In this document: one piece after another, positions 1 to 64,000 of the stretch
Layout: the number at the start of each line of letters is the position of its first letter
Position numbering within the stretch: position 1 is the first letter of the stretch
Position numbers and translations under genes: made by a program
The notes under the pieces: generated by a model
Databases searched by the model: none
Told to the model about the DNA's origin: nothing
Seen by the model: only the letters and a program-made list of their open reading frames with translations
Assembly: GCA_019359435.1 (NCBI GenBank)
Contig: JAHHHI010000071.1
Span: forward strand, 1 to 64,000
Direction: 5' to 3'
DNA length: 64,000 nt
From: Kaiparowitsia implicata GSE-PSE-MK54-09C
Lineage (GTDB): Bacteria > Cyanobacteriota > Cyanobacteriia > Elainellales > Elainellaceae

Positions 1-98
1 CGGTGTCTCAGAAGCTTTGAAGGGAGGAGCGAGGCAATATGTTAGTGGACATCTCGCTGTCGAGCGGTGCAGGGTCGTCTCCTCTCTTTAGTTCCGTC

Positions 99-185
99 TC
101 CCCATAAAGTCGCTGCACCGGAACACTATAAGGTACTGGTTGGGTGGCAAAAGTTATCTACGTCCGGTGAGCTTGGTCGTTATAC
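99..185 (+). other. attC recombination site 1 (degenerate R'' box)
   Basis: The right half is clear. The R' box GTTATAC is at 179-185, preceded by a six-base spacer. The L' arm at 163-172 (TCCGGTGAGC) pairs perfectly with the L'' arm at 112-122 except for one extra G (115), the extrahelical base typical of attC sites. The expected R'' position (99-105) is degenerate. Total length is about 87 bp, like the other three sites. It forms the left boundary of the first cassette. Whatever cassette owned this site lies mostly upstream of the window. Confidence 0.7.
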
Positions 186-288
186 AGCTTGAATTTTGGG
201 TTGTGACGGTAGCTTGAAACAGCTTTGTTGGTGTTCGAGGCTAAGTTATTTCGAGATTGTCGGCAAGGCAAAAACTTCTTTCAATCTC

Positions 289-317
289 TTGACACTCGAA
301 ACGAGTGCATATACACT
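289..317 (+). promoter_or_regulatory. probable marR promoter
   Basis: TTGACA at 289-294 is a consensus -35 element. Seventeen bases later, TACACT at 312-317 can serve as a -10. The -10 lies inside the palindromic operator at 304-317, so a bound repressor would block RNA polymerase. The marR start codon follows at 324, leaving a very short leader. Confidence 0.6.
304..317. promoter_or_regulatory. operator copy 1, near-palindrome upstream of marR
   Basis: AGTGCATATACACT is an imperfect palindrome (AGTG/CACT arms around ATAT). The same 14 bases occur in reverse orientation, with one mismatch, at 804-817 in front of the next gene. The size and symmetry suit a dimeric MarR protein. The inference is autorepression by the adjacent marR product. 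Confidence 0.65.
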
Positions 318-323
318 TAATTC

Positions 324-788
324 ATGGAAAAGCATTCTAACCCAATCAACTCAACTGAATTAGGTCAAGTGGTTTCCTCGTGTGCCTGTTTTAATCTCCG
401 CAAAGCTTCTCGTGTCGTTACGCAACACTTTGATGAAATCCTCAAGCCGAGCGGTTTGCTCATCACTCAATTCACCATCTTGGTGGCGATCGCAAGGGTA
501 AAGTCAGGAACTATCAATGAATTAGCGGAGGTCTTAGTCATGGATCGCACTACCTTAACTCGAAATCTCAAGCCGCTAGAGAGAGAAAAATGGTTAGAAA
601 TTGAGCTTGGTCAAGACAAGCGAACTCGTATTATCAAATTGACCTCTACGGGAGAGATAGCTTTAACAAAAGCGTTCCCCTTGTGGCAACAGGCTCAAAA
701 CGGTGTGGTGGAATTTTTAGGGGAGTCCCGATGGAGTACATTGCTTCTACAATTGGCTGAAGTTACTGAAATACATCATTCACGCTAA
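324..788 (+). CDS. MarR-family transcriptional regulator
   Basis: This is a 154-residue protein of normal MarR length. A winged helix-turn-helix spans about residues 45-110, with the recognition helix near 75-86 (DRTTLTRNLKPLE) and the wing near 98-107 (DKRTRIIKLT). Helices on both sides would form the dimer interface. MarR proteins usually repress themselves and a neighbouring gene, and release DNA when they bind a small ligand or are oxidised. C20 and C22 near the N-terminus could be redox-active, but this is a guess. The ATG at 324 directly follows a promoter/operator. A second operator lies between this gene and the membrane-protein gene 48 bp downstream, so both genes are probably controlled together. 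It is carried on integron cassette A. Confidence 0.92.
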   Translation: MEKHSNPINSTELGQVVSSCACFNLRKASRVVTQHFDEILKPSGLLITQFTILVAIARVKSGTINELAEVLVMDRTTLTRNLKPLEREKWLEIELGQDKRTRIIKLTSTGEIALTKAFPLWQQAQNGVVEFLGESRWSTLLLQLAEVTEIHHSR

Positions 789-794
789 AAATTT

Positions 795-823
795 TTGACT
801 AAACGTGTATATGCACTTATTTG
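795..823 (+). promoter_or_regulatory. promoter and operator copy 2 for the membrane-protein gene
   Basis: TTGACT at 795-800 resembles a -35 element. A weak -10 (TATTTG) lies 17 bp further on. CGTGTATATGCACT at 804-817 is the reverse complement of operator copy 1 with one mismatch, and it sits between the two promoter elements. A possible TTG start at 795 would lie inside this promoter, so I placed the gene start downstream. Confidence 0.55.
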
Positions 824-826
824 GAT

Positions 827-831
827 GGAGG
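827..831 (+). promoter_or_regulatory. ribosome binding site GGAGG for the gene at 837
   Basis: GGAGG ends five bases before ATG 837. It decides the start against the in-frame TTG at 795 and the ATG at 825, both of which precede or overlap it. Confidence 0.7.
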
Positions 832-836
832 TTTTT

Positions 837-1481
837 ATGCTTTCTCAGTCCACTGAAGATCGCACAACCCCAAGGGTTGTTGCAATAAGCTTGTTGCTGT
901 GGTTTTTAGGTGTTGCTGCTGCTGGTCACGCAGGTGTGTTAATTGGCTCTCCGGCTCCTCTCGTTGGCGGATATGTAGTGGGTACAACACTACTGCTCTG
1001 TGCTCTTGGGTTAACCATACCTCCGCTACGAGTGTGGCTGCTTAGTTTGGAACTGCGGTTCCTTGTGCTTTTACACTTCGTACGATTTATTGGCATTGCC
1101 TTCTTAGTGTCCAGCGCTACGGAAGGTGGTTTGCCAGCGATATTTGCTGAACGAGCTGGGTATGGTGATATTTTTGCCGCCATTACTGCACTCGCGTTGG
1201 CTGTTGGATTCCTGCCTGCGACCAGTCAGTTCCGCCGTGGCTTATTGCTGTCTTGGAATGTTGTGGGAGTTGTGGATTTACTTCAGGCTGTCGGTACTGG
1301 AGTTGCGATCCAGTTATCTGGCAGTTCAGCAATGGCTTCAATTGTTACTGCTCCACTGATGTACATTCCGTTTTATTTCGTGCCACTATTAATGTTCATT
1401 CATCTAGTCATCTTTTACCGATTAGCTATCAATGCACTTGAGCCCGAAGGAGCGCAGTTGAACCTAAGTGACAAAGTATGA
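837..1481 (+). CDS. uncharacterised polytopic membrane protein in cassette A
   Basis: This is a 214-residue hydrophobic protein with about six predicted membrane segments (roughly residues 13-34, 43-62, 66-88, 107-126, 132-152 and 176-203). Short charged loops separate them, and the C-terminus is soluble (ALEPEGAQLNLSDKV). I recognise no catalytic motif and no named family. It sits 48 bp after marR and is preceded by its own copy of the operator. It is therefore the likely regulated target of that repressor, perhaps a small-molecule efflux or stress membrane protein. That function is inferred from context only. The start follows the GGAGG at 827-831. Confidence 0.75.
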   Translation: MLSQSTEDRTTPRVVAISLLLWFLGVAAAGHAGVLIGSPAPLVGGYVVGTTLLLCALGLTIPPLRVWLLSLELRFLVLLHFVRFIGIAFLVSSATEGGLPAIFAERAGYGDIFAAITALALAVGFLPATSQFRRGLLLSWNVVGVVDLLQAVGTGVAIQLSGSSAMASIVTAPLMYIPFYFVPLLMFIHLVIFYRLAINALEPEGAQLNLSDKV

Positions 1482-1538
1482 CATCCTAGTTCAGTGGGCT
1501 AGAAACATTCATAGTGTTTGAATCACGTAGCTGACGCA

Positions 1539-1625
1539 GTATAACAATTCGCTTGGAGCGGACTGCCGAAGGATTTTGGTATTAAGTTCAAGGTCACTTA
1601 CAGCCGCTCAACCGGAACGTTGGGC
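1539..1625 (+). other. attC recombination site 2
   Basis: Order of elements: R'' GTATAAC (1539-1545), spacer AATTCG, L'' TTGGAGCGG (1553-1561), a loop of about 42 bases, L' CCGCTCAA (1604-1611), spacer, R' GTTGGGC (1619-1625). The L arms pair perfectly once one G of L'' is left unpaired, which is the extrahelical base of attC sites. R' fits GTTRRRY exactly. R'' is the reverse complement of the R' box at 179, which starts the same cassette. Confidence 0.85.
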
Positions 1626-2239
1626 TGCTTACGTTTTAGGTCATAGCAGAGGGGTGTCTAATGTGCAAATAAACAATACGAAGGAAAGTGACCTAGCTTA
1701 CGTTTTAGAAGCTGAAGGCAATGAAGAGAATTGCAAATACATAATTCCTTGGTCAGTTGAAAGACACCTCCAAGCGTTGAGCGACCATGACACTGCCCAC
1801 CTGATTTTGCAAGACGAAGTAAATGTTGGCTATGTAATTCTCGCTGGGCTTCTTGACCCTAATCAAAGCATTGAGTTTCGTCGGATCGTCATTACAGAGA
1901 AAGGGAAAGGCTACGGAAAAGAAGCAGTTGAGATTATCAAGAAGTTAGCCTTTGAGACTTACCATGCTCACCGATTGTGGTTAGATGTGAAGGCTCAAAA
2001 TTATCGGGCACAATCACTTTATAGTAGAGCAGGCTTTATCGTTGAGGGAACCCTACGCGAATGTCTAAAATCAGGAGATGAATATGAATCTCTGATTATC
2101 ATGTCAATACTGCTGCAAGAATATAAGAAAGACAAATTTGGTTAATTTCAACCGCAGCCCAACAATCCCGTTGCACACCGAACATATGAAGTTGGCTGGC
2201 TGAGTCCAAGAGGTTGTTAGCGACGGGTGAACGGGGTCG
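1620..2239 (+). mobile_element. integron gene cassette B (GNAT acetyltransferase)
   Basis: This is a 620-bp cassette from inside R' GTTGGGC (1619-1625) to inside R' GTTCTGC (2239-2245). Its trailing R'' box (2157-2163, GCCCAAC) is the exact reverse complement of its leading box. It holds one gene in the normal cassette orientation, starting 38 bp after the leading box. Confidence 0.87.
1663..2145 (+). CDS. GNAT-family N-acetyltransferase (cassette-borne)
   Basis: This is a protein of about 160 residues with the GNAT fold. The acetyl-CoA loop is at GKGYGKEA in the middle of the protein, after the strand RRIVI. The later motif NYRAQSLYSRAGF, followed by EGTLRE, is typical of RimJ/RimL- and SpeG-like members. 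The substrate could be an antibiotic, a polyamine or a protein N-terminus and cannot be read from the sequence. I chose GTG 1663 because GAGGGG (1649-1654) lies eight bases upstream; GTG 1654 is an alternative. Any start before 1626 would lie inside the attC site. Single-gene cassettes often carry GNAT enzymes. Confidence 0.85.
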   Translation: MQINNTKESDLAYVLEAEGNEENCKYIIPWSVERHLQALSDHDTAHLILQDEVNVGYVILAGLLDPNQSIEFRRIVITEKGKGYGKEAVEIIKKLAFETYHAHRLWLDVKAQNYRAQSLYSRAGFIVEGTLRECLKSGDEYESLIIMSILLQEYKKDKFG

Positions 2240-2245
2240 TTCTGC
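2157..2245 (+). other. attC recombination site 3
   Basis: R'' GCCCAAC (2157-2163), spacer AATCCC, L'' GTTGCAC (2170-2176), long loop, L' GTGAAC (2227-2232), spacer GGGGTC, R' GTTCTGC (2239-2245). L'' and L' pair perfectly with one extrahelical G at 2173. The site starts 11 bp after the GNAT stop codon. R' deviates from GTTRRRY at two positions, but its complement recurs as the R'' box at 3001. Confidence 0.83.
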
Positions 2246-3080
2246 CGCTTCAGTTAATGGTTATGACAGCGGTTCAAGATTGTCTGTTGGTGTCAGGTGT
2301 TGTGGCAGAATCAAACTATTCAGCGAAGAAAACTAAAATGGAGCGATTTAATTTGCTCCTTACAGCGTGACTGCTCTTTATGGCTATGCTCGAATATACT
2401 TCTCCCCCCATCTGGCTAAATGCTCACGTTCAAGACTCACGCATCACTGTTGGGGAGTACACCTACTTTGATCAGCGCATCAGCTTGGCAATATTTACAC
2501 CTGATGATCGGATTGAGATTGGAAAGTTCTGTTCCTTAGCGAAGAATGCTGTTATTTTTGCTGGAGGAAATCACATCATGACCCGAACAACAACGTTTCC
2601 TTTCAAGTGGTTATCCGCAACATCGGAGCCAGAAGAACGCTACACCGATGCTGCAAATAAGGGTGCAACAGTAATCGGTCATGATGTTTGGGTAGGGTAT
2701 GGGGCTACGATTATGTCGGGAGTCAAAATTGGTAATGGTGCAGTTGTCGGGGCACAATCAGTGGTGGCTAAAGATGTTCCTGCCTATTCGGTGGTGGTAG
2801 GTAATCCAGCCCAGATCATTCGTTATCGGTTTAAACCTGAAACAATAGAGCGGTTACTGGATCTATGTTGGTGGGATTGGGAAGAATCTAAAATTGCAGC
2901 TAATCTAGACTTGTTGTACACCAACCCAGATCAATGGTTAAACGATCTTCAGCTAAAAGAGCCGCAAGGAAATAGGTTAAACCTGGTGGGGATGCCAGCG
3001 GCAGAACACGACGATGGAGCGGACGGTTGAGAAAACTCGTTGGAGATGCGAAAGTTTTTTGCCGCCGCTCATCTTTGCCG
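2240..3080 (+). mobile_element. integron gene cassette C (CatB-like acetyltransferase)
   Basis: This is an 841-bp cassette from R' GTTCTGC (2239-2245) to R' GTTAGCT (3080-3086). Its trailing R'' box GCAGAAC (3001-3007) is the exact reverse complement of its leading box. This is the third consecutive cassette with matched ends. The leader before the gene is unusually long (about 135 bp). It contains the hairpin GGAGC-N10-GCTCC at about 2340-2359. Confidence 0.85.
2380..3030 (+). CDS. CatB/Vat-type xenobiotic O-acetyltransferase
   Basis: This is a 216-residue left-handed beta-helix acetyltransferase. Hexapeptide-repeat segments run from about residue 45 to 145 (IEIGKFCSLAKNAVIF, then VIGHDVWVGYGATIMSGVKI). 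His65 in the loop FAGGNHIMTRTTTFPF matches the catalytic histidine of the CatB family. The motif VVGNPAQIIRYRF closes the helix, as in CatB and Vat. Family members acetylate chloramphenicol or streptogramins using acetyl-CoA, and catB genes are classic integron cargo. Whether this one confers resistance cannot be told from sequence. An in-frame TGA at 2368 makes ATG 2380 the first start. The last 10 codons run into attC site 4, so the C-terminal tail is encoded by the recombination site. Confidence 0.88.
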   Translation: MAMLEYTSPPIWLNAHVQDSRITVGEYTYFDQRISLAIFTPDDRIEIGKFCSLAKNAVIFAGGNHIMTRTTTFPFKWLSATSEPEERYTDAANKGATVIGHDVWVGYGATIMSGVKIGNGAVVGAQSVVAKDVPAYSVVVGNPAQIIRYRFKPETIERLLDLCWWDWEESKIAANLDLLYTNPDQWLNDLQLKEPQGNRLNLVGMPAAEHDDGADG

Positions 3081-3086
3081 TTAGCT
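3001..3086 (+). other. attC recombination site 4
   Basis: R'' GCAGAAC (3001-3007), spacer ACGACG, L'' ATGGAGC extended by GGACGG (3014-3026), loop, L' CCGCCGCTCAT (3062-3072), spacer CTTTGCC, R' GTTAGCT (3080-3086). The arms pair with one extrahelical G and one bulged A. It overlaps the 3' end of the CatB-like gene. Sequence beyond it is a transposase remnant, so the array ends or is interrupted here. Confidence 0.82.
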
Positions 3087-3199
3087 CTCAGCGCTTTGGT
3101 GCTGTCAGTTGGTCGGTGGGTAGGCGATTCGCCCCCAATTGCAACATTTTGGTTCTTCGAGGTTTCGGTCATTGCAACAAGCCCCAAAAGCTTTTGGGT

Positions 3200-3502
3200 C
3201 AGCCGCCCACGTTGAGTCGCGATAGGCTTGGGTCGGCAGTTTGAGGTTCTGAGAGGTGTCGGGGGGCGACGTGCACCAATGTTTTCAGTCCGCTCTGACG
3301 ATATCGGCTCAACCACCGAGACACCGTTGTGCGATGATAACCGCTGATCTCCAGCTAACTGCTCAACACTCGTTGCTTGCCCCGTCTTTAGCCACCACAA
3401 CACCTGCACCTGACTGCGCTGCGAGGCCCGGTGCTATTGGTTCAGCGCTGCTTTTAACTCCTCAGCCGATTCGGTGATATCAATTTTGAGAATGCCAGAC
3501 AT
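3200..3502 (-). pseudogene. IS630-type transposase N-terminal remnant
   Basis: Read on the minus strand from ATG 3502, the protein begins MSGILKIDITESAEELKAAL. It then meets an in-frame TAG at 3434-3436 and continues as QVQVLWWLKTGQATSVEQL. After a +1 frameshift near 3350 it continues as EISGYHRTTVSRWLSRYR. That last part is the helix-turn-helix of cyanobacterial IS630-family transposases. The catalytic DDE part is missing, so the gene is dead. It decays out of recognition toward attC site 4. I saw no terminal inverted repeats. Confidence 0.7.
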
Positions 3503-3737
3503 AGCGCAGACAGGCCATAACGACTACCTCTATCTTTAGCTGATCTTTGGCGAATTTATATAACCTCCCAAGCCGTGCATCCACACGATTGTGACTTGTG
3601 ACGGGTTAATCAAACCACGGCAGAGGAGCACTATGCTTCACACAATGCCCCTTTGTCTATTATTTCCTTTATCAAGCGTGAGTTACTGCAACACGTGCAG
3701 TCTGACTACTAACCCATATATTCTCGTGGCGATCGCT

Positions 3738-4307
3738 CTACCGCACGTCGTTTATGTCCCACAGTTTGTTGGGGGGCACTGGCGGGGTGCTGTCATAGCT
3801 ATCAAAATCTATCAGTGGCTGATCTAAGGCAATCATTAGCCCTTCGCTGGGTGCTTCTGCAAACTCGCCCATGGGCATCCGCGCCTCTGGTGCCATCACC
3901 GTGGAGATAACGCCGATAAATGTTGCGGCGATCGCCATCCCCCCCCACTTGGCCCAGCGACGGGGACGACGCTCTAATTGATCAAACACGCCACTCACCA
4001 CTTGCTCGGCATCCACCGCAGTAGCGGGCTCTGGCTGCGCCACAGCATAGGAGCTAATGCGATGGCGGAGCGACATCAGCCGCGTATGTAACTTCTGTGC
4101 TGTGGTATCAGATTCTAGCCATGCTTCCACTTGGCGACGCTCGCAGGCCGTCACCTCGCCATCCATGTAGGCGCTGAGCAGCTCGAAGCGATCGCGCTGT
4201 GAGCCTGCTAGGACTGGATTCAGCTTGCTCGATTCCAAACGCTCGGTGTCAGACAGTGCGGAGGTATTCACGTCATTCATCGCCGTATCACTATTAAAAT
4301 TCTTCAT
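3738..4307 (-). CDS. anti-sigma factor, partner of SigG
   Basis: This is a protein of about 189 residues. Its N-terminal anti-sigma segment (FELLSAYMDGEVTACERRQVEAWL) is the helical hairpin that grips region 2/4 of ECF sigma factors. One membrane segment follows in the last third (GGMAIAATFIGVISTVMA), then a short Pro-rich outer tail. The HxxxCxxC zinc motif of ZAS-type anti-sigmas is absent (a single Cys). It lies 400 bp downstream of the sigG-like gene on the same strand, matching the sigG/sapG pairing I recall from Synechocystis. The start at 4307 replaces an unlikely TTG at 4328; ATG 4283 is another option. Confidence 0.82.
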   Translation of the reverse strand: MKNFNSDTAMNDVNTSALSDTERLESSKLNPVLAGSQRDRFELLSAYMDGEVTACERRQVEAWLESDTTAQKLHTRLMSLRHRISSYAVAQPEPATAVDAEQVVSGVFDQLERRPRRWAKWGGMAIAATFIGVISTVMAPEARMPMGEFAEAPSEGLMIALDQPLIDFDSYDSTPPVPPNKLWDINDVR

Positions 4308-4707
4308 GAGAACCAGGATTGAACTCAAACGAAGGACATTAGACTAAACCAAGCGCCTAGGCGTGTCCATACAAACTACGTTGATTCTACCCTCAGCATC
4401 GGGTCAACCCACAGTACCCACAGGAAAAACCGAGAATCCTCTGAATTTCTGCATGTGAACTGTGGTAAAACGCTCCTTTGCCTCGAGTATGCTCGTCACG
4501 CGAATCGCCCATCACGGCTGAAGCATTTTTGCGGTGTCGAGGTGATGCCACACATCCCGTTGACGCTGCTGTCAAATAACATCTGCTTAAATAACACATG
4601 TTAAACAGAGCTGACGGAAAGTGCGATCGCCCCTAAGAGAGACTCTGGAACAAGAAGACAATGGCCCGCCTTACGACAGTCCATACGGCAGTCCATACGA
4701 CAGTCCG
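4308..4707. other. gap between sigG and its anti-sigma gene, with a 12-bp tandem repeat
   Basis: No credible gene lies here. Right after the sigG stop codon there are three tandem 12-base units at 4672-4683, 4684-4695 and 4696-4707 (TACGACAGTCCA, TACGGCAGTCCA, TACGACAGTCCG). A GCGATCGC lies at 4623-4630. The 400-bp spacing suggests the anti-sigma gene may have its own promoter. I found no clear terminator. Confidence 0.5.
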
Positions 4708-5409
4708 CTAATCTTCCAAATAGGGTTGCAGTTGAGACTGTAGCCGCTGCCGAGCGCGGGCAATACGCGACTTGACGGTGCCCAGCGAGACTCCGGTGAG
4801 TTCAGCAATTTCTTCGTACGCCATTCCCTCAATCTCCCGCAGCACAATCGTAGTGCGGAAGGCCTCAGGCAAATCGGCGATCGCCTGCTTCAGCTCATCG
4901 TAGAACTCTCGCGTGGTCAGTGCGTCGGCAGGGCCAGGACAATCTGCTGCGATTTCCCAATCCATTTCGCCATCTTCCATGCTACGCGGTGCATCTAACG
5001 AAAGGGGTGGATCGACCCGCTTCCGCTTCCGCAGCTCGTCATAGAACAGATTGGTGGCAATGCGGCTGAGCCAACCCCTAAATTTCCCGGCCTCTTGCAG
5101 CCGCTTCACGTTGCGATAGACCCGAATCCACACTTCCTGAGCCAGATCGGCGCGGTCAGTCCAGTCGGGTGCTAGGTGATACAGCACTCGATCCACATGC
5201 GACTGATAGCGTCGGATCAATTCAGAAAATGCAAGTTTTTCGGGACGTAGCCCCTCTTGGCAGCGCAGAATCAAATCGTAATTTGACAGGCGATCTGCCG
5301 ACAACTGCGCCTGTGACGCCTCTGCCTGTGCCGCAGCCCAAGAAGCAGGAATGGAATTGCTCATTGACAACGCTTGTCTCTCAGTTGATACCTTCCTAGA
5401 CGCGTCCAT
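4708..5409 (-). CDS. sigG: ECF-type RNA polymerase sigma factor, SigG-like
   Basis: This 233-residue group 4 sigma factor has region 2 at about residues 60-130 (AFSELIRRYQSHVDRVLYHL, then DLAQEVWIRVYRNVKRL). Region 4 is at about 170-228 (LPEAFRTTIVLREIEGMAYE, then GVSLGTVKSRIARARQRL). It would direct RNA polymerase to a stress regulon and be held inactive by the membrane-anchored anti-sigma factor encoded just downstream. The name rests on resemblance to cyanobacterial SigG and the anti-sigma neighbour. The start is uncertain: ATG 5409 gives the full length, while ATG 5364 would remove 15 poorly conserved residues. Confidence 0.85.
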   Translation of the reverse strand: MDASRKVSTERQALSMSNSIPASWAAAQAEASQAQLSADRLSNYDLILRCQEGLRPEKLAFSELIRRYQSHVDRVLYHLAPDWTDRADLAQEVWIRVYRNVKRLQEAGKFRGWLSRIATNLFYDELRKRKRVDPPLSLDAPRSMEDGEMDWEIAADCPGPADALTTREFYDELKQAIADLPEAFRTTIVLREIEGMAYEEIAELTGVSLGTVKSRIARARQRLQSQLQPYLED

Positions 5410-5989
5410 AGTCAGCTTGTTCCTAGAGTGATTGAGAGGATTCGATAAATGCAGGGATGAGCAGTGCGTGAAGCAGAATAAATAGATGGAGACGGTAGTG
5501 GAAAGACCGTCCTTTCTGTATCTGCTTAATTACGAGCCATTCGCAGCTAATCAGCAAAAATCGTAAGAAGAGGTTGAAATCTTATTGCAGGCGTTGGGCT
5601 GAGAGCAGAGGTGAATCAGGAAGAATTCATCACAATATTGATGGCAACACCGCAATGCCATTGCGCTACTGGGCAGCGCAATGGCATTTAACCTTACGCC
5701 AGCACTACAGCCAACCTGAGGGGATCAAGTTTGGACTCCCTGCTACTGTATCGTCGAGCACTGCGGTCTACTCTCTCCCTTTGGGACGGTTTTCTATCTG
5801 CACATGGTCACGATCATCCTATAGGTGGATTGCAAACCAGCCAGACGCGTCCGTGCATTTACCGACTAGGGCAGTCGCAGCTTGAGTGGAGTAGAGTGCC
5901 TTGCGGAATATTCTGCGGAATATATGGAGCGTACGAAGCATCGGACTCTACCCTCACCCTAGCGCTTAGGCTATATCTCGATAGTGGAT
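5410..5989. other. 580-bp gap with a 13-bp perfect inverted repeat
   Basis: No convincing gene; plus-strand open frames here lack family features and a good ribosome site. AATGCCATTGCGC at 5654-5666 is repeated inverted at 5676-5688 with a 9-base loop. It lies about 300 bp beyond the asnB stop and has no T-run, so it is a hairpin of unknown role. The sigG promoter should lie near 5420-5560, but I could not define it. Confidence 0.5.
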
Positions 5990-8020
5990 CTATGCGGATA
6001 CTGCGGCCTGCGTCATCCAGCCGAGGGCATGGGCGCGATCGCACGCCTGTTTAGGAATGTCTGCTGCAATAAAGCGCTGGTGCAGCACCTGCACACTCAG
6101 CAAGTGATTGAGGATAGCGTCGAGCTGCACCCGTTCAGCGGCGGGTGTGGCGTTGCTGGCGTGGCGTTTGAGCACCTGCTGCACTCCATCAAAATCAAGC
6201 AGTCCTGCCGCGTCTACCGCAGACTGGCAGAGGTATCGATCAGCTAAATCATGCATGGCGCGCTGCTGCACCGGGCTGGAGTGAGCGGGTGGGGCCATAA
6301 ACGCAAACTTTTGGCGCTCATAGAGAGTTTTGGGCAGCAGATGTTTCATGGTTTCGCGCAGCACAAACTTATCGGAGTGGCCCCGGAACCGCAGCAGGGG
6401 CGGCAGGGTCACGGCAAATTCTACTAAGGGATGGTCGAGGAAGGGGGGACGCGCTTCCATGCTGTTGGCCATATCGACGCGATCGCCCGCCCAGCCCAAG
6501 ACTTGTGACTCAAACTGAGTCTTAATCCACACATACTGCGCCTTATCGAGGGGATGGCGACCCTGAAGCTGACTGCCATCTAGCGCAGCGGCGATCGCCG
6601 CACCGGGTGAATAGTGCTGCGTTGCGGCGCGATGATCGGGGTGCAGCAGCGGCGACACCTGAGCCGCCGCCGCTAGCCAAGACTGAAGGCAGCTTGGCGT
6701 GAAGCCAATCAGACTCGTTAGCGCTGGATCATCCAGCGGGGTTTCTGCCAGCAGGTTGCCCTGGAATAGGCGGTTGCTCTCTTGGAGCCAGCTTTCCAAA
6801 TCAGCGCGTTCTTCTGGCGTCGCATCCTGCATGCCGTGGCGAATCATATCCATCCGCAGTTGAGGATAGCCTGCAAAAATCTCGTCGGAGCCTTCTCCCG
6901 TCATCACCACCCGAAAGCCTGCCCGATGCACATGCTCACTCAGCAACAGTTTGGCCACGGTAAAGGTGTTGTAGATGCTGCGCTCGGTATGCCAAATCGT
7001 GCGTTCAAAGTGGTTGTAGAGCTGGTTGCCGTCGATGCGAATGATGTCTTGCTCTGCGCCGACGGATTCTGCCATTTCTTGGGCGATCGCCGTTTCATCA
7101 TAATCGGCATCTTCAAACCCAATGGTGAAGGCTTTGACCGGAGCCTGCTGACACGCCGCCGCCACGCCCAGGATTGTGCAGGAGTCGATGCCACCCGATA
7201 GATAACAGGCTACAGGCACATCTGCTTCAAGCTTGAGCTGAATTGCTTCGACAAAGCGCTCGCGCAGGGCCTCAATATAAACCTCATCAGCGTCACGGGG
7301 ATGGCGATCCGCCAGCAGCGGAAAGTTCAAATCCCAATATTGCTCAGTCGTCACCTTGAGTGCGCCGTTGCTGCGGGTGACTACCACTTTTTGCCCAGGA
7401 GCCACGGCGTGAATGCCCTCAAACGCAGTTGTTCCTGGCACCATCAGCTGCATCAGTTGGTGATAGAGCCCTTCTGACGAGATGCGTCGCGGCACGGCAG
7501 GATGCGCCATCAGCACCTTGATCTCTGATCCAAATACGAGGCCGTCGGCGGTCATTGCCCAATACAACGGCTTGACGCCAAAGCGATCGCGCACCAGTGT
7601 TAGGCGATCGCCCCCCCGCTCATAAAAGGCAAAGGCAAACTCGCCCCGCAGATGCGGCAGCGCCCCATCCAGCCCAAAGCGATCGGCGAGGTGCAGCAGC
7701 AGTTCGGTATCGCTCTTGGTGGCAAAGCGGTAACCCCGCGAGGTCAGGTCAGCTCGAATCCGCTTATAGTCATAAAACTCGCCATTGTGGGCAATCATAA
7801 ACTGCCCATCCTGGTCCACAAAGGGCTGTCGTCCCCGTTCGGGGTTGAGGTCAATCACCGCCAGCCGCGCATGGGTAAACCCAACACCGTGAGCGTCCAT
7901 GGTTTTCCAGCCACAGCCATCGGGGCCTCGATGCGACTGGATCGCCGCCATACCAATCAGTACCTCTGGGTTAACAGGCCGGGCCGGGTCATGGTGCATC
8001 ACGCCGCCAATGCCACACAT
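5990..8020 (-). CDS. asnB: asparagine synthetase, glutamine-hydrolysing
   Basis: This enzyme of about 676 residues makes asparagine from aspartate, glutamine and ATP. I set the start at ATG 8020 because the following codon is Cys, giving MCGIGGVMHH. In this Ntn-hydrolase family the nucleophilic Cys must be residue 2 after Met removal; the upstream ATG at 8038 would bury it. The N-terminal glutaminase shows HRGPDGCGW, THARLAVIDLNP and HNGEFYDY. The C-terminal synthetase half has the ATP pyrophosphatase loop SGGIDSCTI and GEGSDEIFAGY. It is longer than the roughly 600 residues of many homologues. It is encoded alone, and the gene contains at least six GCGATCGC copies. Confidence 0.95.
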   Translation of the reverse strand: MCGIGGVMHHDPARPVNPEVLIGMAAIQSHRGPDGCGWKTMDAHGVGFTHARLAVIDLNPERGRQPFVDQDGQFMIAHNGEFYDYKRIRADLTSRGYRFATKSDTELLLHLADRFGLDGALPHLRGEFAFAFYERGGDRLTLVRDRFGVKPLYWAMTADGLVFGSEIKVLMAHPAVPRRISSEGLYHQLMQLMVPGTTAFEGIHAVAPGQKVVVTRSNGALKVTTEQYWDLNFPLLADRHPRDADEVYIEALRERFVEAIQLKLEADVPVACYLSGGIDSCTILGVAAACQQAPVKAFTIGFEDADYDETAIAQEMAESVGAEQDIIRIDGNQLYNHFERTIWHTERSIYNTFTVAKLLLSEHVHRAGFRVVMTGEGSDEIFAGYPQLRMDMIRHGMQDATPEERADLESWLQESNRLFQGNLLAETPLDDPALTSLIGFTPSCLQSWLAAAAQVSPLLHPDHRAATQHYSPGAAIAAALDGSQLQGRHPLDKAQYVWIKTQFESQVLGWAGDRVDMANSMEARPPFLDHPLVEFAVTLPPLLRFRGHSDKFVLRETMKHLLPKTLYERQKFAFMAPPAHSSPVQQRAMHDLADRYLCQSAVDAAGLLDFDGVQQVLKRHASNATPAAERVQLDAILNHLLSVQVLHQRFIAADIPKQACDRAHALGWMTQAAVSA

Positions 8021-8301
8021 AGGCATATCCTCAATCAATCGTCATTGGGGTAGTATCTTACGCCCTTGTCGACTGCCAAGATGTATTAGCACCGCCGCTT
8101 TTCTGAATGGCTCCTGCGAGATACTGGAGTATGGATGGGTTTGGGACTGCTCAGGTTTGGCGGTTAGATGGATTGCCGAACTCAAACTCATGACTCAGCA
8201 TTTAGAGATTCAACAGTTAGACTGGCTGGAATTCTAAACATTCTGGACGTTCTGACATTATTTCTAGACATTAAAGGAAAGAAGCCGCGTGGAGCGATCG
8301 C

Positions 8302-8592
8302 ATGTTTAAAGTGGTAGCGACAGACTATGCCGCAGAGTTTGAGCGGTGGACGGATGCCCTCAACCAGGCCAAAGCGCTGATGCCCCAGTGCAAACGCTTA
8401 ACTCAGGATGTTCGCATTTATCTGTGTGATGAGCTGATTTTTCTCTACAGTCGAGAGCATAAATTTCCCAAATACATTGGCGCGGGCACCTATAACCGCT
8501 TGGCCCGGCTGTTTATTCAAGAAGCGCTAGAAGAAGAGGAAACGAGCGGCTCTGAGACGGGCATGCCAACCGCTACCCCTTGTGAGGATTGA
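8302..8592 (+). CDS. small conserved hypothetical protein
   Basis: This is a 96-residue soluble protein with no signal peptide or membrane segment. The first 75 residues look folded (VRIYLCDELIFLYSREHKFP, then GAGTYNRLARLFIQEAL). The tail is acidic and probably disordered (EEEETSGSETGMPTATP). It resembles small proteins of unknown function found across cyanobacteria. GGAG at 8291-8294 sits seven bases before ATG 8302. It is the only plus-strand gene between 3738 and 10365, and a hairpin follows at 8654-8682. Confidence 0.65.
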   Translation: MFKVVATDYAAEFERWTDALNQAKALMPQCKRLTQDVRIYLCDELIFLYSREHKFPKYIGAGTYNRLARLFIQEALEEEETSGSETGMPTATPCED

Positions 8593-8653
8593 TTCTAATC
8601 GGCCTAACGCCCTTTTACTACCCAATACTAGAGAGGCAATGTGCAAAATCGAG

Positions 8654-8682
8654 GCGTTGCCAATGAAAAAGAACGGCAACGC
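8654..8682 (+). terminator. hairpin after the gene at 8302
   Basis: GCGTTGCC (8654-8661) pairs with GGCAACGC (8675-8682) around a 13-base loop. There is no strong T-run, so termination is only likely. It lies between the small gene and the convergent tRNA. Confidence 0.4.
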
Positions 8683-8744
8683 ATGGCCTTATAGCAGCGA
8701 CCTTTCTGCTTAGCCTGTAGAGTCTGCTTTGCTTATATTAAAGA

Positions 8745-8817
8745 TGGCTCAGGCGGGATTTGAACCTGCGACCTTGGGCTTATGAGTCCCCTGCTCTAAC
8801 CACTGAGCTACTGAGCC
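8745..8817 (-). tRNA. tRNA-Met (CAT anticodon)
   Basis: The 73-base minus-strand gene has acceptor arms GGCTCAG and CTGAGCC (7 bp) and discriminator A. The D arm is GCTC/GAGC, the anticodon loop is CTCATAA and the T arm is GCAGG-TTCAAAT-CCCGC. The CAT anticodon means elongator Met, or an Ile tRNA modified by TilS. The overall sequence is closer to elongator Met. Only the middle three pairs of the anticodon stem are Watson-Crick (GGG/CCC). CCA is not encoded. Confidence 0.93.
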
Positions 8818-8997
8818 ATGCACTGAAATTTCCAGCTTTATTAAGCTACCACATTGAGTGGGCGATCGCCAGAATCACTGCCATAAAATCCAACAGATTA
8901 ATGCCTCTCGTGTTCTTCTAGCTTGTCGGTCAAAAGGAGATAGCTCAAAAGCGAGGCAGAAGCGACCCTTAGGCCACCTCCGCCTCACCTCGGGGGG

Positions 8998-10475
<1,478 letters not shown>

Positions 10476-10532
10476 AAATCATATCACCAATGACGGGCGC
10501 AAAGCTACGAATTTTAAGCAAACGTGAATTCG

Positions 10533-10597
10533 TTAGCGCTGTTTTAGTCCGGCGCTGCAGAGCTGAGACAACGCTAAGCCGTGCTGACGTTAACCCA
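10533..10597 (-). repeat. dispersed palindromic repeat, copy 1 (right module)
   Basis: Minus-strand orientation. AACGTCAG is followed shortly by CGGCTTAGCGTTGTCTCAG, a GC-rich centre and ACAGCGCTAACGAA. The left hairpin of the fuller copy at 13608 is missing here. The right hairpin (10533-10577, TTAGCG...CGCTAA) is imperfect. Confidence 0.55.
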
Positions 10598-10714
10598 GGA
10601 TTTACTGGAGCACGAGTCGAGAGCAGCAAAAAAGATGATCCCAGATCCTAAGGGCTGTATACAGGACGACAAAAACAGTTATTTCATGGGCGTTTTGGAA
10701 AAACTCAGGGTGGT

Positions 10715-11084
10715 TTTTTGCCGAATTTGCGAGGTTTTTATTTCTTATTTTTGAGGAGATTTTTCCCCATAGATTCCACACACTTTCCACAGGTTTTCCA
10801 TAGTTTTCCACAGGCAATTCTGTTTTTTCCACAGCCCTCAACGACGCCATGCGGGGTTGATCGATTTACTGGGGAATATGGGGCGATCGCCCGTTTTCTC
10901 ATAAATCTCGCCATTTCGTGAACTTGCGTAACGAAAATTGGCTTCGAACCCGCATTCCTTCGTTAGCCTTTTTAAATCCTAAAGTGGCTCTTAAGCTTTC
11001 TGGGCGTTGACAACCCTCCCCCCCCTTGCCGCACAATGATGCGACACGAACGAAACCGATCCGCCCAGTCAACAGATTTCCACA
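10715..11084. other. DnaA-box cluster beside a T-rich tract: possible replication origin
   Basis: Five DnaA-type boxes in one orientation lie at 10772 (two mismatches to TTTTCCACA), 10783 (one), 10794 (one), 10804 (perfect) and 10825 (perfect). Spacings are 11, 11, 10 and 21 bases, close to whole helical turns. A sixth with one mismatch is at 11076-11084. A T-rich stretch (about 10735-10765) that could unwind lies directly beside the boxes. The whole 10598-11398 region is gene-free, and neighbouring genes point away on both sides locally. dnaA and dnaN are not in the window, so this could instead be a DnaA-titration or regulatory site. Confidence 0.55.
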
Positions 11085-11398
11085 GCTGTCTATTGTGTGA
11101 TGTGGAGATTTGTCAAGAGGGTTTAGGGTCGCTTCTATGTCCCTGTAAATCGACCTGGTAATACATCCTGTAGTATCGGGCTGGCGATGGGGCGTTCCAT
11201 GTTCCATCCATCCTGTTGTTCTCTAATCTTGTTGGTTTAGTTTTCGGCAGAGTTGTCAACCATCAAGGCTTAATTTTTAGTGTCGTCTTTGCCACTCAGC
11301 GCAGAATTTCGTCAGCAGACTGACGTGAATAGAGTTCTGTGTAATTTTGGGCGCATCGTCCGCAGTTTTAACCCACAGCTTCCAGTGAGGATTTAGTT

Positions 11399-11623
11399 AT
11401 GAACGCAACCGTGAGCATCTTGGCAGAAATTCCTGAAGATCTTCATCTATCTTTGCAGGGCTATCTCGACACCCACCCCGACTGGGATCAGGACCGTGTT
11501 TTTATTGCAGCGCTATCGCTGTTTTTATTGCAGAATGGCACCAATGAAGCGCCTGGCAGTTCTGTCGGCTATCGGCGGGCCGCCCGCGTCTATTTAGACA
11601 CGTTGTTCAAGCACGCCGTCTAA
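11399..11623 (+). CDS. small conserved cyanobacterial protein (probably DUF2811)
   Basis: This 74-residue protein begins MNATVSILAEIPEDLHLSLQ and ends YRRAARVYLDTLFKHAV. The layout (short strand, helix HPDWDQDRVFIAALSLFLLQ, C-terminal helix) recalls ribbon-helix-helix-like small proteins. I believe it matches DUF2811, a cyanobacterial family of unknown function. It lies just to the right of the DnaA-box cluster and is followed by a strong hairpin terminator. It is probably monocistronic. Confidence 0.75.
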   Translation: MNATVSILAEIPEDLHLSLQGYLDTHPDWDQDRVFIAALSLFLLQNGTNEAPGSSVGYRRAARVYLDTLFKHAV

Positions 11624-11690
11624 GCGCCGTCTAACCAGCTAGCTATTTATCTGAGGTTTCTCTATCTTGAGGCATCCTCAAGCTATGCTC

Positions 11691-11716
11691 AAAACCCTCG
11701 CATTGCGGGGGTTTTA
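11691..11716 (+). terminator. rho-independent terminator after the small conserved gene
   Basis: AAAACCCTCGC pairs with GCGGGGGTTTT around ATT, allowing one bulge, and ends in a T-run. It lies about 70 bp after the stop at 11623. Confidence 0.75.
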
Positions 11717-11914
11717 ATCTATCTGACCCTTACTCATGGCTGACTGTGCCGCCACGTTGCTAACGGGAATTGGCATCCCATAGGGAAACCCCAGGCCCGA
11801 ATGCCACCTCTCTTTGCAGACGCGTACGTTGCAGATCGTTGCAATCCATGAAGTGCTTTGGGTGAGGGGGTTTACCAACGCTATGATCAGAACCGGGAAG
11901 AAAGGAACAGGATC

Positions 11915-12529
11915 ATGAGCTATCTCTGGTTTAAAGCGTTTCATATCGTCGGCATTGTCGCCTGGTTCGCGGGCTTATTCTATTTGCCTCGGCTGTTTGT
12001 GTATCATGCCGAAGCCTACGAGCAGCCAGAACCGGCGCGCACCATTCTGACGAATCAATATCAGATTATGGAGCGGCGGCTTTATAGCATCATCATGACG
12101 CCAGCGATGCTCCTCACCATTGCGATGGCGATTGGGCTGGTGTCTACTGAGCCAGAGGTTCTAAAGCAACCCTGGTTTCATGCAAAGATGGCATTTGTGG
12201 TTCTGCTGATTGGCTACCATCACTACTGCAAGCGGCTGATGAAAAAGCTGGCCTTGGATGAATGCAAAATGACCGGGCAGCAGTTCCGTTGGTTTAATGA
12301 AATTCCTACCGTTCTATTCATTGTGGTGGTGATGCTAGCGGTCTTTAAGAACAGCTTGCCGACGGATATTACGGTCTGGGGCATAGCTGGGATGGTCGTT
12401 GCGTTTGCGGTGGCGATTCAGCTATATGCTCGAAAGCGGCGGCTAGCAAAAGAGCGTGCGGCGTCTGATGAGCCTCTGGCTAAGGAGCCTCTAACAGAGA
12501 AAGAAGTGGGCAGTGCCGCATCGTCTTAA
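11915..12529 (+). CDS. hemJ: protoporphyrinogen IX oxidase HemJ
   Basis: This membrane protein of about 204 residues has four to five helices. It begins MSYLWFKAFHIVGIVAWFAG and continues LFYLPRLFVYHAEAYE. The conserved His and Arg of these segments bind heme and are needed for activity in the HemJ family. It oxidises protoporphyrinogen IX to protoporphyrin IX, feeding heme and chlorophyll synthesis. I chose ATG 11915 because AAGGAACAGG lies just upstream; the earlier in-frame ATG at 11858 would add 19 hydrophilic residues. It is followed closely by the VOC and DUF423 genes, probably one operon. The C-terminal tail is charged and poorly conserved. Confidence 0.93.
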   Translation: MSYLWFKAFHIVGIVAWFAGLFYLPRLFVYHAEAYEQPEPARTILTNQYQIMERRLYSIIMTPAMLLTIAMAIGLVSTEPEVLKQPWFHAKMAFVVLLIGYHHYCKRLMKKLALDECKMTGQQFRWFNEIPTVLFIVVVMLAVFKNSLPTDITVWGIAGMVVAFAVAIQLYARKRRLAKERAASDEPLAKEPLTEKEVGSAASS

Positions 12530-12568
12530 AATGGGCGATCGCCCTCATCTTCAACGCTTTCAACGCTA

Positions 12569-12961
12569 ATGCTCACGATTAAGACGGTGTTTGTGGCGCT
12601 GGCCACGCCTAACCTAATTGTCATGACGGCGTTCTATCGCCAGTTACTGGGTCAAGAGCCTGCCAATCAGATTCCCCAGGTGTATGCTGAGTTTTTGCTC
12701 GATGGCATGCGCTTAGGGCTCTTTGTGCCCAGTAGGGAAAACCCTGAATTTCAACAGCCAATGCCAGGTCGGCTCAGCCTTTGTCTAGAGGTAGCGGATT
12801 TAGAGGTGGCGATCGCAGCGGTGCAACAGGCCTATGCTGCAATAGACCCCGCAGGCTCTCAAACACGACCATTGGGCGACATTAAAACGGCATCCCACGG
12901 GCGAGAGATCTATGCCTATGATCCAGATGGGAATCGGATTATTCTGCATGAGGGCACATAG
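12569..12961 (+). CDS. VOC-superfamily (glyoxalase/bleomycin-resistance fold) protein
   Basis: This 130-residue protein has the paired beta-alpha-beta-beta-beta units of the vicinal oxygen chelate fold. The first unit starts KTVFVALATPNLIVMTAFYR and the second LSLCLEVADLEVAIAAVQ. The signature end is REIYAYDPDGNRIILHEG, where the Glu is a usual metal ligand. Substrate is unknown. It lies 39 bp after hemJ and 3 bp before the DUF423 gene. Confidence 0.85.
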   Translation: MLTIKTVFVALATPNLIVMTAFYRQLLGQEPANQIPQVYAEFLLDGMRLGLFVPSRENPEFQQPMPGRLSLCLEVADLEVAIAAVQQAYAAIDPAGSQTRPLGDIKTASHGREIYAYDPDGNRIILHEGT

Positions 12962-12964
12962 GGC

Positions 12965-13357
12965 ATGATGTCGATGACAATAGTGCGCTGGCTGATGGCG
13001 ATCGCCGCTGTTTTGGGTGGAACTGGAGTTGCTGCAGGGGCGTTTGCCTCTCATGCGCTGCGGAGCCGGTTGAGCGATCGCGCCTTAGAAATTTTTGACG
13101 TGGGGACTCGCTACCAACTGATCCATGCGGTGGCGCTGCTGCTGGTCGCTGGTTTATTGTGGCAGGCTGAAGCCGGGCGATCGCTCTTAACCGCAGCTGG
13201 CGTTAGTTTCATCGTCGGTACGCTGATCTTCTCTGGAAGTCTCTATGCTCTTAGCCTCAGCGGCATCAAGTGGTTAGGGGCCATCACTCCCCTCGGTGGC
13301 GCAGGCTTTTTGATCGGGTGGCTTTGTCTGTTAATTGCAGCATTCAGTATTAAATAG
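12965..13357 (+). CDS. DUF423 (YgdD-like) membrane protein
   Basis: This 130-residue protein has four predicted helices. Family-typical segments are GVAAGAFASHALRSRL near the N-terminus, TRYQLIHAVALLLVA in the middle and WLGAITPLGGAGFLIGWL near the C-terminus. Function is unknown. It starts three bases after the VOC stop codon, so the two are probably translated from one message; ATGs at 12968 and 12974 are alternative starts. Confidence 0.87.
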   Translation: MMSMTIVRWLMAIAAVLGGTGVAAGAFASHALRSRLSDRALEIFDVGTRYQLIHAVALLLVAGLLWQAEAGRSLLTAAGVSFIVGTLIFSGSLYALSLSGIKWLGAITPLGGAGFLIGWLCLLIAAFSIK

Positions 13358-13879
13358 AGGGGCGAGAGGGGCGATCGCTCTTCTGATGCTGCTACCTTTG
13401 GGTCTCAGACTTCGGTTGTCAAGGCTTGGTTTTGGGGCCATAGCTATGAAACAAAACCCAATGACATCATGCTCTAGTATTCATAGCGTTGTGGAACCTT
13501 TGCATCGCAAGAGTGTCACTGCACTGGTTCTCCTAGCTAAACCAAGAGCTGCAACAGCCTCAGTTTGGGATAAACTCCAAACCTTTCTAAGCCCAAACTT
13601 GGGTTGCAACGTCAGTTCAACAAATGCACAAAGCCATTCTGCCCGCGACGAAGACAGAATGGCTTAGCGTTGTTTCAGTCCCGCAGCGCAGGACGGAAAC
13701 AACGCTACCGAACTTATGTGGTTGCAACACACCAAAAAAAAGCGGTGAAAGGCACATAAAACCAACCTTTCACCGACACCATGTTGAGTTGAGGTTCCCT
13801 TTCAAATATCAATACGCAAAAGTCCGCATAAGGGATGCATGCAGCCGCAATACATCTGAATGCATCCCAGCGGCTTAGC
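13358..13879. other. 520-bp gap between convergent genes
   Basis: No convincing gene. It contains the fullest copy of the dispersed two-hairpin repeat (13608-13715). Another stretch at about 13745-13790 carries AAGGCACATAAAACC...GGTTTTATGTGCC-like pairing only in part, so I do not call a terminator. Confidence 0.5.
13608..13715 (+). repeat. dispersed two-hairpin repeat, copy 2 (both modules)
   Basis: The left leader is AACGTCAGTTCAACAAATGC. The left hairpin is AAGCCATTCTG (13631-13641) with CAGAATGGCTT (13655-13665), a perfect 11-bp stem. The right hairpin is TTAGCGTTGTTTC...GGAAACAACGCTA (13664-13707). ACCGAACTT follows. Related copies are at 10533, 41204, 45813, 55864 and 60846. It may also end transcription from both convergent genes. 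Confidence 0.7.
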
Positions 13880-15274
13880 CTATCCCTTCCGGCCAATGCC
13901 CACATAACGGAAGCCAGCGGACTCTAGAGCCTCCTGGTCGAGATAATTGCGACCGTCGATAATGACCGGATTATTCATTAGCTTTGACACTTTTGCGAAG
14001 TCAATATTCTTGAATTCTTTCCAATCGGTCACTAGCACCAACGCATCACAGCCATCGGCCAAACGCTCAGGATCTGTCTCCACACTGACGTTTGACAGCC
14101 CGTGCCGCATCCCAGTTTGAGCCACTAAAGGGTCGTAAGCCTTAACCTTGGCACCCAAGCGAGTTAGCTGCTCAATCAGATCTAGCGCAGGGGCATCGCG
14201 CATATCGTCGGTATCTGGCTTAAAGGTCAGACCCAAAAGCCCCACGGTTTTCCCTTTCAAGATTTTGAGCACTTGCTGCAGTTTTTCGACGGCAATCATG
14301 CGCTGGCGGCGGTTTACGCTGACGGCTGCCTTGAGCAATTCTGCCTCATAGCCGTAGTCATCTGCTGTATGAACCAGTGCCGCCACATCTTTGGGGAAGC
14401 AGGAGCCACCCCAGCCAATGCCAGCCTGCAAAAACTTGCTGCCAATGCGAGAATCCAACCCAATTCCTCGGGCTACCTGGGTGACATCGGCACCCACGCG
14501 ATCGCAGATATTCGCAACTTCATTAATAAAGCTGATTTTGGTGGCTAGGAATGCATTCGAGGCATACTTCACCATTTCGGCTGAGCTGATGTCAGTCACC
14601 ACCACTGGCACGGTTGGCCCGCTCTTGTCTTCGGCAAATTGACGAGACACAATCGGCGCATACAGCTCCTTCATCATGGCGATCGCCCGAGAGCTGTTGC
14701 TGCCCAACACAATCCGGTCAGGATTAAAGGTATCCAATACCGCTGAACCTTCCCGCAGAAATTCAGGATTGCTAACAACATCAAAGTCCGCTTCGATTCC
14801 GGGTGTTGCAACCGCGACCCCACCGCCAGCGGGCACCGCTGCCTGCTGGCGTTCCGCTACGCCATCCATCACAATCATTCGCACCCAGTCTCCAGAGCCA
14901 ATTGGCACCGTAGACTTGTTCACAATAACCTTATACCCTCCATTCAGGTGCGCTCCAATGCCGCGCGCCACTGCTTCCACATAGCGGGTATCGCTCTCAC
15001 CCGTGGGTAGAGGGGGTGTCCCTACCGCAATAAACAGAATTTCACCGTGGGTCACACCTGCCGCTAGGTCAGACGTAAACTGAATCCGACCCTCCTGAAG
15101 GGAAGATGTCATTAACTCAGACAACCCCGGCTCATAAATTGGGGATTGCCCTGACGTCATCAGCTTGACTTTTTCTTCATTATTGTCAACGCAGATCACA
15201 TCATGCCCAATATGAGCTAAGCAAACACCGGTCACTAGTCCAACGTATCCTGTTCCAATAACACAAACTCGCAT
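13880..15274 (-). CDS. ugd: UDP-glucose 6-dehydrogenase
   Basis: This enzyme of about 464 residues oxidises UDP-glucose to UDP-glucuronate with two NAD+. The N-terminal Rossmann motif is GTGYVGLVTGVCLA. The active-site Lys is in KYASNAFLATK, and the catalytic Cys is in GWGGSCFPKD. The C-terminal domain has GLTFKPDTDDMRDAPALDLI. I chose ATG 15274 (MRVCVIGTGYVG) because Ugd begins with the Rossmann strand and AAGAGG lies just upstream; ATG 15346 would add 24 unrelated residues. It follows the UDP-xylose synthase gene by 80 bp on the same strand, so the pair makes UDP-GlcA and then UDP-Xyl. Confidence 0.96.
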   Translation of the reverse strand: MRVCVIGTGYVGLVTGVCLAHIGHDVICVDNNEEKVKLMTSGQSPIYEPGLSELMTSSLQEGRIQFTSDLAAGVTHGEILFIAVGTPPLPTGESDTRYVEAVARGIGAHLNGGYKVIVNKSTVPIGSGDWVRMIVMDGVAERQQAAVPAGGGVAVATPGIEADFDVVSNPEFLREGSAVLDTFNPDRIVLGSNSSRAIAMMKELYAPIVSRQFAEDKSGPTVPVVVTDISSAEMVKYASNAFLATKISFINEVANICDRVGADVTQVARGIGLDSRIGSKFLQAGIGWGGSCFPKDVAALVHTADDYGYEAELLKAAVSVNRRQRMIAVEKLQQVLKILKGKTVGLLGLTFKPDTDDMRDAPALDLIEQLTRLGAKVKAYDPLVAQTGMRHGLSNVSVETDPERLADGCDALVLVTDWKEFKNIDFAKVSKLMNNPVIIDGRNYLDQEALESAGFRYVGIGRKG

Positions 15275-15354
15275 GGATTTTAACCTCTTACGAAAACAGG
15301 TAATGGGAAACAATGTGCAAAGGGGCGCACTGAGTTTCAGCCTCAAGATCAGCT

Positions 15355-16320
15355 CTATACAACAGATGCTGAAGGAACAGCCGCCACCCGATCACCCATC
15401 CGCGCACTGAAATCGTCAACAGTTAACTTCAGGCCTTCGCTGAGTTGCACGGTTGGCTCCCAGCCACCAAGATGGGTTTTTGCGCGGGTGATATCTGGCT
15501 GACGACGGCGCGGGTCATCCTGGGGCAACGGCTCATATTTCAGAGCTAGGGATGGATTCACCATATCTCTCACAGCTTCAGCAAGCTGCAAAATTGTATA
15601 TTCTCCAGGGTTCCCCAAATTGATCGGTCCGATATAGTCTCCATTCATCAATCGCATCAGCCCTTCAACCAAATCTGAAACGTAGCAGAAGCTACGAGTC
15701 TGAGAGCCATCACCATAGACCGTCAGTGAATTGCCTTGAAGCGCTTGAACCACAAAATTGCTAACCACTCGACCATCATTTTCTAACATGCGTGGGCCGT
15801 AGGTGTTGAAAATACGCGCCACGCGGATTTCTACGTCATTTTGGCGATGGTAGTCAAATGCCAACGTTTCTGCAACACGCTTGCCCTCGTCATAGCAACT
15901 GCGGATGCCGATTGGGTTCACATTGCCCCGATATTCTTCGACTTGAGGATGAACCTCAGGATCTCCATAGACTTCAGACGTTGAGGCCAGCAAAAAGCGC
16001 GCTTTGATGCGCTTGGCAAGGCCCAACATGTTTAAAGTACCCATCACGTTGGTTTTGATGGTCTTCACGGGATTGTATTGATAATGTATCGGAGACGCTG
16101 GACAGGCCAAGTGGTAGATTTGGTCTACTTCTAGCCGAATCGGCTCCGTAATGTCGTGGCGGATCAATTCAAAATAAGGATTATCCATCCACTTCAAAAT
16201 ATTGCGCTTGTGCCCAGTGTAAAAGTTGTCGAGACAGACAACCTCATTCCCCTGGTTCATCAAACGGTCGATGAGATGAGAACCAATAAACCCTGCACCA
16301 CCAGTAACTAGAATTCGCAT
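15355..16320 (-). CDS. uxs: UDP-glucuronate decarboxylase (UDP-xylose synthase)
   Basis: This is a 321-residue extended short-chain dehydrogenase. It has the NAD-binding motif [21 protein letters not shown], the STSEVYGDP strand and the catalytic YxxxK in [23 protein letters not shown] and [16 protein letters not shown] follow. The PASPIHY and RSCYDEGK signatures are typical of UXS enzymes rather than RfbB dehydratases. It converts UDP-glucuronate, made by the ugd product encoded next in the same direction, to UDP-xylose. Both sugars are plausible precursors for the surface glycan locus at 29-41 kb. Confidence 0.92.
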
Positions 16321-16999
16321 AGCTTTATGTTTGAATGGGACAAAAAAGACGTTGCATCAGCTATCGGCGGCGGACTGTGGAACGGGATGTTGCAGGGAGG
16401 TGCCACCTGAGCGACAACTATCGCAACGCCTAGCCCCAACCGTATTTCCAACTACTATGAGTTTAAGTAAGGTTAATACGCCGCCGTATTATTACTGATT
16501 TGCTTAGCAAAGTATACCTAGCTGAGATGAAGGATCGGGTAATCGCCCTAGCAGTTCATTAAAACTTCAACTCTGGGTGAATCCAGACTGAAGCCCATCA
16601 TCCAGGCCAAGCTTTATTTGCAGCGTTTTCACGACAGAGGACTATTGCAAGGACTGCTAAGGACTGTTGCAGTGGGAACCCTGCGCTGCATAGCGCTCAC
16701 TGCAAAGCGATGGCTGTTTCACGCGAAAATTGCTGTAACGTTAGCTCAGATTTTAGGATTATGGAACGTTGGGGTTTGGGGCGATGGGCAAAACCCTGAA
16801 TCTGTCCTGCTTCATGCCAAATTAATCAAGCACTGCTGCAAGCGTTGAAGTCTGCAATTTAGATTGCCTACAGAATAGTTATTGGAATATCTCAAACAGT
16901 CGTTACGAACGGCCAATATAGCGGACACCAAAACCAAAGGAAAATTCTATTGCTAATGATTACTCCAGAAATGCTTTGGCCTGGTCATCATTTTGACTT
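16321..16999. other. 680-bp gap upstream of uxs
   Basis: I see no gene with family features. Open frames are short and lack ribosome sites. The uxs promoter should be within the first 200 bp (AT-rich at about 16480-16520), but no consensus element is clear. Confidence 0.4.
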
Positions 17000-18340
17000 T
17001 TACTCAAGGTTTGATCCTGTTCTCAGCGTTTCTTGAACTTGGCGATAGAGGTTTTCTACTAGCTGCTGATCTCGCACTTGAGCTAGGCCCTCATAGCTGC
17101 CTTGCAAAATCATTTCAGCTTGCTGTTCTAAAACGATTCGGTCATGTGGACGATGGGTGCAGCTACCAATTTGGGCGATCGCTCTTAACAAATGCAGCGT
17201 TACAGCAATATCCGCTTTCCCATAATGGCGAATTTGATCAAATGCAATATTAACGAGCTGGTCAAATGCCAAAGGTTTAGCAATGATTCGCAATTTATGT
17301 TCTTCATCGTAGCGATACATTGAGGGGAGTTTGCGTTCAGCCAACCGCGATAGCCCCGCGCCAAGACGATCAATACATCGAATTGCTGTGAAGGGATCGT
17401 TGATGCCAGGGGAGAGCGTACGCAGGGCAATTTCGACTAATTGGTTAATCGGAAACTCCACATCCTGCTGCTCTGTTCTCTCGTTACCTAACAAAAATGC
17501 CCGATTAATTTCGTGGATCAACTTTTGGTTGACCTGGCTGTGTGGATATACTCGGATGATGCGGTTGCCTTTGGTTATAAACTCTCCTGGCTTGAGTGGC
17601 AGGTATAGCAACAACTTATATCGGCAGGCTAATTTCATCAACAATTGGTCATCAATGACTTGCAAATAACCTGTTTGAGTAGATTTAATCGAGCAAGCTT
17701 GGGTATTGAGTTCTTCAGGAATTGCTTCGATTGGGTGGTATGCGTCTTCTGATTCTGGTTGTCCGATCTCTTCTGGAAACAGGCGATCAATTGCGTCATC
17801 TAGTTCGTCAGCAACATCTGCAATCACATGAGATGCTTGAATAATGGTTGAGGCGTGATGAATAAAGTAAATTAGCACTCCTATACTGGCAATGGCTAGC
17901 AGAATGCTAATGGTGACGGAGAATTGGGGTACAAAATAGTCATAATCTTCCCCATGGATCATTCGCAGCACTAACAAACAATATAGGAACGTGGCAATGA
18001 ACGTGCCTAAGACAATTTGGTTTCCTTTATCTTGCATAAAATTTCGCAGCAGGCGCGGCCCAAAGTTAGATGCGGCAAGCTGCAACGCAACAATTGTGAT
18101 AGAAAAGGCTGTTGCGGCAACGGTCATCATTGAACTGGCGATCGCAGACAGTAATGCTCTTGCTCCGTCTGGCCCACCTGCATAGATCCAACTGATTTCG
18201 CCAGTCTGAATCGCCTCTGCTTGATCAATGGCTAACATCGAAAACGCTAATACCATGCCACCCAACGCCATCAAGCTAGGCAAGAACCAATAGCTTGACT
18301 GTAAGGAATCCCAAAATTTGCGGAGTTTAACATTTCTCAT
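17000..18340 (-). CDS. DUF2254 membrane protein
   Basis: This 446-residue protein has four to five N-terminal membrane segments up to about residue 170 (for example WFLPSLMALGGMVLAFSMLA, MMTVAATAFSITIVALQLAA and FSVTISILLAIASIGVLIYF). A long cytosolic part follows, containing two modules around ACSIKSTQTGYLQVID and LVEIALRTLSPGINDPFTAI. ALSPGINDP-type motifs are diagnostic of DUF2254. Function is unknown. It is 75 bp downstream of a DUF389 gene, another uncharacterised membrane family. Confidence 0.88.
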   Translation of the reverse strand: MRNVKLRKFWDSLQSSYWFLPSLMALGGMVLAFSMLAIDQAEAIQTGEISWIYAGGPDGARALLSAIASSMMTVAATAFSITIVALQLAASNFGPRLLRNFMQDKGNQIVLGTFIATFLYCLLVLRMIHGEDYDYFVPQFSVTISILLAIASIGVLIYFIHHASTIIQASHVIADVADELDDAIDRLFPEEIGQPESEDAYHPIEAIPEELNTQACSIKSTQTGYLQVIDDQLLMKLACRYKLLLYLPLKPGEFITKGNRIIRVYPHSQVNQKLIHEINRAFLLGNERTEQQDVEFPINQLVEIALRTLSPGINDPFTAIRCIDRLGAGLSRLAERKLPSMYRYDEEHKLRIIAKPLAFDQLVNIAFDQIRHYGKADIAVTLHLLRAIAQIGSCTHRPHDRIVLEQQAEMILQGSYEGLAQVRDQQLVENLYRQVQETLRTGSNLE

Positions 18341-18414
18341 TTATTATTTTCCTATTGAACTATTAAACAGACGTACCTACTCTGTTGAGCTTAGTTCTCT
18401 AAATTGCTGAGATT

Positions 18415-19698
18415 TTATGATTGATTGGGAGGGTCAAGTACGGTCACGTTTACCAGAGGTGTAACGTTGATTCGTTGCGCGATCAGGCGAGTTTGAATGG
18501 TCTGAGTTAACCGATCGCGAATGGTTTCATTGGGTTCTGCTGTGTCGGGCGATCGCTGCACATATACAACAGTCAATAATGTGTTCTGTCCTGAAATGTC
18601 TGATCGGGTGAAGCGCACATCAGATTCCACTAATTGAGCGGAAGGGTCTTGTTCAATGACCTGATAAACTTCAGCATTGGCCCGTTGGGCAAGACTAGCC
18701 CGCTCCAAATTTGGTGGGTTATTAAATTGCCAGATCAATAATCCAACTACCGCTCCTATCGTAATCAAAAGAGCGATTGGAAAAACTATCTTTTTGCCCC
18801 GTTTGTATCTAGCTCCTCGGGTTGATAGCCCGACTCCGCGAAACAGCAGCGATGCGGATAAATTAATGCCACACAGCTGCAAAAGCAGTAGAAACACGCC
18901 ACCTGTCACCATGTCCCACCGACCGATGGCTATAGACATCCCCACAACCCCAGCGGGTGGGGCAAGAGAGGCGGCCACAAGCATTCCGGTTGCAGCTCCA
19001 GAAACCAGGCTGCTGCGTTCTGATTGCACTAAATTTAGTGCCCCGGCAGCTCCAGCCGTTAAGGGTAGCAAAATCGCCACGGCAGAAACTTGACTGCGCT
19101 CTAGCAGTTGCGGTGTGGCGATCGCCTGTTGAAACACTACGCTCAGGATGGCGGTTACGGCAATTGTCACACTCAATGCAATGAAGTATCTCAACAGGCT
19201 GCGGCCCAAAAGTTTGCGATCGCCTCGTGCTGTTGCAAGGGCGACATTCATCGCGGGCCCTGCAAAGGGTGCAATAAGCATCGCGGCCGTTAGAAGATAG
19301 GCCGTGTTAGTGTAAAGCCCAATCCAAACTACTATCCCGGCAAGGGCGGCATATCCTAAAAAACCGTTCCAAGACCCTACACTTTGCAAGCCCGATAGAA
19401 ATATCTCGACTGGGCTACGCAGCTCGACATTTGTAACTTGGTCTGCGGCTTGATTAGCCGGTGGGTGGAGTGCCATCACGCCAGACGGTGCTAGGGTTAT
19501 CTGCACATCCGTCAACGCCTCCAACTGATCCAGGAGTCCCTCAACCTTCCGGTTAGAAATATGCAGAATAACCAAATCCAAGGCGCGATCCAGGCTGTTT
19601 GCTTCCATCTGAGCCAGATGTATGCCCTGATGCTCTTGGGCGATCGCCAGCACTTCCTTTCCATGCCCACGCGGAACTTGAATGATAAGTTGACGCAT
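18415..19698 (-). CDS. DUF389 (TIGR00341-type) membrane protein
   Basis: This protein of about 427 residues starts with a soluble ferredoxin-like domain (MRQLIIQVPRGHGKEVLAIA). A DUF389 membrane domain of about six helices follows, including YLLTAAMLIAPFAGPAMNVA and LAPPAGVVGMSIAIG. A C-terminal periplasmic or cytosolic domain (SAQLVESDVRFTRSDISGQN) ends the protein. Start ATG 19698 fits the family N-terminus; earlier in-frame codons add a 40-residue extension unlike homologues. Function is unknown. It is probably cotranscribed with the DUF2254 gene 75 bp downstream. Confidence 0.87.
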   Translation of the reverse strand: MRQLIIQVPRGHGKEVLAIAQEHQGIHLAQMEANSLDRALDLVILHISNRKVEGLLDQLEALTDVQITLAPSGVMALHPPANQAADQVTNVELRSPVEIFLSGLQSVGSWNGFLGYAALAGIVVWIGLYTNTAYLLTAAMLIAPFAGPAMNVALATARGDRKLLGRSLLRYFIALSVTIAVTAILSVVFQQAIATPQLLERSQVSAVAILLPLTAGAAGALNLVQSERSSLVSGAATGMLVAASLAPPAGVVGMSIAIGRWDMVTGGVFLLLLQLCGINLSASLLFRGVGLSTRGARYKRGKKIVFPIALLITIGAVVGLLIWQFNNPPNLERASLAQRANAEVYQVIEQDPSAQLVESDVRFTRSDISGQNTLLTVVYVQRSPDTAEPNETIRDRLTQTIQTRLIAQRINVTPLVNVTVLDPPNQS

Positions 19699-20267
19699 AA
19701 CTTGCTTTGTTATAACTAGACCGATGCAACCCACTACAAAATTCGGAATTTTACATAGCTTGCACAGCAAATGGGGTAGGATTTTCTGTCGCTTCGAATA
19801 GGACTTTAATGACGGCAAGCGATTTGAATTAACGTTTGCGAGTTGCGAGTGATGTGATGTTTGGAAAGGTGGAATAGGTAGGTTTTTCCAAAAAACGCAT
19901 TGATTTTATTTCTGATTTCATTTTCATAGAGTGGATATAACTCAACATCTCATATCAATCTCCGTTTCAATCTCTAGCAACAGGAAGATTTAGTCTTTTA
20001 TTTTGAACCTCAGCGCAGAACCGATGGCTTTACTCCACACTGCTGTGGACTCAAAACGATGCATTATTCAGCATAAAAATCCCTAATCTCGATACGTGTT
20101 GAGCCACACGCGTCGAAATTAGGGGTTTATGGTTGGATTTGGCCTGAAATCACTGCTGTGTTGACTAATTCCCGAGCAGTCATTACACAACTATTCAGAC
20201 TATCTAGAGGCTTGTCTGGGGAGCCTGTCTCGGTGTTCAGCGAGATCGCATGCTAACAGCAACAAGG
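19699..20267. other. 570-bp gap with the nupC terminator
   Basis: No gene seen. The promoter of the DUF389/DUF2254 pair is expected just above 19698. A hairpin terminator for the nucleoside transporter gene lies at 20075-20125. Confidence 0.5.
20075..20125 (-). terminator. rho-independent terminator of the CNT transporter gene
   Basis: On the minus strand, CCCCTAAT and TCGA pair with TCGA and ATTAGGG (plus-strand arms at 20081-20099 and 20107-20125, with small mismatches). The arm is followed by ATTTTT. It lies about 140 bp after the stop codon. Confidence 0.65.
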
Positions 20268-22001
20268 TTACGGGCTGGCTTCAGGAGGGGCTGCTTCCTC
20301 GAAAGGGGGAGGAGCCTCCTCTTGTCCGACGGGAGCAGGTGCTGCTTCGGGGGGTGCCTCAGGCAGTACATCTGCGGGCGGCACCTCTTCCGGTGGGACT
20401 TCTGCTGGTGGGGCTTCTGCTTCAGGCTCAACAGGGGCTGCGTCGGCTGGCGTATCGGCTGGAGCGTCTGCTGGAGCGTCAGGCGATGCCTCAGGAGCTG
20501 GCGCGACTTGGGTTTCCGCAGGGGGTGTGCCAAGAATACTGGCGTCGCCATCCACATAAAATAGACCTGCAGCGGCAGCGGTCATGATGGTGGCGAGGGT
20601 TCCTACAAAGAGTGCCTTCCAGCCGAGAGAGGCGATTTCGCGGCGGCGAGTCGGAATAAGAGCGCTGATACCTCCCACAAAGATGCCGACAGAGGCGAGG
20701 TGGGCAAACCCCGATAGGGCATAGCTGATAATTACCAAAGCGCGATCGCTCAATTCCCCCGTGGCTGAGGCTACCGCAAGCTCCTGATAGGGTGGGATGG
20801 CGGTTTCGAATAAGCGCCGCCCAATAATGACAGAGGAGCGCCACAGTTCATCCCACTCTAGCGACACACCGGTGAGCACCGTAAGCGGCATAAATAGAAT
20901 GCCGAGTAGGTTTTGCAAGGTAATCACTTCAAAGAATTCGCCAAAAATACCGGGCAAATTCGCTAGCCCTGCAAACACTTGGTTGATTAGATAAACAAAC
21001 GCCAGAATCAAAATCAGCACAGCGGCAATGGAGACGGCCATTTTTACCCCATCGAGTGCGCCGACAATGGCTGCATCTAACGGGCTAATGCGCTCTTTTC
21101 GGGCAGTTTCAGCGTGTGTATGGGTGGTGCGATCGCCCACTAAATGGGCTTCATCATCTACCAGGTCGGCTGGCACCTCTCTGCCGGTGGTGTCTTCAGG
21201 AATTCCCCCTGCGGTTAGGGGCACGCCAGTTTCTGGCAGCACAATTTTTGATAGCACAAAGCAGGCGGGAATCGACATAATGGAGGCCGAGACTAGGTGC
21301 CCTGCAATGTTGGGGAACACATCGCGCAATACCCCGGCATAGACGGCCAGAGTTGAGGATGCTGAGGTGCCAAAACAGCAGGACAAGACGGTCAGCAGCT
21401 CGCTGCGAGTCATTTTGCTGAGAAACGGCTTAACGGCGATCGCCGACTCGATCCCCACAAAGATATTGGCGGCACCGCTGAGGGATTCTGCCCCGCTGAG
21501 ACGCATGGTGCTATAGAAAATCCAGGCGAAGAAGGCCGTGATTATCTGCATAATCCCCAAGTTATAGAGCAGCGCCATAAACCCAGAGAAAAAGATCACC
21601 GCTGGCAACACCCGAAAGGCAAACACATAGCCCAACTGAACGGCGCACAACCCCGGCAAGACTTCTCCGGGCACTGGCGGGGTGCAGGTTGCTCCCTCTG
21701 CTAAGGGGCTGAGCAGCAGCGGCTCTTGCCCGGGCAGCGGCACCAAGCTGCGACCAAACACAAACCGTGCGCCAAAGTCCACGGCTTCGAACAGCACATT
21801 GATGGAGTTCCCAAATATTTCAACCAGATCACGGGTAAAGGGAACCCGAAACACAAAGAACCCCAGCACTAGCTGCAGCATGATGCCAGTGATGACAATT
21901 CGCCAAGGGAAGAGGCGCAAGCTGCGTTTTTCAGAAAACGCCCAAGCTACCAGACACAAGCCTACGATCCCGACTAGGGACATTAAATTGAGAAACCCCA
22001 T
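20268..22001 (-). CDS. concentrative nucleoside transporter (NupC/CNT family)
   Basis: This protein of about 577 residues has about ten membrane helices. CNT motifs include the segment starting NIFVGIESAIAVKPFLSKMT, then LLTVLSCCFGTSASSTLAVY, and later YALSGFAHLASVGIFVGGIS. It should import nucleosides with a cation. ATG 22001 has GGAGG ten bases upstream. Unusually, the last 90 or so residues are low-complexity Pro/Ala/Glu (for example DAPADAPADTPADAAP), which CNT proteins normally lack. This tail is highly acidic and probably disordered. Confidence 0.88.
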   Translation of the reverse strand: MGFLNLMSLVGIVGLCLVAWAFSEKRSLRLFPWRIVITGIMLQLVLGFFVFRVPFTRDLVEIFGNSINVLFEAVDFGARFVFGRSLVPLPGQEPLLLSPLAEGATCTPPVPGEVLPGLCAVQLGYVFAFRVLPAVIFFSGFMALLYNLGIMQIITAFFAWIFYSTMRLSGAESLSGAANIFVGIESAIAVKPFLSKMTRSELLTVLSCCFGTSASSTLAVYAGVLRDVFPNIAGHLVSASIMSIPACFVLSKIVLPETGVPLTAGGIPEDTTGREVPADLVDDEAHLVGDRTTHTHAETARKERISPLDAAIVGALDGVKMAVSIAAVLILILAFVYLINQVFAGLANLPGIFGEFFEVITLQNLLGILFMPLTVLTGVSLEWDELWRSSVIIGRRLFETAIPPYQELAVASATGELSDRALVIISYALSGFAHLASVGIFVGGISALIPTRRREIASLGWKALFVGTLATIMTAAAAGLFYVDGDASILGTPPAETQVAPAPEASPDAPADAPADTPADAAPVEPEAEAPPAEVPPEEVPPADVLPEAPPEAAPAPVGQEEAPPPFEEAAPPEASP

Positions 22002-22175
22002 ATGGCAGAAGCCTCCGCGACTGGCAAGCAAACACGCCTGAATTCTAATCTAAGACGTTCCAGAATTTTCACCCTTTTTATGAAGCGGAGGATTAGCGTT
22101 AAGACTGCTCTCTCGATTACCGAGTGATAACGCCAGACTAAATCTGGGCTGAATAACGGTTTTAAGCCCTTGGCT

Positions 22176-22218
22176 TGCCCAGCATACTGGCTGTGGTGCA
22201 GGCAGTATGCTGGGCAAT
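22176..22218. promoter_or_regulatory. 15-bp perfect inverted repeat in a divergent promoter region
   Basis: TTGCCCAGCATACTG (22176-22190) is repeated inverted at 22204-22218 around 13 bases. It lies between the divergently transcribed CNT transporter gene (start 22001) and the small gene at 22270, so it is not downstream of either. An operator, an mRNA leader hairpin or a mobile repeat are all possible. Confidence 0.45.
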
Positions 22219-22269
22219 CAGCGTTAGGATGAGGGGGTCTTCTTTACCATTTTATTTGGGCGATCGCCT

Positions 22270-22560
22270 ATGGATGCTTTTGCTCCCGTTCCGCCAGCGT
22301 GGACTGAGCCAGCCGTGCATGCCGTTGAGTTTTGTTGCCCTCAGTGTCGAGCGGCTGCCACTGAGGCGCACCAAGTGTGGATGAATCGGCGATCGCCCGT
22401 CTTTACAGAAGATCACGGTCGCAAGTGGCAAGAATTTTATCGCTGCAATTGCGGCACAGCCTGGTGGGCTTGGAGTAGCGATCGCCCGCCCAGCGACCTC
22501 GCCAAGCCCGACTCAACCGAGCCCATGTGGTGGCTCGATCGCGGCATTGAGGATGTGTAG
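22270..22560 (+). CDS. small protein with zinc-ribbon-like cysteines
   Basis: This 96-residue soluble protein has CPQC at about residues 23-26 and a second pair CNC at about 59-61 in EFYRCNCGTAWWAW. The spacing suggests a zinc ribbon. Many aromatic residues follow. It resembles small conserved cyanobacterial proteins of unknown function. It is convergent with the phosphate transporter gene (65 bp between stops). Start is ATG 22270 with no strong ribosome site. Confidence 0.65.
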   Translation: MDAFAPVPPAWTEPAVHAVEFCCPQCRAAATEAHQVWMNRRSPVFTEDHGRKWQEFYRCNCGTAWWAWSSDRPPSDLAKPDSTEPMWWLDRGIEDV

Positions 22561-22624
22561 CAACCCCATACAGCAACATTTGGGACTTGCTATCTGGGAC
22601 TCGCCACATGAGAGACGCTGAGAC

Positions 22625-23869
22625 TTAGCCCCCTATGGTCTGGCGCAGCTGGATAAGGCCGAGGGCGATCGCACCACTTAATGCAGCAGCAGCGGGCACT
22701 GTCACCCCCCACGCTAGCGCAATGGGCCGCAGCGTTTTCCCCTGAATGGCAGAGGCGTGGGATGGTTTCGCCGCCAGCCGCGCCAGCCCCACGCCGACCA
22801 CCGCCCCCACCAGTGCATGAGACGTTGACACGGGGAGCCCCAGCCTGCTTGCGAGCAGCACAGTGGCAGCAGTCGCAAACTCGGCAGCAAAGCCCTGACT
22901 CGGGTCGAGCTGTAGAATTTCCTTGCCGACGGTTTGAATCACCCGTCCCCCCGCCATCACCAACCCCAGCACGATGCCCCCTGCCCCTACTCCCAACACC
23001 CACAGCGGCAGCGCGGCAGAGTGGAGCGGCACCTGCTGGGTGCGCTGAATTGTCAGAATGACTGAGAGCGGGGCAATGGCATTGCCAACGTCATTAGACC
23101 CATGGGCAAAGGCAACGCAGCCCGCCGTCACAATCTGTAAGCGGGCAAAGCTGGCCTGCACAGAACCACTGCGCAACGCGGCTAAGGTTAGCAGTCCCGT
23201 GGCGATCGCCCCCACTCCCAGCGGTAGCACTGGCGGCACCAGTCCATTAGACGCCGTTGAGAGAGGGAGGGCGATCGCCACCTGAGGCCAAATTACGGCA
23301 CCCACTACCATGACCCATCCACTACAGAGCCAGGGTAGCCATTCGTATAACTGCGCTAGGGGAAGCGGAGCCGTCAAAATCCATCGCTCAATCGTGCGGT
23401 AAAGGACAGCGGCGATCGCCCCGCTCAGCAGCGGCGTCACCACCCAAGCCAGAGAAATGGCGCCGACAACTGACCAATGGACGACCGTTGCCCCGGCACT
23501 CACAACCCCAAACCCGGCGATCGCCCCGACCACTGCATGAGACAGTGACACGGGTATCCGTAACCATGTGGACAACTGTAGCCACACCCCAGCCGCCAAC
23601 AGCACTGCTACCATCCCTGTCGCTAGCAGTTGGGGCTGTGGGGCAAAGGCTGACACCTCTAGCACCTCTGTCGCAAGGGTGCTGGCTACCCTTGACCCTA
23701 GTAGCAGCGATCCCAATAGCTCCATCACAGCGGCGATCGCCAAGGCCTGCCGCAGCGATAGTGCCCCTGAGCCAACCGAAGTGCCCATCGAATTCGCGAC
23801 ATCGTTCGCACCCAGATTCCAGGCGACGTAAAATGCTAAGGCGCAGATCAATCCAAATTCAATCATCAA
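22625..23869 (-). CDS. inorganic phosphate transporter, PiT family
   Basis: This 414-residue protein of ten to twelve helices carries the two inverted PiT signatures. These are GANDVANSMGTSVGSGALSL near residue 20 and AHGSNDVGNAIAPL near residue 255. Each is followed by a serine-rich half-helix ending in SLSHAVVGA or STSHALVGA. PiT proteins import metal-phosphate or phosphate with Na+ or H+ at low affinity. It is encoded alone; no PhoU-like pit accessory gene is adjacent. Confidence 0.94.
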   Translation of the reverse strand: MMIEFGLICALAFYVAWNLGANDVANSMGTSVGSGALSLRQALAIAAVMELLGSLLLGSRVASTLATEVLEVSAFAPQPQLLATGMVAVLLAAGVWLQLSTWLRIPVSLSHAVVGAIAGFGVVSAGATVVHWSVVGAISLAWVVTPLLSGAIAAVLYRTIERWILTAPLPLAQLYEWLPWLCSGWVMVVGAVIWPQVAIALPLSTASNGLVPPVLPLGVGAIATGLLTLAALRSGSVQASFARLQIVTAGCVAFAHGSNDVGNAIAPLSVILTIQRTQQVPLHSAALPLWVLGVGAGGIVLGLVMAGGRVIQTVGKEILQLDPSQGFAAEFATAATVLLASRLGLPVSTSHALVGAVVGVGLARLAAKPSHASAIQGKTLRPIALAWGVTVPAAAALSGAIALGLIQLRQTIGG

Positions 23870-24224
23870 TAGGATTAGAGTCAGCGTTAGGGAGCGGTAT
23901 TCAGGTCATGAGGTTGTAGGGATGCAGCCTGTCTAGTACAACCTGATGACCAATCTTAATGACCCATTTTTCAACTGCATAAATTCTAGAGACTGTTCTA
24001 ACTTTCAACTGCTCTAACTTTCAACTAAGGAGAGGATTGCATTGGCTAGAGTTTTGGTTACTCTAGAGTTTAGGTTCTCTAGGGGTTAGGTGATTGAGCG
24101 ATTGCCCCATTATCAATTTCGTACATCAAATTCGCCCAAATAATGCAGTCTACAGTCTGAACCATCGCATGACGGCTTATGCCACAACTGTAGCGTTATA
24201 GTCCGCGCCCTATCAGGCTCCATC
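23870..24224. other. 355-bp gap with a 16-bp-period tandem repeat
   Basis: The region lies between divergent genes. TCTAACTTTCAACT occurs at 23997-24010 and again at 24013-24026. Nothing else was recognised. Confidence 0.4.
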
Positions 24225-24605
24225 ATGTCTTCCTCCTTGCCTGCACCCGCCACATCCACTGCTCAGACCGTGACTCTGCGGGTGGCGATCGCCCGGCTAA
24301 AACGGCCCATCACGACAGCACTACAACGCGGCTATACTCATGCAGAGGTCGCGGCACTGCTGTCCCAAAGCGGCATTCCCATTTCTGCTAACTCGCTCCG
24401 CTACTACCTGCGGGCGATCGCCCAGCCCGCTCGCCCCGCTAAATCGTCCTCTGCCTCTCGGTCTGCCTATCGTTTAGCCGATCAGCCTGCCCCGCCTCAA
24501 TCGGTGCTGTCGCTAAAACGGGCGCTATCAGCAGCACCAACCTCTCGCCTGCGCCGCAATGTAGAAGATGTGATGGACTATCTACTCGACGATGCGGCTC
24601 TCTGA
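24225..24605 (+). CDS. hypothetical protein with a helix-turn-helix-like N-terminus
   Basis: This is a 126-residue basic protein. Residues 18-63 (LRVAIARLKRPITTALQRGY, then THAEVAALLSQSGIPISANS, then LRYYLRAI) look like a helix-turn-helix. It resembles those in small DNA-binding or mobilisation-type proteins, where a GYT/S-x-EVA-x-L-L motif is followed by SxNSLRYYLR. The middle is Ala/Ser/Pro-rich and probably a linker. A C-terminal helix RLRRNVEDVMDYLL follows. DNA binding is inferred from pattern only. No mobile genes are adjacent. Confidence 0.6.
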   Translation: MSSSLPAPATSTAQTVTLRVAIARLKRPITTALQRGYTHAEVAALLSQSGIPISANSLRYYLRAIAQPARPAKSSSASRSAYRLADQPAPPQSVLSLKRALSAAPTSRLRRNVEDVMDYLLDDAAL

Positions 24606-24784
24606 AGAATTTTTCTGCAGATGGCACGGTTGGACGAAGTTGCTAGTGAATATAGATAAGGCATTGCATCGTTGGGATGCGTGTTCAATAGGTCTTAGGA
24701 AATTTCCAGAAAAGAAGATACTAGCTTCAATCCAGCGACTACAGCCGCTGTAGGGAAACTACTTTCCAAAAGTCGCCTTAGTCA

Positions 24785-25594
24785 ATGCTCAGCAGGTCGA
24801 AAAAAGATATGGTGGACAATCGCTCTACGCATTCAAAATATCGGAATTCCAGGTTACGAATAATGATGTCTGGGTCTTTAGTGCTGCAAAGTGGAACGTT
24901 TGGATTAATATCTGGCGGCATCTTGGGGCTGCTTTTTGGGTTATGTTTTTTCTCGGCTGCTTTGTGGACTGGTGCAGTAGGTGCGGGTTTGGGGCTTGCG
25001 TTGGGGTTGGTGAATGGACTGTTTCTGAGTGTAATAACAGGCTTATTTTTCTTTCCGCTGCTGCACATTCGGCTTTATCAAGCAACAGCCATCGTGATGA
25101 GTGCATTAATATCTGGTGCAGGCACTGCCAGTTTTGGCCCTTGGTATTTTGCAGAAAAAGTGATGACGCCTAGTTCAGCAGTTTTCATCGGGTTTAATTC
25201 TGTCATGGCTTCACTCATTGCAGGCTTAGCTGGTGCGTTAATAGGCCAATATATCGCTCAATGGTATGAACAGACCTGGATGAGAGAGTCGCAAGTGCCC
25301 CCAGGGCAGAGGATACCATTCGGGGTGATCGCCCCAAACCCAAGACATCACCTACGTCAGGCCTTCTGTGCTCAACGTCGAGTCTGGCTAGGCGTTTCGG
25401 TCTTGGCATTGCTCAGCCCATTGGTTGGAAACTGGCTGTTGCGTCGCTTAGTTTGCGGTACTCAGGACGTCATCACTTGCCTGCCCTCTCCACGTCTTTA
25501 TACATCAGTCATCGCCGGGTTCAAGGCCTCTAGTCCTGCAGTGGTGATTATTCTTCTAATAGTTGCATTCCGGAAATGGCGAGCCAACTGCTAA
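24785..25594 (+). CDS. hypothetical polytopic membrane protein
   Basis: This is a protein of up to 269 residues. Glycine-rich membrane segments lie at about residues 30-75 (GLISGGILGLLFGLCFFSAA, then GAGLGLALGLVNGLFLSVIT), 95-115 and 130-160. One more segment is near 205-222 and one at the C-terminus. No family motif is recognised. The soluble loop around residues 165-200 is Arg/Pro-rich. The true start may be ATG 24863 or 24866, which would remove a polar 26-residue leader. Its codon choice and composition are less GC-rich than neighbours. Confidence 0.6.
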   Translation: MLSRSKKDMVDNRSTHSKYRNSRLRIMMSGSLVLQSGTFGLISGGILGLLFGLCFFSAALWTGAVGAGLGLALGLVNGLFLSVITGLFFFPLLHIRLYQATAIVMSALISGAGTASFGPWYFAEKVMTPSSAVFIGFNSVMASLIAGLAGALIGQYIAQWYEQTWMRESQVPPGQRIPFGVIAPNPRHHLRQAFCAQRRVWLGVSVLALLSPLVGNWLLRRLVCGTQDVITCLPSPRLYTSVIAGFKASSPAVVIILLIVAFRKWRANC

Positions 25595-25744
25595 AGTTGC
25601 TAGCAATACAGTCAGTTCTATTGCAATAAAACCAGATGCAATAGAACCAGATCTGAGTGATTAGACCTTTCGCTTTGTAAGGGTTTCGGCTCACCAAACC
25701 CTTCTAACTATTGGCTAGCGTCACGAGTATGAAGCAAGCTTCCA

Positions 25745-26488
25745 TTACGATACGGCCTGGCTGTAGGCCGTGCTGCTGCGCCCGTAGCGCTGTGCAGTCG
25801 CCCGCATGTATTCCACATTGAACCGATAGCCGACGTTTCTCACTGTTTGAATCAGATTTGGATGACGGGGGTCATCTTCAATTTTTTTCCGCAGTGACAG
25901 CACATGCGTATCGACGGTGCGGCGATTGTCGATTTCATCGGGCCAAGCCTTTCTTAGCAGCTCAGCTCGGCTCAGCGGCAGGCCTCCCGCCTGGGCCAGC
26001 ACATACAGCAAGCTAAACTCTTGCGGTGTTAGGTCGACGACTTCCCCCTTAAAGTAGACCCGGCGTTGCACCAAATCGATTCTAAGGTCGCCATACTCCA
26101 TGAGTGTTGAGGCTGGCATGGCGCGATTGCGGCGAATGAGAGCATCCACCCGCGCCAAAAATTCTTGCATACCAAAGGGCTTTGTGAGATAGTCATCGGC
26201 TCCGGCACGCAGACCCGTCACCACATCTACCTCGGTGCCGCGTGCCGAAAGAATCATCATCAGCGGTTGATAGTTTTGGTACAGCCAGCGGCAAAATTCT
26301 AAGCCGTCGCCGTCGGTCAGATCAATATCGAGAACGAGCACGCGAGGCTGGCGATTGAGAAAGATGTCTCGACCCTGCTGCAAGTTGGCAGCCTGATGCA
26401 CCGTGAAGCCTGCCTGTTGCAAGTGCCAGCTAAGGAGCGATCGCAGGTGAGGATTGCCCTCAACAACTTGGATGCCATTGGTTGCCAC
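25745..26488 (-). CDS. OmpR/PhoB-family response regulator, atypical receiver
   Basis: This 247-residue protein has an N-terminal receiver (about 5-120) and a C-terminal winged helix (about 135-230, with PQEFSLLYVLAQAGG and RTVDTHVLSLRKKIEDDPRH). The phospho-acceptor is Asp54 (LVLDIDLTDGDGLEF), and the switch Lys is in DDYLTKPFG. The usual pair of acidic Mg-binding residues is reduced to Glu10-Gly11 (VVEGNPHL), so phosphorylation may be weak or absent. Cyanobacterial NblR is a regulator reported to work without phosphorylation; kinship is possible but not shown. No histidine kinase is adjacent. Confidence 0.9.
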   Translation of the reverse strand: MATNGIQVVEGNPHLRSLLSWHLQQAGFTVHQAANLQQGRDIFLNRQPRVLVLDIDLTDGDGLEFCRWLYQNYQPLMMILSARGTEVDVVTGLRAGADDYLTKPFGMQEFLARVDALIRRNRAMPASTLMEYGDLRIDLVQRRVYFKGEVVDLTPQEFSLLYVLAQAGGLPLSRAELLRKAWPDEIDNRRTVDTHVLSLRKKIEDDPRHPNLIQTVRNVGYRFNVEYMRATAQRYGRSSTAYSQAVS

Positions 26489-26643
26489 GGCGCTCTAGAT
26501 CCCCAGCAGGGTTATCTCCTTAAACTTAACAGAGCCCCCCCTAGGGTTTTGTAAACCCCGTTACGTGGTCTGGGTGTTCAGGCAGCGGATTTGCTTCGGC
26601 CGGAGTAGATTGGCAGCATTCTGCCTAAAAATGGACATTTGGC

Positions 26644-28797
26644 TCAGGTTTTAGAGTCTAAATGTGCGACCACACCAGCTTTGCCCAATTCTCGCACGAG
26701 CCGCAGCGCTTGATGGCAGTAGAGCGATTTAGGGAGGAGCGTTGGCAGTTGCTCCATCGTATCGCGCGCGAGCTGAATGGGGCAGCCCGTGACGCGGGCG
26801 ATCGCCGTGGCCCCGGCAAAGCTAGCATCTTGAGTATTCGCGTGATCAATTCTCACCCACCAGGTTTGGGCTAGGCGTTCGTTGCGCTCGATTCGCTGCA
26901 GGCTATGGCTGTTGGCTAATACTACTAGGCGATCGCCCTCATGCAGCCGCACATCATCCGACGGCATCAGGCGATCGCGACCCTGAGCAGCCGTATGAAG
27001 CAGGGGCACAACTCCATAGCCATAGGCCACATCCGCCAGCAGCAACCCATTGAGAGTATCCCCCGCTTCTACTCGATACTCGGTCACCACAATCGTTTGA
27101 TTATCGAGGCGTAGCAGGGTCAGCACGTTTTCGCCAAACGCCGCCGCCACAAACGCTTCTGCCGCCAGCTCATAGACGCAGAGCGCTTTGGCAAAGGGCA
27201 TGACCTGATCCACATTTTTGCTAAATCGGGGGTCATAGGTGCGAATCACCACGGTGAGGTCTGGATTCACCAGATGCGCCGTCATCGCAATTTCAAGATT
27301 GTCGATTTCGTCGTCAGTGCAAATGACCAAGCCTTTTGCCTGTTCTAGATTCACCTTGGCAAGAGCCTGAGTTGCGTCCCCCACCACCAGCGGCATCTGG
27401 GGCAACACTGTGGGCTCTAACGGCTGGGAATTAATGGCAACCAAGGGTTGCTTAATGGTTTCTAAAAACGAGGCAACTTGGCGACCCACACGCCCCAGCC
27501 CCACCAGCACGATATGCGACTGCTGCGGAGCAGGCGGGCGCTTTTTGGGGAGTTGAAATTTCGCAACCAGCAACGTTTCGGTCAAGAGCGCATAGATTAC
27601 CCCGACCGAGGCTGTTCCCACGAGGGCAAAGCAGAGGTGCATGAGCTGCATCCACACGGGCACTATTTCGCGATCGCCCACAATATCTAGCAGTGCATCA
27701 TAGGAGTCGAGCAGCAGCATAGCGCTCATATAGATGGCTTCGCCAAACGTTGTGCCTTGCAACGTCCGATTTAAAATCGCTGCGCCAATCAGCAATAGCG
27801 TAGACAGCACCAGCCCGATGACCAGCGCGACCCGTCGGGTTTGCTGCGGCTCGGCAGTGCGCCAGAATTGCCAGAGGTGTTGCCTCCACTGGCGGGGCGA
27901 CAGGCGATCGCGCACAGCTTGCACCCATGATGAGCCTTGTTTTGACGCCGCTGCAGGAGACGCCATACGGTGCCAGTTGGCTTCCAACGCTGTTTGAGTC
28001 AGTCCGCCAGTCAATTCCACATAGGTCAGGGTGTCACCAGACTTCACGAGCCGCTCTGGCTCCCAGATAAAAAACTCGCCTGGAGCTTTCTCCCCGGGCG
28101 GAACACAGGTTAACAGCCGCTGCATCGACGTATTCAGCTCTTGGAGCTGGCGACGGTTACTCCAGCGGTGGTTAGCGGGCAGCGTGTGCCGCACCACCCG
28201 CAAAATATGATCGCCTAGATCAATAAAGCCTTGGTTTTCTGTCCCGAGTGCGGCTACGGCAAACGCGTTGGTTGAAAGCTGGTTGGCATCAAAGGCGACA
28301 AAGTTCCCCAGTTGGGTGTGCAGCAATCCATTTAAGCTTTGCCGCGCTGAGCGCACCACTAACCGCGTATGGGGATTGAGCGATCGCACCGCAAATGCCG
28401 CTTCAATATTCACGCGATCATTGCTGGTGACCAACAGCACGGCTCGATAATCGCGAATGTGAATTTTCTCTAAAAACGCGGTGCGACGGCAATCGCCTTG
28501 CCAAAAGCGATCGAGATGCGTCAGCAGGTCGTCATACTCTAGGTCAGTGGGCTGCACCAAATCGACCGCGCAGATGCGAACCCCAAACTCCTGCAGCCCC
28601 ATGACACAATATTGCCCCAGGCTACCCAGACCACAGATCAAAAATGCAGACGGCTCCCCACTGGTCGGCAAGTGTTCGGGCTGCACAGCCCTGGGTTGAG
28701 ATGAAGCCCCAGACGAAGCCACAGACGAAGCGGTCATAGCGTCAACGCCAGCAGAGTACACCCTCATGGTAATCGGGGGAGATGCGCCTCCCGTCAA
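26644..28797 (-). CDS. ion-channel-like protein with two TrkA-N/RCK modules
   Basis: This 717-residue protein starts with a NAD-binding TrkA-N domain (FLICGLGSLGQYCVMGLQEF). The middle holds at least two membrane segments (VALVIGLVLSTLLLIGAAIL and MQLMHLCFALVGTASVGVIY), with a pore-like region between them. A second TrkA-N domain (HIVLVGLGRVGRQVASFLET) and a C-terminal RCK-C domain (VEAGDTLNGLLLADVAYGYG) follow. The plan resembles potassium channels or castor/pollux-type channels. A canonical TVGYG selectivity filter is missing, so ion selectivity is unclear. The N-terminal 45 residues are low-complexity; ATG 28740 may be the true start. Confidence 0.85.
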   Translation of the reverse strand: MTGGASPPITMRVYSAGVDAMTASSVASSGASSQPRAVQPEHLPTSGEPSAFLICGLGSLGQYCVMGLQEFGVRICAVDLVQPTDLEYDDLLTHLDRFWQGDCRRTAFLEKIHIRDYRAVLLVTSNDRVNIEAAFAVRSLNPHTRLVVRSARQSLNGLLHTQLGNFVAFDANQLSTNAFAVAALGTENQGFIDLGDHILRVVRHTLPANHRWSNRRQLQELNTSMQRLLTCVPPGEKAPGEFFIWEPERLVKSGDTLTYVELTGGLTQTALEANWHRMASPAAASKQGSSWVQAVRDRLSPRQWRQHLWQFWRTAEPQQTRRVALVIGLVLSTLLLIGAAILNRTLQGTTFGEAIYMSAMLLLDSYDALLDIVGDREIVPVWMQLMHLCFALVGTASVGVIYALLTETLLVAKFQLPKKRPPAPQQSHIVLVGLGRVGRQVASFLETIKQPLVAINSQPLEPTVLPQMPLVVGDATQALAKVNLEQAKGLVICTDDEIDNLEIAMTAHLVNPDLTVVIRTYDPRFSKNVDQVMPFAKALCVYELAAEAFVAAAFGENVLTLLRLDNQTIVVTEYRVEAGDTLNGLLLADVAYGYGVVPLLHTAAQGRDRLMPSDDVRLHEGDRLVVLANSHSLQRIERNERLAQTWWVRIDHANTQDASFAGATAIARVTGCPIQLARDTMEQLPTLLPKSLYCHQALRLVRELGKAGVVAHLDSKT

Positions 28798-29073
28798 TTT
28801 TCATGCTCTTTTCCACATCCGGTTTTTGGGTCGGGGTGCTGTGTTTAGAAAATCCCTGCAGCAATTGCACTGAGCCAAGAAAGATTTTAGAGAGACCCTG
28901 ATTTCGGCATCTGCTCAAACCCTTCTATCAGAACTGAGGTAGGGGATAGCTTCAATCGATATATCAGCTAGGGCCTTGGGAACGCTAGCAACAAGCCGCG
29001 TTTTACCCCAAATGGAGTTCTAACGGCTTGCTGAAACCATTTGCTAGACCATGACTAGAACGCACACCGCACT

Positions 29074-30873
29074 ATGTTCTGTTTTATGATCCTTTGGGCG
29101 ATATTGCTAATCGGGTGCTTGCCGATTGGTGTTGCGCTGCTCCACAGGTTAGGAGTGAATGCCGTTGATCGTTCGGGCGATCGCCTGATCCTGGCCTTAT
29201 GGTTGGGTGTTGTAATTCTTGCGGTTAGCCTATTAGGAATAGCACTAGTGCTGCCGTTAACGCCAACAGTTGGGGGTCTGGTCTTGAGTTTGTGGGGGGT
29301 GTGGGCGATCGCTCATCTCGCAACCCGTGCTGAAGTGGGCCGGTTTTGGCGACAATTCTGGGCAACCCTACAGTCTCCTCGTGGGTTGTGGTGGGGTGTT
29401 CTGCTGCTCGGCATTGCTGCGTTTATGAGCCAACCCGTCACCTGGATCGATACGGGCTTATACCATTACAGCGCCATTCAGTGGTTGTCTAAGTTTGGTG
29501 CCGTACCTGGTAATGCATTATTGTTCAGCCATCTGGGTTTTACCTCATCTTGGCTGGCCTTGGCAGCCCCGTTTAATAGCCCCCTTGCAGCAACCCGACT
29601 AAGCGCCACCACAAATGGGTTTGCCCTGCTTTTGCTAGCTCTGCATTTAGCAATGGTGTGCACTCATATCAGACAGCGCCCACGCTTAGCCGACTGGTTT
29701 GCTCTCTGCTGCTTTGGGCCACTCCTGCTGCTGCTCACAGCCTTTCAACCGCTGCGGGTTATCTTGATTTCCCCGTCTCCCGATATCCCGGTGCTGATTC
29801 TGGTAGGACTAGTAGCTTGGGTCTGGCTGCTGCTGCATAATCAGCCACAGCACAATTTGCCAAGACCCCATCTGCCACAGAGCTGGGCCACTCCCTCCAC
29901 CCTGTCGATCGAGTCGCCGGAGCAACCCTACACCAATGGCACAGGCCAACCCGCCGCCGTTGTGCTCATTCTGGCGCTAGGGGCGTTTTCATTTAAGCTG
30001 ACAGCGCTGCCGCTTTTACTCGTTGCAAGCCTTTACTGCGGATTTCAATGCTGGCGTGGCGCGCAGCGTTTAGGGTTGGGGCTAGCACTGAGCGGACTTC
30101 TGCTAGTGCCTCAGCTTTTAGTGAGCGCGGTGTCGTCCGGCTGTCCGCTCTATCCCTATACGCAAGTGTGCTTACCCGTCGCCTGGGCTCCTAAAGTTGA
30201 AGCGGCCCGGCAGCTTTCTAGCCTCTATAACTGGACGCAGTGGTACACGCGACATCCTGAATTTCAGGCTGCGTCGTGGCTGCAGCTTTTGTGGCAGTGG
30301 CTCAACCTCAGCCGGCTGAATCAGGCGGCATGTGTCGCAGGGTTGCTCTCATTGGGGTTGGTCGTCTTAGTCGTGCGATCGCACGTCACGACTCCCTATC
30401 GGGGCCAGATCTGGCTCTTACTGCTAGCCGTTACAGGCATTGGCTTTTTTTTAGTAACGTCGCCGCTGTTGCGGTTTGGCATGCCCTACCTCATTCTGCT
30501 GCCTGCGTTTGTGGGAGGGCTAGGGTGCCAGATCTTGCTCCCAGTGCATCGTGGCATTCAGAGCGGGGCGAAGTGGAGTAATGCCTCGGGGCGATCGCTC
30601 ACTGGCCTAGTCTTTTGCATTACTGTGCTGGCGATCGCTCAGCTTCAGCCCCACCTCCTAGCCGAGCGACCTGTCTTTCGGTCACTCCTGATGCCCCCGC
30701 TCTTGCCCCAGACCGAGTATGTGACTAAGTTCGGCAGAGGGTTTCAGTATTTCTCCCCAAATGATCCAGACGGCGTGTGCTGGGCTATACCGATTCCCTG
30801 TGCCTTTGAGGTTGAAACCAACCCAACCCTGCGAAATAGCACGCAAGGTCTTAAGGGTGGTTTTATACATTGA
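29074..30873 (+). CDS. polytopic membrane protein of the surface-glycan locus (LIC_10190-like)
   Basis: This 599-residue protein has about 11-13 hydrophobic segments. The stretch WIDTGLYHYSAIQWLSKFGA, early after three helices, is characteristic. It contains the acidic-aromatic first loop typical of GT-C type glycosyltransferases and of the LIC_10190 family. It opens a run of same-strand glycan genes, so a role in sugar transfer or polymerisation on a lipid carrier is inferred. The C-terminal soluble part ends with FGRGFQYFSPNDPDGVCWAI, also typical of that family. The gap to the next gene is 334 bp, so it may be transcribed separately. Confidence 0.75.
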   Translation: MFCFMILWAILLIGCLPIGVALLHRLGVNAVDRSGDRLILALWLGVVILAVSLLGIALVLPLTPTVGGLVLSLWGVWAIAHLATRAEVGRFWRQFWATLQSPRGLWWGVLLLGIAAFMSQPVTWIDTGLYHYSAIQWLSKFGAVPGNALLFSHLGFTSSWLALAAPFNSPLAATRLSATTNGFALLLLALHLAMVCTHIRQRPRLADWFALCCFGPLLLLLTAFQPLRVILISPSPDIPVLILVGLVAWVWLLLHNQPQHNLPRPHLPQSWATPSTLSIESPEQPYTNGTGQPAAVVLILALGAFSFKLTALPLLLVASLYCGFQCWRGAQRLGLGLALSGLLLVPQLLVSAVSSGCPLYPYTQVCLPVAWAPKVEAARQLSSLYNWTQWYTRHPEFQAASWLQLLWQWLNLSRLNQAACVAGLLSLGLVVLVVRSHVTTPYRGQIWLLLLAVTGIGFFLVTSPLLRFGMPYLILLPAFVGGLGCQILLPVHRGIQSGAKWSNASGRSLTGLVFCITVLAIAQLQPHLLAERPVFRSLLMPPLLPQTEYVTKFGRGFQYFSPNDPDGVCWAIPIPCAFEVETNPTLRNSTQGLKGGFIH

Positions 30874-31207
30874 AAAATATGTCCGCACTGAATTTTTAGA
30901 GAGATCTATTTGTATTGCTCTGTGGATGGGCATTCTTCATGAAAGGTGACATTTCCGTATAGCTTCGGTTAAGTAGCAATTGAAACACTGGCATGAATTC
31001 TCTGGCTGTGTAATTTTACAGATATGCAGGTTTTTCTTTGAGAAACACATTAGTCAAACCTGCACATGAATCCATCGTGCCTCACCAGTTCATCAGTTGA
31101 TTCGCCACCCAGTTAACTCGAGATCCCCCGTCTCAAATCTCGTTTTCAGAACTTGCTCATCGTCAACTGCTGTATCAATTCATTTTGACAATTGGAGTTT
31201 CTAGAAT
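30874..31207. other. 334-bp gap with a hairpin before the FAD oxidoreductase gene
   Basis: TGCAGGTTT at 31025-31033 pairs with AAACCTGCA at 31056-31064 around a 22-base loop. This may be a terminator for the membrane-protein gene or a leader hairpin of the next operon. The sequence is AT-rich compared with the flanks, and no gene is seen. Confidence 0.45.
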
Positions 31208-32671
31208 ATGGTCGTTTGCGACTATTCCAGCGCGGCTGCGGATTTTTCATCGTCCACAGGTAAGGCTCAAGCTGGGCAGGCCTTTGTGGTGCTGGGCGGG
31301 GGGATTGCAGGACTAGCTGCTGCCCGTGAACTGTTACAGCGCGGCTGTAGCGTCACTCTGATTGAGAAAGGAGCTGAAGTGGGCGGCCTAGCACGCACGT
31401 TCGAAGCTGAAGGCTTCCGTTTTGATATTGGAGGACATCGCTTCCATAGCAATAACCCCTCCGTCGTTCAGTGGCTCAAGGATTTACTCAAAGAAGATTT
31501 GCTGTTGGTTCCTCGCATTAGCCATATCCACTTAAACGGCCAGTTTGCAAATTACCCGATTCAGTTTCCCGGCGCATTATCCATCTTCTCTCCGCTGCAA
31601 GCCGTAAAGATGGTGCTGAGCTATGCGATCGCCAAACTCAAAGAGCGCGATCGCCCTGAACACTCCTTCGAAGATTGGGTCATCAAGCGCTATGGGAAGG
31701 CGCTCTACAACGTATTTTTCAAACCCTATACCGAGAAAGTGTGGGGCATCCCTGCCACCGAGCTAGCGTCTACCTGGGCGTCTCAGCGCATTCGCATTCC
31801 CAGCATGTGGAAGATGGTGAAGCGAGCGATCAAACCACCCAAAGTTAACAACACCGCGGCTGCCATCTCTCAGTTCTACTACCCGCGCTCTGGCTTCGGA
31901 CGGATTCCCGAAACCCTCAAGCAAGAAATCCTACAGTTGGGCGGTATTATCCATGCCAGCGCCTCGCTGTATCGCTTAGAGCCTAGGGATGATGGAGGAT
32001 TCAGCGTTACTTTCCAGTCTCCTGACGGCACGCTCAATACAGTGGAAGCGGATCAACTCGTCTCTACGATTCCCATTAACTATCTGCTCGAAGCCATGCC
32101 TGCGGAGTATGGCAGCCAGTCAGTACAGGCAAACACCGCACTCGAGTATCGCGACATTATCTGTTTATTTGTCGCGTTAAATAAACCCCAGGTTAGTGTC
32201 GACAGTTGGACCTATTTCCCCAGTCCTAACCTCATCTTTGGGCGCACCCATGAGCCCAAAAACTGGTCGCCCAATATGGTTCCCAGCGATCAGCAGACCT
32301 CGCTCGCCATCGAAATTTTTGCCAACCAAGGTGAGTCTATCTGGAATCTGAGCGACGACGAGATCCTAGATCGTGTCGTTGAGCAAATGAACCAGATCGG
32401 CTGGATCAATAAACGTGACGTGCACAAAGGCTGGGTTCTGCGAGTTCCCTATGCCTACCCCGTGTATCGCGTGGGCTACGAGCAAAAACTTCAAGCCGTA
32501 AAGGACTTTTTGGGGCAATGGCCCAACTTGCACCTAGTGGGTCGCACCGGTTCTTTCCATTACATGAATTCTGACGGTGTGATTGAAGATGTTTTTCGCT
32601 TTATTGAAGATCGCTTCCCAGAGGCAGTGACGGAGGTCAAACCGCTGGCTGCCGCTGGTCGCTGGATGTGA
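31208..32671 (+). CDS. NAD(P)/FAD-dependent oxidoreductase, UDP-galactopyranose-mutase-like
   Basis: This 487-residue flavoprotein has the dinucleotide motif VVLGGGIAGLAAARELLQRG at about residues 27-46. GGLARTFEAEGFRFDIGGHR follows, a signature of amine-oxidase/UGM-type enzymes. Later segments include YFPSPNLIFGRTHEPKNW and NLHLVGRTGSFHYMNSDGVI, the closing FAD contact. Members of this group in polysaccharide loci isomerise or oxidise nucleotide or lipid-linked sugars. The exact reaction is unknown, and it lacks clear identity with true Glf. GGAG lies nine bases before ATG 31208. It is followed 13 bp later by a glycosyltransferase gene. Confidence 0.85.
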   Translation: MVVCDYSSAAADFSSSTGKAQAGQAFVVLGGGIAGLAAARELLQRGCSVTLIEKGAEVGGLARTFEAEGFRFDIGGHRFHSNNPSVVQWLKDLLKEDLLLVPRISHIHLNGQFANYPIQFPGALSIFSPLQAVKMVLSYAIAKLKERDRPEHSFEDWVIKRYGKALYNVFFKPYTEKVWGIPATELASTWASQRIRIPSMWKMVKRAIKPPKVNNTAAAISQFYYPRSGFGRIPETLKQEILQLGGIIHASASLYRLEPRDDGGFSVTFQSPDGTLNTVEADQLVSTIPINYLLEAMPAEYGSQSVQANTALEYRDIICLFVALNKPQVSVDSWTYFPSPNLIFGRTHEPKNWSPNMVPSDQQTSLAIEIFANQGESIWNLSDDEILDRVVEQMNQIGWINKRDVHKGWVLRVPYAYPVYRVGYEQKLQAVKDFLGQWPNLHLVGRTGSFHYMNSDGVIEDVFRFIEDRFPEAVTEVKPLAAAGRWM

Positions 32672-32684
32672 GGACAGACTACCG

Positions 32685-33761
32685 ATGAATTCAGTGATGG
32701 CAACTTCAAGATTTTCATCTCAATCCACAACGGATACCTCTCCGTTTTTATCGGTGATTGTCCCGGTTTATAACGGAGGGTATGCTTTTGTTTACTGTCT
32801 GAGCGCTCTGCATGCATCCCACTATCCCAATTGGGAATTGATTGTGGTGGATGACGGGTCAACGGATCAGTCGGCGATTGTGGCGGAACAGTTTGGGGCT
32901 ACGGTGCTGAGAATGCGTGGACGATTGGGGCCTGGAGCCGCACGCAATTTAGGTGCTCAACGTGCCAAGGGCGACTACGTCTGCTTTATTGATGCCGATT
33001 GTGAAGTGTACCCTAATACGCTGAGTGCCCTGGCAGAGGTTATTCAGCAACATCCTACGGTAGAGGCCTTCTTTGGCTCCTACGATGATTGCCCCAAAGC
33101 GCCCAATTTTGTGGCGCAGTACAAAAACCTGTTTCACCATTATGTTCATCAAACCGGACAGGAGGAGGCAACCACGTTTTGGGCAGGCTGCGGCTGTGTG
33201 AAACGCTCAGCCTTTCTGGGATTGGGTGGGTTTGATGTGGCACGGTTTCCACGCCCCAGCGTTGAGGATATTGATCTGGGCTACCGCATTAAGCAGGCGG
33301 GCGGGCGAATTCTATTGGCAAAGCAGGTGCAGGTTAAGCACCACAAGGCCTGGGGGTTTCGCAGCCTGGTAAAAACGGATGTGTGCGATCGCGCCATCCC
33401 ATGGACGCAGTTGTTGCTGAGTCACCAGTCGCGGGTGACAAATGACCTGAATTTACAGGTGTCTCATCGCATTAGCGTAGTGCTGGCCTATGCCCTAGTC
33501 GGGTTGCTGCTGGTGGGCGCTCTGCACCATTCCCTAGTCCTGCTGCTGTGGATTCCGGCGATCGCCCTTCTAATCCTTAATTGGGACATATACCGTTTTT
33601 TCTTGAAAAAGCGAGGGCGACGGTTTGTGCTTGGCGTTGTAGCGATGCACTGGCTGTACTACATCTACGGCGGCGCATCCTTTGCGGTGGGTATGGTTCT
33701 GCACCTTAAGCAGGAATGGCAGAAGAGTGCTGTTACCAAGCGTTCAGAGCAGACGGCTTAA
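32685..33761 (+). CDS. family 2 glycosyltransferase with C-terminal membrane anchor
   Basis: This is a 358-residue GT-A fold enzyme. SVIVPVYNGGYAF (23-35) and VVDDGSTDQS bind the nucleotide, and the DxD motif is FIDADCE at 101-107. The acceptor-side motif is SVEDIDLGYRIKQAG. Two membrane segments follow (VLAYALVGLLLVGALHHSLV and WIPAIALLILNWDIY), so it acts at the inner membrane face. GAGGA precedes ATG 32685, and the preceding stop is only 13 bp away, implying cotranscription with the oxidoreductase. Confidence 0.92.
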   Translation: MNSVMATSRFSSQSTTDTSPFLSVIVPVYNGGYAFVYCLSALHASHYPNWELIVVDDGSTDQSAIVAEQFGATVLRMRGRLGPGAARNLGAQRAKGDYVCFIDADCEVYPNTLSALAEVIQQHPTVEAFFGSYDDCPKAPNFVAQYKNLFHHYVHQTGQEEATTFWAGCGCVKRSAFLGLGGFDVARFPRPSVEDIDLGYRIKQAGGRILLAKQVQVKHHKAWGFRSLVKTDVCDRAIPWTQLLLSHQSRVTNDLNLQVSHRISVVLAYALVGLLLVGALHHSLVLLLWIPAIALLILNWDIYRFFLKKRGRRFVLGVVAMHWLYYIYGGASFAVGMVLHLKQEWQKSAVTKRSEQTA

Positions 33762-33853
33762 TGGCTCTTGCCTCATTTTGGGTGCGTGACCCAGTCCACT
33801 CATTGACTATCCACTGCTCGGTAACTGCATCGGATCAGGATTGACCTAAACAT

Positions 33854-35017
33854 ATGACGAACGATCCATTAGTTTCGGTGATCATTCCAGCCTATAACGC
33901 TGAGCGGTTTATTGAGCGAACACTGGCCTCAGTGCTTCAGCAAACCTATCGTCATCTCGAAGTGATTGTGATTGATGATGGATCGGGCGATCGCACCGCT
34001 GACCGAGTGCGTCAGATCGCCGCTGAGGATTCTCGAGTCTGCCTGCTGCAACAATCCAATGCGGGGGTGGCTGCAGCGCGCAACCTAGGCATTCAGCAAT
34101 CTGCTGGCGTGTTCATTGCTCCCATTGATGCGGATGACATCTGGTTTCCCAATCAGATTCAGCGACAAGTGGCCCTGATGCAGGCCAGTCCGCCCGAGGT
34201 GGGCGTGGTCTACTCCTGGTCGGTTGATATTGATGAAGAGGATGGACTACTGGGGCGGGTTCATGCCGCTACGATCAACGGCGATGTCTTTAACACGCTC
34301 GTTTGCCACAACTTTATTGGCAATGCCAGCGCTACGTTGATCCGCCGAGATTGTCTAGACGCTATCGGTGGCTATGATGCGAGCCTAAACGCCCGACAGG
34401 CCCAAGGCTGCGAAGATTGGGATCTGTATCTGCGACTCTCTGAGCGTTACCAGTTTTGGGCGGTGCCCGAACTGTTGGTGGGCTACCGCAAGGTTCACAA
34501 CGCCATGTCCTGTGACTATACCCAAATGGCGCGATCGCACAGCCTAATGCTGCAGGCAGTTCAGCAACGGCAGCCCCAGTGTTCTACTCTTCTGTTTCGC
34601 CTATCGGCTAGCAGCTTTTATCTGTATCTGGCGCAGCAGTGCAGCGATCGCGGAGGCGATCGCCAAACGCTGTTTTGGCTGCTGCAAGCATTTAAGGCTG
34701 AGTGCATAACGCCCTGTCTTCGCCCCGGCACCTACAAACTAGCGCTTGTGAGTGGTATTCGCCTTGTGGTCAACCGAGGGCGATCGCCAATGAAGTCTGC
34801 AAACTCGCCAGGGGTGAAGCCCCGGTTGCCCCTGATGCCTGCTCCTGACGGCCCACGCTTCTTCGCTCAACACCAGCACCTTCCCATACTACGGTTCAAG
34901 CTTTTGGTAGGCCAACTGCTACATCAGGGAATTCTATTGATAATGCGCTTGTTGATTGCCAGCAGCTTAAATCGCCACCGTCTAGATTCATCCGCCGTGA
35001 ATTCTACGGTGAATTAG
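33854..35017 (+). CDS. family 2 glycosyltransferase
   Basis: This 387-residue enzyme has an N-terminal GT-A domain. SVIIPAYNAERFIERTLASV (8-27), VIDDGSGDRT and the metal-binding IDADDIW (91-97) are visible. CEDWDLYLRLSERYQFW carries the usual catalytic-base ED. The C-terminal 120 residues are basic and may lie on the membrane. Donor sugar is unknown. It sits 92 bp after the preceding glycosyltransferase and 38 bp before the next. Confidence 0.9.
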   Translation: MTNDPLVSVIIPAYNAERFIERTLASVLQQTYRHLEVIVIDDGSGDRTADRVRQIAAEDSRVCLLQQSNAGVAAARNLGIQQSAGVFIAPIDADDIWFPNQIQRQVALMQASPPEVGVVYSWSVDIDEEDGLLGRVHAATINGDVFNTLVCHNFIGNASATLIRRDCLDAIGGYDASLNARQAQGCEDWDLYLRLSERYQFWAVPELLVGYRKVHNAMSCDYTQMARSHSLMLQAVQQRQPQCSTLLFRLSASSFYLYLAQQCSDRGGDRQTLFWLLQAFKAECITPCLRPGTYKLALVSGIRLVVNRGRSPMKSANSPGVKPRLPLMPAPDGPRFFAQHQHLPILRFKLLVGQLLHQGILLIMRLLIASSLNRHRLDSSAVNSTVN

Positions 35018-35055
35018 TAAGCAAATAGTTTAAGGATCCACCTGAGGAAACGGTG

Positions 35056-37674
35056 ATGCTTTACCCCAGTAAGGTTGTTGATATTGAATTGAGTCAGCCA
35101 ATTTCTACGCTACATGATCTAGAGGGCTATGTCAGTGTGCAGGGATTGGTGCGGCTATATGGTACCCCCCTCGCCTATATTCAAGCTCCTATCGTCAACG
35201 GAGAATGCGACGCGGCAACCATCAGCAACTTAATTTTGGAGCACCACTCTTGGGCGATCGCCCAAACGCTATTGGGCCAAGGCCTCGCAACCAACACGTT
35301 GGGGTCAGACTTTCAGCTCAGCGATTTGGTTAACCTGTCTCCGCCAGCGTGGGAGGGCGAGTATCCCCTGGTTACCGTTGCCGTGTGTACCCGCGATCGC
35401 GCGAGTGACTTGGCGCTATGCCTGAATGCGCTCGGCCAACTCGACTATCCCAATCTTGATATTTTGATTGTGGATAATGCGCCAACCAGCGATGCCACGC
35501 AGCAACTCGTCGCGCAATATCCTCAGGTTCGGTATGTGCGAGAACCCCGTCCCGGCCTGGACTGGGCCCGCAACCGCGCCATTTTAGAAGTCAAGGGAGA
35601 CATCATTGCCTACACCGATGATGATGTAGTGGTGGATGCAGGCTGGATCACAGCGTTAGCAAAGGTCTTTGTCGAAAACCCTGATGTGATGGCACTGACA
35701 GGGTTAATTGTGCCCTATGTGCTGGATGCAGAATCTCAAGCCCTATTTGAGCTGTATGGCGGCTTTGGGCGTGGGTTTCAGCGCAAGTGGCGACGCATCA
35801 AACCCGGAGATCAACTGCCCTGGCAGTTAGTGGGGACAGGGCAGTTTGGGGCTGGGGCCAATATGGCCTACCGACGCTGCGTGTTTGAGCAGGTGGGGTA
35901 TTTTGATCCGGCCATGGATGTGGGAACCGTGACCAATGGCGGGGGTGACCTGGAGATGTATTTCCGCATTTTAAAGGAAGGCCACACGCTGGTGTATGAA
36001 CCCAGAGCAATGGTGCGGCATCGTCATCGGCCCAACTACGAAAAGCTGCGATCGCAAATTGAGAACAACGGTATTGGACTCTATTCCTACTTCACCTGCT
36101 GCATTCTTAAGTATCCAGAGTCCACCGCGAGTGTGTTGTATCTAGCCGTATACTGGTTGGCTTGGTGGCATATCAGGCGGGTAATCTTGTCATATATTCA
36201 CCCGTCCCGATTCCCCAGAGACCTTATTCTAGCGGAGTTTCAGGGCGTCTTTAAGCATGTAGGTCGCTACCAGTCGGCACGCCGAAACGCCAAGGAGGTC
36301 GAAGCAGCGTTCCCGAATGAACCCGCGTTTCCTGAGCGTCTGCCTCGCACAACCAATGGGTTGAATTGGGATTACAAATCTGGCTCCGCAATTCGATCGG
36401 TTGAGCTGACCCAAGCCCTCGCACCCATCCAAGACGTTGCGCAGTACGCTCACACCAAGATGGTCGCGATGTGGAATGGCACACCGCTGGGCACGGTCGA
36501 TATTGACAACATCTACCAGTCCATTAGTGTGGATTGTCTGGTAGAAGCGATGACCACAGCCTTAGGAATGCCGATCTTACAGGCTGCTTCTGGCTTAAGG
36601 GGCGATCGCTGCTGGGCAGCCATTACAACGCTACTGGCACAAACCTATGGGCAGCCGAATCGGCAACACCAAGCAGCTTTACTAAAGGAAACGCCTGTCA
36701 CGATTGTTGTGTCTGCCACTGGGTGTGCTAACGCACTCACGGCCTGCTTGCAAAGCGTTATGCCCCAAGCAGCTCAGCACAATGCTCAGGTGATTGTGAT
36801 CAACAGCGCTAAGCCTTCGCACGGCGCTATGGAGAACGTGGTCGCCCAGTTCTCCGCTCAGTTTTCAGATATGCTGCTGCTTAACCTCTCTACGCAGGGG
36901 GTTGCCGCTGCCCGTAACCAGGCGATTCAGCATGCCACTGGCGCTGTTATTGCTTTGCTTGATGGGGATGTTACGGTGCCAACCCATTGGCTTGAGCAAT
37001 TGATAGCACCCTTTGCTCGTCCAGAGGTGATGGCCGTTACGGGCAACGTGTTAGCTGCAGATTTAGAAGCGGGTGCCCAACGGTTGTTCGAGATTTGGAA
37101 AGGGCTGGGTAGAGGGTTTGAGCCCTTTGATGTGGGCAAAGACTGGGCTGAAGCCTGCTGGTATCGCTCCATTCCCACCTGGAATTTGGGAACAGGCTCT
37201 AATGCGGCAGTGCGCGCTAGCGTCTTTTCTGATCCCCACGTTGGGTTAATGGACGAAGCCCTAGGGTGGGGCACACTCACTGGAGGGGGAGAGGACTGCT
37301 ACCTGTTCTACAAGATTCTCAAGTTGGGTCACATCCTGGTCTATCAGCCATCTGCCTATGCTTGGCATACGAAAACACCTGCCCTAACAATATTGCGATC
37401 GCACGTATTCAATTCCGGCAAGGGGCATGTTGCTTATCAACTTGCCACCCTGTTCCAAGATGGTGACGCAAGAGCTCTGGCCCGGCTGTTTCTCGGCCTG
37501 CCGCTGCAACATGTTCAGCGCATTTATTACCGGCTGCGCGGCTGGGATTGGTTTCCGCTCTCTCTCATCTTGTTGGAAATCACAGGTAATTTGGTAGGCA
37601 TTCCGGCCTATGGGCTGTCGCGGCTTCAGGTGCAATGGCGGAGATGGAACAATCGCCTCATCACAGCGGCTTAG
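35056..37674 (+). CDS. double-domain glycosyltransferase (two GT2 units)
   Basis: This protein of about 872 residues contains two homologous GT-A domains. The first (about residues 110-340) has VAVCTRDRASDLALCLNALG, ILIVDNAP and YTDDDVVVDAGW. The second (about 545-770) has TIVVSATGCANALTACLQSV, VIVINSAKP and LLDGDVTVPTHW. Each is followed by related segments: LFELYGGFGRGF versus LFEIWKGLGRGF, then GGGDLEMYFRILKEGH versus GGGEDCYLFYKILKLGH. The second copy replaces the first Asp-Asp with Asp-Gly at the metal site. The N-terminal 100 residues match no domain I know. ATG 35056 has GAGGAAA five bases upstream; the GTG at 35053 is less likely. It could add two successive sugars. Confidence 0.9.
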   Translation: MLYPSKVVDIELSQPISTLHDLEGYVSVQGLVRLYGTPLAYIQAPIVNGECDAATISNLILEHHSWAIAQTLLGQGLATNTLGSDFQLSDLVNLSPPAWEGEYPLVTVAVCTRDRASDLALCLNALGQLDYPNLDILIVDNAPTSDATQQLVAQYPQVRYVREPRPGLDWARNRAILEVKGDIIAYTDDDVVVDAGWITALAKVFVENPDVMALTGLIVPYVLDAESQALFELYGGFGRGFQRKWRRIKPGDQLPWQLVGTGQFGAGANMAYRRCVFEQVGYFDPAMDVGTVTNGGGDLEMYFRILKEGHTLVYEPRAMVRHRHRPNYEKLRSQIENNGIGLYSYFTCCILKYPESTASVLYLAVYWLAWWHIRRVILSYIHPSRFPRDLILAEFQGVFKHVGRYQSARRNAKEVEAAFPNEPAFPERLPRTTNGLNWDYKSGSAIRSVELTQALAPIQDVAQYAHTKMVAMWNGTPLGTVDIDNIYQSISVDCLVEAMTTALGMPILQAASGLRGDRCWAAITTLLAQTYGQPNRQHQAALLKETPVTIVVSATGCANALTACLQSVMPQAAQHNAQVIVINSAKPSHGAMENVVAQFSAQFSDMLLLNLSTQGVAAARNQAIQHATGAVIALLDGDVTVPTHWLEQLIAPFARPEVMAVTGNVLAADLEAGAQRLFEIWKGLGRGFEPFDVGKDWAEACWYRSIPTWNLGTGSNAAVRASVFSDPHVGLMDEALGWGTLTGGGEDCYLFYKILKLGHILVYQPSAYAWHTKTPALTILRSHVFNSGKGHVAYQLATLFQDGDARALARLFLGLPLQHVQRIYYRLRGWDWFPLSLILLEITGNLVGIPAYGLSRLQVQWRRWNNRLITAA

Positions 37675-37823
37675 GGCTCTCGCCAATTGGCAACGGATGG
37701 CTAGGGGCGATCGCCCCTTTGCGTCTCTGTTGCGGAGATCCCTGCTTTGGCAAATGCCACTCCATCTTCTCAGGCTCTATTCTCAGCACCCGTTACACCC
37801 TTTACGAGACCTCTAAGGCAACT

Positions 37824-38645
37824 ATGTTAGGATTTCAGTCAGGATTTCGACGGCTAAACGTCATCCCCACTCTGCACCGGAGATGGCGGGCAAAATACCT
37901 CTATGACCTGCTGCGATCGCTTGTAGATCGAGATATGAAGCTGCTGTATAAACGCTCCATGCTGGGGGTAGCGTGGACGTTGCTGAATCCACTGCTGCAG
38001 CTCATGGTGTTTGTATTTGTGTTTCAGGTCGTTCTCCCAGTCGATGTACCGCAATATTCCTCGTTTGTATTCACAGGTTTATTAGTGTGGACATGGTTTC
38101 AGAGTTCACTGCTGCAAGCCACAGGGACGATTATTTGCAATCGACCTCTGATTCGTCAACCTGGATTTCCCACCGCAATTTTGCCGATTGTCACGATCAC
38201 CACAGGGTTAATCCACTTTATTCTGGCCTTGCCTGTTCTGGTTGTATTTTTGTGGATTGATGGGGCTACGCTAACACCCGCAGCTCTCTGGCTACCGGTG
38301 ATTCAAGTTCTCCAGTTTGTAGTAACGGTTGGCCTTACTTACTTTTTAGCCGCCTTAAATGTCACCTTTCGCGATACGCAACATACGCTGGGCGTGTTGT
38401 TGCAACTCTTCTTCTATATCACCCCTATTTTTTACGACATTAAAAATATTCCGGTTGAATATCAGCCGTTCTTTTTCTTAAACCCGATGGTGCATGTGGT
38501 GACCGCCTACCGAGACATTTTGATGTATGGCACTGCCCCCAACTGGCCGCCGTTGCTGGCGATCGCCGCCGGAGCCATTCTGCTTATGCCCATCGGCTAC
38601 CGAATCTTCAAGCATCAAAGCAACCGATTTGTTGAAGAACTCTAG
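37824..38645 (+). CDS. ABC-2 type polysaccharide export permease
   Basis: This 273-residue protein has six membrane segments. The cytosolic N-terminal helix runs into LLYKRSMLGVAWTLLNPLLQ, the hallmark of Wzm/KpsM/TagG permeases. A C-terminal segment reads FFLNPMVHVVTAYRDILMYG, the conserved loop before the last helix. With the ATPase encoded at 39922 it would export a finished, lipid-linked glycan across the inner membrane. ATG 37824 has AAGG five bases upstream; a frame opening at 37635 overlaps the previous gene and adds an unlikely 63-residue leader. Confidence 0.93.
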   Translation: MLGFQSGFRRLNVIPTLHRRWRAKYLYDLLRSLVDRDMKLLYKRSMLGVAWTLLNPLLQLMVFVFVFQVVLPVDVPQYSSFVFTGLLVWTWFQSSLLQATGTIICNRPLIRQPGFPTAILPIVTITTGLIHFILALPVLVVFLWIDGATLTPAALWLPVIQVLQFVVTVGLTYFLAALNVTFRDTQHTLGVLLQLFFYITPIFYDIKNIPVEYQPFFFLNPMVHVVTAYRDILMYGTAPNWPPLLAIAAGAILLMPIGYRIFKHQSNRFVEEL

Positions 38646-38756
38646 CGCCAACAGCTTCGTGTACGGACTCCATAATTCACAGACTATTACTCTAAGCACA
38701 TAGCCGTCGACAGACTTTACGATGCTCTCTTGATGCACCCATTACTGAACTGAACT

Positions 38757-39875
38757 ATGAATACAGCTACCACTCACAGTGCGCTCATTACCACCCACGA
38801 ACTACAGCCTACAGACAAAGTATTAGAACACCGCGTTTTCTTCATCGGGCAGCGCTATGCTCACCATGCCAAGCACTCAGGCTATGAAGGGTTTAGTCGC
38901 TATGTGGGAACGCTGCTAGCCTCGCCTGTTAAGTTCCGCTGGATTTCAGAAGCCTGGGGTTGGGAGTTGAACAAAAAAATTGCCTCCTTTACTCGTCATC
39001 CCTTCTACTCGTTAGGAGCTGGCATCACCGAAGTCTCCACCCTGTTCCACATGGCCCTGCGGCGCAACTGTGTGTATCACTTTTTATACGGCGACTCTGA
39101 TCTATGGCTGCTGGCGCAACTGCGCTGGCTCTATCGCCTGATGGGACACCGGGTCGTGGCCTCATTCCATGAACCCGAAGATTGTTTGGCCGCGCTGGGA
39201 ATTGAAGCGATCGCCCAAAAAATTGATGGCATTGTGCTGGTCAGCCGCGCACAGCAACGCTTTTTTGAACAGTGGGTGCCTGCTGACCAAATCTTTGTGG
39301 TACCTCATGGCATCGATACCGATTACTTCCATCCCGATGCTGCTGCCAATCTCGACCCCGTGTGCATTACTGTTGGCGCTCATCTGCGCGACTTCGAAAC
39401 CTTGGGGCACGCGCTTACCCAGGTTTGGAACGCCAATCCTCAGATTCATGTGTTTGCAGTTGGCACCCGCGTAGATCAGAAAAACCAATTCGCCGGATTA
39501 GACGATGCGCGACTGCACATGCTAGAAGGCATTAGCGATGACGAGCTGCGGCAACGCTACCAACAGGCCCAGGTTGCCATTTTCCCATTCAACGAAGCGA
39601 CAGCCAACAATGCAGTGCTAGAAGCCCTAGCTTGTGGACTGCCCGTGGTAGCCACAGATATTGGCGGCATTCGGGAATATGTGGACGAGACAACGGGAGA
39701 GCTTTGTCCCCCCCAAGATGCCCAAGCCTTTGCATCCGCGATTTTGAACATTCTGTCGGATGGGGCCAGCCGCACGCAAAAGGCCACGACCAGCCGTGAA
39801 CGCGCGCTAAAGCATCGGTATTCGCTGGTGGCACACCAGTTGCATCAAATCTATTTAAACCTGCTGCGTCGTTAA
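38757..39875 (+). CDS. family 4-type glycosyltransferase (GT-B fold)
   Basis: This 372-residue protein's C-terminal nucleotide-sugar domain shows FNEATANNAVLEALACGLPV followed by ATDIGGIREYVDE, the E-x7-E motif of GT4 enzymes. HGIDTDYFHPD and VVASFHEPEDCLAAL appear in the middle. The N-terminal acceptor domain has IGQRYAHHAKHSGYEGF. It lies between the permease and ATPase genes of the export system, an order common in ABC-dependent glycan loci. Confidence 0.9.
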   Translation: MNTATTHSALITTHELQPTDKVLEHRVFFIGQRYAHHAKHSGYEGFSRYVGTLLASPVKFRWISEAWGWELNKKIASFTRHPFYSLGAGITEVSTLFHMALRRNCVYHFLYGDSDLWLLAQLRWLYRLMGHRVVASFHEPEDCLAALGIEAIAQKIDGIVLVSRAQQRFFEQWVPADQIFVVPHGIDTDYFHPDAAANLDPVCITVGAHLRDFETLGHALTQVWNANPQIHVFAVGTRVDQKNQFAGLDDARLHMLEGISDDELRQRYQQAQVAIFPFNEATANNAVLEALACGLPVVATDIGGIREYVDETTGELCPPQDAQAFASAILNILSDGASRTQKATTSRERALKHRYSLVAHQLHQIYLNLLRR

Positions 39876-39921
39876 CCCCCAAGCTGACGACGAGACAACT
39901 ATCTTTCAAGGAGGTGGGTGA

Positions 39922-41163
39922 ATGCGCGACGCCATTATTGTGCAGAATTTAGGAAAACGATTTAACCGTTACCATACGCACAAGCCAGTAACCTTTATGG
40001 AGGCGATGATTTCTGGCTTGCGCAACGTGCGCCCGGTTGATAACTTTTGGGCCTTGCGCCACGTTAGCTTTTCAGTGGCACCAGGTGAAATGCTAGGGAT
40101 TGTGGGCCACAATGGGGCGGGTAAATCTACGCTGTTGCAGCTGGTGGGCGGCGTGGGGAGTCCCAATGAAGGCAAAGTGCGTGTGCATGGACGGCTTGGG
40201 GCGTTATTGGATTTGGGTGCAGGGTTTCATGGCGATTTAACGGGTCGCGAAAATGCGCTAGTTACCACTATTGTGGCTGGGCTGACAGAACGGGCCGCTA
40301 AGCGGCGGCTAGACCAAATCGTCGCCTTTGCTGAGTTAGAAGACTTTATCGATAATCCTGTTCGCACTTACAGCACGGGGATGCAAATGCGGCTGGCGTT
40401 TGCCGTGGCGGTTCATACTGAGCCTGATGTGCTGCTGGTGGATGAGTTCTTATCGGTGGGTGACATTGCGTTTCAAGCCAAGTGCCTGGATCGCATCGCG
40501 CAGCTCAAATCTCAGGGGTGCGCGATTGTGCTGATTTCTCACGATGCCGGGCAGGTGCAGCGATTGTGCGATCGCGCTCTGTGGCTCAAGCAGGGGAAAG
40601 TCAATGCCTACGGAGAACCGGACGTGATTGCGGGGCAATATGTGAGCGAGATGCGATCGCACACTCAGCAGTTGACTCCCAACCGCCCGCCCCAGCTCGC
40701 AGCCTCGGGGCTAGAGTTGCAGGTCAACCAAAACCGCTTTGGGTCTCTAGAAGCAGAAATTACAGCCGTGCAACTGAACCCTCATGCCACGATCACCAGC
40801 GGCGATGCCCTCGCAGTAGACATTGAGTACCAGACCGAGCAGTCGATTCCGTCACCTATTTTTAGCGTCAGTATCAGCAACGAAGCTGGAGAGCTGTGCT
40901 TAGACACCAACACGCTGGATCTCAATGGCCCCACCGGGATGATTCAGGGCACGGGCAAGCTGGTGCTGAATATTGAACGATTAGACCTGGCACCTGGCAG
41001 CTATTTTGTTGATGTGGGAATCTACGAACAAAGCTGGAGCTATGCCTATGACTACCATTGGCGGGTCTATCCTCTTGTGGTGCAGGCGGCGCGTCCCGTG
41101 AAAGGGGTGCTGGCACCGCCCATGCAGTGGAATCTGCGGCAGCTTGCGTCGCTACCGCGATAG
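39922..41163 (+). CDS. ABC transporter ATPase for polysaccharide export, Wzt-like
   Basis: This is a 413-residue protein. Walker A is GHNGAGKST at 62-70, the signature YSTGMQMRLAFAVAVH is near 150, and Walker B is VLLVDEFLSVGD near 172. The H-loop is ISHDAGQVQRL. After residue 250 there is an extra beta-rich domain (LEAEITAVQLNPHATITSGD, then GSYFVDVGIYEQSWSYAYDY). It resembles the Wzt C-terminal domain that recognises the modified end of the exported O-glycan. An AAGGAGGTGG ribosome site lies directly before ATG 39922. It ends the plus-strand glycan run. Confidence 0.94.
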   Translation: MRDAIIVQNLGKRFNRYHTHKPVTFMEAMISGLRNVRPVDNFWALRHVSFSVAPGEMLGIVGHNGAGKSTLLQLVGGVGSPNEGKVRVHGRLGALLDLGAGFHGDLTGRENALVTTIVAGLTERAAKRRLDQIVAFAELEDFIDNPVRTYSTGMQMRLAFAVAVHTEPDVLLVDEFLSVGDIAFQAKCLDRIAQLKSQGCAIVLISHDAGQVQRLCDRALWLKQGKVNAYGEPDVIAGQYVSEMRSHTQQLTPNRPPQLAASGLELQVNQNRFGSLEAEITAVQLNPHATITSGDALAVDIEYQTEQSIPSPIFSVSISNEAGELCLDTNTLDLNGPTGMIQGTGKLVLNIERLDLAPGSYFVDVGIYEQSWSYAYDYHWRVYPLVVQAARPVKGVLAPPMQWNLRQLASLPR

Positions 41164-41180
41164 TCGCTGCTTTCCCGACG

Positions 41181-41302
41181 GTTAATGTCAGTTAACGTCA
41201 GTTAATGTCAGTTCAAAAAATGCACAAAACTGTACTGCCCCACGTCGCGGACAGTACGGTTTTGCATTGTTTCAACCCCGCGGCGCAAGGCACATTGCGC
41301 TA
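41181..41302 (+). repeat. dispersed two-hairpin repeat, copy 3, fused to a 10-bp tandem repeat
   Basis: Three exact-length 10-base units (GTTAATGTCA, GTTAACGTCA, GTTAATGTCA) at 41181-41210 run into the repeat leader GTTCAAAAAATGCACAAA. The left hairpin is AAACTGTACTG (41227-41237) with CAGTACGGTTT (41252-41262). The right module starts GCATTGTTTCAACCCCGC and degenerates. Its end, GCGCTA, supplies the trpD2 stop codon (41300-41302). It lies between convergent genes and may terminate both. Confidence 0.65.
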
Positions 41303-42358
41303 TCGTCGGATCAGGCTCGCGGCCTCAACTTGGGCCTGAAGCGTGTGGAGCGCTTGGAGTGCTAGACCGTGTTCTAGCTGGTGGGCGGCAAGGGCGATCG
41401 CCCCTTCTAAGGAGTCAGCGACCCCGCAGCGCCATAGGTAAAAGCCTGCATTCCAGATCACCGACTGTCGTAGCTCCGACGGCTCATTGTGGAGCACCGA
41501 GCGCATGAGAGGTTCTAGCGCTGCGAGAGACGGCATGGCCACATTTTTGCCCGCCATGCCAAACTCAGCCGGATGCAGGTGAAACCGCTCCAGCTGATCA
41601 CCCTGACAAACACCAATAATAGCCGTGCGTTCTCGGGGTAGATCGCAGCTCCCTTCGACCCCTTTTACCGTAATGAATTGCTGCTGTTGGTGAAGCGCAA
41701 AGGCGGTTCGCACCATGCCTTCGGTCGGCGGATGCACGTATCCCACGATCACTTGGGCTGCGCCCCCATAGGGTGACCAAAACAGTTCTAGCGTAGCAAA
41801 GGGCGGGCGCTTACCGATTTGCTCCCGATAGGGCACCAAGCCTTGTGCTGAGGGAAAGTGCTGCGGCAGGTAGCAAAATCCCACATGACAGGTCTCAAAA
41901 ACATGCTGAATGTCAGCCCAGCCTAGCCCTGCCCAGTGCACGCCCAGGCTCTGCCATACCGCCACGAGCGGCAGACCTTCTTTGGTGGGCATGCGATCGC
42001 CCCCATGCATCACTACTGGGCACTGTAATGAGGCCAAAATCAGCGCCGTTAGCACGCCTAGAGGCATGGTGCGATCGCGCCCATCGTAGGGATGTCCAAA
42101 CACCGTAATTGGGTACGCCGACTGAACGGTTTGGAGAGCGGGGCCTAACTCTTGGTATGCATCGAGCATGCCCGCTAGTTCTACCCCGGTGGGTCGGCGG
42201 ATGCGGTGAGCAATCATGAAAGCGCCAATTTGGGCGGGTGTGGCTTCTTGCAGGAGCATCATCCGCGTGGCCGCAGCGGCCTCGCCGCGCGTCAACGATT
42301 GGCTAGTATGGGTGCCGCTACCCACCTTGCGCAACAGCTCTCGGAAGGCGTTACTCAT
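41300..42358 (-). CDS. trpD2: anthranilate phosphoribosyltransferase-like protein (TrpD2/YbiB type)
   Basis: This 352-residue protein has the nucleoside-phosphorylase class III fold. The N-terminal helices start LTRGEAAAATRMMLLQEATP. The glycine loop of true TrpD is replaced by VFGHPYDGRDRTMP, and MHGGDRMPTK stands in the phosphate site. FVRH-like IMARHEL motifs of tryptophan-pathway TrpD are missing. TrpD2/YbiB proteins bind nucleic acids rather than anthranilate. Its ATG overlaps the TGA of the upstream LysR gene (ATGA), so the two are translationally coupled. A dispersed repeat supplies its stop codon. Confidence 0.87.
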   Translation of the reverse strand: MSNAFRELLRKVGSGTHTSQSLTRGEAAAATRMMLLQEATPAQIGAFMIAHRIRRPTGVELAGMLDAYQELGPALQTVQSAYPITVFGHPYDGRDRTMPLGVLTALILASLQCPVVMHGGDRMPTKEGLPLVAVWQSLGVHWAGLGWADIQHVFETCHVGFCYLPQHFPSAQGLVPYREQIGKRPPFATLELFWSPYGGAAQVIVGYVHPPTEGMVRTAFALHQQQQFITVKGVEGSCDLPRERTAIIGVCQGDQLERFHLHPAEFGMAGKNVAMPSLAALEPLMRSVLHNEPSELRQSVIWNAGFYLWRCGVADSLEGAIALAAHQLEHGLALQALHTLQAQVEAASLIRR

Positions 42359-43326
42359 GAACTAGCTACAGAGGAAGAAGGGGTGGGCAATTGAGAGATA
42401 TCGTCTCCGCAGTGGGGCAGATGCGCCAGGATTAAATCATAAAAATGGCGAATGGGCGGAATTTGGAGGCGATCGCTCGTCGTAACCATCACCACTTGGC
42501 GAGAGAGGGGTGGGTCGGCTACGGCTTGGGTTGCAGAGGTGGCAATGGGGCGAATCGCGAGCGTAGGATCATGAGCCGCTTCGATCAGGGATGAATTGGG
42601 CAAGAGCGCTAACATCTCACTGTGGCGCACCACGCCGCGAAATGCATCGGGCGTGTTTAACTCTAGCGCAGCCGTCAGAGGGGTGCCTCTCCGGGCAAAT
42701 TGCTCTTGCACAATCCGCTGCATTCCATAGCCATCTTTAAATACAACTTGGGGATAGCGTGCCAACTCATCCCAAGGGATGGCAGCATGGCTTGCCAGGG
42801 GATGGGTGGCCGCCATGAGGACCTGAATTGGCTCATCATAGAGTGGCTCTACCACCATTTCAGGGCTGGTGACCATGAATCGGTTGTGCATGACGATTGC
42901 GAGATCTACTAGCCCATCTTTTAATACTTTGAGGGCGCGATCGCTCCCCAGTGCCGTTACCCGAAGCTGAACATCGGGATAGGCTTGACAGAACTGGTGT
43001 AGCACTGGCGGCAGATGATAAGCGCAGATGGAATGGATCGCAGCCACACAAAGCTCTGGCTGCTTGCCCATCCGCAAGTCAGAAATTTCGGTTTCTGCGG
43101 TGTGCCATTCCTGGCAGATTTTGCGTGCTCTGGGCAACAGGCGATCGCCCGCTACCGTTAGTGTTGCCTGGGTTGAGCGATGGAACAACGGAATTCCCAA
43201 CCCGGTCTCTAATGCCTGCACCTGCCGACTTACGGTGGACTGAGTGACCTGGCAACGACGAGCTGCCTGCTGAAAACTGCCCGTTTCAGCCACCGCTAAA
43301 AATGCTTGCAGTTGCTCAAGGCGCAT
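42355..43326 (-). CDS. LysR-family transcriptional regulator
   Basis: This protein of about 323 residues has an N-terminal winged helix-turn-helix at 1-60 (MRLEQLQAFLAVAETGSFQQ, then AARRCQVTQSTVSRQVQALE). A periplasmic-binding-like effector domain follows (about 90-300). ATG 43326 is the canonical LysR N-terminus; ATG 43380 would add 18 residues. It is probably cotranscribed with trpD2, whose start overlaps its stop. LysR genes often regulate a divergent neighbour, here the DUF318 permease gene 300 bp away. Effector unknown. Confidence 0.92.
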   Translation of the reverse strand: MRLEQLQAFLAVAETGSFQQAARRCQVTQSTVSRQVQALETGLGIPLFHRSTQATLTVAGDRLLPRARKICQEWHTAETEISDLRMGKQPELCVAAIHSICAYHLPPVLHQFCQAYPDVQLRVTALGSDRALKVLKDGLVDLAIVMHNRFMVTSPEMVVEPLYDEPIQVLMAATHPLASHAAIPWDELARYPQVVFKDGYGMQRIVQEQFARRGTPLTAALELNTPDAFRGVVRHSEMLALLPNSSLIEAAHDPTLAIRPIATSATQAVADPPLSRQVVMVTTSDRLQIPPIRHFYDLILAHLPHCGDDISQLPTPSSSVASS

Positions 43327-43625
43327 GCCGTTAGTCCTTCTCTCCCATGCCAATCCCCTGAAAGTAGTCGATCTAATCAACCTGAACAGTAGAGTTTGAT
43401 ACAGCAGATTGTGGCATAACCCAGCGTATTCGATGTGCAGTTGGGGCGATCGCCCGACCTCGCTTAGACGAAGTGTCGTCCTGTAGAATGGGCGAGTGCC
43501 TAAAATCTGGGTTATTCTACAATGCTGGGATCACTCAGGCAAGCCAAGGCTAAGCGATATCTTTTTCTCAGCACTGGCCTGCGGTGATACCGATATGGCG
43601 GAGCACTTTCGAGCGTGATTAAGTT

Positions 43626-44654
43626 ATGGATCGATGGCATAGTGGTTTAACACTATTTTTCAGCTTGCTCGTAGAAGCCTTCCCTTTTTTGCTGCTGGGG
43701 GTGATTTTTTCGAGTGTGCTGCTGTTTTTTGTGGATGAGCGTCAGCTAATCCGCGCGATTCCCCGCAACCCAATCCTAGGCGCTTTTGCCGGAAGCCTGA
43801 TTGGGTTTATATTTCCAGTTTGCGAGTGTGGCAATGTGCCGGTGGCGCGGCGGCTGTTGGTGCAAGGCGCACCGACTTCCACGGCTATTGGCTTTTTGTT
43901 GGCGGCTCCTACGGTCAACCCCATTGTGTTTTGGGCCACCTGGACAGCCTTTCGCGATCAGCCCGAAATGGTGTTTTTGCGGGTGGGCTTCTCGCTGGCG
44001 ATCGCCACCATCATTGGCTGGGTGTTTAGCCGTCAGAAAGACATGCGGCCGCTGCTCAACGCCTCAGTGGCGCGCGCCATGCCACTTCCTGCCGACACTA
44101 CCAGCGCTGGCTCTACGGAAACCCCCAGCCTCCTGCAATCGGGCACCTTCATGCTAGGGCAGCCGGGGCAGCCTCAACGATTAGACAGCAGTCTGTGGCA
44201 GGCGGCTGGGGTCGGTGCGACGCCAACTGTCCTATCTAAAGGGGTTAGCGAGCGGTTTCGGCTGCTGGTAGAAAATGTGATTTTGGAGCTGCGAGAGCTG
44301 GGTGGGGTGCTGGTAATCGGCACGGCGATCGCCGCTCTGGTGCAGGTTGCCATTCCCCGCGATGTGGTGCTGGGTCTGGGCCAAAGTCCAGTCACCTCCA
44401 TTTTAGTGATGATGGCTCTCGCCTGGATTGTGTCCATCTGCTCCACAGTGGACTCGTTCTTTGCCCTGTCCTTTGCGTCTACCTTTACGACCGGTTCACT
44501 CCTAGCGTTCTTGGTCTTCGGCCCTATGATTGACCTAAAAAACATCGCGCTGCTAACGTCGGTGTTCCGCACCCGGGCAATTATCTACCTCTTTTTCTTG
44601 GCCGGTCAGCTGACCTTTGTAGGAGCGTTTTTAGTAAATTTGTATCTTGGCTAA
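43626..44654 (+). CDS. DUF318/YraQ-type permease
   Basis: This 342-residue membrane protein has eight or so helices in two halves. The conserved PVCECGNVPVARRLLVQGAP and FLLAAPTVNPIVFWATW are diagnostic of the family. The second half has ICSTVDSFFALSFASTFTTG and FGPMIDLKNIALL. A Pro/Ser/Thr-rich loop of about 70 residues joins the halves. The paired cysteines (CEC) suggest metal or sulfur handling, and Bacillus relatives (YcgR) lie in the zinc regulon. The gene is 46 bp upstream of its usual partner, a TIGR03943 protein. Confidence 0.9.
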   Translation: MDRWHSGLTLFFSLLVEAFPFLLLGVIFSSVLLFFVDERQLIRAIPRNPILGAFAGSLIGFIFPVCECGNVPVARRLLVQGAPTSTAIGFLLAAPTVNPIVFWATWTAFRDQPEMVFLRVGFSLAIATIIGWVFSRQKDMRPLLNASVARAMPLPADTTSAGSTETPSLLQSGTFMLGQPGQPQRLDSSLWQAAGVGATPTVLSKGVSERFRLLVENVILELRELGGVLVIGTAIAALVQVAIPRDVVLGLGQSPVTSILVMMALAWIVSICSTVDSFFALSFASTFTTGSLLAFLVFGPMIDLKNIALLTSVFRTRAIIYLFFLAGQLTFVGAFLVNLYLG

Positions 44655-44700
44655 TCTTGGCTAATTGTTGATCCTCAAGCATTCTAGGCAGTTCTGACTT

Positions 44701-45534
44701 ATGGTTCGTCAACGTCGACGTCGATCCTTAAACCAACCCGCAAAGCAACCACCCACTCCGAAATTCTCTCAGCGTTCGGCGTTAACCTACTGGCTAATTT
44801 GGCTAGATGTGCTGGCGTTGCTGGTCTGGGGGATTGTGCTATTGCGCTTTTGGATTACGGGCCGTGTGAATGTGCTGCTGCACCCAGACTATGTATGGCT
44901 GGCGGTGATGGCGGGCATCATGCTAGTGGGGTTGGCGGGAGCAAAGGTGCTACAGTTGCTGGGACGAGAGGGACGCAGACAAACTGCCGACAGTCGTTCC
45001 ACTGCTCAACACTTTTCGCTGCTGCCTCAGGGATGGAGCAGCCTGTTGCTTCTAGTAGTGGGCATTTTTGGGTTGTTCTATTCGCCTCAGGCGTTTGCTA
45101 GCCAGGTGGCGCTAGAGCGGGGTGTAACTGAAACCCTGACCATGACGCGATCGCAACCTCAGTCATTTCGGGGTGGCACCCGTCCAGAAGATCGCAGTCT
45201 TGTCGATTGGGTGCGGACTCTAAATGTCTACCCTGAACCTGATGCCTACGAAGGCTTACCGGCTCGCATTGAGGGCTTTGTGATTCATCCCCCTGAGTTG
45301 GCGCAGGACTACATAATGCTGGCGCGATTTGTGATCACCTGCTGTGCTGCGGATGTGTATCCAGTCGGGCTTCCGATAAAAATTACAGAGCGCCGTGCTG
45401 CATACCCTCCTGATACTTGGTTGCGGGTGGAAGGGCAAATGGTGACTGAGGATCTAAACGGACTGCGGCAGCTCGTTGTTGATGCAGACGAGCTGATTGC
45501 CATTGATGAACCGGCTAATCCTTACGATTATTGA
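44701..45534 (+). CDS. TIGR03943 family protein, partner of the DUF318 permease
   Basis: This 277-residue protein has a basic N-terminus and three to four membrane segments (up to about residue 135). A C-terminal soluble domain follows, with the conserved RFVITCCAADVYPVGLPI segment and GLPARIEGFVI. Homologues (YcgQ in Bacillus) are always next to a DUF318 permease and are induced by zinc limitation there. The Cys-Cys pair may bind metal. A strong terminator lies 45 bp after the stop. Confidence 0.88.
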   Translation: MVRQRRRRSLNQPAKQPPTPKFSQRSALTYWLIWLDVLALLVWGIVLLRFWITGRVNVLLHPDYVWLAVMAGIMLVGLAGAKVLQLLGREGRRQTADSRSTAQHFSLLPQGWSSLLLLVVGIFGLFYSPQAFASQVALERGVTETLTMTRSQPQSFRGGTRPEDRSLVDWVRTLNVYPEPDAYEGLPARIEGFVIHPPELAQDYIMLARFVITCCAADVYPVGLPIKITERRAAYPPDTWLRVEGQMVTEDLNGLRQLVVDADELIAIDEPANPYDY

Positions 45535-45578
45535 GATAAATGGGATAGCATTGCCCGCTGCAAAACCAAGTTGTCTTA

Positions 45579-45648
45579 CTAGGGGCTATCATCAATTAGC
45601 CGCTAATGGCCCAGAAATGAACGATGACAGCCCCTAGCCTGTTTTTTT
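45579..45648 (+). terminator. rho-independent terminator of the DUF318/TIGR03943 pair
   Basis: CTAGGGGCTATCATC (45579-45593) pairs with GATGACAGCCCCTAG (45623-45637) with one mismatch. Seven Ts follow at 45642-45648. Confidence 0.8.
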
Positions 45649-45812
45649 GGACGGGCGTGGCAACGCTCATAGCACAAGGCTTTTAGTCGGAATTGATGAC
45701 ACGCCCTAAATCCCTTGCAATGAAAGAGCTTGGTTCTTCGAGATGATTTTGGCTGATGTTGTGATCCCGATAGGCCCTAATAGGGATTCGCTGATACACC
45801 GTGAGATCGAGA

Positions 45813-45910
45813 GGGTTATTTCAACCTTGCGCTGCGGGGCTGAAATAACGCGAAGCCGCGTTTACCGCTCGTGGGCAGCACGGGTTTGGGCATTTGTTGA
45901 ACTGACGTTG
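45813..45910 (-). repeat. dispersed two-hairpin repeat, copy 4
   Basis: On the minus strand it reads CAACGTCAGTTCAACAAATG (matching copy 2 at 13608), then a degenerate left hairpin (CCCGTGCTGCCC...). The right module CGTTATTTCAGCCCCGC...GGTTGAAATAACCC follows. The shared leader fixes its orientation. Confidence 0.65.
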
Positions 45911-46586
45911 ATAAAGATTTAATGAGGAGAGCAGGCGATTCGGATTGAGCCAGGGTCAAATGTTTCGTATTGTTGCGCTTTCCTGATGGGGTAGCGACGA
46001 CACTGAAGAACATCCTGTGAGCCGAGTGAACAATTTCAGCTTTTGTAGTGCTGATGTAGTGCTGATGGCTGTCTATGTTTTCCTAGAAGCTTCACACCGC
46101 AAAGTCTCTAGGACAATACCTGTTCTAACTCACTCGACCGCTGCGGTATCCAACGATTATGTGAGGCTGTGCCTTTAGCTAACTCTAGATCAATCTCTAG
46201 ATTCAGTATGGGCAGCGTATACTATTAGCCGCTAGAGTAGTGGTGCCGAACCAGAATATAGCCGATATCGTCAACGGATTATAGGAGCGATCGCCCGAGC
46301 TGCTGACATCCTACATCCATCCTGCTCTTACCTCGCCACCCTCGTTCGCAAAACTCCACCCTCGCAAACCGCCCAACCCTTGCCGAGCGATCGCGATAGA
46401 GCGATACAGTTGCCTTATCTAAATAATTCAGCAGGTTTTTAATGATAAATCCTAGACGCCGCAGGGATTTAAACAAACTTATAGAGACGTCAGGCTATTC
46501 GTCGCCTACTATCTACAGCTTAAAGACTGCTGTTTGAACAAAAATTAGAGAAATAGCCGTATCCCTAAGGGCGACTCGCGCTATAA

Positions 46587-46592
46587 GGGAGG
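46587..46592 (+). promoter_or_regulatory. ribosome binding site supporting a TTG start
   Basis: GGGAGG ends eight bases before TTG 46601. It favours that codon over ATG 46649 for the PgpH-like gene. Confidence 0.6.
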
Positions 46593-46600
46593 CAGGCTGC

Positions 46601-49165
46601 TTGAGTTCAGGTTGGATCGAACCCGTTAGTTTAGCAGTTCATGTACTGATGAAATCTTTTCGACAGTTGGTTCAGCAGGTAAATGCCAGTCGGGCAACAC
46701 ATTTACTCAGCGACCTCAGTACTCGTATTACTGCTTGGGTCAGCAATGTTGCCCAGCCTGATGCTGAAAACGCTGCCACAAATCGAGTGGGTGGTACAGC
46801 GTCTAATGGGCATGGGCGCCGATTGCCACCCCGTCGTAAAACGACACGGGCACCGCGTCTGGCGTCTCAGGTGGTGTTTGTGTTAGCGGCTGTCACGTTG
46901 ACCAGTGCCATTGGCTATCGCCATTACAATGAGCCGCAGTTAGCGGTGGGCAAAGTGTCTCCCCGCACGCTGCGTGCCCCTCAATCGGCCTCGGTTGTAG
47001 ACTCTGAAACCACTGAGCGACGGCGCAGCGATGCCCGTTTGGGGGCGGTGCAGGTGCTGATGCTGGATGAGGGCGTCAACCAAAAAATTTATCAAACCAT
47101 TCAGCGCTATCTGGATGAGGGCGATCGCCTGCGGACTCAGGCGGGCACGTTTCCGTTCACGGCGACAGGAGTGCTGTCTACGGCAACGCAGCGCTATCTG
47201 CGACAAGCCTCTGCCGAAGAGTGGGAGGATGTCTTAGCTCAGGTGGAGGGCGATCGCACGGTTGAGTCTAGTGAGCGCAGCAGCAGTTCTCGGATGCAAT
47301 CATCCAAGGAGCTAGCGGTGCTAGAACTGCAAAACTATCGCAGTAGCCGCGTCTCGGATGAAGACTATACCGCGCTGCGGCAGCTAATCCTGCGGATGCG
47401 GCGCAATTATGAGGGGGCGATCGCCGCGGTGACCCAAGCCGCCGCCCCAGATTCCCCCCAGTTGTTTACAGCAGATTTGCTACACCTGACTGATACCGAA
47501 TGGACTGAGGTCAAGGTTCATACCCGGCGGGTCTTAGAGCGCATGCTGGCTCAGGGCATCTCACCCGGCTTGCCCGAGACTCTCCTATCTGATGCGGTGC
47601 GCATGCAAATTGCCAGCAATGTGCCCCCTCGTGCCGAATCTCACGTCCGGCAACTGTTGTTGGCTTCGCTAGAGCCAAACCTCGTGCCCGACCCGCTGCA
47701 AACTCGGCTGCAGGCTGAGCAGGTGGCCCGTGCGGTAGAGCCCATTCAAGTTTCAGTCCGGCGTGGCGAAGTCATTATTGAAGCCGGACGATCCATCACC
47801 CAACGAGAGTTTGTGCTGCTCGATCACTTTGGCCTAAGCCAGCGGCAAATCAATTGGCCAGGGCTGGTGGGCTTTGCCGTGCTGGTAAGCGGCGGCATGG
47901 TTACATTTTTGTTAGTCGAGCGGCAGTTTCATGCCGGGTTGCGCTGCCGAGACTATGTGCTTGTGACGCTGCTCACCCTCACCACGCCGTTGCTCATGAT
48001 TGTGGGGATCTCCGTCACCAGTCTGCCCGCCGTGGGCTTGCTGGTTTCTAGCTTTTACGGCTCGGCTTTGGGGGTGACTGTCGTCTCGCTGCTGAGTTTA
48101 GCGCTACCCATGGGCATGGATATCGGCGTGCGCCAACTGGCCGCGAGTTCAATTGCAAGCCTGCTGGGAGCCGTGATGGCGGGGCGGCTGCGATCGCGCG
48201 AAGAACTAGCTCTATTGGGCGGCGCGGTGGGCCTCGCTCAGGCCGCTACCTATTTGCTCGTCAGCCTCATTATTACGCCGTGGACTCCCTCGGTGCTGTA
48301 CGCCATTCTCTCGTCTTCGGCAGTGCAGGGCCTGATGGGGGTGGTGTGGAGTATTACAGCTCTGGGCATTAGCCCCTACTTGGAGCAATTTTTCGACTTG
48401 GTTACGCCAATCCGTTTGGCCGAGTTGTCAAACCCCAACCGTTCCCTGCTGAAGCGACTCGCCTCAGAAACTCCCGGCACCTTTCAACACACGCTGTTTG
48501 TGTCGACCCTGGCCGAAGCCGCTGCCCGCAAGCTGGGCTGCAATGTGGAGCTGGTGCGGGCTGGCACGCTTTATCACGATATCGGCAAAATGCATGACCC
48601 CCTCGGGTTTATTGAAAACCAGATGGGCGGCATCAATAAACATGATGTACTGGATGACCCGTGGAAAAGTGCCGAAATCATTCGCAAGCATGTGACGGAA
48701 GGGCTGGTGATGGCGCGAAAGTACCGGCTGCCTAAGGCGATTCGCGCTTTTATTCCCGAGCACCAGGGCACCATGTTCATCACCTACTTCCATCATCAAG
48801 CGCAGCAACGGGCGCAACAAAACCCGACGCTGACTGTGGTGGATGCGGACTTTCGCTACCGCGGCCCCATTCCCCAATCGCGCGAAACAGGGATTGTGAT
48901 GGTGGCGGACTCTTGTGAAGCGGCACTGCGATCGCTCAAAGACGCAACTCCCCAAGAAGCTCTGGCAATGGTGAACCGCATTTTGCGCGCCCGCTGGCAA
49001 GATCAACAGCTGGTGGAATCTGGGTTGCACCGACACGAGATGCCCATCATTGCTGAAGTGTTTGTCAAAGTCTGGCAAGACTATAACCATCAACGCATCG
49101 CCTATCCTCGGGTGGCATCGACGTCGCCTCGCGCTTCTATCACAGAGCCGTTAGCCAAGCGATAA
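46601..49165 (+). CDS. 7TM-HD family phosphohydrolase, PgpH-like
   Basis: This is an 854-residue protein. After a basic N-terminus and one membrane helix (about residue 90), a 300-residue outer domain follows. Seven membrane helices come next (from VGFAVLVSGGMVTFLLVERQ) and then a C-terminal HD domain. The HD domain has HTLFVSTLAEAAARKLG, ELVRAGTLYHDIGKMHDP and AFIPEHQGTMFITYF. This is the architecture of Listeria PgpH, which hydrolyses c-di-AMP. The start is TTG 46601, supported by GGGAGG (46587-46592) eight bases upstream; ATG 46649 has no ribosome site. Confidence 0.92.
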   Translation: MSSGWIEPVSLAVHVLMKSFRQLVQQVNASRATHLLSDLSTRITAWVSNVAQPDAENAATNRVGGTASNGHGRRLPPRRKTTRAPRLASQVVFVLAAVTLTSAIGYRHYNEPQLAVGKVSPRTLRAPQSASVVDSETTERRRSDARLGAVQVLMLDEGVNQKIYQTIQRYLDEGDRLRTQAGTFPFTATGVLSTATQRYLRQASAEEWEDVLAQVEGDRTVESSERSSSSRMQSSKELAVLELQNYRSSRVSDEDYTALRQLILRMRRNYEGAIAAVTQAAAPDSPQLFTADLLHLTDTEWTEVKVHTRRVLERMLAQGISPGLPETLLSDAVRMQIASNVPPRAESHVRQLLLASLEPNLVPDPLQTRLQAEQVARAVEPIQVSVRRGEVIIEAGRSITQREFVLLDHFGLSQRQINWPGLVGFAVLVSGGMVTFLLVERQFHAGLRCRDYVLVTLLTLTTPLLMIVGISVTSLPAVGLLVSSFYGSALGVTVVSLLSLALPMGMDIGVRQLAASSIASLLGAVMAGRLRSREELALLGGAVGLAQAATYLLVSLIITPWTPSVLYAILSSSAVQGLMGVVWSITALGISPYLEQFFDLVTPIRLAELSNPNRSLLKRLASETPGTFQHTLFVSTLAEAAARKLGCNVELVRAGTLYHDIGKMHDPLGFIENQMGGINKHDVLDDPWKSAEIIRKHVTEGLVMARKYRLPKAIRAFIPEHQGTMFITYFHHQAQQRAQQNPTLTVVDADFRYRGPIPQSRETGIVMVADSCEAALRSLKDATPQEALAMVNRILRARWQDQQLVESGLHRHEMPIIAEVFVKVWQDYNHQRIAYPRVASTSPRASITEPLAKR

Positions 49166-49574
49166 GGGGGGTTGGTATTTGGGTAAGGCTTTTGCGGGAG
49201 ACTCTCCGGTAGGGTTTGATGCCAAGCACCCTAGGATCGAATGGCACTGAATTAAGAGGGGTGGGCAATGCCCACCCTACGGTAGATCTAGGATTAGATA
49301 CATTGTGGATATATGAAGTCAGCTGATGTGGAACACTGGCTGCGCTGGCACTGCGCCGATGCTATGGTGCTTGAAACGGCTACCTGTGAGTTGATTGCCC
49401 CTCTTGTTTAATTGCGCTTCTGATAGAGCCAAGATTTTGCTGCAGAGTGATACTCTGGGCTGGGGCGATCGCCATAAATTGCGGCTGTGTCCAAGAAACC
49501 GTACCGAAACTTGATAGCCTTGATGGAGATAGCGGTTAACCCCGCCTGACCAACCTGCAGCAGAGAGTCATCCC
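49166..49574. other. 409-bp gap with a GGGTGGGCA palindrome
   Basis: GGGTGGGCAATGCCCACCC at about 49260-49278 is an almost perfect palindrome followed by TACGG. Very similar palindromes are common between cyanobacterial genes. No gene is seen; the glgA promoter is expected near 49500. Confidence 0.5.
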
Positions 49575-50981
49575 ATGCGTATTTTATTTGTTGGGGCAGA
49601 AGCCGCCCCCATCGCCAAAGTCGGAGGCATGGGAGATGTCATCGGCGCGTTGCCTAGCGTTCTAAGGCGAATGGGTCACGATGTGCGTGTGTTTTTGCCG
49701 TACTACGGCACCCTGCCCGCAAAGCTCAAGATCCCCAGCGACCCGATTTGGTCGGGGAGCGCCATGTTTCAAACCTTTCAGGTGTATGAAACGGTGCTAC
49801 CGGGTACCGAGGTGCCGCTTTATCTGTTTGGGCATCCAGCCTTTGCGCCTAAGCGCATTTATGGCGGAGAAGATGAAGCGTGGCGATTTACGCTATTTTC
49901 TAACGGCGCGGCAGAATTTGCCTGGAATCACTGGAAGCCAGATGTCATTCACTGCCACGACTGGCACACGGGCATGATTCCGGTCTGGATGCATCAATCA
50001 CCGGATATCAGCACCGTCTTCACCATTCACAACCTCGCCTATCAGGGCCCTTCGCGGTATCAACTGGAGCGCATGACCTGGTGCCCGTGGTATATGCAGG
50101 GGCATAACGTGATGGCAGCCGCAGTGCAATATGCCAATAGTGTGACCACTGTCTCTCCTACCTATGCGCAGCAGATTCAGACGAAGGAATATGGTGAGCA
50201 GATGGAGGGGCTACTGTCCTTTATCAGCGGCAGATTGAAAGGCATTGTGAACGGCATTGATACCGAAGCCTTTGACCCCAGCCAAGATACGCAACTGACG
50301 CACCCCTTCACCGCTGAGACGCTAGACAAGCGTCCTAAAAACAAGCAGGCGCTTCAGGATGAGCTGGGCCTGGAGGTTGACCCGGATGTCTTTTTGATGG
50401 GGATGGTGTCGCGGCTGGTTGAGCAAAAAGGGTTGGATCTGATGATCCAAACGATGGATCGGTTTATGGCCTATACCGATGCTCAGTTGATTGTGTTAGG
50501 CACGGGCGATCGCTACTACGAAACAGAACTATGGCAAATTGCGGGTCGGCATCCGGGGCGGATTGCGGTCTACTTAATGTATAGCGACGGTCTGGCCCGA
50601 CGGATCTATGGCGGCTGCGATGCGTTCTTGATGCCCTCCCGGTTTGAACCCTGTGGCATCAGCCAGATGATTGCCATGCGCTATGGCTGTATTCCCATTG
50701 TGCGGCGTACGGGCGGCTTAGTAGATACGGTGCTGCATCATGACCCCATGAAGCAGGTGGGCACTGGCTACTGCTTTGATCGCTATGAACCGTTGGACTT
50801 TTATACCTGTATGGTACGGGCGTGGGAAGGCTTTCACTATAGCGATCGCTGGCAACAGCTACAGCAGCGCGCCATGCGAGAAAACTTTAGCTGGGATCAA
50901 TCGGCTATAGAATACATCACTCTCTACCACCAGATTACGGGGATACCGGAAGAGACCGCTACCCAACCGGCGGGCCTTTGA
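49575..50981 (+). CDS. glgA: glycogen synthase, ADP-glucose type
   Basis: This 468-residue GT5 enzyme transfers glucose from ADP-glucose to alpha-1,4-glucan. The N-terminal [13 protein letters not shown] (15-27) carries the ADP-glucose-binding Lys-Val-Gly-Gly. [13 protein letters not shown] and TIHNLAYQG follow. The C-terminal half has [12 protein letters not shown] and [20 protein letters not shown] with the catalytic Glu. Length is normal. The context gives no operon: the next gene is convergent. Confidence 0.96.
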
Positions 50982-51075
50982 TGGGTCGTGCAACGCTGAA
51001 TTAACGCAAGCAGTTCAGACCTGTTGCCAAACCTGTTGCCAAACCTATTGTTAGTTGGAGTGAGGGGCGATCGCC

Positions 51076-51990
51076 CTAGCTAGCACGCCGCATCGGAATC
51101 GTGAGAGGGTTACGCGAGTCCTTCAGCGCTTCCAAAAAGGCATAGACCGCTGGGGTATGCAGCGCGTTGGGCAGCACCACCACCCGCACCACCCGTTCTA
51201 AAGGCACGGGCAGTCGCCGCACCTGGATTTTGGCAGGGATGGGCTCTGCCGCTAGCCGCGCCATGATAGACGCGCCCAGCCCCCGCATCACCATGCCGAT
51301 CACGGTGGAATCTTCGTTGATTTTGTAGGCGACCTTGAGCGGTTGTTTCAGCAACGAAAAATGGTTGTGGATAATCAGCGCACAGAAGTCACTATCCGGT
51401 GGCAGAATCATTGGAAATTTCTGCAATTCTTCCCAAGTGATGGGGTCAGAGGCCTGCGTGTCGGGCGGCAGCAGCACTACATATTCATCCCGAAACAGCT
51501 CATGCGTTTCTAGGTCTTTTGTGGGTGGCAAGCAGATGATGCCAATGTCGATGAGACCCTTCATCAGCGCGGGCTCAATGCCGTCGTCGCCCCGATATTC
51601 CGAGATTGAAATGTGAATATCAGGAAAGCGGGCTCGGAAGGTGGCGATCACCTCGGGCAACACATGAGTCGCCACGCTGCGAAAGGCTCCAATGCGCACC
51701 TCACCGCCATCTAGCCCTTTGGCGAGGTTGGCTTCATGATCCATCACTTCAATCAAATGCAGCATTTTGGCTGCATGCTGCACCATCCGCTCGCCCACGG
51801 GAGTCAGGGTGGCCCCATGCCGCCCTCGGGCAAACAACACCACGCCGAGTTCATCTTCTAGTGTGGCGATCGCATGACTCACCGCAGATTGCGAAATCCC
51901 CAAGTGCAGGCCAGCTTCGCTGAAATTTCCCTGTTCGGCAACTGCAGCCAAGGCACGTAATTGTGAGAGCTTGATGTTATCTCGATTCAT
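51076..51990 (-). CDS. LysR-family transcriptional regulator
   Basis: This 304-residue protein has an N-terminal helix-turn-helix (LSQLRALAAVAEQGNFSEAG, then LHLGISQSAVSHAIATLEDE). The effector domain starts EVRIGAFRSVATHVLPEVIA. It is similar in plan to the LysR protein at 42355 but clearly a different subfamily. Upstream (52020-52160) the sequence GTTTCTAGTGTGAGAAC near 52115 is a weak inverted repeat of the T-N11-A kind. The nearest divergent gene is the small protein at 52409. Effector unknown. Confidence 0.92.
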   Translation of the reverse strand: MNRDNIKLSQLRALAAVAEQGNFSEAGLHLGISQSAVSHAIATLEDELGVVLFARGRHGATLTPVGERMVQHAAKMLHLIEVMDHEANLAKGLDGGEVRIGAFRSVATHVLPEVIATFRARFPDIHISISEYRGDDGIEPALMKGLIDIGIICLPPTKDLETHELFRDEYVVLLPPDTQASDPITWEELQKFPMILPPDSDFCALIIHNHFSLLKQPLKVAYKINEDSTVIGMVMRGLGASIMARLAAEPIPAKIQVRRLPVPLERVVRVVVLPNALHTPAVYAFLEALKDSRNPLTIPMRRAS

Positions 51991-52408
51991 AAAGCAAGCA
52001 CCACCTATAACGTGTGTCTTGATTCTCGCTTAGATTATCGGGCGCACCAAGAAAAATCTATTCATTTCATTCATGACGTGCATCCATGCCGCCTGTTGAT
52101 TAACTAATACATTGTTTCTAGTGTGAGAACACATTAGGCATCGCCCAGTCATCCCCATCAATCAGAGCTGATCGAGCTTGTGATTAATTAGATCGTTGAG
52201 AGCATAATGCTGGGAGTCTGATGCTGCACCAAGATTCAGTTTTCGAGTTTTAATCAAGCGTCTAAATAAAGTTGATGTTGGGGATGCCACTGAGTGAGTC
52301 TAGGCAACTCAGCAGCCTTTCTAGAGTGGGCAAAGCTAGCTGCTCAACCCAGCATTCGCTTCGTCCAAAATCTTCTCACAATTCTTCTTCGCACTATAGG
52401 AGCGACCC
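51991..52408. other. 418-bp divergent intergenic region
   Basis: It separates the LysR gene from the small gene at 52409. Apart from a weak LysR-type inverted repeat near 52112-52128, I recognise nothing. Confidence 0.4.
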
Positions 52409-52756
52409 ATGGAAAGCCTCCATAAAGTTTGGGGTGAGCGGTGTGTGCCCTCATCTAGTGATTTGGCTAGTAATCTAGAAAGTCTAAATGGGACTACAAG
52501 TGCAACCAGCACAGAGCGGCGGGATGTGGCAGGGCGGCAGTCGCGTAGAGCACCGCTGAGTGGATTGGGGGCGATCGCCCAGCGCTGGCTGACTCAGATG
52601 GCGGGCAGCACAGACCCACGCATTACCCAAACGTATGATTCCAACGGCCAGCCTCTGTGGACTGTCTATGACCCAATCACACACACCACAACGGCGTTAG
52701 CGTCGGAACAAGAAGTGCGCATCTGGTTAGATCAGCGCTATAACCAGATGCCTTAG
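52409..52756 (+). CDS. small conserved hypothetical protein
   Basis: This is a 115-residue soluble protein. The first half is Ser/Arg-rich and probably disordered. The second half appears folded: DPRITQTYDSNGQPLWTVYD, then ASEQEVRIWLDQRYNQ. The pattern 'W-x-V/Y-D-P-x-T, then S-E-x-E-V-R-x-W-L' recalls small cyanobacterial proteins of unknown function. It lies 73 bp before the AarF/UbiB gene in the same direction. Confidence 0.65.
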   Translation: MESLHKVWGERCVPSSSDLASNLESLNGTTSATSTERRDVAGRQSRRAPLSGLGAIAQRWLTQMAGSTDPRITQTYDSNGQPLWTVYDPITHTTTALASEQEVRIWLDQRYNQMP

Positions 52757-52829
52757 TCTACTGTAGTGCTCGCTTCTGGCGCGACATCCGGATCAAGCGA
52801 ACTCACGCTAGGCTAGGGATACATCCTGT

Positions 52830-54491
52830 ATGTGTTCATCCATGCTCACTCGCTTTGTTCAGACGGGGTCTCGCCAGGGAGAAATTGCTGAGGTTGTGCT
52901 GCGGCATGGCTGGGATTATATGCGACGGTTGCTCACTGGGGGCAAGGCTGACGAGCCTGCCCTGCCCACGCCCGCTGTGCTCCGCAACATTTTGGTTGAT
53001 TTAGGGCCTGTCTTTGTGAAGCTGGGGCAGCTTTTGAGCACTCGCCCTGACCTCATGCCTCCGGCTTATATCGCGACTCTTAGCACTTTGCAAGCAGAGG
53101 TGCCACCCGTGCCTTGGGTAGAGATTGAGCAAATCTTGCGGCTGCAACTGCCCCAGCCGATGGACGAGGTGTTTGCCACGATCAACCACACGCCTGTGGC
53201 CGCAGGGTCTATTGCCCAAACCCACCGTGCCACCCTCAAAGACGGACGCGAAGTGGCGCTCAAGGTGCAGCGGCCTGGGCTGGATAGTATTGTAGAGCGT
53301 GATATTGCGTTGATTGGGGCGATCGCCAGCCTGGTTGCCCAAACCGAATTTGGCAAGCTCTATGACGTCGTTACGCTAGCTGACGAGTTTGCTCAAGCGC
53401 TGCGAGCTGAGCTTATTTTTACGCAAGAAGCCCGCTACACCGACAAGCTGCGCGCCAATCTCGCCAATAGCAAGTGGGTAGACCCCAGCAAGCTGACGGT
53501 TCCTGGCATTGTGTGGGAGCTGACCAGTGACTACTTGCTGGTGATGGACTGGCTGGATGGGGTGCCATTGCTCACGGCACCCTTTGCCAGAGATCTATCT
53601 GGTGCTAGCCTGCCCCAGCGCAAAGTCGTCGCCGATCTGCTGCTGCGGGCGTTCTTTCAGCAGGTGTGTTTGGATGGGTTTTTCCATGCAGACCCTCATC
53701 CCGGCAATTTGTTCTATTTAGCCGATGGACGAGTAGCCCTGTTGGACTGCGGCATGGTGGGGCGGCTTGATCCCCTAACGCAGGAAGTATTGCTAGAACT
53801 GATCTTGGCGATTGTCAGCCGCGATGCTCAGCGCTGTGCCCAACTCACGCTGAAGCTGTCGCCCTCTAATGAGCGGGTTAACCTCAGCCGACTAGAGAAT
53901 GATTATGATCGGCTGCTGCGGCAATATTACAGCGCCACCCTGTCAGAGCTAAATTTTAGTCAGCTATTCTACGAAGTGCTGCAGACGGCGCGTAAAAACC
54001 GCATTCGAGTGCCGGGGAATTTGGGCCTGTGTGCAAAGGCGATCGCCAATCTAGAAGGGGTGGCGCATACCCTCGACCCTGAGTTCAACTTCCCCGAACA
54101 AATTCGCCCCCTGATGACCGACCTATTTCGGCAGCAGTTGGTGGGAGATGCTCCCATGCCCGCCTTTTTTCGCACATTGCTAGATATGAAGGCGCTCACA
54201 CTGCAATCGCCTCGACAGCTAGAGCTGCTGCTCGATCGGGTCACGTCTGAGACCTTGCAATGGAACATCAGCATTCTAGAGCTAGACGGCATTCGACGCA
54301 CGGTAGACAGCAGCGCCAACCGCCTTTCTTTTAGCATTGTGGTAGGGTCGCTGATTATTGGTGCGGCTGTGGTCTCATCGCGCACAGGGGTAGGGCAGAT
54401 GCTGTGGTTGAGTGATGCGCTGTTCGCCGTCGCTAGTTTTTTGGGGCTGTGGCTCGCAATTAGCATTCTCCGCAGTGGCCGATTGCGATGA
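52830..54491 (+). CDS. AarF/ABC1/UbiB-family atypical kinase
   Basis: This 553-residue protein contains the ABC1 kinase-like domain. The KxGQ motif is in VKLGQLLSTRPDLMP, the Ala-rich loop is in AAGSIAQTHRATL, and the ATP-binding Lys is in VALKVQRPG. HADPHPGNLFYL and ALLDCGMVGRL form the catalytic and metal sites. Two C-terminal membrane helices are present (FSIVVGSLIIGAAVVSS and LFAVASFLGLWLAISILRSG). Relatives act in quinone, tocopherol or lipid metabolism. The start may be ATG 52842. A small gene follows 25 bp downstream. Confidence 0.92.
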   Translation: MCSSMLTRFVQTGSRQGEIAEVVLRHGWDYMRRLLTGGKADEPALPTPAVLRNILVDLGPVFVKLGQLLSTRPDLMPPAYIATLSTLQAEVPPVPWVEIEQILRLQLPQPMDEVFATINHTPVAAGSIAQTHRATLKDGREVALKVQRPGLDSIVERDIALIGAIASLVAQTEFGKLYDVVTLADEFAQALRAELIFTQEARYTDKLRANLANSKWVDPSKLTVPGIVWELTSDYLLVMDWLDGVPLLTAPFARDLSGASLPQRKVVADLLLRAFFQQVCLDGFFHADPHPGNLFYLADGRVALLDCGMVGRLDPLTQEVLLELILAIVSRDAQRCAQLTLKLSPSNERVNLSRLENDYDRLLRQYYSATLSELNFSQLFYEVLQTARKNRIRVPGNLGLCAKAIANLEGVAHTLDPEFNFPEQIRPLMTDLFRQQLVGDAPMPAFFRTLLDMKALTLQSPRQLELLLDRVTSETLQWNISILELDGIRRTVDSSANRLSFSIVVGSLIIGAAVVSSRTGVGQMLWLSDALFAVASFLGLWLAISILRSGRLR

Positions 54492-54516
54492 CTCATTACA
54501 CCAAGAGGATGCCAGT

Positions 54517-54756
54517 ATGTCGAAGATTAATGTGAGTGTGGCGATCGCTGATGAGCACTTAGACCATATTTCAGCCGTCGCTGAGGCGTTGCAATCCCAT
54601 GGATTAACGGTGCTCTCTATTATGGAAATGCTGGGTGTTGTGACGGGGGTATGTGACGACTCTATGGTGGGCACCTTAAGAACTGTGAACGGCGTCGACA
54701 GTGTAGAAGTCGGCCAAACCTTTCATCTCGCACCGCCCGATTCGTCAGTGCAGTGA
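54517..54756 (+). CDS. small conserved protein next to the UbiB-type kinase
   Basis: This 79-residue protein begins MSKINVSVAIADEHLDHISA. It has an alternating strand-helix pattern like a ferredoxin-like or I9-inhibitor fold, with VVTGVCDDSMVGTLRTVNGV in the middle and FHLAPPDSSVQ at the end. Very similar 80-residue proteins are widespread in cyanobacteria. They are often labelled ketohydroxyglutarate aldolase, which the size does not support. ATG 54517 has AGAGGA seven bases upstream. It is probably cotranscribed with the UbiB-type gene. Confidence 0.78.
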   Translation: MSKINVSVAIADEHLDHISAVAEALQSHGLTVLSIMEMLGVVTGVCDDSMVGTLRTVNGVDSVEVGQTFHLAPPDSSVQ

Positions 54757-54940
54757 AGTGCAGCAACACATAGGATATCTCGACCGCACGCCTACTGAGC
54801 ACACACGATCTAGACAAACCACAGCAGACTATAGTGTGAGGCGAAAAGTAGCTTAGCCGTGTAGCTAGCGTTAGGTCTATCCTGGTATCTCCCGCATCCC
54901 ATAAATTTGCCGCTGGACAGGCGGGAGGAGGATTGCTGTG

Positions 54941-54960
54941 AAACCCCTGCGCAGGGGTTT
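54941..54960. terminator. 20-bp palindrome, probable terminator
   Basis: AAACCCCTGCGCAGGGGTTT is a perfect palindrome followed by TTGCG on the plus strand and TTCAC on the minus. It lies 185 bp after the small gene. Confidence 0.6.
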
Positions 54961-55018
54961 TGCGATAATAAAAAATTAAACCAGTGCTTCAATCGCCATA
55001 ACCCATGCACTATCCCAA

Positions 55019-55067
55019 ACCACGTGAGGGGGGCAGATAAAAAACTTATCTGCCCCCCTCACGTGGT
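55019..55067. terminator. 22-bp perfect inverted repeat between convergent genes
   Basis: The left arm at 55019-55040 (ACCACGTGAGGGGGGCAGAT plus AA) is repeated perfectly inverted at 55046-55067 around AAAAC. It lies 58 bp beyond the end of the Fur-type gene and 263 bp beyond the small gene, so it probably stops both transcripts. The stem is much longer and more exact than needed for termination. Confidence 0.65.
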
Positions 55068-55124
55068 CTAAAACTTTTGGTTTGACATTTCCCTTAATCG
55101 CCAACCCAAGCTAGGATGCCCACG

Positions 55125-55577
55125 CTAGGCAGACAGATTTTCGGGATTACGGTAGCCAAAAAAGTCAATTTTATAGTTAGCAATTTTAACGCCCGTTTGC
55201 GCTTCAATCTGTTGCAGCAGGTCGGCAGGTAGGTCTACGTGCACGTCAATGATTTGATTGGTGTCGAGGCAGTTGATGTGGCTGTGGGGATCGCTGATAT
55301 TGCCGTAGAGGCGTCCATCAGCCCGATCAATGCACTCGATGATGCCATTTTGTGACAATGCTTCTAGGTTTTGATAAACCGAGGTGTGTCCAATATCTTT
55401 GCCTTTTTGGTTAAGCCGATCGTAAATTTCGCGTGCAGAGAGGTGCTCTCGCTGCTGCCAAAGCAACTCTAGGATAAAGCGGCGCTGTTTACTTACGCGC
55501 ATCCCTAGCAATTGACAACGATCGAGAGCGTCTTCTAATGAACGAATTGGCCGTTGAGTTACATCATCGGTAGCCAT
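55125..55577 (-). CDS. Fur-family repressor, PerR/FurC-like
   Basis: This 150-residue protein has an N-terminal winged helix (MRVSKQRRFILELLWQQREH, then SAREIYDRLNQKGKDIGHTS, then VYQNLEALSQNGIIECIDR). The dimerisation/metal domain has the His-rich loop DPHSHINCLDTNQIIDVHVD. The two CxxC pairs that hold structural zinc in most Fur and PerR proteins are absent; only three isolated cysteines remain. The sequence pattern is that of the cyanobacterial PerR/FurC branch, a peroxide sensor, but I cannot confirm this without an alignment. ATG 55577. Confidence 0.88.
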   Translation of the reverse strand: MATDDVTQRPIRSLEDALDRCQLLGMRVSKQRRFILELLWQQREHLSAREIYDRLNQKGKDIGHTSVYQNLEALSQNGIIECIDRADGRLYGNISDPHSHINCLDTNQIIDVHVDLPADLLQQIEAQTGVKIANYKIDFFGYRNPENLSA

Positions 55578-56680
55578 GGTTTTAAGCGGGTCCTCTCTAC
55601 CTAAAAGCTGATTTAATCACAAGTTAAAGATAAGCCTCTCCATTCTAGTTGGGGCTAACCCAGTCGATCTAGAAATCAAGGCGTTTTGAGCAGTTATGGG
55701 CAAATTGGGGCGATCGCCCACTGCTGACCTATCCTCACAGGTGCGGCTGCATGAATCGCGTTCGCTTTCAATGAGAAGGCTTATCCATACTCACTACCAC
55801 TTTAACTTAAAGTTCAAGAAACTGTCTATGACAGGATTTATTAGTAGATAGCATAAGTTCGATGCCAAACCGTTCCGCCTGCGTCGCGAGCAGAGCGGTT
55901 TTATACATCTGCCGAACTGACGGAATAGACAGGCAATAACCAGGGGTCTCGTAAGCATTTAGTTGTATACGGATCTTACTAGCGTGTCATAACGTTAGGC
56001 AGAACGCTAAACCTTACCGAACCGTGCATGACCGAACTGTGCATGATTGTGCGAATTGCATCGTTTATTTCAAATCTGCTTTCTTTCCTGCTGGCTGGCT
56101 TGAGCCGATTCTCTGAGTCTGATTCTCAGATTTGATCACGAGCAGCTCTAAAAATAGGCCTGAAAAATAAGATTTTGAGGGTGAGACTTGAGTGGCAGAC
56201 CATACGTTGATTCATGGGCTCATATATGATCTTGAACCTCTGCACTAGTGGACTTAGCTGTTAAGCGATGCGTTCGTATATGAGTTCTAAAAATGTGTTC
56301 TGAATAACATTTTTATTAATTGCTATTGATGGTGAGCAGATTTTTTTTGGGTGCTTAATCTAATATTAACCCCGGTTTAGGAGGTATGGCTTTGGAGCGC
56401 ATATAGGGTGAGCGATCGCCCATGAAGCAATTAACGCGCTACATATAGACTACTGGGAGAGGTCGTGAATCGCACCTAAAAGTTCGAGATGGACATATTG
56501 CACAAAAGATGTATCAGTTTTGCTGACATCGCAATGCTAATCATCAATAGATCGGCTATGATGACAGCGAAGTAAGGTTCGCAATCATTTGCTGGACAGC
56601 GATCGCACATTGTGTATATTGCAGGTTAAGTGCAATGCATTGTTGAACTGCCCCCGCTTGTTTAGGTTTTGGAGTTCGTC
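55578..56680. other. 1.1-kb gene-poor region upstream of the RRM gene
   Basis: It contains a single-module dispersed repeat (55864-55922) and a 15-bp tandem repeat (ACCGAACCGTGCATG at 56016-56030, ACCGAACTGTGCATG at 56031-56045). Long AT-rich stretches at 56150-56370 follow. No coding frame is convincing. It may hold a long leader for the RNA-binding protein gene or an unannotated small RNA. Confidence 0.5.
55864..55922 (-). repeat. dispersed repeat, copy 5 (left module only)
   Basis: On the minus strand it reads CGTCAGTTCGGCAGATGTAT, then AAAACCGCTCTGC...GCGGAACGGTTT. It has the leader and the CTCGCGACG loop of copy 2 at 13608 but no right module. Confidence 0.55.
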
Positions 56681-56965
56681 GTGACCATCTACATTGGCAA
56701 CCTGTCTTTTCAGGCAACCGAAGAAGATCTTCGCGAGGTCTTTGCAGACTACGGTGAAGTCGTTCGCGTTAGTCTGCCAACAGATCGCGAAACGGGTAAG
56801 AAAAGAGGCTTCGCATTTGTTGAAATGAACGATGAGGCGGCTGAAGATAAGGCCATCGAGGAACTTGATGGCGCTGAGTGGATGGGTCGCGAGATTCGGG
56901 TCAACAAGGCTAAGCCGCGTGAAACGGGGAATCGACCGGTGCGCCGTGTTGAGAACCTTTCCTAA
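56681..56965 (+). CDS. RRM-domain RNA-binding protein (cyanobacterial Rbp)
   Basis: This 94-residue protein is a single RNA-recognition motif. RNP2 is IYIGNL at residues 3-8 and RNP1 is KRGFAFVEM at 41-49. The short C-terminal tail (ETGNRPVRRVENLS) lacks the glycine-rich extension found in RbpA-type relatives. Such proteins bind mRNA and are often cold-induced or help localise thylakoid-protein mRNAs. The start is GTG 56681, with GGAG six bases upstream; an in-frame TTG at 56669 would add four residues. Confidence 0.92.
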   Translation: MTIYIGNLSFQATEEDLREVFADYGEVVRVSLPTDRETGKKRGFAFVEMNDEAAEDKAIEELDGAEWMGREIRVNKAKPRETGNRPVRRVENLS

Positions 56966-57388
56966 TTTTCCATACCCGTTATAGTCCAGTTACAGTCCAG
57001 CGCTGCTTTTAATCGGTCAGGCGATGTAGTTTTTCCCTGAGTTTTATGCCGTCAGATCCATGAGCAAATCAAGCTGGCGCGATATGAGAAGTAAGCGGCT
57101 CTGGCGGCGATAACGAAGATGTCGCTAACTTCCAGAGGCGCTGCTGTTTTGGCTAGTTGTGTAGGGGGATGAGGTTCGAGAGAAGCCGAATTCTTTTGCG
57201 CCCATTGGACTGATTGCCTGTCATCGGCTAATACGGCGTTGAGCAGGCTGAGGTCTATGAGTCGAGACTGTCGGATCGTCAGATAGATCGCGGGTAAATC
57301 ACGGGGAAATGGTGCGATCGCCCCGTTCCTGTGAGACGCTAGCAGTACTCCCCAGCGGCGGTTGCGCCTGCGATCTCGGTATCTGGCT
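56966..57388. other. 423-bp gap between the RRM and GTPase genes
   Basis: No gene or clear terminator is seen. TACAGTCCAG/TATAGTCCAG direct repeats occur at about 56980-57000. Confidence 0.35.
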
Positions 57389-58909
57389 ATGTCACACTCT
57401 CGGCTGCTTCAACTCATCCTTGCTCTGCTGGTGGGGCTGGGCCTGCTGCTGTGGTTGGTGAATGTCTTAATTGGCATTTATAGCGGCTTGTCTGCCGTTT
57501 CGCCAGGGCTGGCGATCGCCGTTATTGGCGTTGTGCTGCTGCTGGTGTTGGGGTTGCTGGCTGCACTCGGCTATTACGGCTATCTATTTCTACGCCCCAA
57601 GCGCCGACCGTCGCCGCCGCCGCTCCCTAAAGAAAAATCAGGAGTGACTACAGAAACCCTGAAGGCGGTGCAGCAGCAAGCTAGCCAGGTGCAAGATGAG
57701 ATCTCGCGGCAGGCATTGCTGGAGCGATCGCGCCAAATTGAAGAATACCTAGCTCGCGGCGAAATTCGCGTGGTGGTCTTCGGCACGGGATCAGCCGGCA
57801 AGACCTCTCTGATCAATGCCATGGTGGGCTATGTCACGGGGGATGTGGGGGCGGCGATGGGCACGACTGCGGTGGCGCAAACCGTGACGCTGCGCTTGCG
57901 CGGGGTAGACCGCGAAATTTGGTTGACCGATACTCCCGGCATCTTAGAAGCCGGAGTGGCGGGCACAGGGCGCGAGCAGGCAGCACGTCAATTGGCAGCA
58001 GAGGCTGATCTGCTGCTATTTGTATTGGATAGCGACCTGCGCCGATCGGAGTTTGATCCGCTACGATCGCTCGCAGATATTGGCAAGCGATCGATTCTAG
58101 TGTTTAACAAAACCGATCGCTATCCCGACGATGAAGTGGCCGCAATTGTGGCACATTTGCGGCAGCGCGTTCGTGAGTTCATTGCGCCGGTAGATGTGGT
58201 GACGGTGGCGGCCAATCCTCAACCGGTGACGTTAGACAGTGGCGATCGCCTCCAGCCTGATCCCGAAATTTTGCCCCTCATGCGGCGCATGGCGGATGTG
58301 CTGCGAGCAGAAGGCGAGGAGCTAATTGCCGATAACTTGCTGCTGAAATCACACCGATTGGGCGAAGAAGCACGGCACCTGCTTGACCAACAGCGTCACC
58401 GTCAGGCTGAACAAGTGGTCGATCGCTATCAGTGGATTGGTGCGGGAGTTGTGTCGATCACCCCGTTACCGATGGTGGATCTGTTAGCGGCAGCGGCAGT
58501 CAACGCTCAAATGGTGGTAGAAATTGGCAAAATTTATGAGTGCGACCTCAACGTAGAGCGCGGTAAAGAACTGGCGGTTTCTCTGGCTCGAACGCTGGTC
58601 AGCTTGGGCGTTGTGAGCGGCGCTATTGAATTGCTGACGCTGGCGCTACAAACGAACGTCGGCACTTTTTTGATTGGTCGTGCCATTCAGGGTGCAACGG
58701 CTGCGTATCTCACCCGCATTGCGGGCAAAAGCTTTATTGAATACTTTCGGCGAGATCAAACCTGGGGTGATGGCGGCATCTCACAGGTGGTGCAAGAACA
58801 GTTTCAGCTCAATCGCCGCGATGAGTTTATCAAACGCTTTGCTCAAGAGGCGATCGCCCGCGTGCTAGACCCCCTACGCGCCCAAAACGAGGGTGATGAA
58901 ATCGAATAA
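57389..58909 (+). CDS. membrane-anchored Era-like GTPase with DUF697 domain
   Basis: This is a protein of about 506 residues. Two N-terminal membrane helices (LLQLILALLVGLGLLLWLVN and LAIAVIGVVLLLVLGLLAAL) precede the GTPase domain. That domain has the P-loop GTGSAGKTS at about 132-140, a switch region with MGTTAVAQTVTL, G3 DTPG and G4 NKTD. The C-terminal half is a DUF697-type helical domain (WIGAGVVSITPLPMVDLLAA, then AVNAQMVVEIGKIYE). Function is unknown; membrane or chloroplast-division-like roles have been guessed for relatives. ATG 57389 is preferred over 57362. A perfect 13-bp hairpin follows the stop. Confidence 0.9.
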   Translation: MSHSRLLQLILALLVGLGLLLWLVNVLIGIYSGLSAVSPGLAIAVIGVVLLLVLGLLAALGYYGYLFLRPKRRPSPPPLPKEKSGVTTETLKAVQQQASQVQDEISRQALLERSRQIEEYLARGEIRVVVFGTGSAGKTSLINAMVGYVTGDVGAAMGTTAVAQTVTLRLRGVDREIWLTDTPGILEAGVAGTGREQAARQLAAEADLLLFVLDSDLRRSEFDPLRSLADIGKRSILVFNKTDRYPDDEVAAIVAHLRQRVREFIAPVDVVTVAANPQPVTLDSGDRLQPDPEILPLMRRMADVLRAEGEELIADNLLLKSHRLGEEARHLLDQQRHRQAEQVVDRYQWIGAGVVSITPLPMVDLLAAAAVNAQMVVEIGKIYECDLNVERGKELAVSLARTLVSLGVVSGAIELLTLALQTNVGTFLIGRAIQGATAAYLTRIAGKSFIEYFRRDQTWGDGGISQVVQEQFQLNRRDEFIKRFAQEAIARVLDPLRAQNEGDEIE

Positions 58910-58924
58910 ATCATCCTCAAGCAG

Positions 58925-58963
58925 GCAAGGCATGGTTCGTAGATTCAACAAACCATGCCTTGC
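58925..58963 (+). terminator. 13-bp perfect hairpin after the GTPase gene
   Basis: GCAAGGCATGGTT (58925-58937) and AACCATGCCTTGC (58951-58963) enclose 13 bases. There is no T-run. It lies between convergent genes (GTPase and the secreted-peptide gene). Confidence 0.55.
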
Positions 58964-59061
58964 TGGACGAGATATCGATAGTTTATGTTGCCGAGACACC
59001 GGGCGGAGGGTGTAGTGGAACCTTTGTTTAGTCGGAGTTCCACTACATGCCTTTGGGTGTA

Positions 59062-59214
59062 TTAACGGCCAGCCGCGCCGCCCGACCCCACACAGAAGTT
59101 GCCATTGCGGGGGCAGGTCTCGGTGTCAATATTGCCGCCGATGGCGAATGCGGCAGGGGCGATCGCCCCAGAGATAGCCAATACTGACAATGCAGCAAGA
59201 ATTAAACGTTTCAT
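59062..59214 (-). CDS. 50-residue secreted two-cysteine peptide, copy 1
   Basis: The precursor is MKRLILAALSVLAISGAIAP continuing AAFAIGGNIDTETCPRNGNF and ending CVGSGGAAGR. It has a signal peptide with an AFA cleavage site near residue 24. The mature part would be about 26 residues with the pair C-PRNGNF-C, and it ends Gly/Ala-Gly-Arg. AGGAGAG lies just before the ATG. A near-identical gene (59392) lies 177 bp upstream on the same strand. In the last 24 codons the two differ only by three silent changes, one Ala/Ser change and the stop codon, which implies selection on the mature peptide. I know no named family. Confidence 0.8.
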   Translation of the reverse strand: MKRLILAALSVLAISGAIAPAAFAIGGNIDTETCPRNGNFCVGSGGAAGR

Positions 59215-59391
59215 AGGAACTCTCCTAAACTAAATACAGCAAATAGTTTTCGCATGGTCTTAGCACTCCTGCTTAAATCGAGGCGTGGCCTCAAACCCCA
59301 TGGATGCAAGAGATATCTCAATGGATGCAGCAGCGGGTGAATAAGACAGAATGAAGGTAGATTCGCTTTAGTCACCCTTACGCTAGACATC

Positions 59392-59544
59392 CTAACGGCC
59401 CGACGCGCCGCCCGACCCCACACAGAAATTGCCGTTGCGGGGGCAGGTTTCGGTGTCAATGTTGAAACCTAGTGCCGATGCGGCAGGGGCGATCGCCACG
59501 GCCAACGCCAATACCGACAGAGTAGAAAGAATGAAGCGTTTCAT
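59392..59544 (-). CDS. 50-residue secreted two-cysteine peptide, copy 2
   Basis: The precursor starts MKRFILSTLSVLALAVAIAP and ends in the same NIDTETCPRNGNFCVGSGGA block as copy 1, then SGR. The signal peptide differs more than the mature part, and cleavage would follow ASA. The start is ATG 59544 with AAAGGA eight bases upstream; an in-frame frame from 59631 adds a polar leader that spoils the signal peptide. It lies 245 bp from the divergent ilvC gene. It is probably cotranscribed with copy 1 or separately promoted from the same region. Confidence 0.8.
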   Translation of the reverse strand: MKRFILSTLSVLALAVAIAPAASALGFNIDTETCPRNGNFCVGSGGASGR

Positions 59545-59789
59545 AGACGTGTCCTTTGTGTGAGTGTTGTGTGTGAGAAGTCGTTCGGGCTGGAAGGCCT
59601 TGTCTTGCTTCCCTTTCCTGAACTGATTCAATCATGCGCCTCGTCTCTGAGTAGCCCATGATTGTATCCTGAGATACATCTGAGACTTTGACGGAAAAAC
59701 TGAGAAGCGCCCTCACCTTTTGGTAAAATCAAATGCTTGACATTTACTAAAGGCTTGCTGCCCTGGCTGCAACTAACGGAGAAGACCCT

Positions 59790-60785
59790 ATGGCGCGGAT
59801 GTATTACGACGCTGACGCAAATTTAGATATCTTGGCAGGGAAAACCATTGCCATCATCGGTTATGGCTCGCAGGGACACGCCCATGCGCTCAACCTCAAA
59901 GACAGCGGCATCAACGTGATTGTGGGGCTGTATCCAGGCAGTAAATCAGCAGCCAAGGCCGAAGCCGCAGGCCTGCCCGTCAAATCTGTGTCGGATGCGG
60001 CTGCCGCTGCCGACTTCATTATGATTTTGCTGCCCGATGAAGCGATGAAGACGGTCTACACCAACGAAATCGCAGAGCATCTTACCGAAGACAAGGTGCT
60101 GGCCTTTGCTCACGGGTTCAACATTCACTTCGCGCAGATTGTGCCGCCTGCGAATGTCGATGTCGTGATGATTGCGCCCAAAGGCCCCGGACACCTCGTG
60201 CGCCGCACCTATGAGCAAGGTGAAGGCGTGCCCTGTTTGTTTGCGGTCTATCAAGATGCATCAGGTCAGGGGCGCGATCGCGCCATGGCCTACGCCAAAG
60301 GCATTGGCGGCACCCGCGCAGGCATTCTCGAAACCACCTTCCGCGAAGAAACCGAGACGGATCTATTTGGCGAACAGGTCGTGCTCTGTGGCGGACTATC
60401 GGCATTAATCAAGGCCGGGTTTGAAACCCTTGTGGATGCTGGCTATCAGCCCGAGCTAGCCTACTTTGAGTGCCTGCACGAAGTGAAACTGATTGTGGAT
60501 TTAATTGTCGAAGGCGGACTCGCCACCATGCGCGATAGCATCTCTAACACAGCAGAATATGGGGATCTCACCCGTGGCCCCCGCGTCATCACTGACGAAA
60601 CCCGCGCTGAGATGAAAAAAATCCTCAGCGAGATTCAGTCGGGACAGTTCGCTCGTGAGTTTGTGCTAGAGAATATGTCGGGCAAAGCTGGCTTCAACGC
60701 CATGCGTCGGCGTGAGGCCGAGCATCCTATTGAGGAGGTGGGGAAAGACCTACGCGCCATGTTTAGCTGGCTAAAGAAGGTCTAG
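59790..60785 (+). CDS. ilvC: ketol-acid reductoisomerase
   Basis: This 331-residue class I enzyme carries out the isomerisation and NADPH reduction step of valine, leucine and isoleucine synthesis. The dinucleotide loop is [17 protein letters not shown]. The conserved His is in FAHGFNIHF, and the metal-binding segment starts [37 protein letters not shown] and [12 protein letters not shown] complete the C-terminal knot domain. It is encoded alone. Confidence 0.98.
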
Positions 60786-60845
60786 CCTAATCCTTAGCTG
60801 AATACCACGTCACTCATTGTATTAGTGCTAAAGCCTATAGTCGTT

Positions 60846-60900
60846 TAGCATTGTTTCAGCCCCGCGCTGCGGGGCTGAAACAATGCCACCGAACTAACGC
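60846..60900 (+). repeat. dispersed repeat, copy 6 (right module only)
   Basis: GCATTGTTTCAGCCCCGC and its perfect inverse (GCGGGGCTGAAACAATGC) form an 18-bp stem from about 60848 to 60887. CACCGAACTAACGC follows, the same right flank as copy 2. It lies 60 bp after ilvC and could end its transcript. Confidence 0.65.
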
Positions 60901-60971
60901 AACAGGTGTACAGCTGTATTGAGCATGGTTTTACGTGGTTTTCAGGCGTCCTAGACTTGAACTCTTTGAGT

Positions 60972-61535
60972 ATGGAATTCAGAGTCCGCAACGGGTTTTG
61001 CTTAACCAGTATTCGCTCTGGCGATCGCGCTGCGTATCTAGAGCATCTCAACGACAGGAGCATTTCCGATTCCATTCCAGCTCTCCCCTATCCCTACACC
61101 GCAGCGGCTGCAGATGGGTGGATACAGCATCGCCTTGAGTTTCTTACCACCTATGGGAAAGAGATTTCTTTTGCCCTTCGCAATCCTACTGAGGATTTGA
61201 TTGGCTCAGTTGGGGTAGACGATTTCAGGCTGGGGCAAACTCATCGAGCAGAAGTTGGGTATTGGCTAGCAACGGCCTATCGGGGTCAAAACTTGATGAG
61301 TGATGCGCTGGGCGTTTTTGTTTCGTATGCATTTGACCATCTTGAACTAACACGGCTAACAGCACACACGCTTGCTTTTAATGTTCCCTCTGCCAAGGTT
61401 TTAGAAAAAAATAAGTTTAAACATGAGGGTTGTTTGAGACACCATACTCAAACGCGAAACGGAATATTTGATACGTTGGTTTGGGGCTTACTCAAGGGAG
61501 AAGAGGGCGATCGCCTCAATACCCTCAATCCGTAG
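60972..61535 (+). CDS. GNAT-family N-acetyltransferase, RimJ/RimL type
   Basis: This protein of about 187 residues has an N-terminal strand-helix unit with LTSIRSGDRAAYLEHLNDRS. A core strand ISFALRNPTEDLIGSVGVDD, the acetyl-CoA region GYWLATAYRGQNLMSDALGV and the closing motif NVPSAKVLEKNKFKHEGCLR follow. This is the ribosomal-protein acetyltransferase layout; substrate unknown. Start ATG 60972 is preferred because an earlier in-frame start (60906) adds 22 residues unlike the family, though its ribosome site is weak. Confidence 0.87.
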   Translation: MEFRVRNGFCLTSIRSGDRAAYLEHLNDRSISDSIPALPYPYTAAAADGWIQHRLEFLTTYGKEISFALRNPTEDLIGSVGVDDFRLGQTHRAEVGYWLATAYRGQNLMSDALGVFVSYAFDHLELTRLTAHTLAFNVPSAKVLEKNKFKHEGCLRHHTQTRNGIFDTLVWGLLKGEEGDRLNTLNP

Positions 61536-61777
61536 TTGGGCTATTCAATCATGAGTGATCATTGGTGGAGCGAAACCGAAACCTATCCGCCGCCGCTGAG
61601 GATTCAGTCGGCGCAGATTTGTAACGGGAGTGGGCGCTTGAAGTCGCTGCTAAGTTCCCACAGCCCAATCTAAATCCGGGGTGATGAGGTGTTGGTTGTG
61701 GTCAAGCACCTGTGAAGCTCCCTGCACGTCTAGCCATGGAGGTCAAGGACAGTCATGGCTACAGCAACCGATGATCG

Positions 61778-62089
61778 TTACAGCAACAGCAGCAGCAGTC
61801 CACCCAACGCACCAAAGCTGACAACCACCGCAAAAATTGACTCAATAGTTTCTTCAAATTTGCTACGCTGTGCAGCTTGAGCAACCGCCCGACCGGGGTC
61901 ATCTATTCGGTTCTGCTGTGGCGTTCTGGCTATTTCGTAAAGCTCTTCATCGATTTCGCTGATGCGATGCCGTAGCACCTGCCGTTCTGTCTCTAAAATA
62001 TGGCGCTCAGGCGTGCGGCCTCGGCGGTGATGCTCACGACAAGTATTTGAATGGGGAAGCGTATAACCCATGTCATCCTCCAAGTGCAT
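61778..62089 (-). CDS. hypothetical protein with C-terminal membrane anchor
   Basis: This is a protein of about 103 residues. A charged central helix (ETERQVLRHRISEIDEELYE) could form a coiled coil. One C-terminal membrane segment follows (IFAVVVSFGALGGLLLLLL), as in a tail-anchored protein. The start is unsure: ATG 62089 is the first ATG of the frame, while TTG 62179 would extend it by 30 residues. A competing plus-strand frame overlaps. I recognise no family, so the gene is only moderately likely. Confidence 0.45.
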   Translation of the reverse strand: MHLEDDMGYTLPHSNTCREHHRRGRTPERHILETERQVLRHRISEIDEELYEIARTPQQNRIDDPGRAVAQAAQRSKFEETIESIFAVVVSFGALGGLLLLLL

Positions 62090-62365
62090 TACAGGGAATG
62101 GAGCCACAGCAAGCCCAGGGTTGGGTGCTGCTTCAACTCGCCCAACCGGGGGATGTGTGCCTAATTCCAACTTACTCAACTCTGGCGTTAGAGAAGAAAA
62201 GCTGTAACCATCTGCAAATCAGCTTAAAGTCTTTTAACACTGCAGTGGACGATGACGAGATGGATTTGGATTGCTGAACCAGTCCAGAGTGCACTGAATT
62301 CTTCTGCTGGGAACTGATTGAGATACAATCAGGCTTGCGAAATCTGGCAGTGGGTTGAGGTGAAC

Positions 62366-63760
62366 ATGGCGGATATGCCAAATGCAGTCGTGATTGGATT
62401 GGGGCGCTCGGGGATTGCGGCGGCTCGGTTATTGAAGCAGCAAGGATGGCAGGTGACCGTTAGCGACAGCGGTAGCTCTGATGCTCTGCAAGCCCTCCAA
62501 TCGCAGCTCGAATCAGACGGCATCGCGGTTAAGCTCAACCATCGGTTTGAGCCGGAGCCGGGGGTGCAGCGGGCGGTAGTGAGCCCTGGCGTGCGGTGGG
62601 ATTTGCCAGCGCTGGTGCAGGCTCGTGCGCAGGGGATTGAGGTGCTAGGCGAAATGGAGCTGGCCTGGGAGTCGCTGGCGCAGATTCCTTGGGTGGGGAT
62701 CACGGGCACTAATGGCAAAACCACCACAACGGCACTGGTAGCGGCGATGTTTGCGGCGGCGGGGCTGACTGCCCCCCCGTGCGGCAATATTGGCTATGCG
62801 GCTTGTGAGGTGGCGCTGGCTCAGCTCGCACCCGATTGGGTGATTGCCGAAATTAGCAGCTATCAAATTGAGTCGTCGCTGCAGCTTGCCCCGCGTATTG
62901 GGATCTGGACGACGTTGACCCCTGATCATCTGGCGCGGCACTATACGTTAGAGAACTACTGCGCGATTAAAACGCGATTGCTGGCGCGATCGCACCAGGC
63001 CATTCTGAATGCCGATGACCCCTACCTGCGTCAGCATGCGGGCGACTGGGAGGGGGCGTATTGGACTAGTGCAGCAGGTAGGATGGCGTTACCGGGCGAT
63101 GTGAGCCGCAGTGCCTATGTGGATGAGGGATGGGCGATCGCCCTGGGTGAACCGATCGTTGCCGTCAATGCGCTCAAGATGGTGGGGCCGCATAACCACC
63201 AAAACCTGCTGATGGCGGTGTTAGCAGCACGACTGGCAGGAATTGATAAGGCGGCGATCGCCCAAGCGGTGTCTACGTTCCCCGGTGTGCCCCACCGACT
63301 CGAAACCGTGGCGACTTGGCACGGCATCACCTTTATCAATGACAGCAAGGCGACCAACTACGATGCGGCAGCGGTGGGGCTGGCCTCGGTTAAGGGCGGC
63401 GTCATTTTGATTGCAGGGGGTGATCCCAAAAAGGGCGATGCGGCGGCTTGGTTGCAGCACATTCAGGAACGAGCGATCGCCGTGCTACTCATTGGCAAGG
63501 CCGCAGAGACCTTTGCCCAACTGCTCCAAGCCATAGGCTACACCCAATACGAGCAGGTGGGCGATTTGGAGCGCGCAACTCCCCGAGCGGCTGATTTGGC
63601 ACAAGCGAATGGCGCCCAGACGGTTCTGCTTTCCCCGGCCTGTGCCAGCTTTGACCAATACGCGAGCTTTGAGCATCGGGGCGATCACTTCCGCCAGATC
63701 TGCCACACTCTATTCAAGCCAGACGACGAGAGCCGAGATGTAGTCAACGGTACAGCTTGA
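62366..63760 (+). CDS. murD: UDP-N-acetylmuramoyl-L-alanine--D-glutamate ligase
   Basis: This protein of about 464 residues is the Mur ligase that adds D-glutamate to UDP-MurNAc-L-Ala in peptidoglycan synthesis. The N-terminal UDP-binding domain starts [16 protein letters not shown]. The ATPase P-loop is [14 protein letters not shown], followed by [20 protein letters not shown] and LTPDHLARH. The C-terminal domain has [17 protein letters not shown] and [19 protein letters not shown], typical of MurD. ATG 62366 has GAGGTG five bases upstream; a start at 62318 adds 16 residues. Confidence 0.96.
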
Positions 63761-64000
63761 CCCGCATGGGTCTGAAATTCTTTTAAGTGGCAGACTAAGT
63801 GCGGACAGGGTTGACGACTGGTATAGATAATAGGTGTGGATACACGAGTGGAGCGATCGCCCGAGTTGTAGAGCTAGAGAGCCTTCAATATCCACGTGAA
63901 TCGTCTGACTTTTCTACCCAACTCCAACACGACACTAACGCGACACTTAGCCTTAAACCAAACCTAACAAGAGACACTCTTATGCTGCATCGGTTCGTGA
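63761..64000. other. end of window, no complete gene
   Basis: 240 bp after murD. One GCGATCGC occurs near 63853. An ATG at 63982 stays open to the end of the window but is too short to judge. Confidence 0.4.

Follow-up and report, generated by a model that had tools for sequence, protein, structure and literature searches.

An attC cluster without an adjacent integron integrase in the cyanobacterium Kaiparowitsia implicata GSE-PSE-MK54-09C

Organization of the locus

The window, which is the whole 64,000-nucleotide stretch of DNA analysed here, comprises positions 1 to 64,000 of contig JAHHHI010000071.1 (C78) of assembly GCA_019359435.1. The assembly is a draft of 109 contigs with a completeness of 99.9% and an estimated contamination of 4.4%. 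The cyanobacterial origin proposed from the sequence is borne out by 121 copies of the HIP1 motif (GCGATCGC) in the window, against an expectation of about one, and by best hits that are cyanobacterial. A preliminary description of the same DNA placed four attC sites at its left end, with three cassettes between them, and all of these were recovered. The features are listed below in window coordinates; scores are those of covariance model R1.

1-101, no strand assigned: end of an insertion sequence (IS) read as IS110/IS1111-family, interrupting R'' of attC site 1; the contig breaks off at this point
102-185, + strand: attC site 1; R'' lost to the IS, R' GTTATAC at 179-185; 52.9 bits, outside the training set
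180-1619, + strand: cassette 1, cut from G179^T180 to G1619; ends GTTATAC...GTATAAC match
324-788, + strand: cassette 1 gene a, predicted MarR-family regulator, 154 aa (PF12802, E 1.2e-7)
837-1481, + strand: cassette 1 gene b, ORF for a hydrophobic protein of about 214 aa; counterpart ORF after the MarR gene in L032 and L031
1539-1625, + strand: attC site 2; R'' GTATAAC, R' GTTGGGC; 83.4 bits, inside the training set; bottom-strand fold z -2.4
1620-2239, + strand: cassette 2; ends GTTGGGC...GCCCAAC match
1660-2145, + strand: cassette 2 gene, predicted GNAT acetyltransferase, 161 aa (PF13302 and PF00583)
2157-2245, + strand: attC site 3; R'' GCCCAAC, R' GTTCTGC; 42.8 bits, outside the training set
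2240-3080, + strand: cassette 3; ends GTTCTGC...GCAGAAC match
2380-3030, + strand: cassette 3 gene, predicted acetyltransferase of 216 aa with hexapeptide repeats, related to the Vat/CatB group (PF00132)
3001-3086, + strand: attC site 4; R'' GCAGAAC, R' GTTAGCT; 78.6 bits, inside the training set; bottom-strand fold z -1.8
3081-3556, + strand: start of a fourth unit without its own attC, running into an IS remnant at 3263-3561
3738-5409, - strand: conserved chromosomal flank, with an ORF at 3738-4328 and an ECF sigma factor at 4708-5409 (PF04542, PF08281)

The cassette cut points are G179^T, G1619^T, G2239^T and G3080^T, and the ORFs between the sites have one orientation. Cassette 1 consists of two genes. 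Its MarR protein was also considered as a CARF protein (PADLOC), which was rejected because the matches to CARF profiles are weak and most likely reflect a shared DNA-binding domain; the product of gene b gave no family match in Pfam or NCBIfam. The cassette 3 protein scored 160 bits with NF000311, under that profile's cut-off of 300, and the stop codon of its gene lies inside attC site 4. Sequence of the fourth unit is also found 3' of attC sites on C77 (91% over 3060-3556) and on C18 (97% over 3079-3269, starting at the crossover point), and the IS remnant at 3263-3561 is repeated on C80, C93, C76 and C8 and occurs in relative G008 at about 73%. The sigma factor gene and ORF 3738-4328, a putative anti-sigma factor named by its position only, are also adjacent in relatives, and the relatives' loci that were inspected showed no attC next to them.

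Identification of the attC sites

Model R1 was made from 24 aligned attC-like sites of the same genome, with canonical R/L pairing imposed; window sites 2 and 4 were in the training set, sites 1 and 3 outside it. In the 64 kb R1 recovered the four known sites and nothing else, none of the four scoring as background; the held-out sites 1 and 3 reached their 52.9 and 42.8 bits at E-values of 9e-12 and 5e-9. R1 is no independent attC detector, because its training sites were initially picked for their resemblance to those of the window, and the independent support comes from the matched cassette ends, from covariation and from the two held-out sites. The covariation score was 0.364 versus 0.136 for shuffles, with every slid control far lower, and 86% of the cells were paired versus 74% in shuffles (93% for the L''/L' cells). 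As single-stranded (bottom-strand) folds, sites 2 and 4 were clearly better than shuffles, whereas sites 1 and 3 were no better than shuffled sequence. Rfam at gathering scores gave no match at the four window sites.

The sites have the architecture of attC, with R''/R' boxes, paired L''/L' arms and extrahelical bases on L'', the R'' box of site 1 being gone. The single extrahelical G per L'' arm of the preliminary description had to be replaced by two extrahelical bases, a G and then an A on the top strand. Its matched cassette ends proved exact, with all seven bases agreeing in each of the three window cassettes (GTTATAC/GTATAAC, GTTGGGC/GCCCAAC and GTTCTGC/GCAGAAC), and its judgement that such matches exceed chance was upheld across the genome: of 35 pairs of consecutive attC sites, 20 agree at all seven bases, where random site pairs do so in 6.1% of cases (P = 7e-16), and 27 agree at six bases or more (P = 3e-11). 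This statistic is independent of the structure in R1.

The sites are numerous, dispersed and alike in sequence within the genome, as would also be true of dispersed palindromic repeats of a REP- or MITE-like family that only happen to look like attC. Repeats would have no reason to match R' to R'' between adjoining sites far above chance; moreover, the ORFs between the sites share one orientation, the boundaries of insertion and absence fall exactly at G^TT, and intI genes adjoin such sites in relatives. A repeat-family origin, now extremely improbable, was rejected because the cassette ends match.

Insertion sequence at site 1

The sequence of window positions 1-98 lies at six contig ends, at five of which attC is directly next to it (C78, C93, C9, C6 and C65). 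Copies of this IS end on other contigs are identical or 98% identical, and four of the five are at attC sites. At the common junction the shared sequence ends at GTCTCCCCATAA, and beyond it lie the attC spacer and L'' arm; this junction was seen in five copies of the genome itself and in G008, G009 and G024. In relative G008 a homologue of the element (77% over 106 bp) is present eight times, and a full copy there encodes a protein with DEDD_Tnp_IS110 and Transposase_20 domains (PF01548 and PF02371). The transposase evidence is that of G008, the contigs examined here showing element ends only. With its family read from this homologue, the element at 1-101 matches the behaviour of the IS1111-attC group, and its insertion accounts for the damaged R'' box of site 1 as well as for the assembly breaking here. 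A group II intron was considered and rejected, as Rfam gave no match at gathering scores on five loci and the junction is without the expected GTT. Site 1 had been given as 99-185; the site itself stands, with its start moved to about 102 and its R'' not intact, since bases 1-101 are the IS end.

Distribution of attC sites and integrase genes

On the whole genome R1 gave at least 74 sites at E <= 0.5. The 72 that are readable in full fall into about 37 clusters, 22 of these being single sites. Sites were found in at least 38 of 40 related genomes, and the two relatives with no R1 match at all indicate that false positives are rare. R1 was applied to the best candidates of each genome, and these attC counts are lower bounds.

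The integrase was searched for with an HMM profile and with tblastn on individual loci. No full-length intI was found in the assembly with the integron-integrase profile TIGR02249, and there are three remnants only: on C85 an N-terminus is fused to the final 97 residues, which are in a different frame, and on C7 and C104 the first 46 residues are left. All three lie next to attC arrays and show the divergent arrangement that is usual for integrons. In several arrays whose platform is visible, intI is missing entirely. No intI-profile match was found on C78, the sequence upstream of the window is not in the assembly, and the head of the window array lies beyond the contig end. A CALIN was taken to be at least two attC sites within 4 kb with no intI nearby; the window array has four in 3 kb and no intI match on its contig. 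This supports the earlier proposal of an attC cluster without an adjacent integrase, in an assembly with three broken intI copies on other contigs. Among the 40 relatives, IntI scores above the curated cut-off of 265 bits in 17 and is present at least as a fragment in 29. In G009, G039 and G001, intact intI has attC at a distance of 1-1.5 kb on the opposite strand.

An intact intI could be unassembled, because contigs of this draft often break at attC arrays. The window array would then be part of a complete working integron, with intI just upstream or elsewhere and cassettes still on the move. The window does start at a contig end inside attC, seven copies of the companion gene described below reach contig ends within 3.5 kb on the array side, and intact intI is common in relatives. 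At 99.9% completeness, however, the HMM still gave only the three remnants, and several platform-bearing arrays are altogether without intI, so that a complete integron is considered unlikely here.

Companion gene and multiplied platforms

The genome has 22 copies, at 80-94% identity, of a block of about 449 bp that contains a 69-aa ORF (MSSEIKALVRSHQ...). On the intI side, a properly oriented attC lies within 5 kb of 11 copies, and in another seven the contig ends over that distance; on the opposite side of the ORF one copy has an attC and one is at a contig end. The 69-aa gene marks 11-18 array heads. Because 11 of the 22 copies head arrays, platform copies are regarded as a major source of arrays in this genome. 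In both G009 copies the ORF is found 330-360 bp downstream of intact intI. For this ORF, 19 copies gave a mean dS of 0.32 and a dN/dS of 0.09. The protein has no match in Pfam, NCBIfam, PHROGs or PDB and no relative in plasmid and viral collections, and its predicted structure, of mediocre quality (pLDDT 71), has no significant match in PDB.

The complete chromosome of G002 contains five copies of one deleted, frameshifted intI (residue 40 joined to about residue 242), each followed by the 69-aa gene and lying beside five attC clusters; a sixth copy is full-length with an internal stop. Since this dispersal is seen in a complete chromosome, it is no assembly artefact. Platforms may have multiplied inside the chromosome, or several of them may have come in and then decayed; multiplication is favoured by the identical deletion in the five G002 copies.

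Tentatively, and at rather less than even confidence, the platform (attI, intI and companion gene) may multiply in these chromosomes, most copies being without intI and yet heading arrays fed in trans by another IntI. The 69-aa gene, kept under purifying selection after the loss of intI, might then act in the system, in recombination, control or platform movement. If functional, it would be an integron component so far unnoticed.

Evidence of cassette movement

The platform copies on C104 and C7 share 93% identity across 872 bp. On C7 there is an additional 2.99 kb of sequence, which begins in attI exactly between ATAATAAGTT and GTT and ends in attC, after which the old first cassette (TTATGCCGC...) resumes. 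The same truncated intI is present on both contigs, and the insertion was therefore probably made by IntI in trans.

The preliminary description would have been contradicted by intervals without cassette-like gain and loss; in fact cassette 1 recurs in another genome. The Oscillatoriales MAG L032 has the same two genes between the same ends (GTTATAC/GTATAAC) with different neighbours, and there too an attC half-site lies just upstream. Among the window cassettes such direct evidence concerns cassette 1, not cassettes 2 and 3.

On C102 a single attC ends a cassette situated between two operon genes, a putative AIR-synthase-like gene and a putative glycosyltransferase gene, both named by sequence impression. 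These genes are 893 bp apart on C102 and 18 bp apart in G014 and G008; G005, G015 and G007 are also without the cassette. Its left end lies between CCCTT and GTTATGCC, 14 nt past the stop codon of the upstream gene, and its R'' is degenerate (5/7 match). The search for empty sites by flanking gene pairs succeeded for C102 only; the loci on C95, C56, C12 and C72 were uninformative because their flanking genes are not neighbours in relatives. Precise gain or loss at G^TT is seen for C104 versus C7 and for cassette 1, and in the chromosome for the C102 cassette.

These observations bear on how the array came to its locus. Instead of descending from an old attI platform head, it may have been built here by off-target (attG) insertion of single cassettes, a possibility held at a little under even chances. 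It is favoured by the 22 single sites among 37 clusters, by the C102 cassette, which breaks an operon intact in relatives, by the sigma/putative anti-sigma pair without attC in the relatives' loci examined, and by off-target insertion being established elsewhere (Loot et al. 2024, as cited in PMC12444791; PMC10127599). Against it, the left end of the window array is out of view, and the 11 of 22 companion-gene copies that head arrays make platform copies a major source. An old platform head and off-target insertion appear about equally likely as the route.

Proposed history of the array

Very probably the window has at its left end a CALIN, one of 37 clusters, whose three cassettes were moved as circles by an integron integrase. 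According to standard integron biology, IntI would fold and cut the bottom strand of attC and join the cassette circle at G^TT to attI, or rarely to other G-TT sites. The array would have been built while an active IntI was present in the lineage, or by IntI acting in trans. With IntI now present as broken copies only, the array should be static, or mobilised only by a foreign IntI. Both the past activity of IntI on this array and the present inactivity of the array are deduced in this way. The left end of the array would be hidden behind the attC-targeting IS110/IS1111-family element.

Integrons are no rarity in this cyanobacterial family, of which they are a standing feature, with attC in at least 38 and full-length intI in 17 of the 40 genomes. 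Stages of integron evolution are kept side by side: intact platforms in relatives, deleted intI heading arrays, arrays without platform, and lone cassettes in operons. The origin of CALINs and the frequency with which cassettes naturally settle at non-integron sites thereby become testable by comparison.

Comparison with known systems

CALIN elements were reportedly described by Cury et al. in 2016. The window array resembles CALINs as treated in IntegronFinder 2.0 (PMC9024848) in comprising more than one attC site, with ORFs in the cassettes, and in having no intI close by. A recent comparison in Xanthomonas found CALINs at seven chromosomal loci across species (PMC12444791). The present genome differs in that its attC sites form about 37 clusters, 22 of them single sites, with intI only as broken copies.

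The IS1111-attC group is said to go back to Tetu and Holmes (2008) and Post and Hall (2009). The element at site 1 shares with it insertion at one end of attC and, judged from the homologue in G008, probably the IS110/IS1111-type DEDD transposase family; it differs in being cyanobacterial and in being known here from its ends alone, the transposase being that of G008. In the members of the group that were tested, target choice is RNA-guided (PMC11187229).

Integrons and attC sites of cyanobacteria had entered the literature by 2008 (PMC2426708), and 2021 brought an attC model specific to Cyanobacteria (PMC8352920). The present case is of the same phylum, from which both intI and attC were already on record. 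The statement that such arrays are little described in cyanobacteria accordingly needs qualification. In a literature search largely without subscription papers, no description was found of near-universal presence in a family, of multiplied dead platforms or of the companion gene; this is no proof of novelty, because most subscription papers lay outside the search.

The C102 cassette resembles attG insertion, as the work of Loot et al. 2024 is cited in PMC12444791, in being a single G^TT-bounded cassette at an ordinary chromosomal site. It differs in being a natural case, backed by the uninterrupted operon in relatives. CALINs, cyanobacterial attC sites, attC-targeting IS elements and off-target insertion are thus each already known (PMC9024848, PMC8352920, PMC2426708, PMC11187229, PMC10127599, PMC12444791), while the multiplied dead platforms with their companion gene may be new.

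Integron platforms

The attI platforms at C104:1009 and C7:39459-42449, on two contigs of the same draft genome, share an identical intI truncation and differ by a cassette insertion precisely at attI. Since both carry the same truncated intI, yet the insertion lies exactly at attI, the two sequences suggest that the IntI for insertion at the C7 attI came in trans. The C104 array begins with the following cassette, one of whose proteins appears to resemble the BrnT toxin (MEYEWDEAKRLANLRKHGIDFVDVL).

C104:236-1009, first cassette, two small proteins encoded

The complete chromosome of a related genome (G002) contains five copies of one deleted, frameshifted intI (L173-L177, near 1.004, 1.685, 1.964, 3.586 and 4.234 Mb), each adjoining an attC cluster. 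Own-genome arrays without intI have attI-like leaders in common with other arrays, with 77% identity over 180 bp for C85/C34, with which the C77 leader was grouped by eye, and 88% over 239 bp for C14/C97. Because different arrays share these leaders, several attI types coexist in this genome.

Integron array heads carry a repeat of about 449 bp with a 69-aa gene (22 copies in this genome; dN/dS = 0.09). This gene is undescribed; it also sits 3' of an intact intI in the relative G009.

C85:4058-4264, 69-aa gene copy
C104:1437-1885, 69-aa gene/repeat copy

Array ends

One sequence, starting at the crossover point, follows the last attC in three separate arrays, and no attC of its own was detected at these three positions. 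The window also contains a TPP riboswitch.

window 3079-3556, common post-attC sequence
C77:119350-119849, common post-attC sequence
C18:427-617, common post-attC sequence
window 10374-10476, minus strand, TPP riboswitch (73.3 bits)

Extrahelical base

Studied attC sites have an extrahelical G on the bottom strand. The main L'' extrahelical base here is a top-strand G, i.e. a bottom-strand C, in 64 of the 72 own-genome sites, which is possibly a lineage feature.
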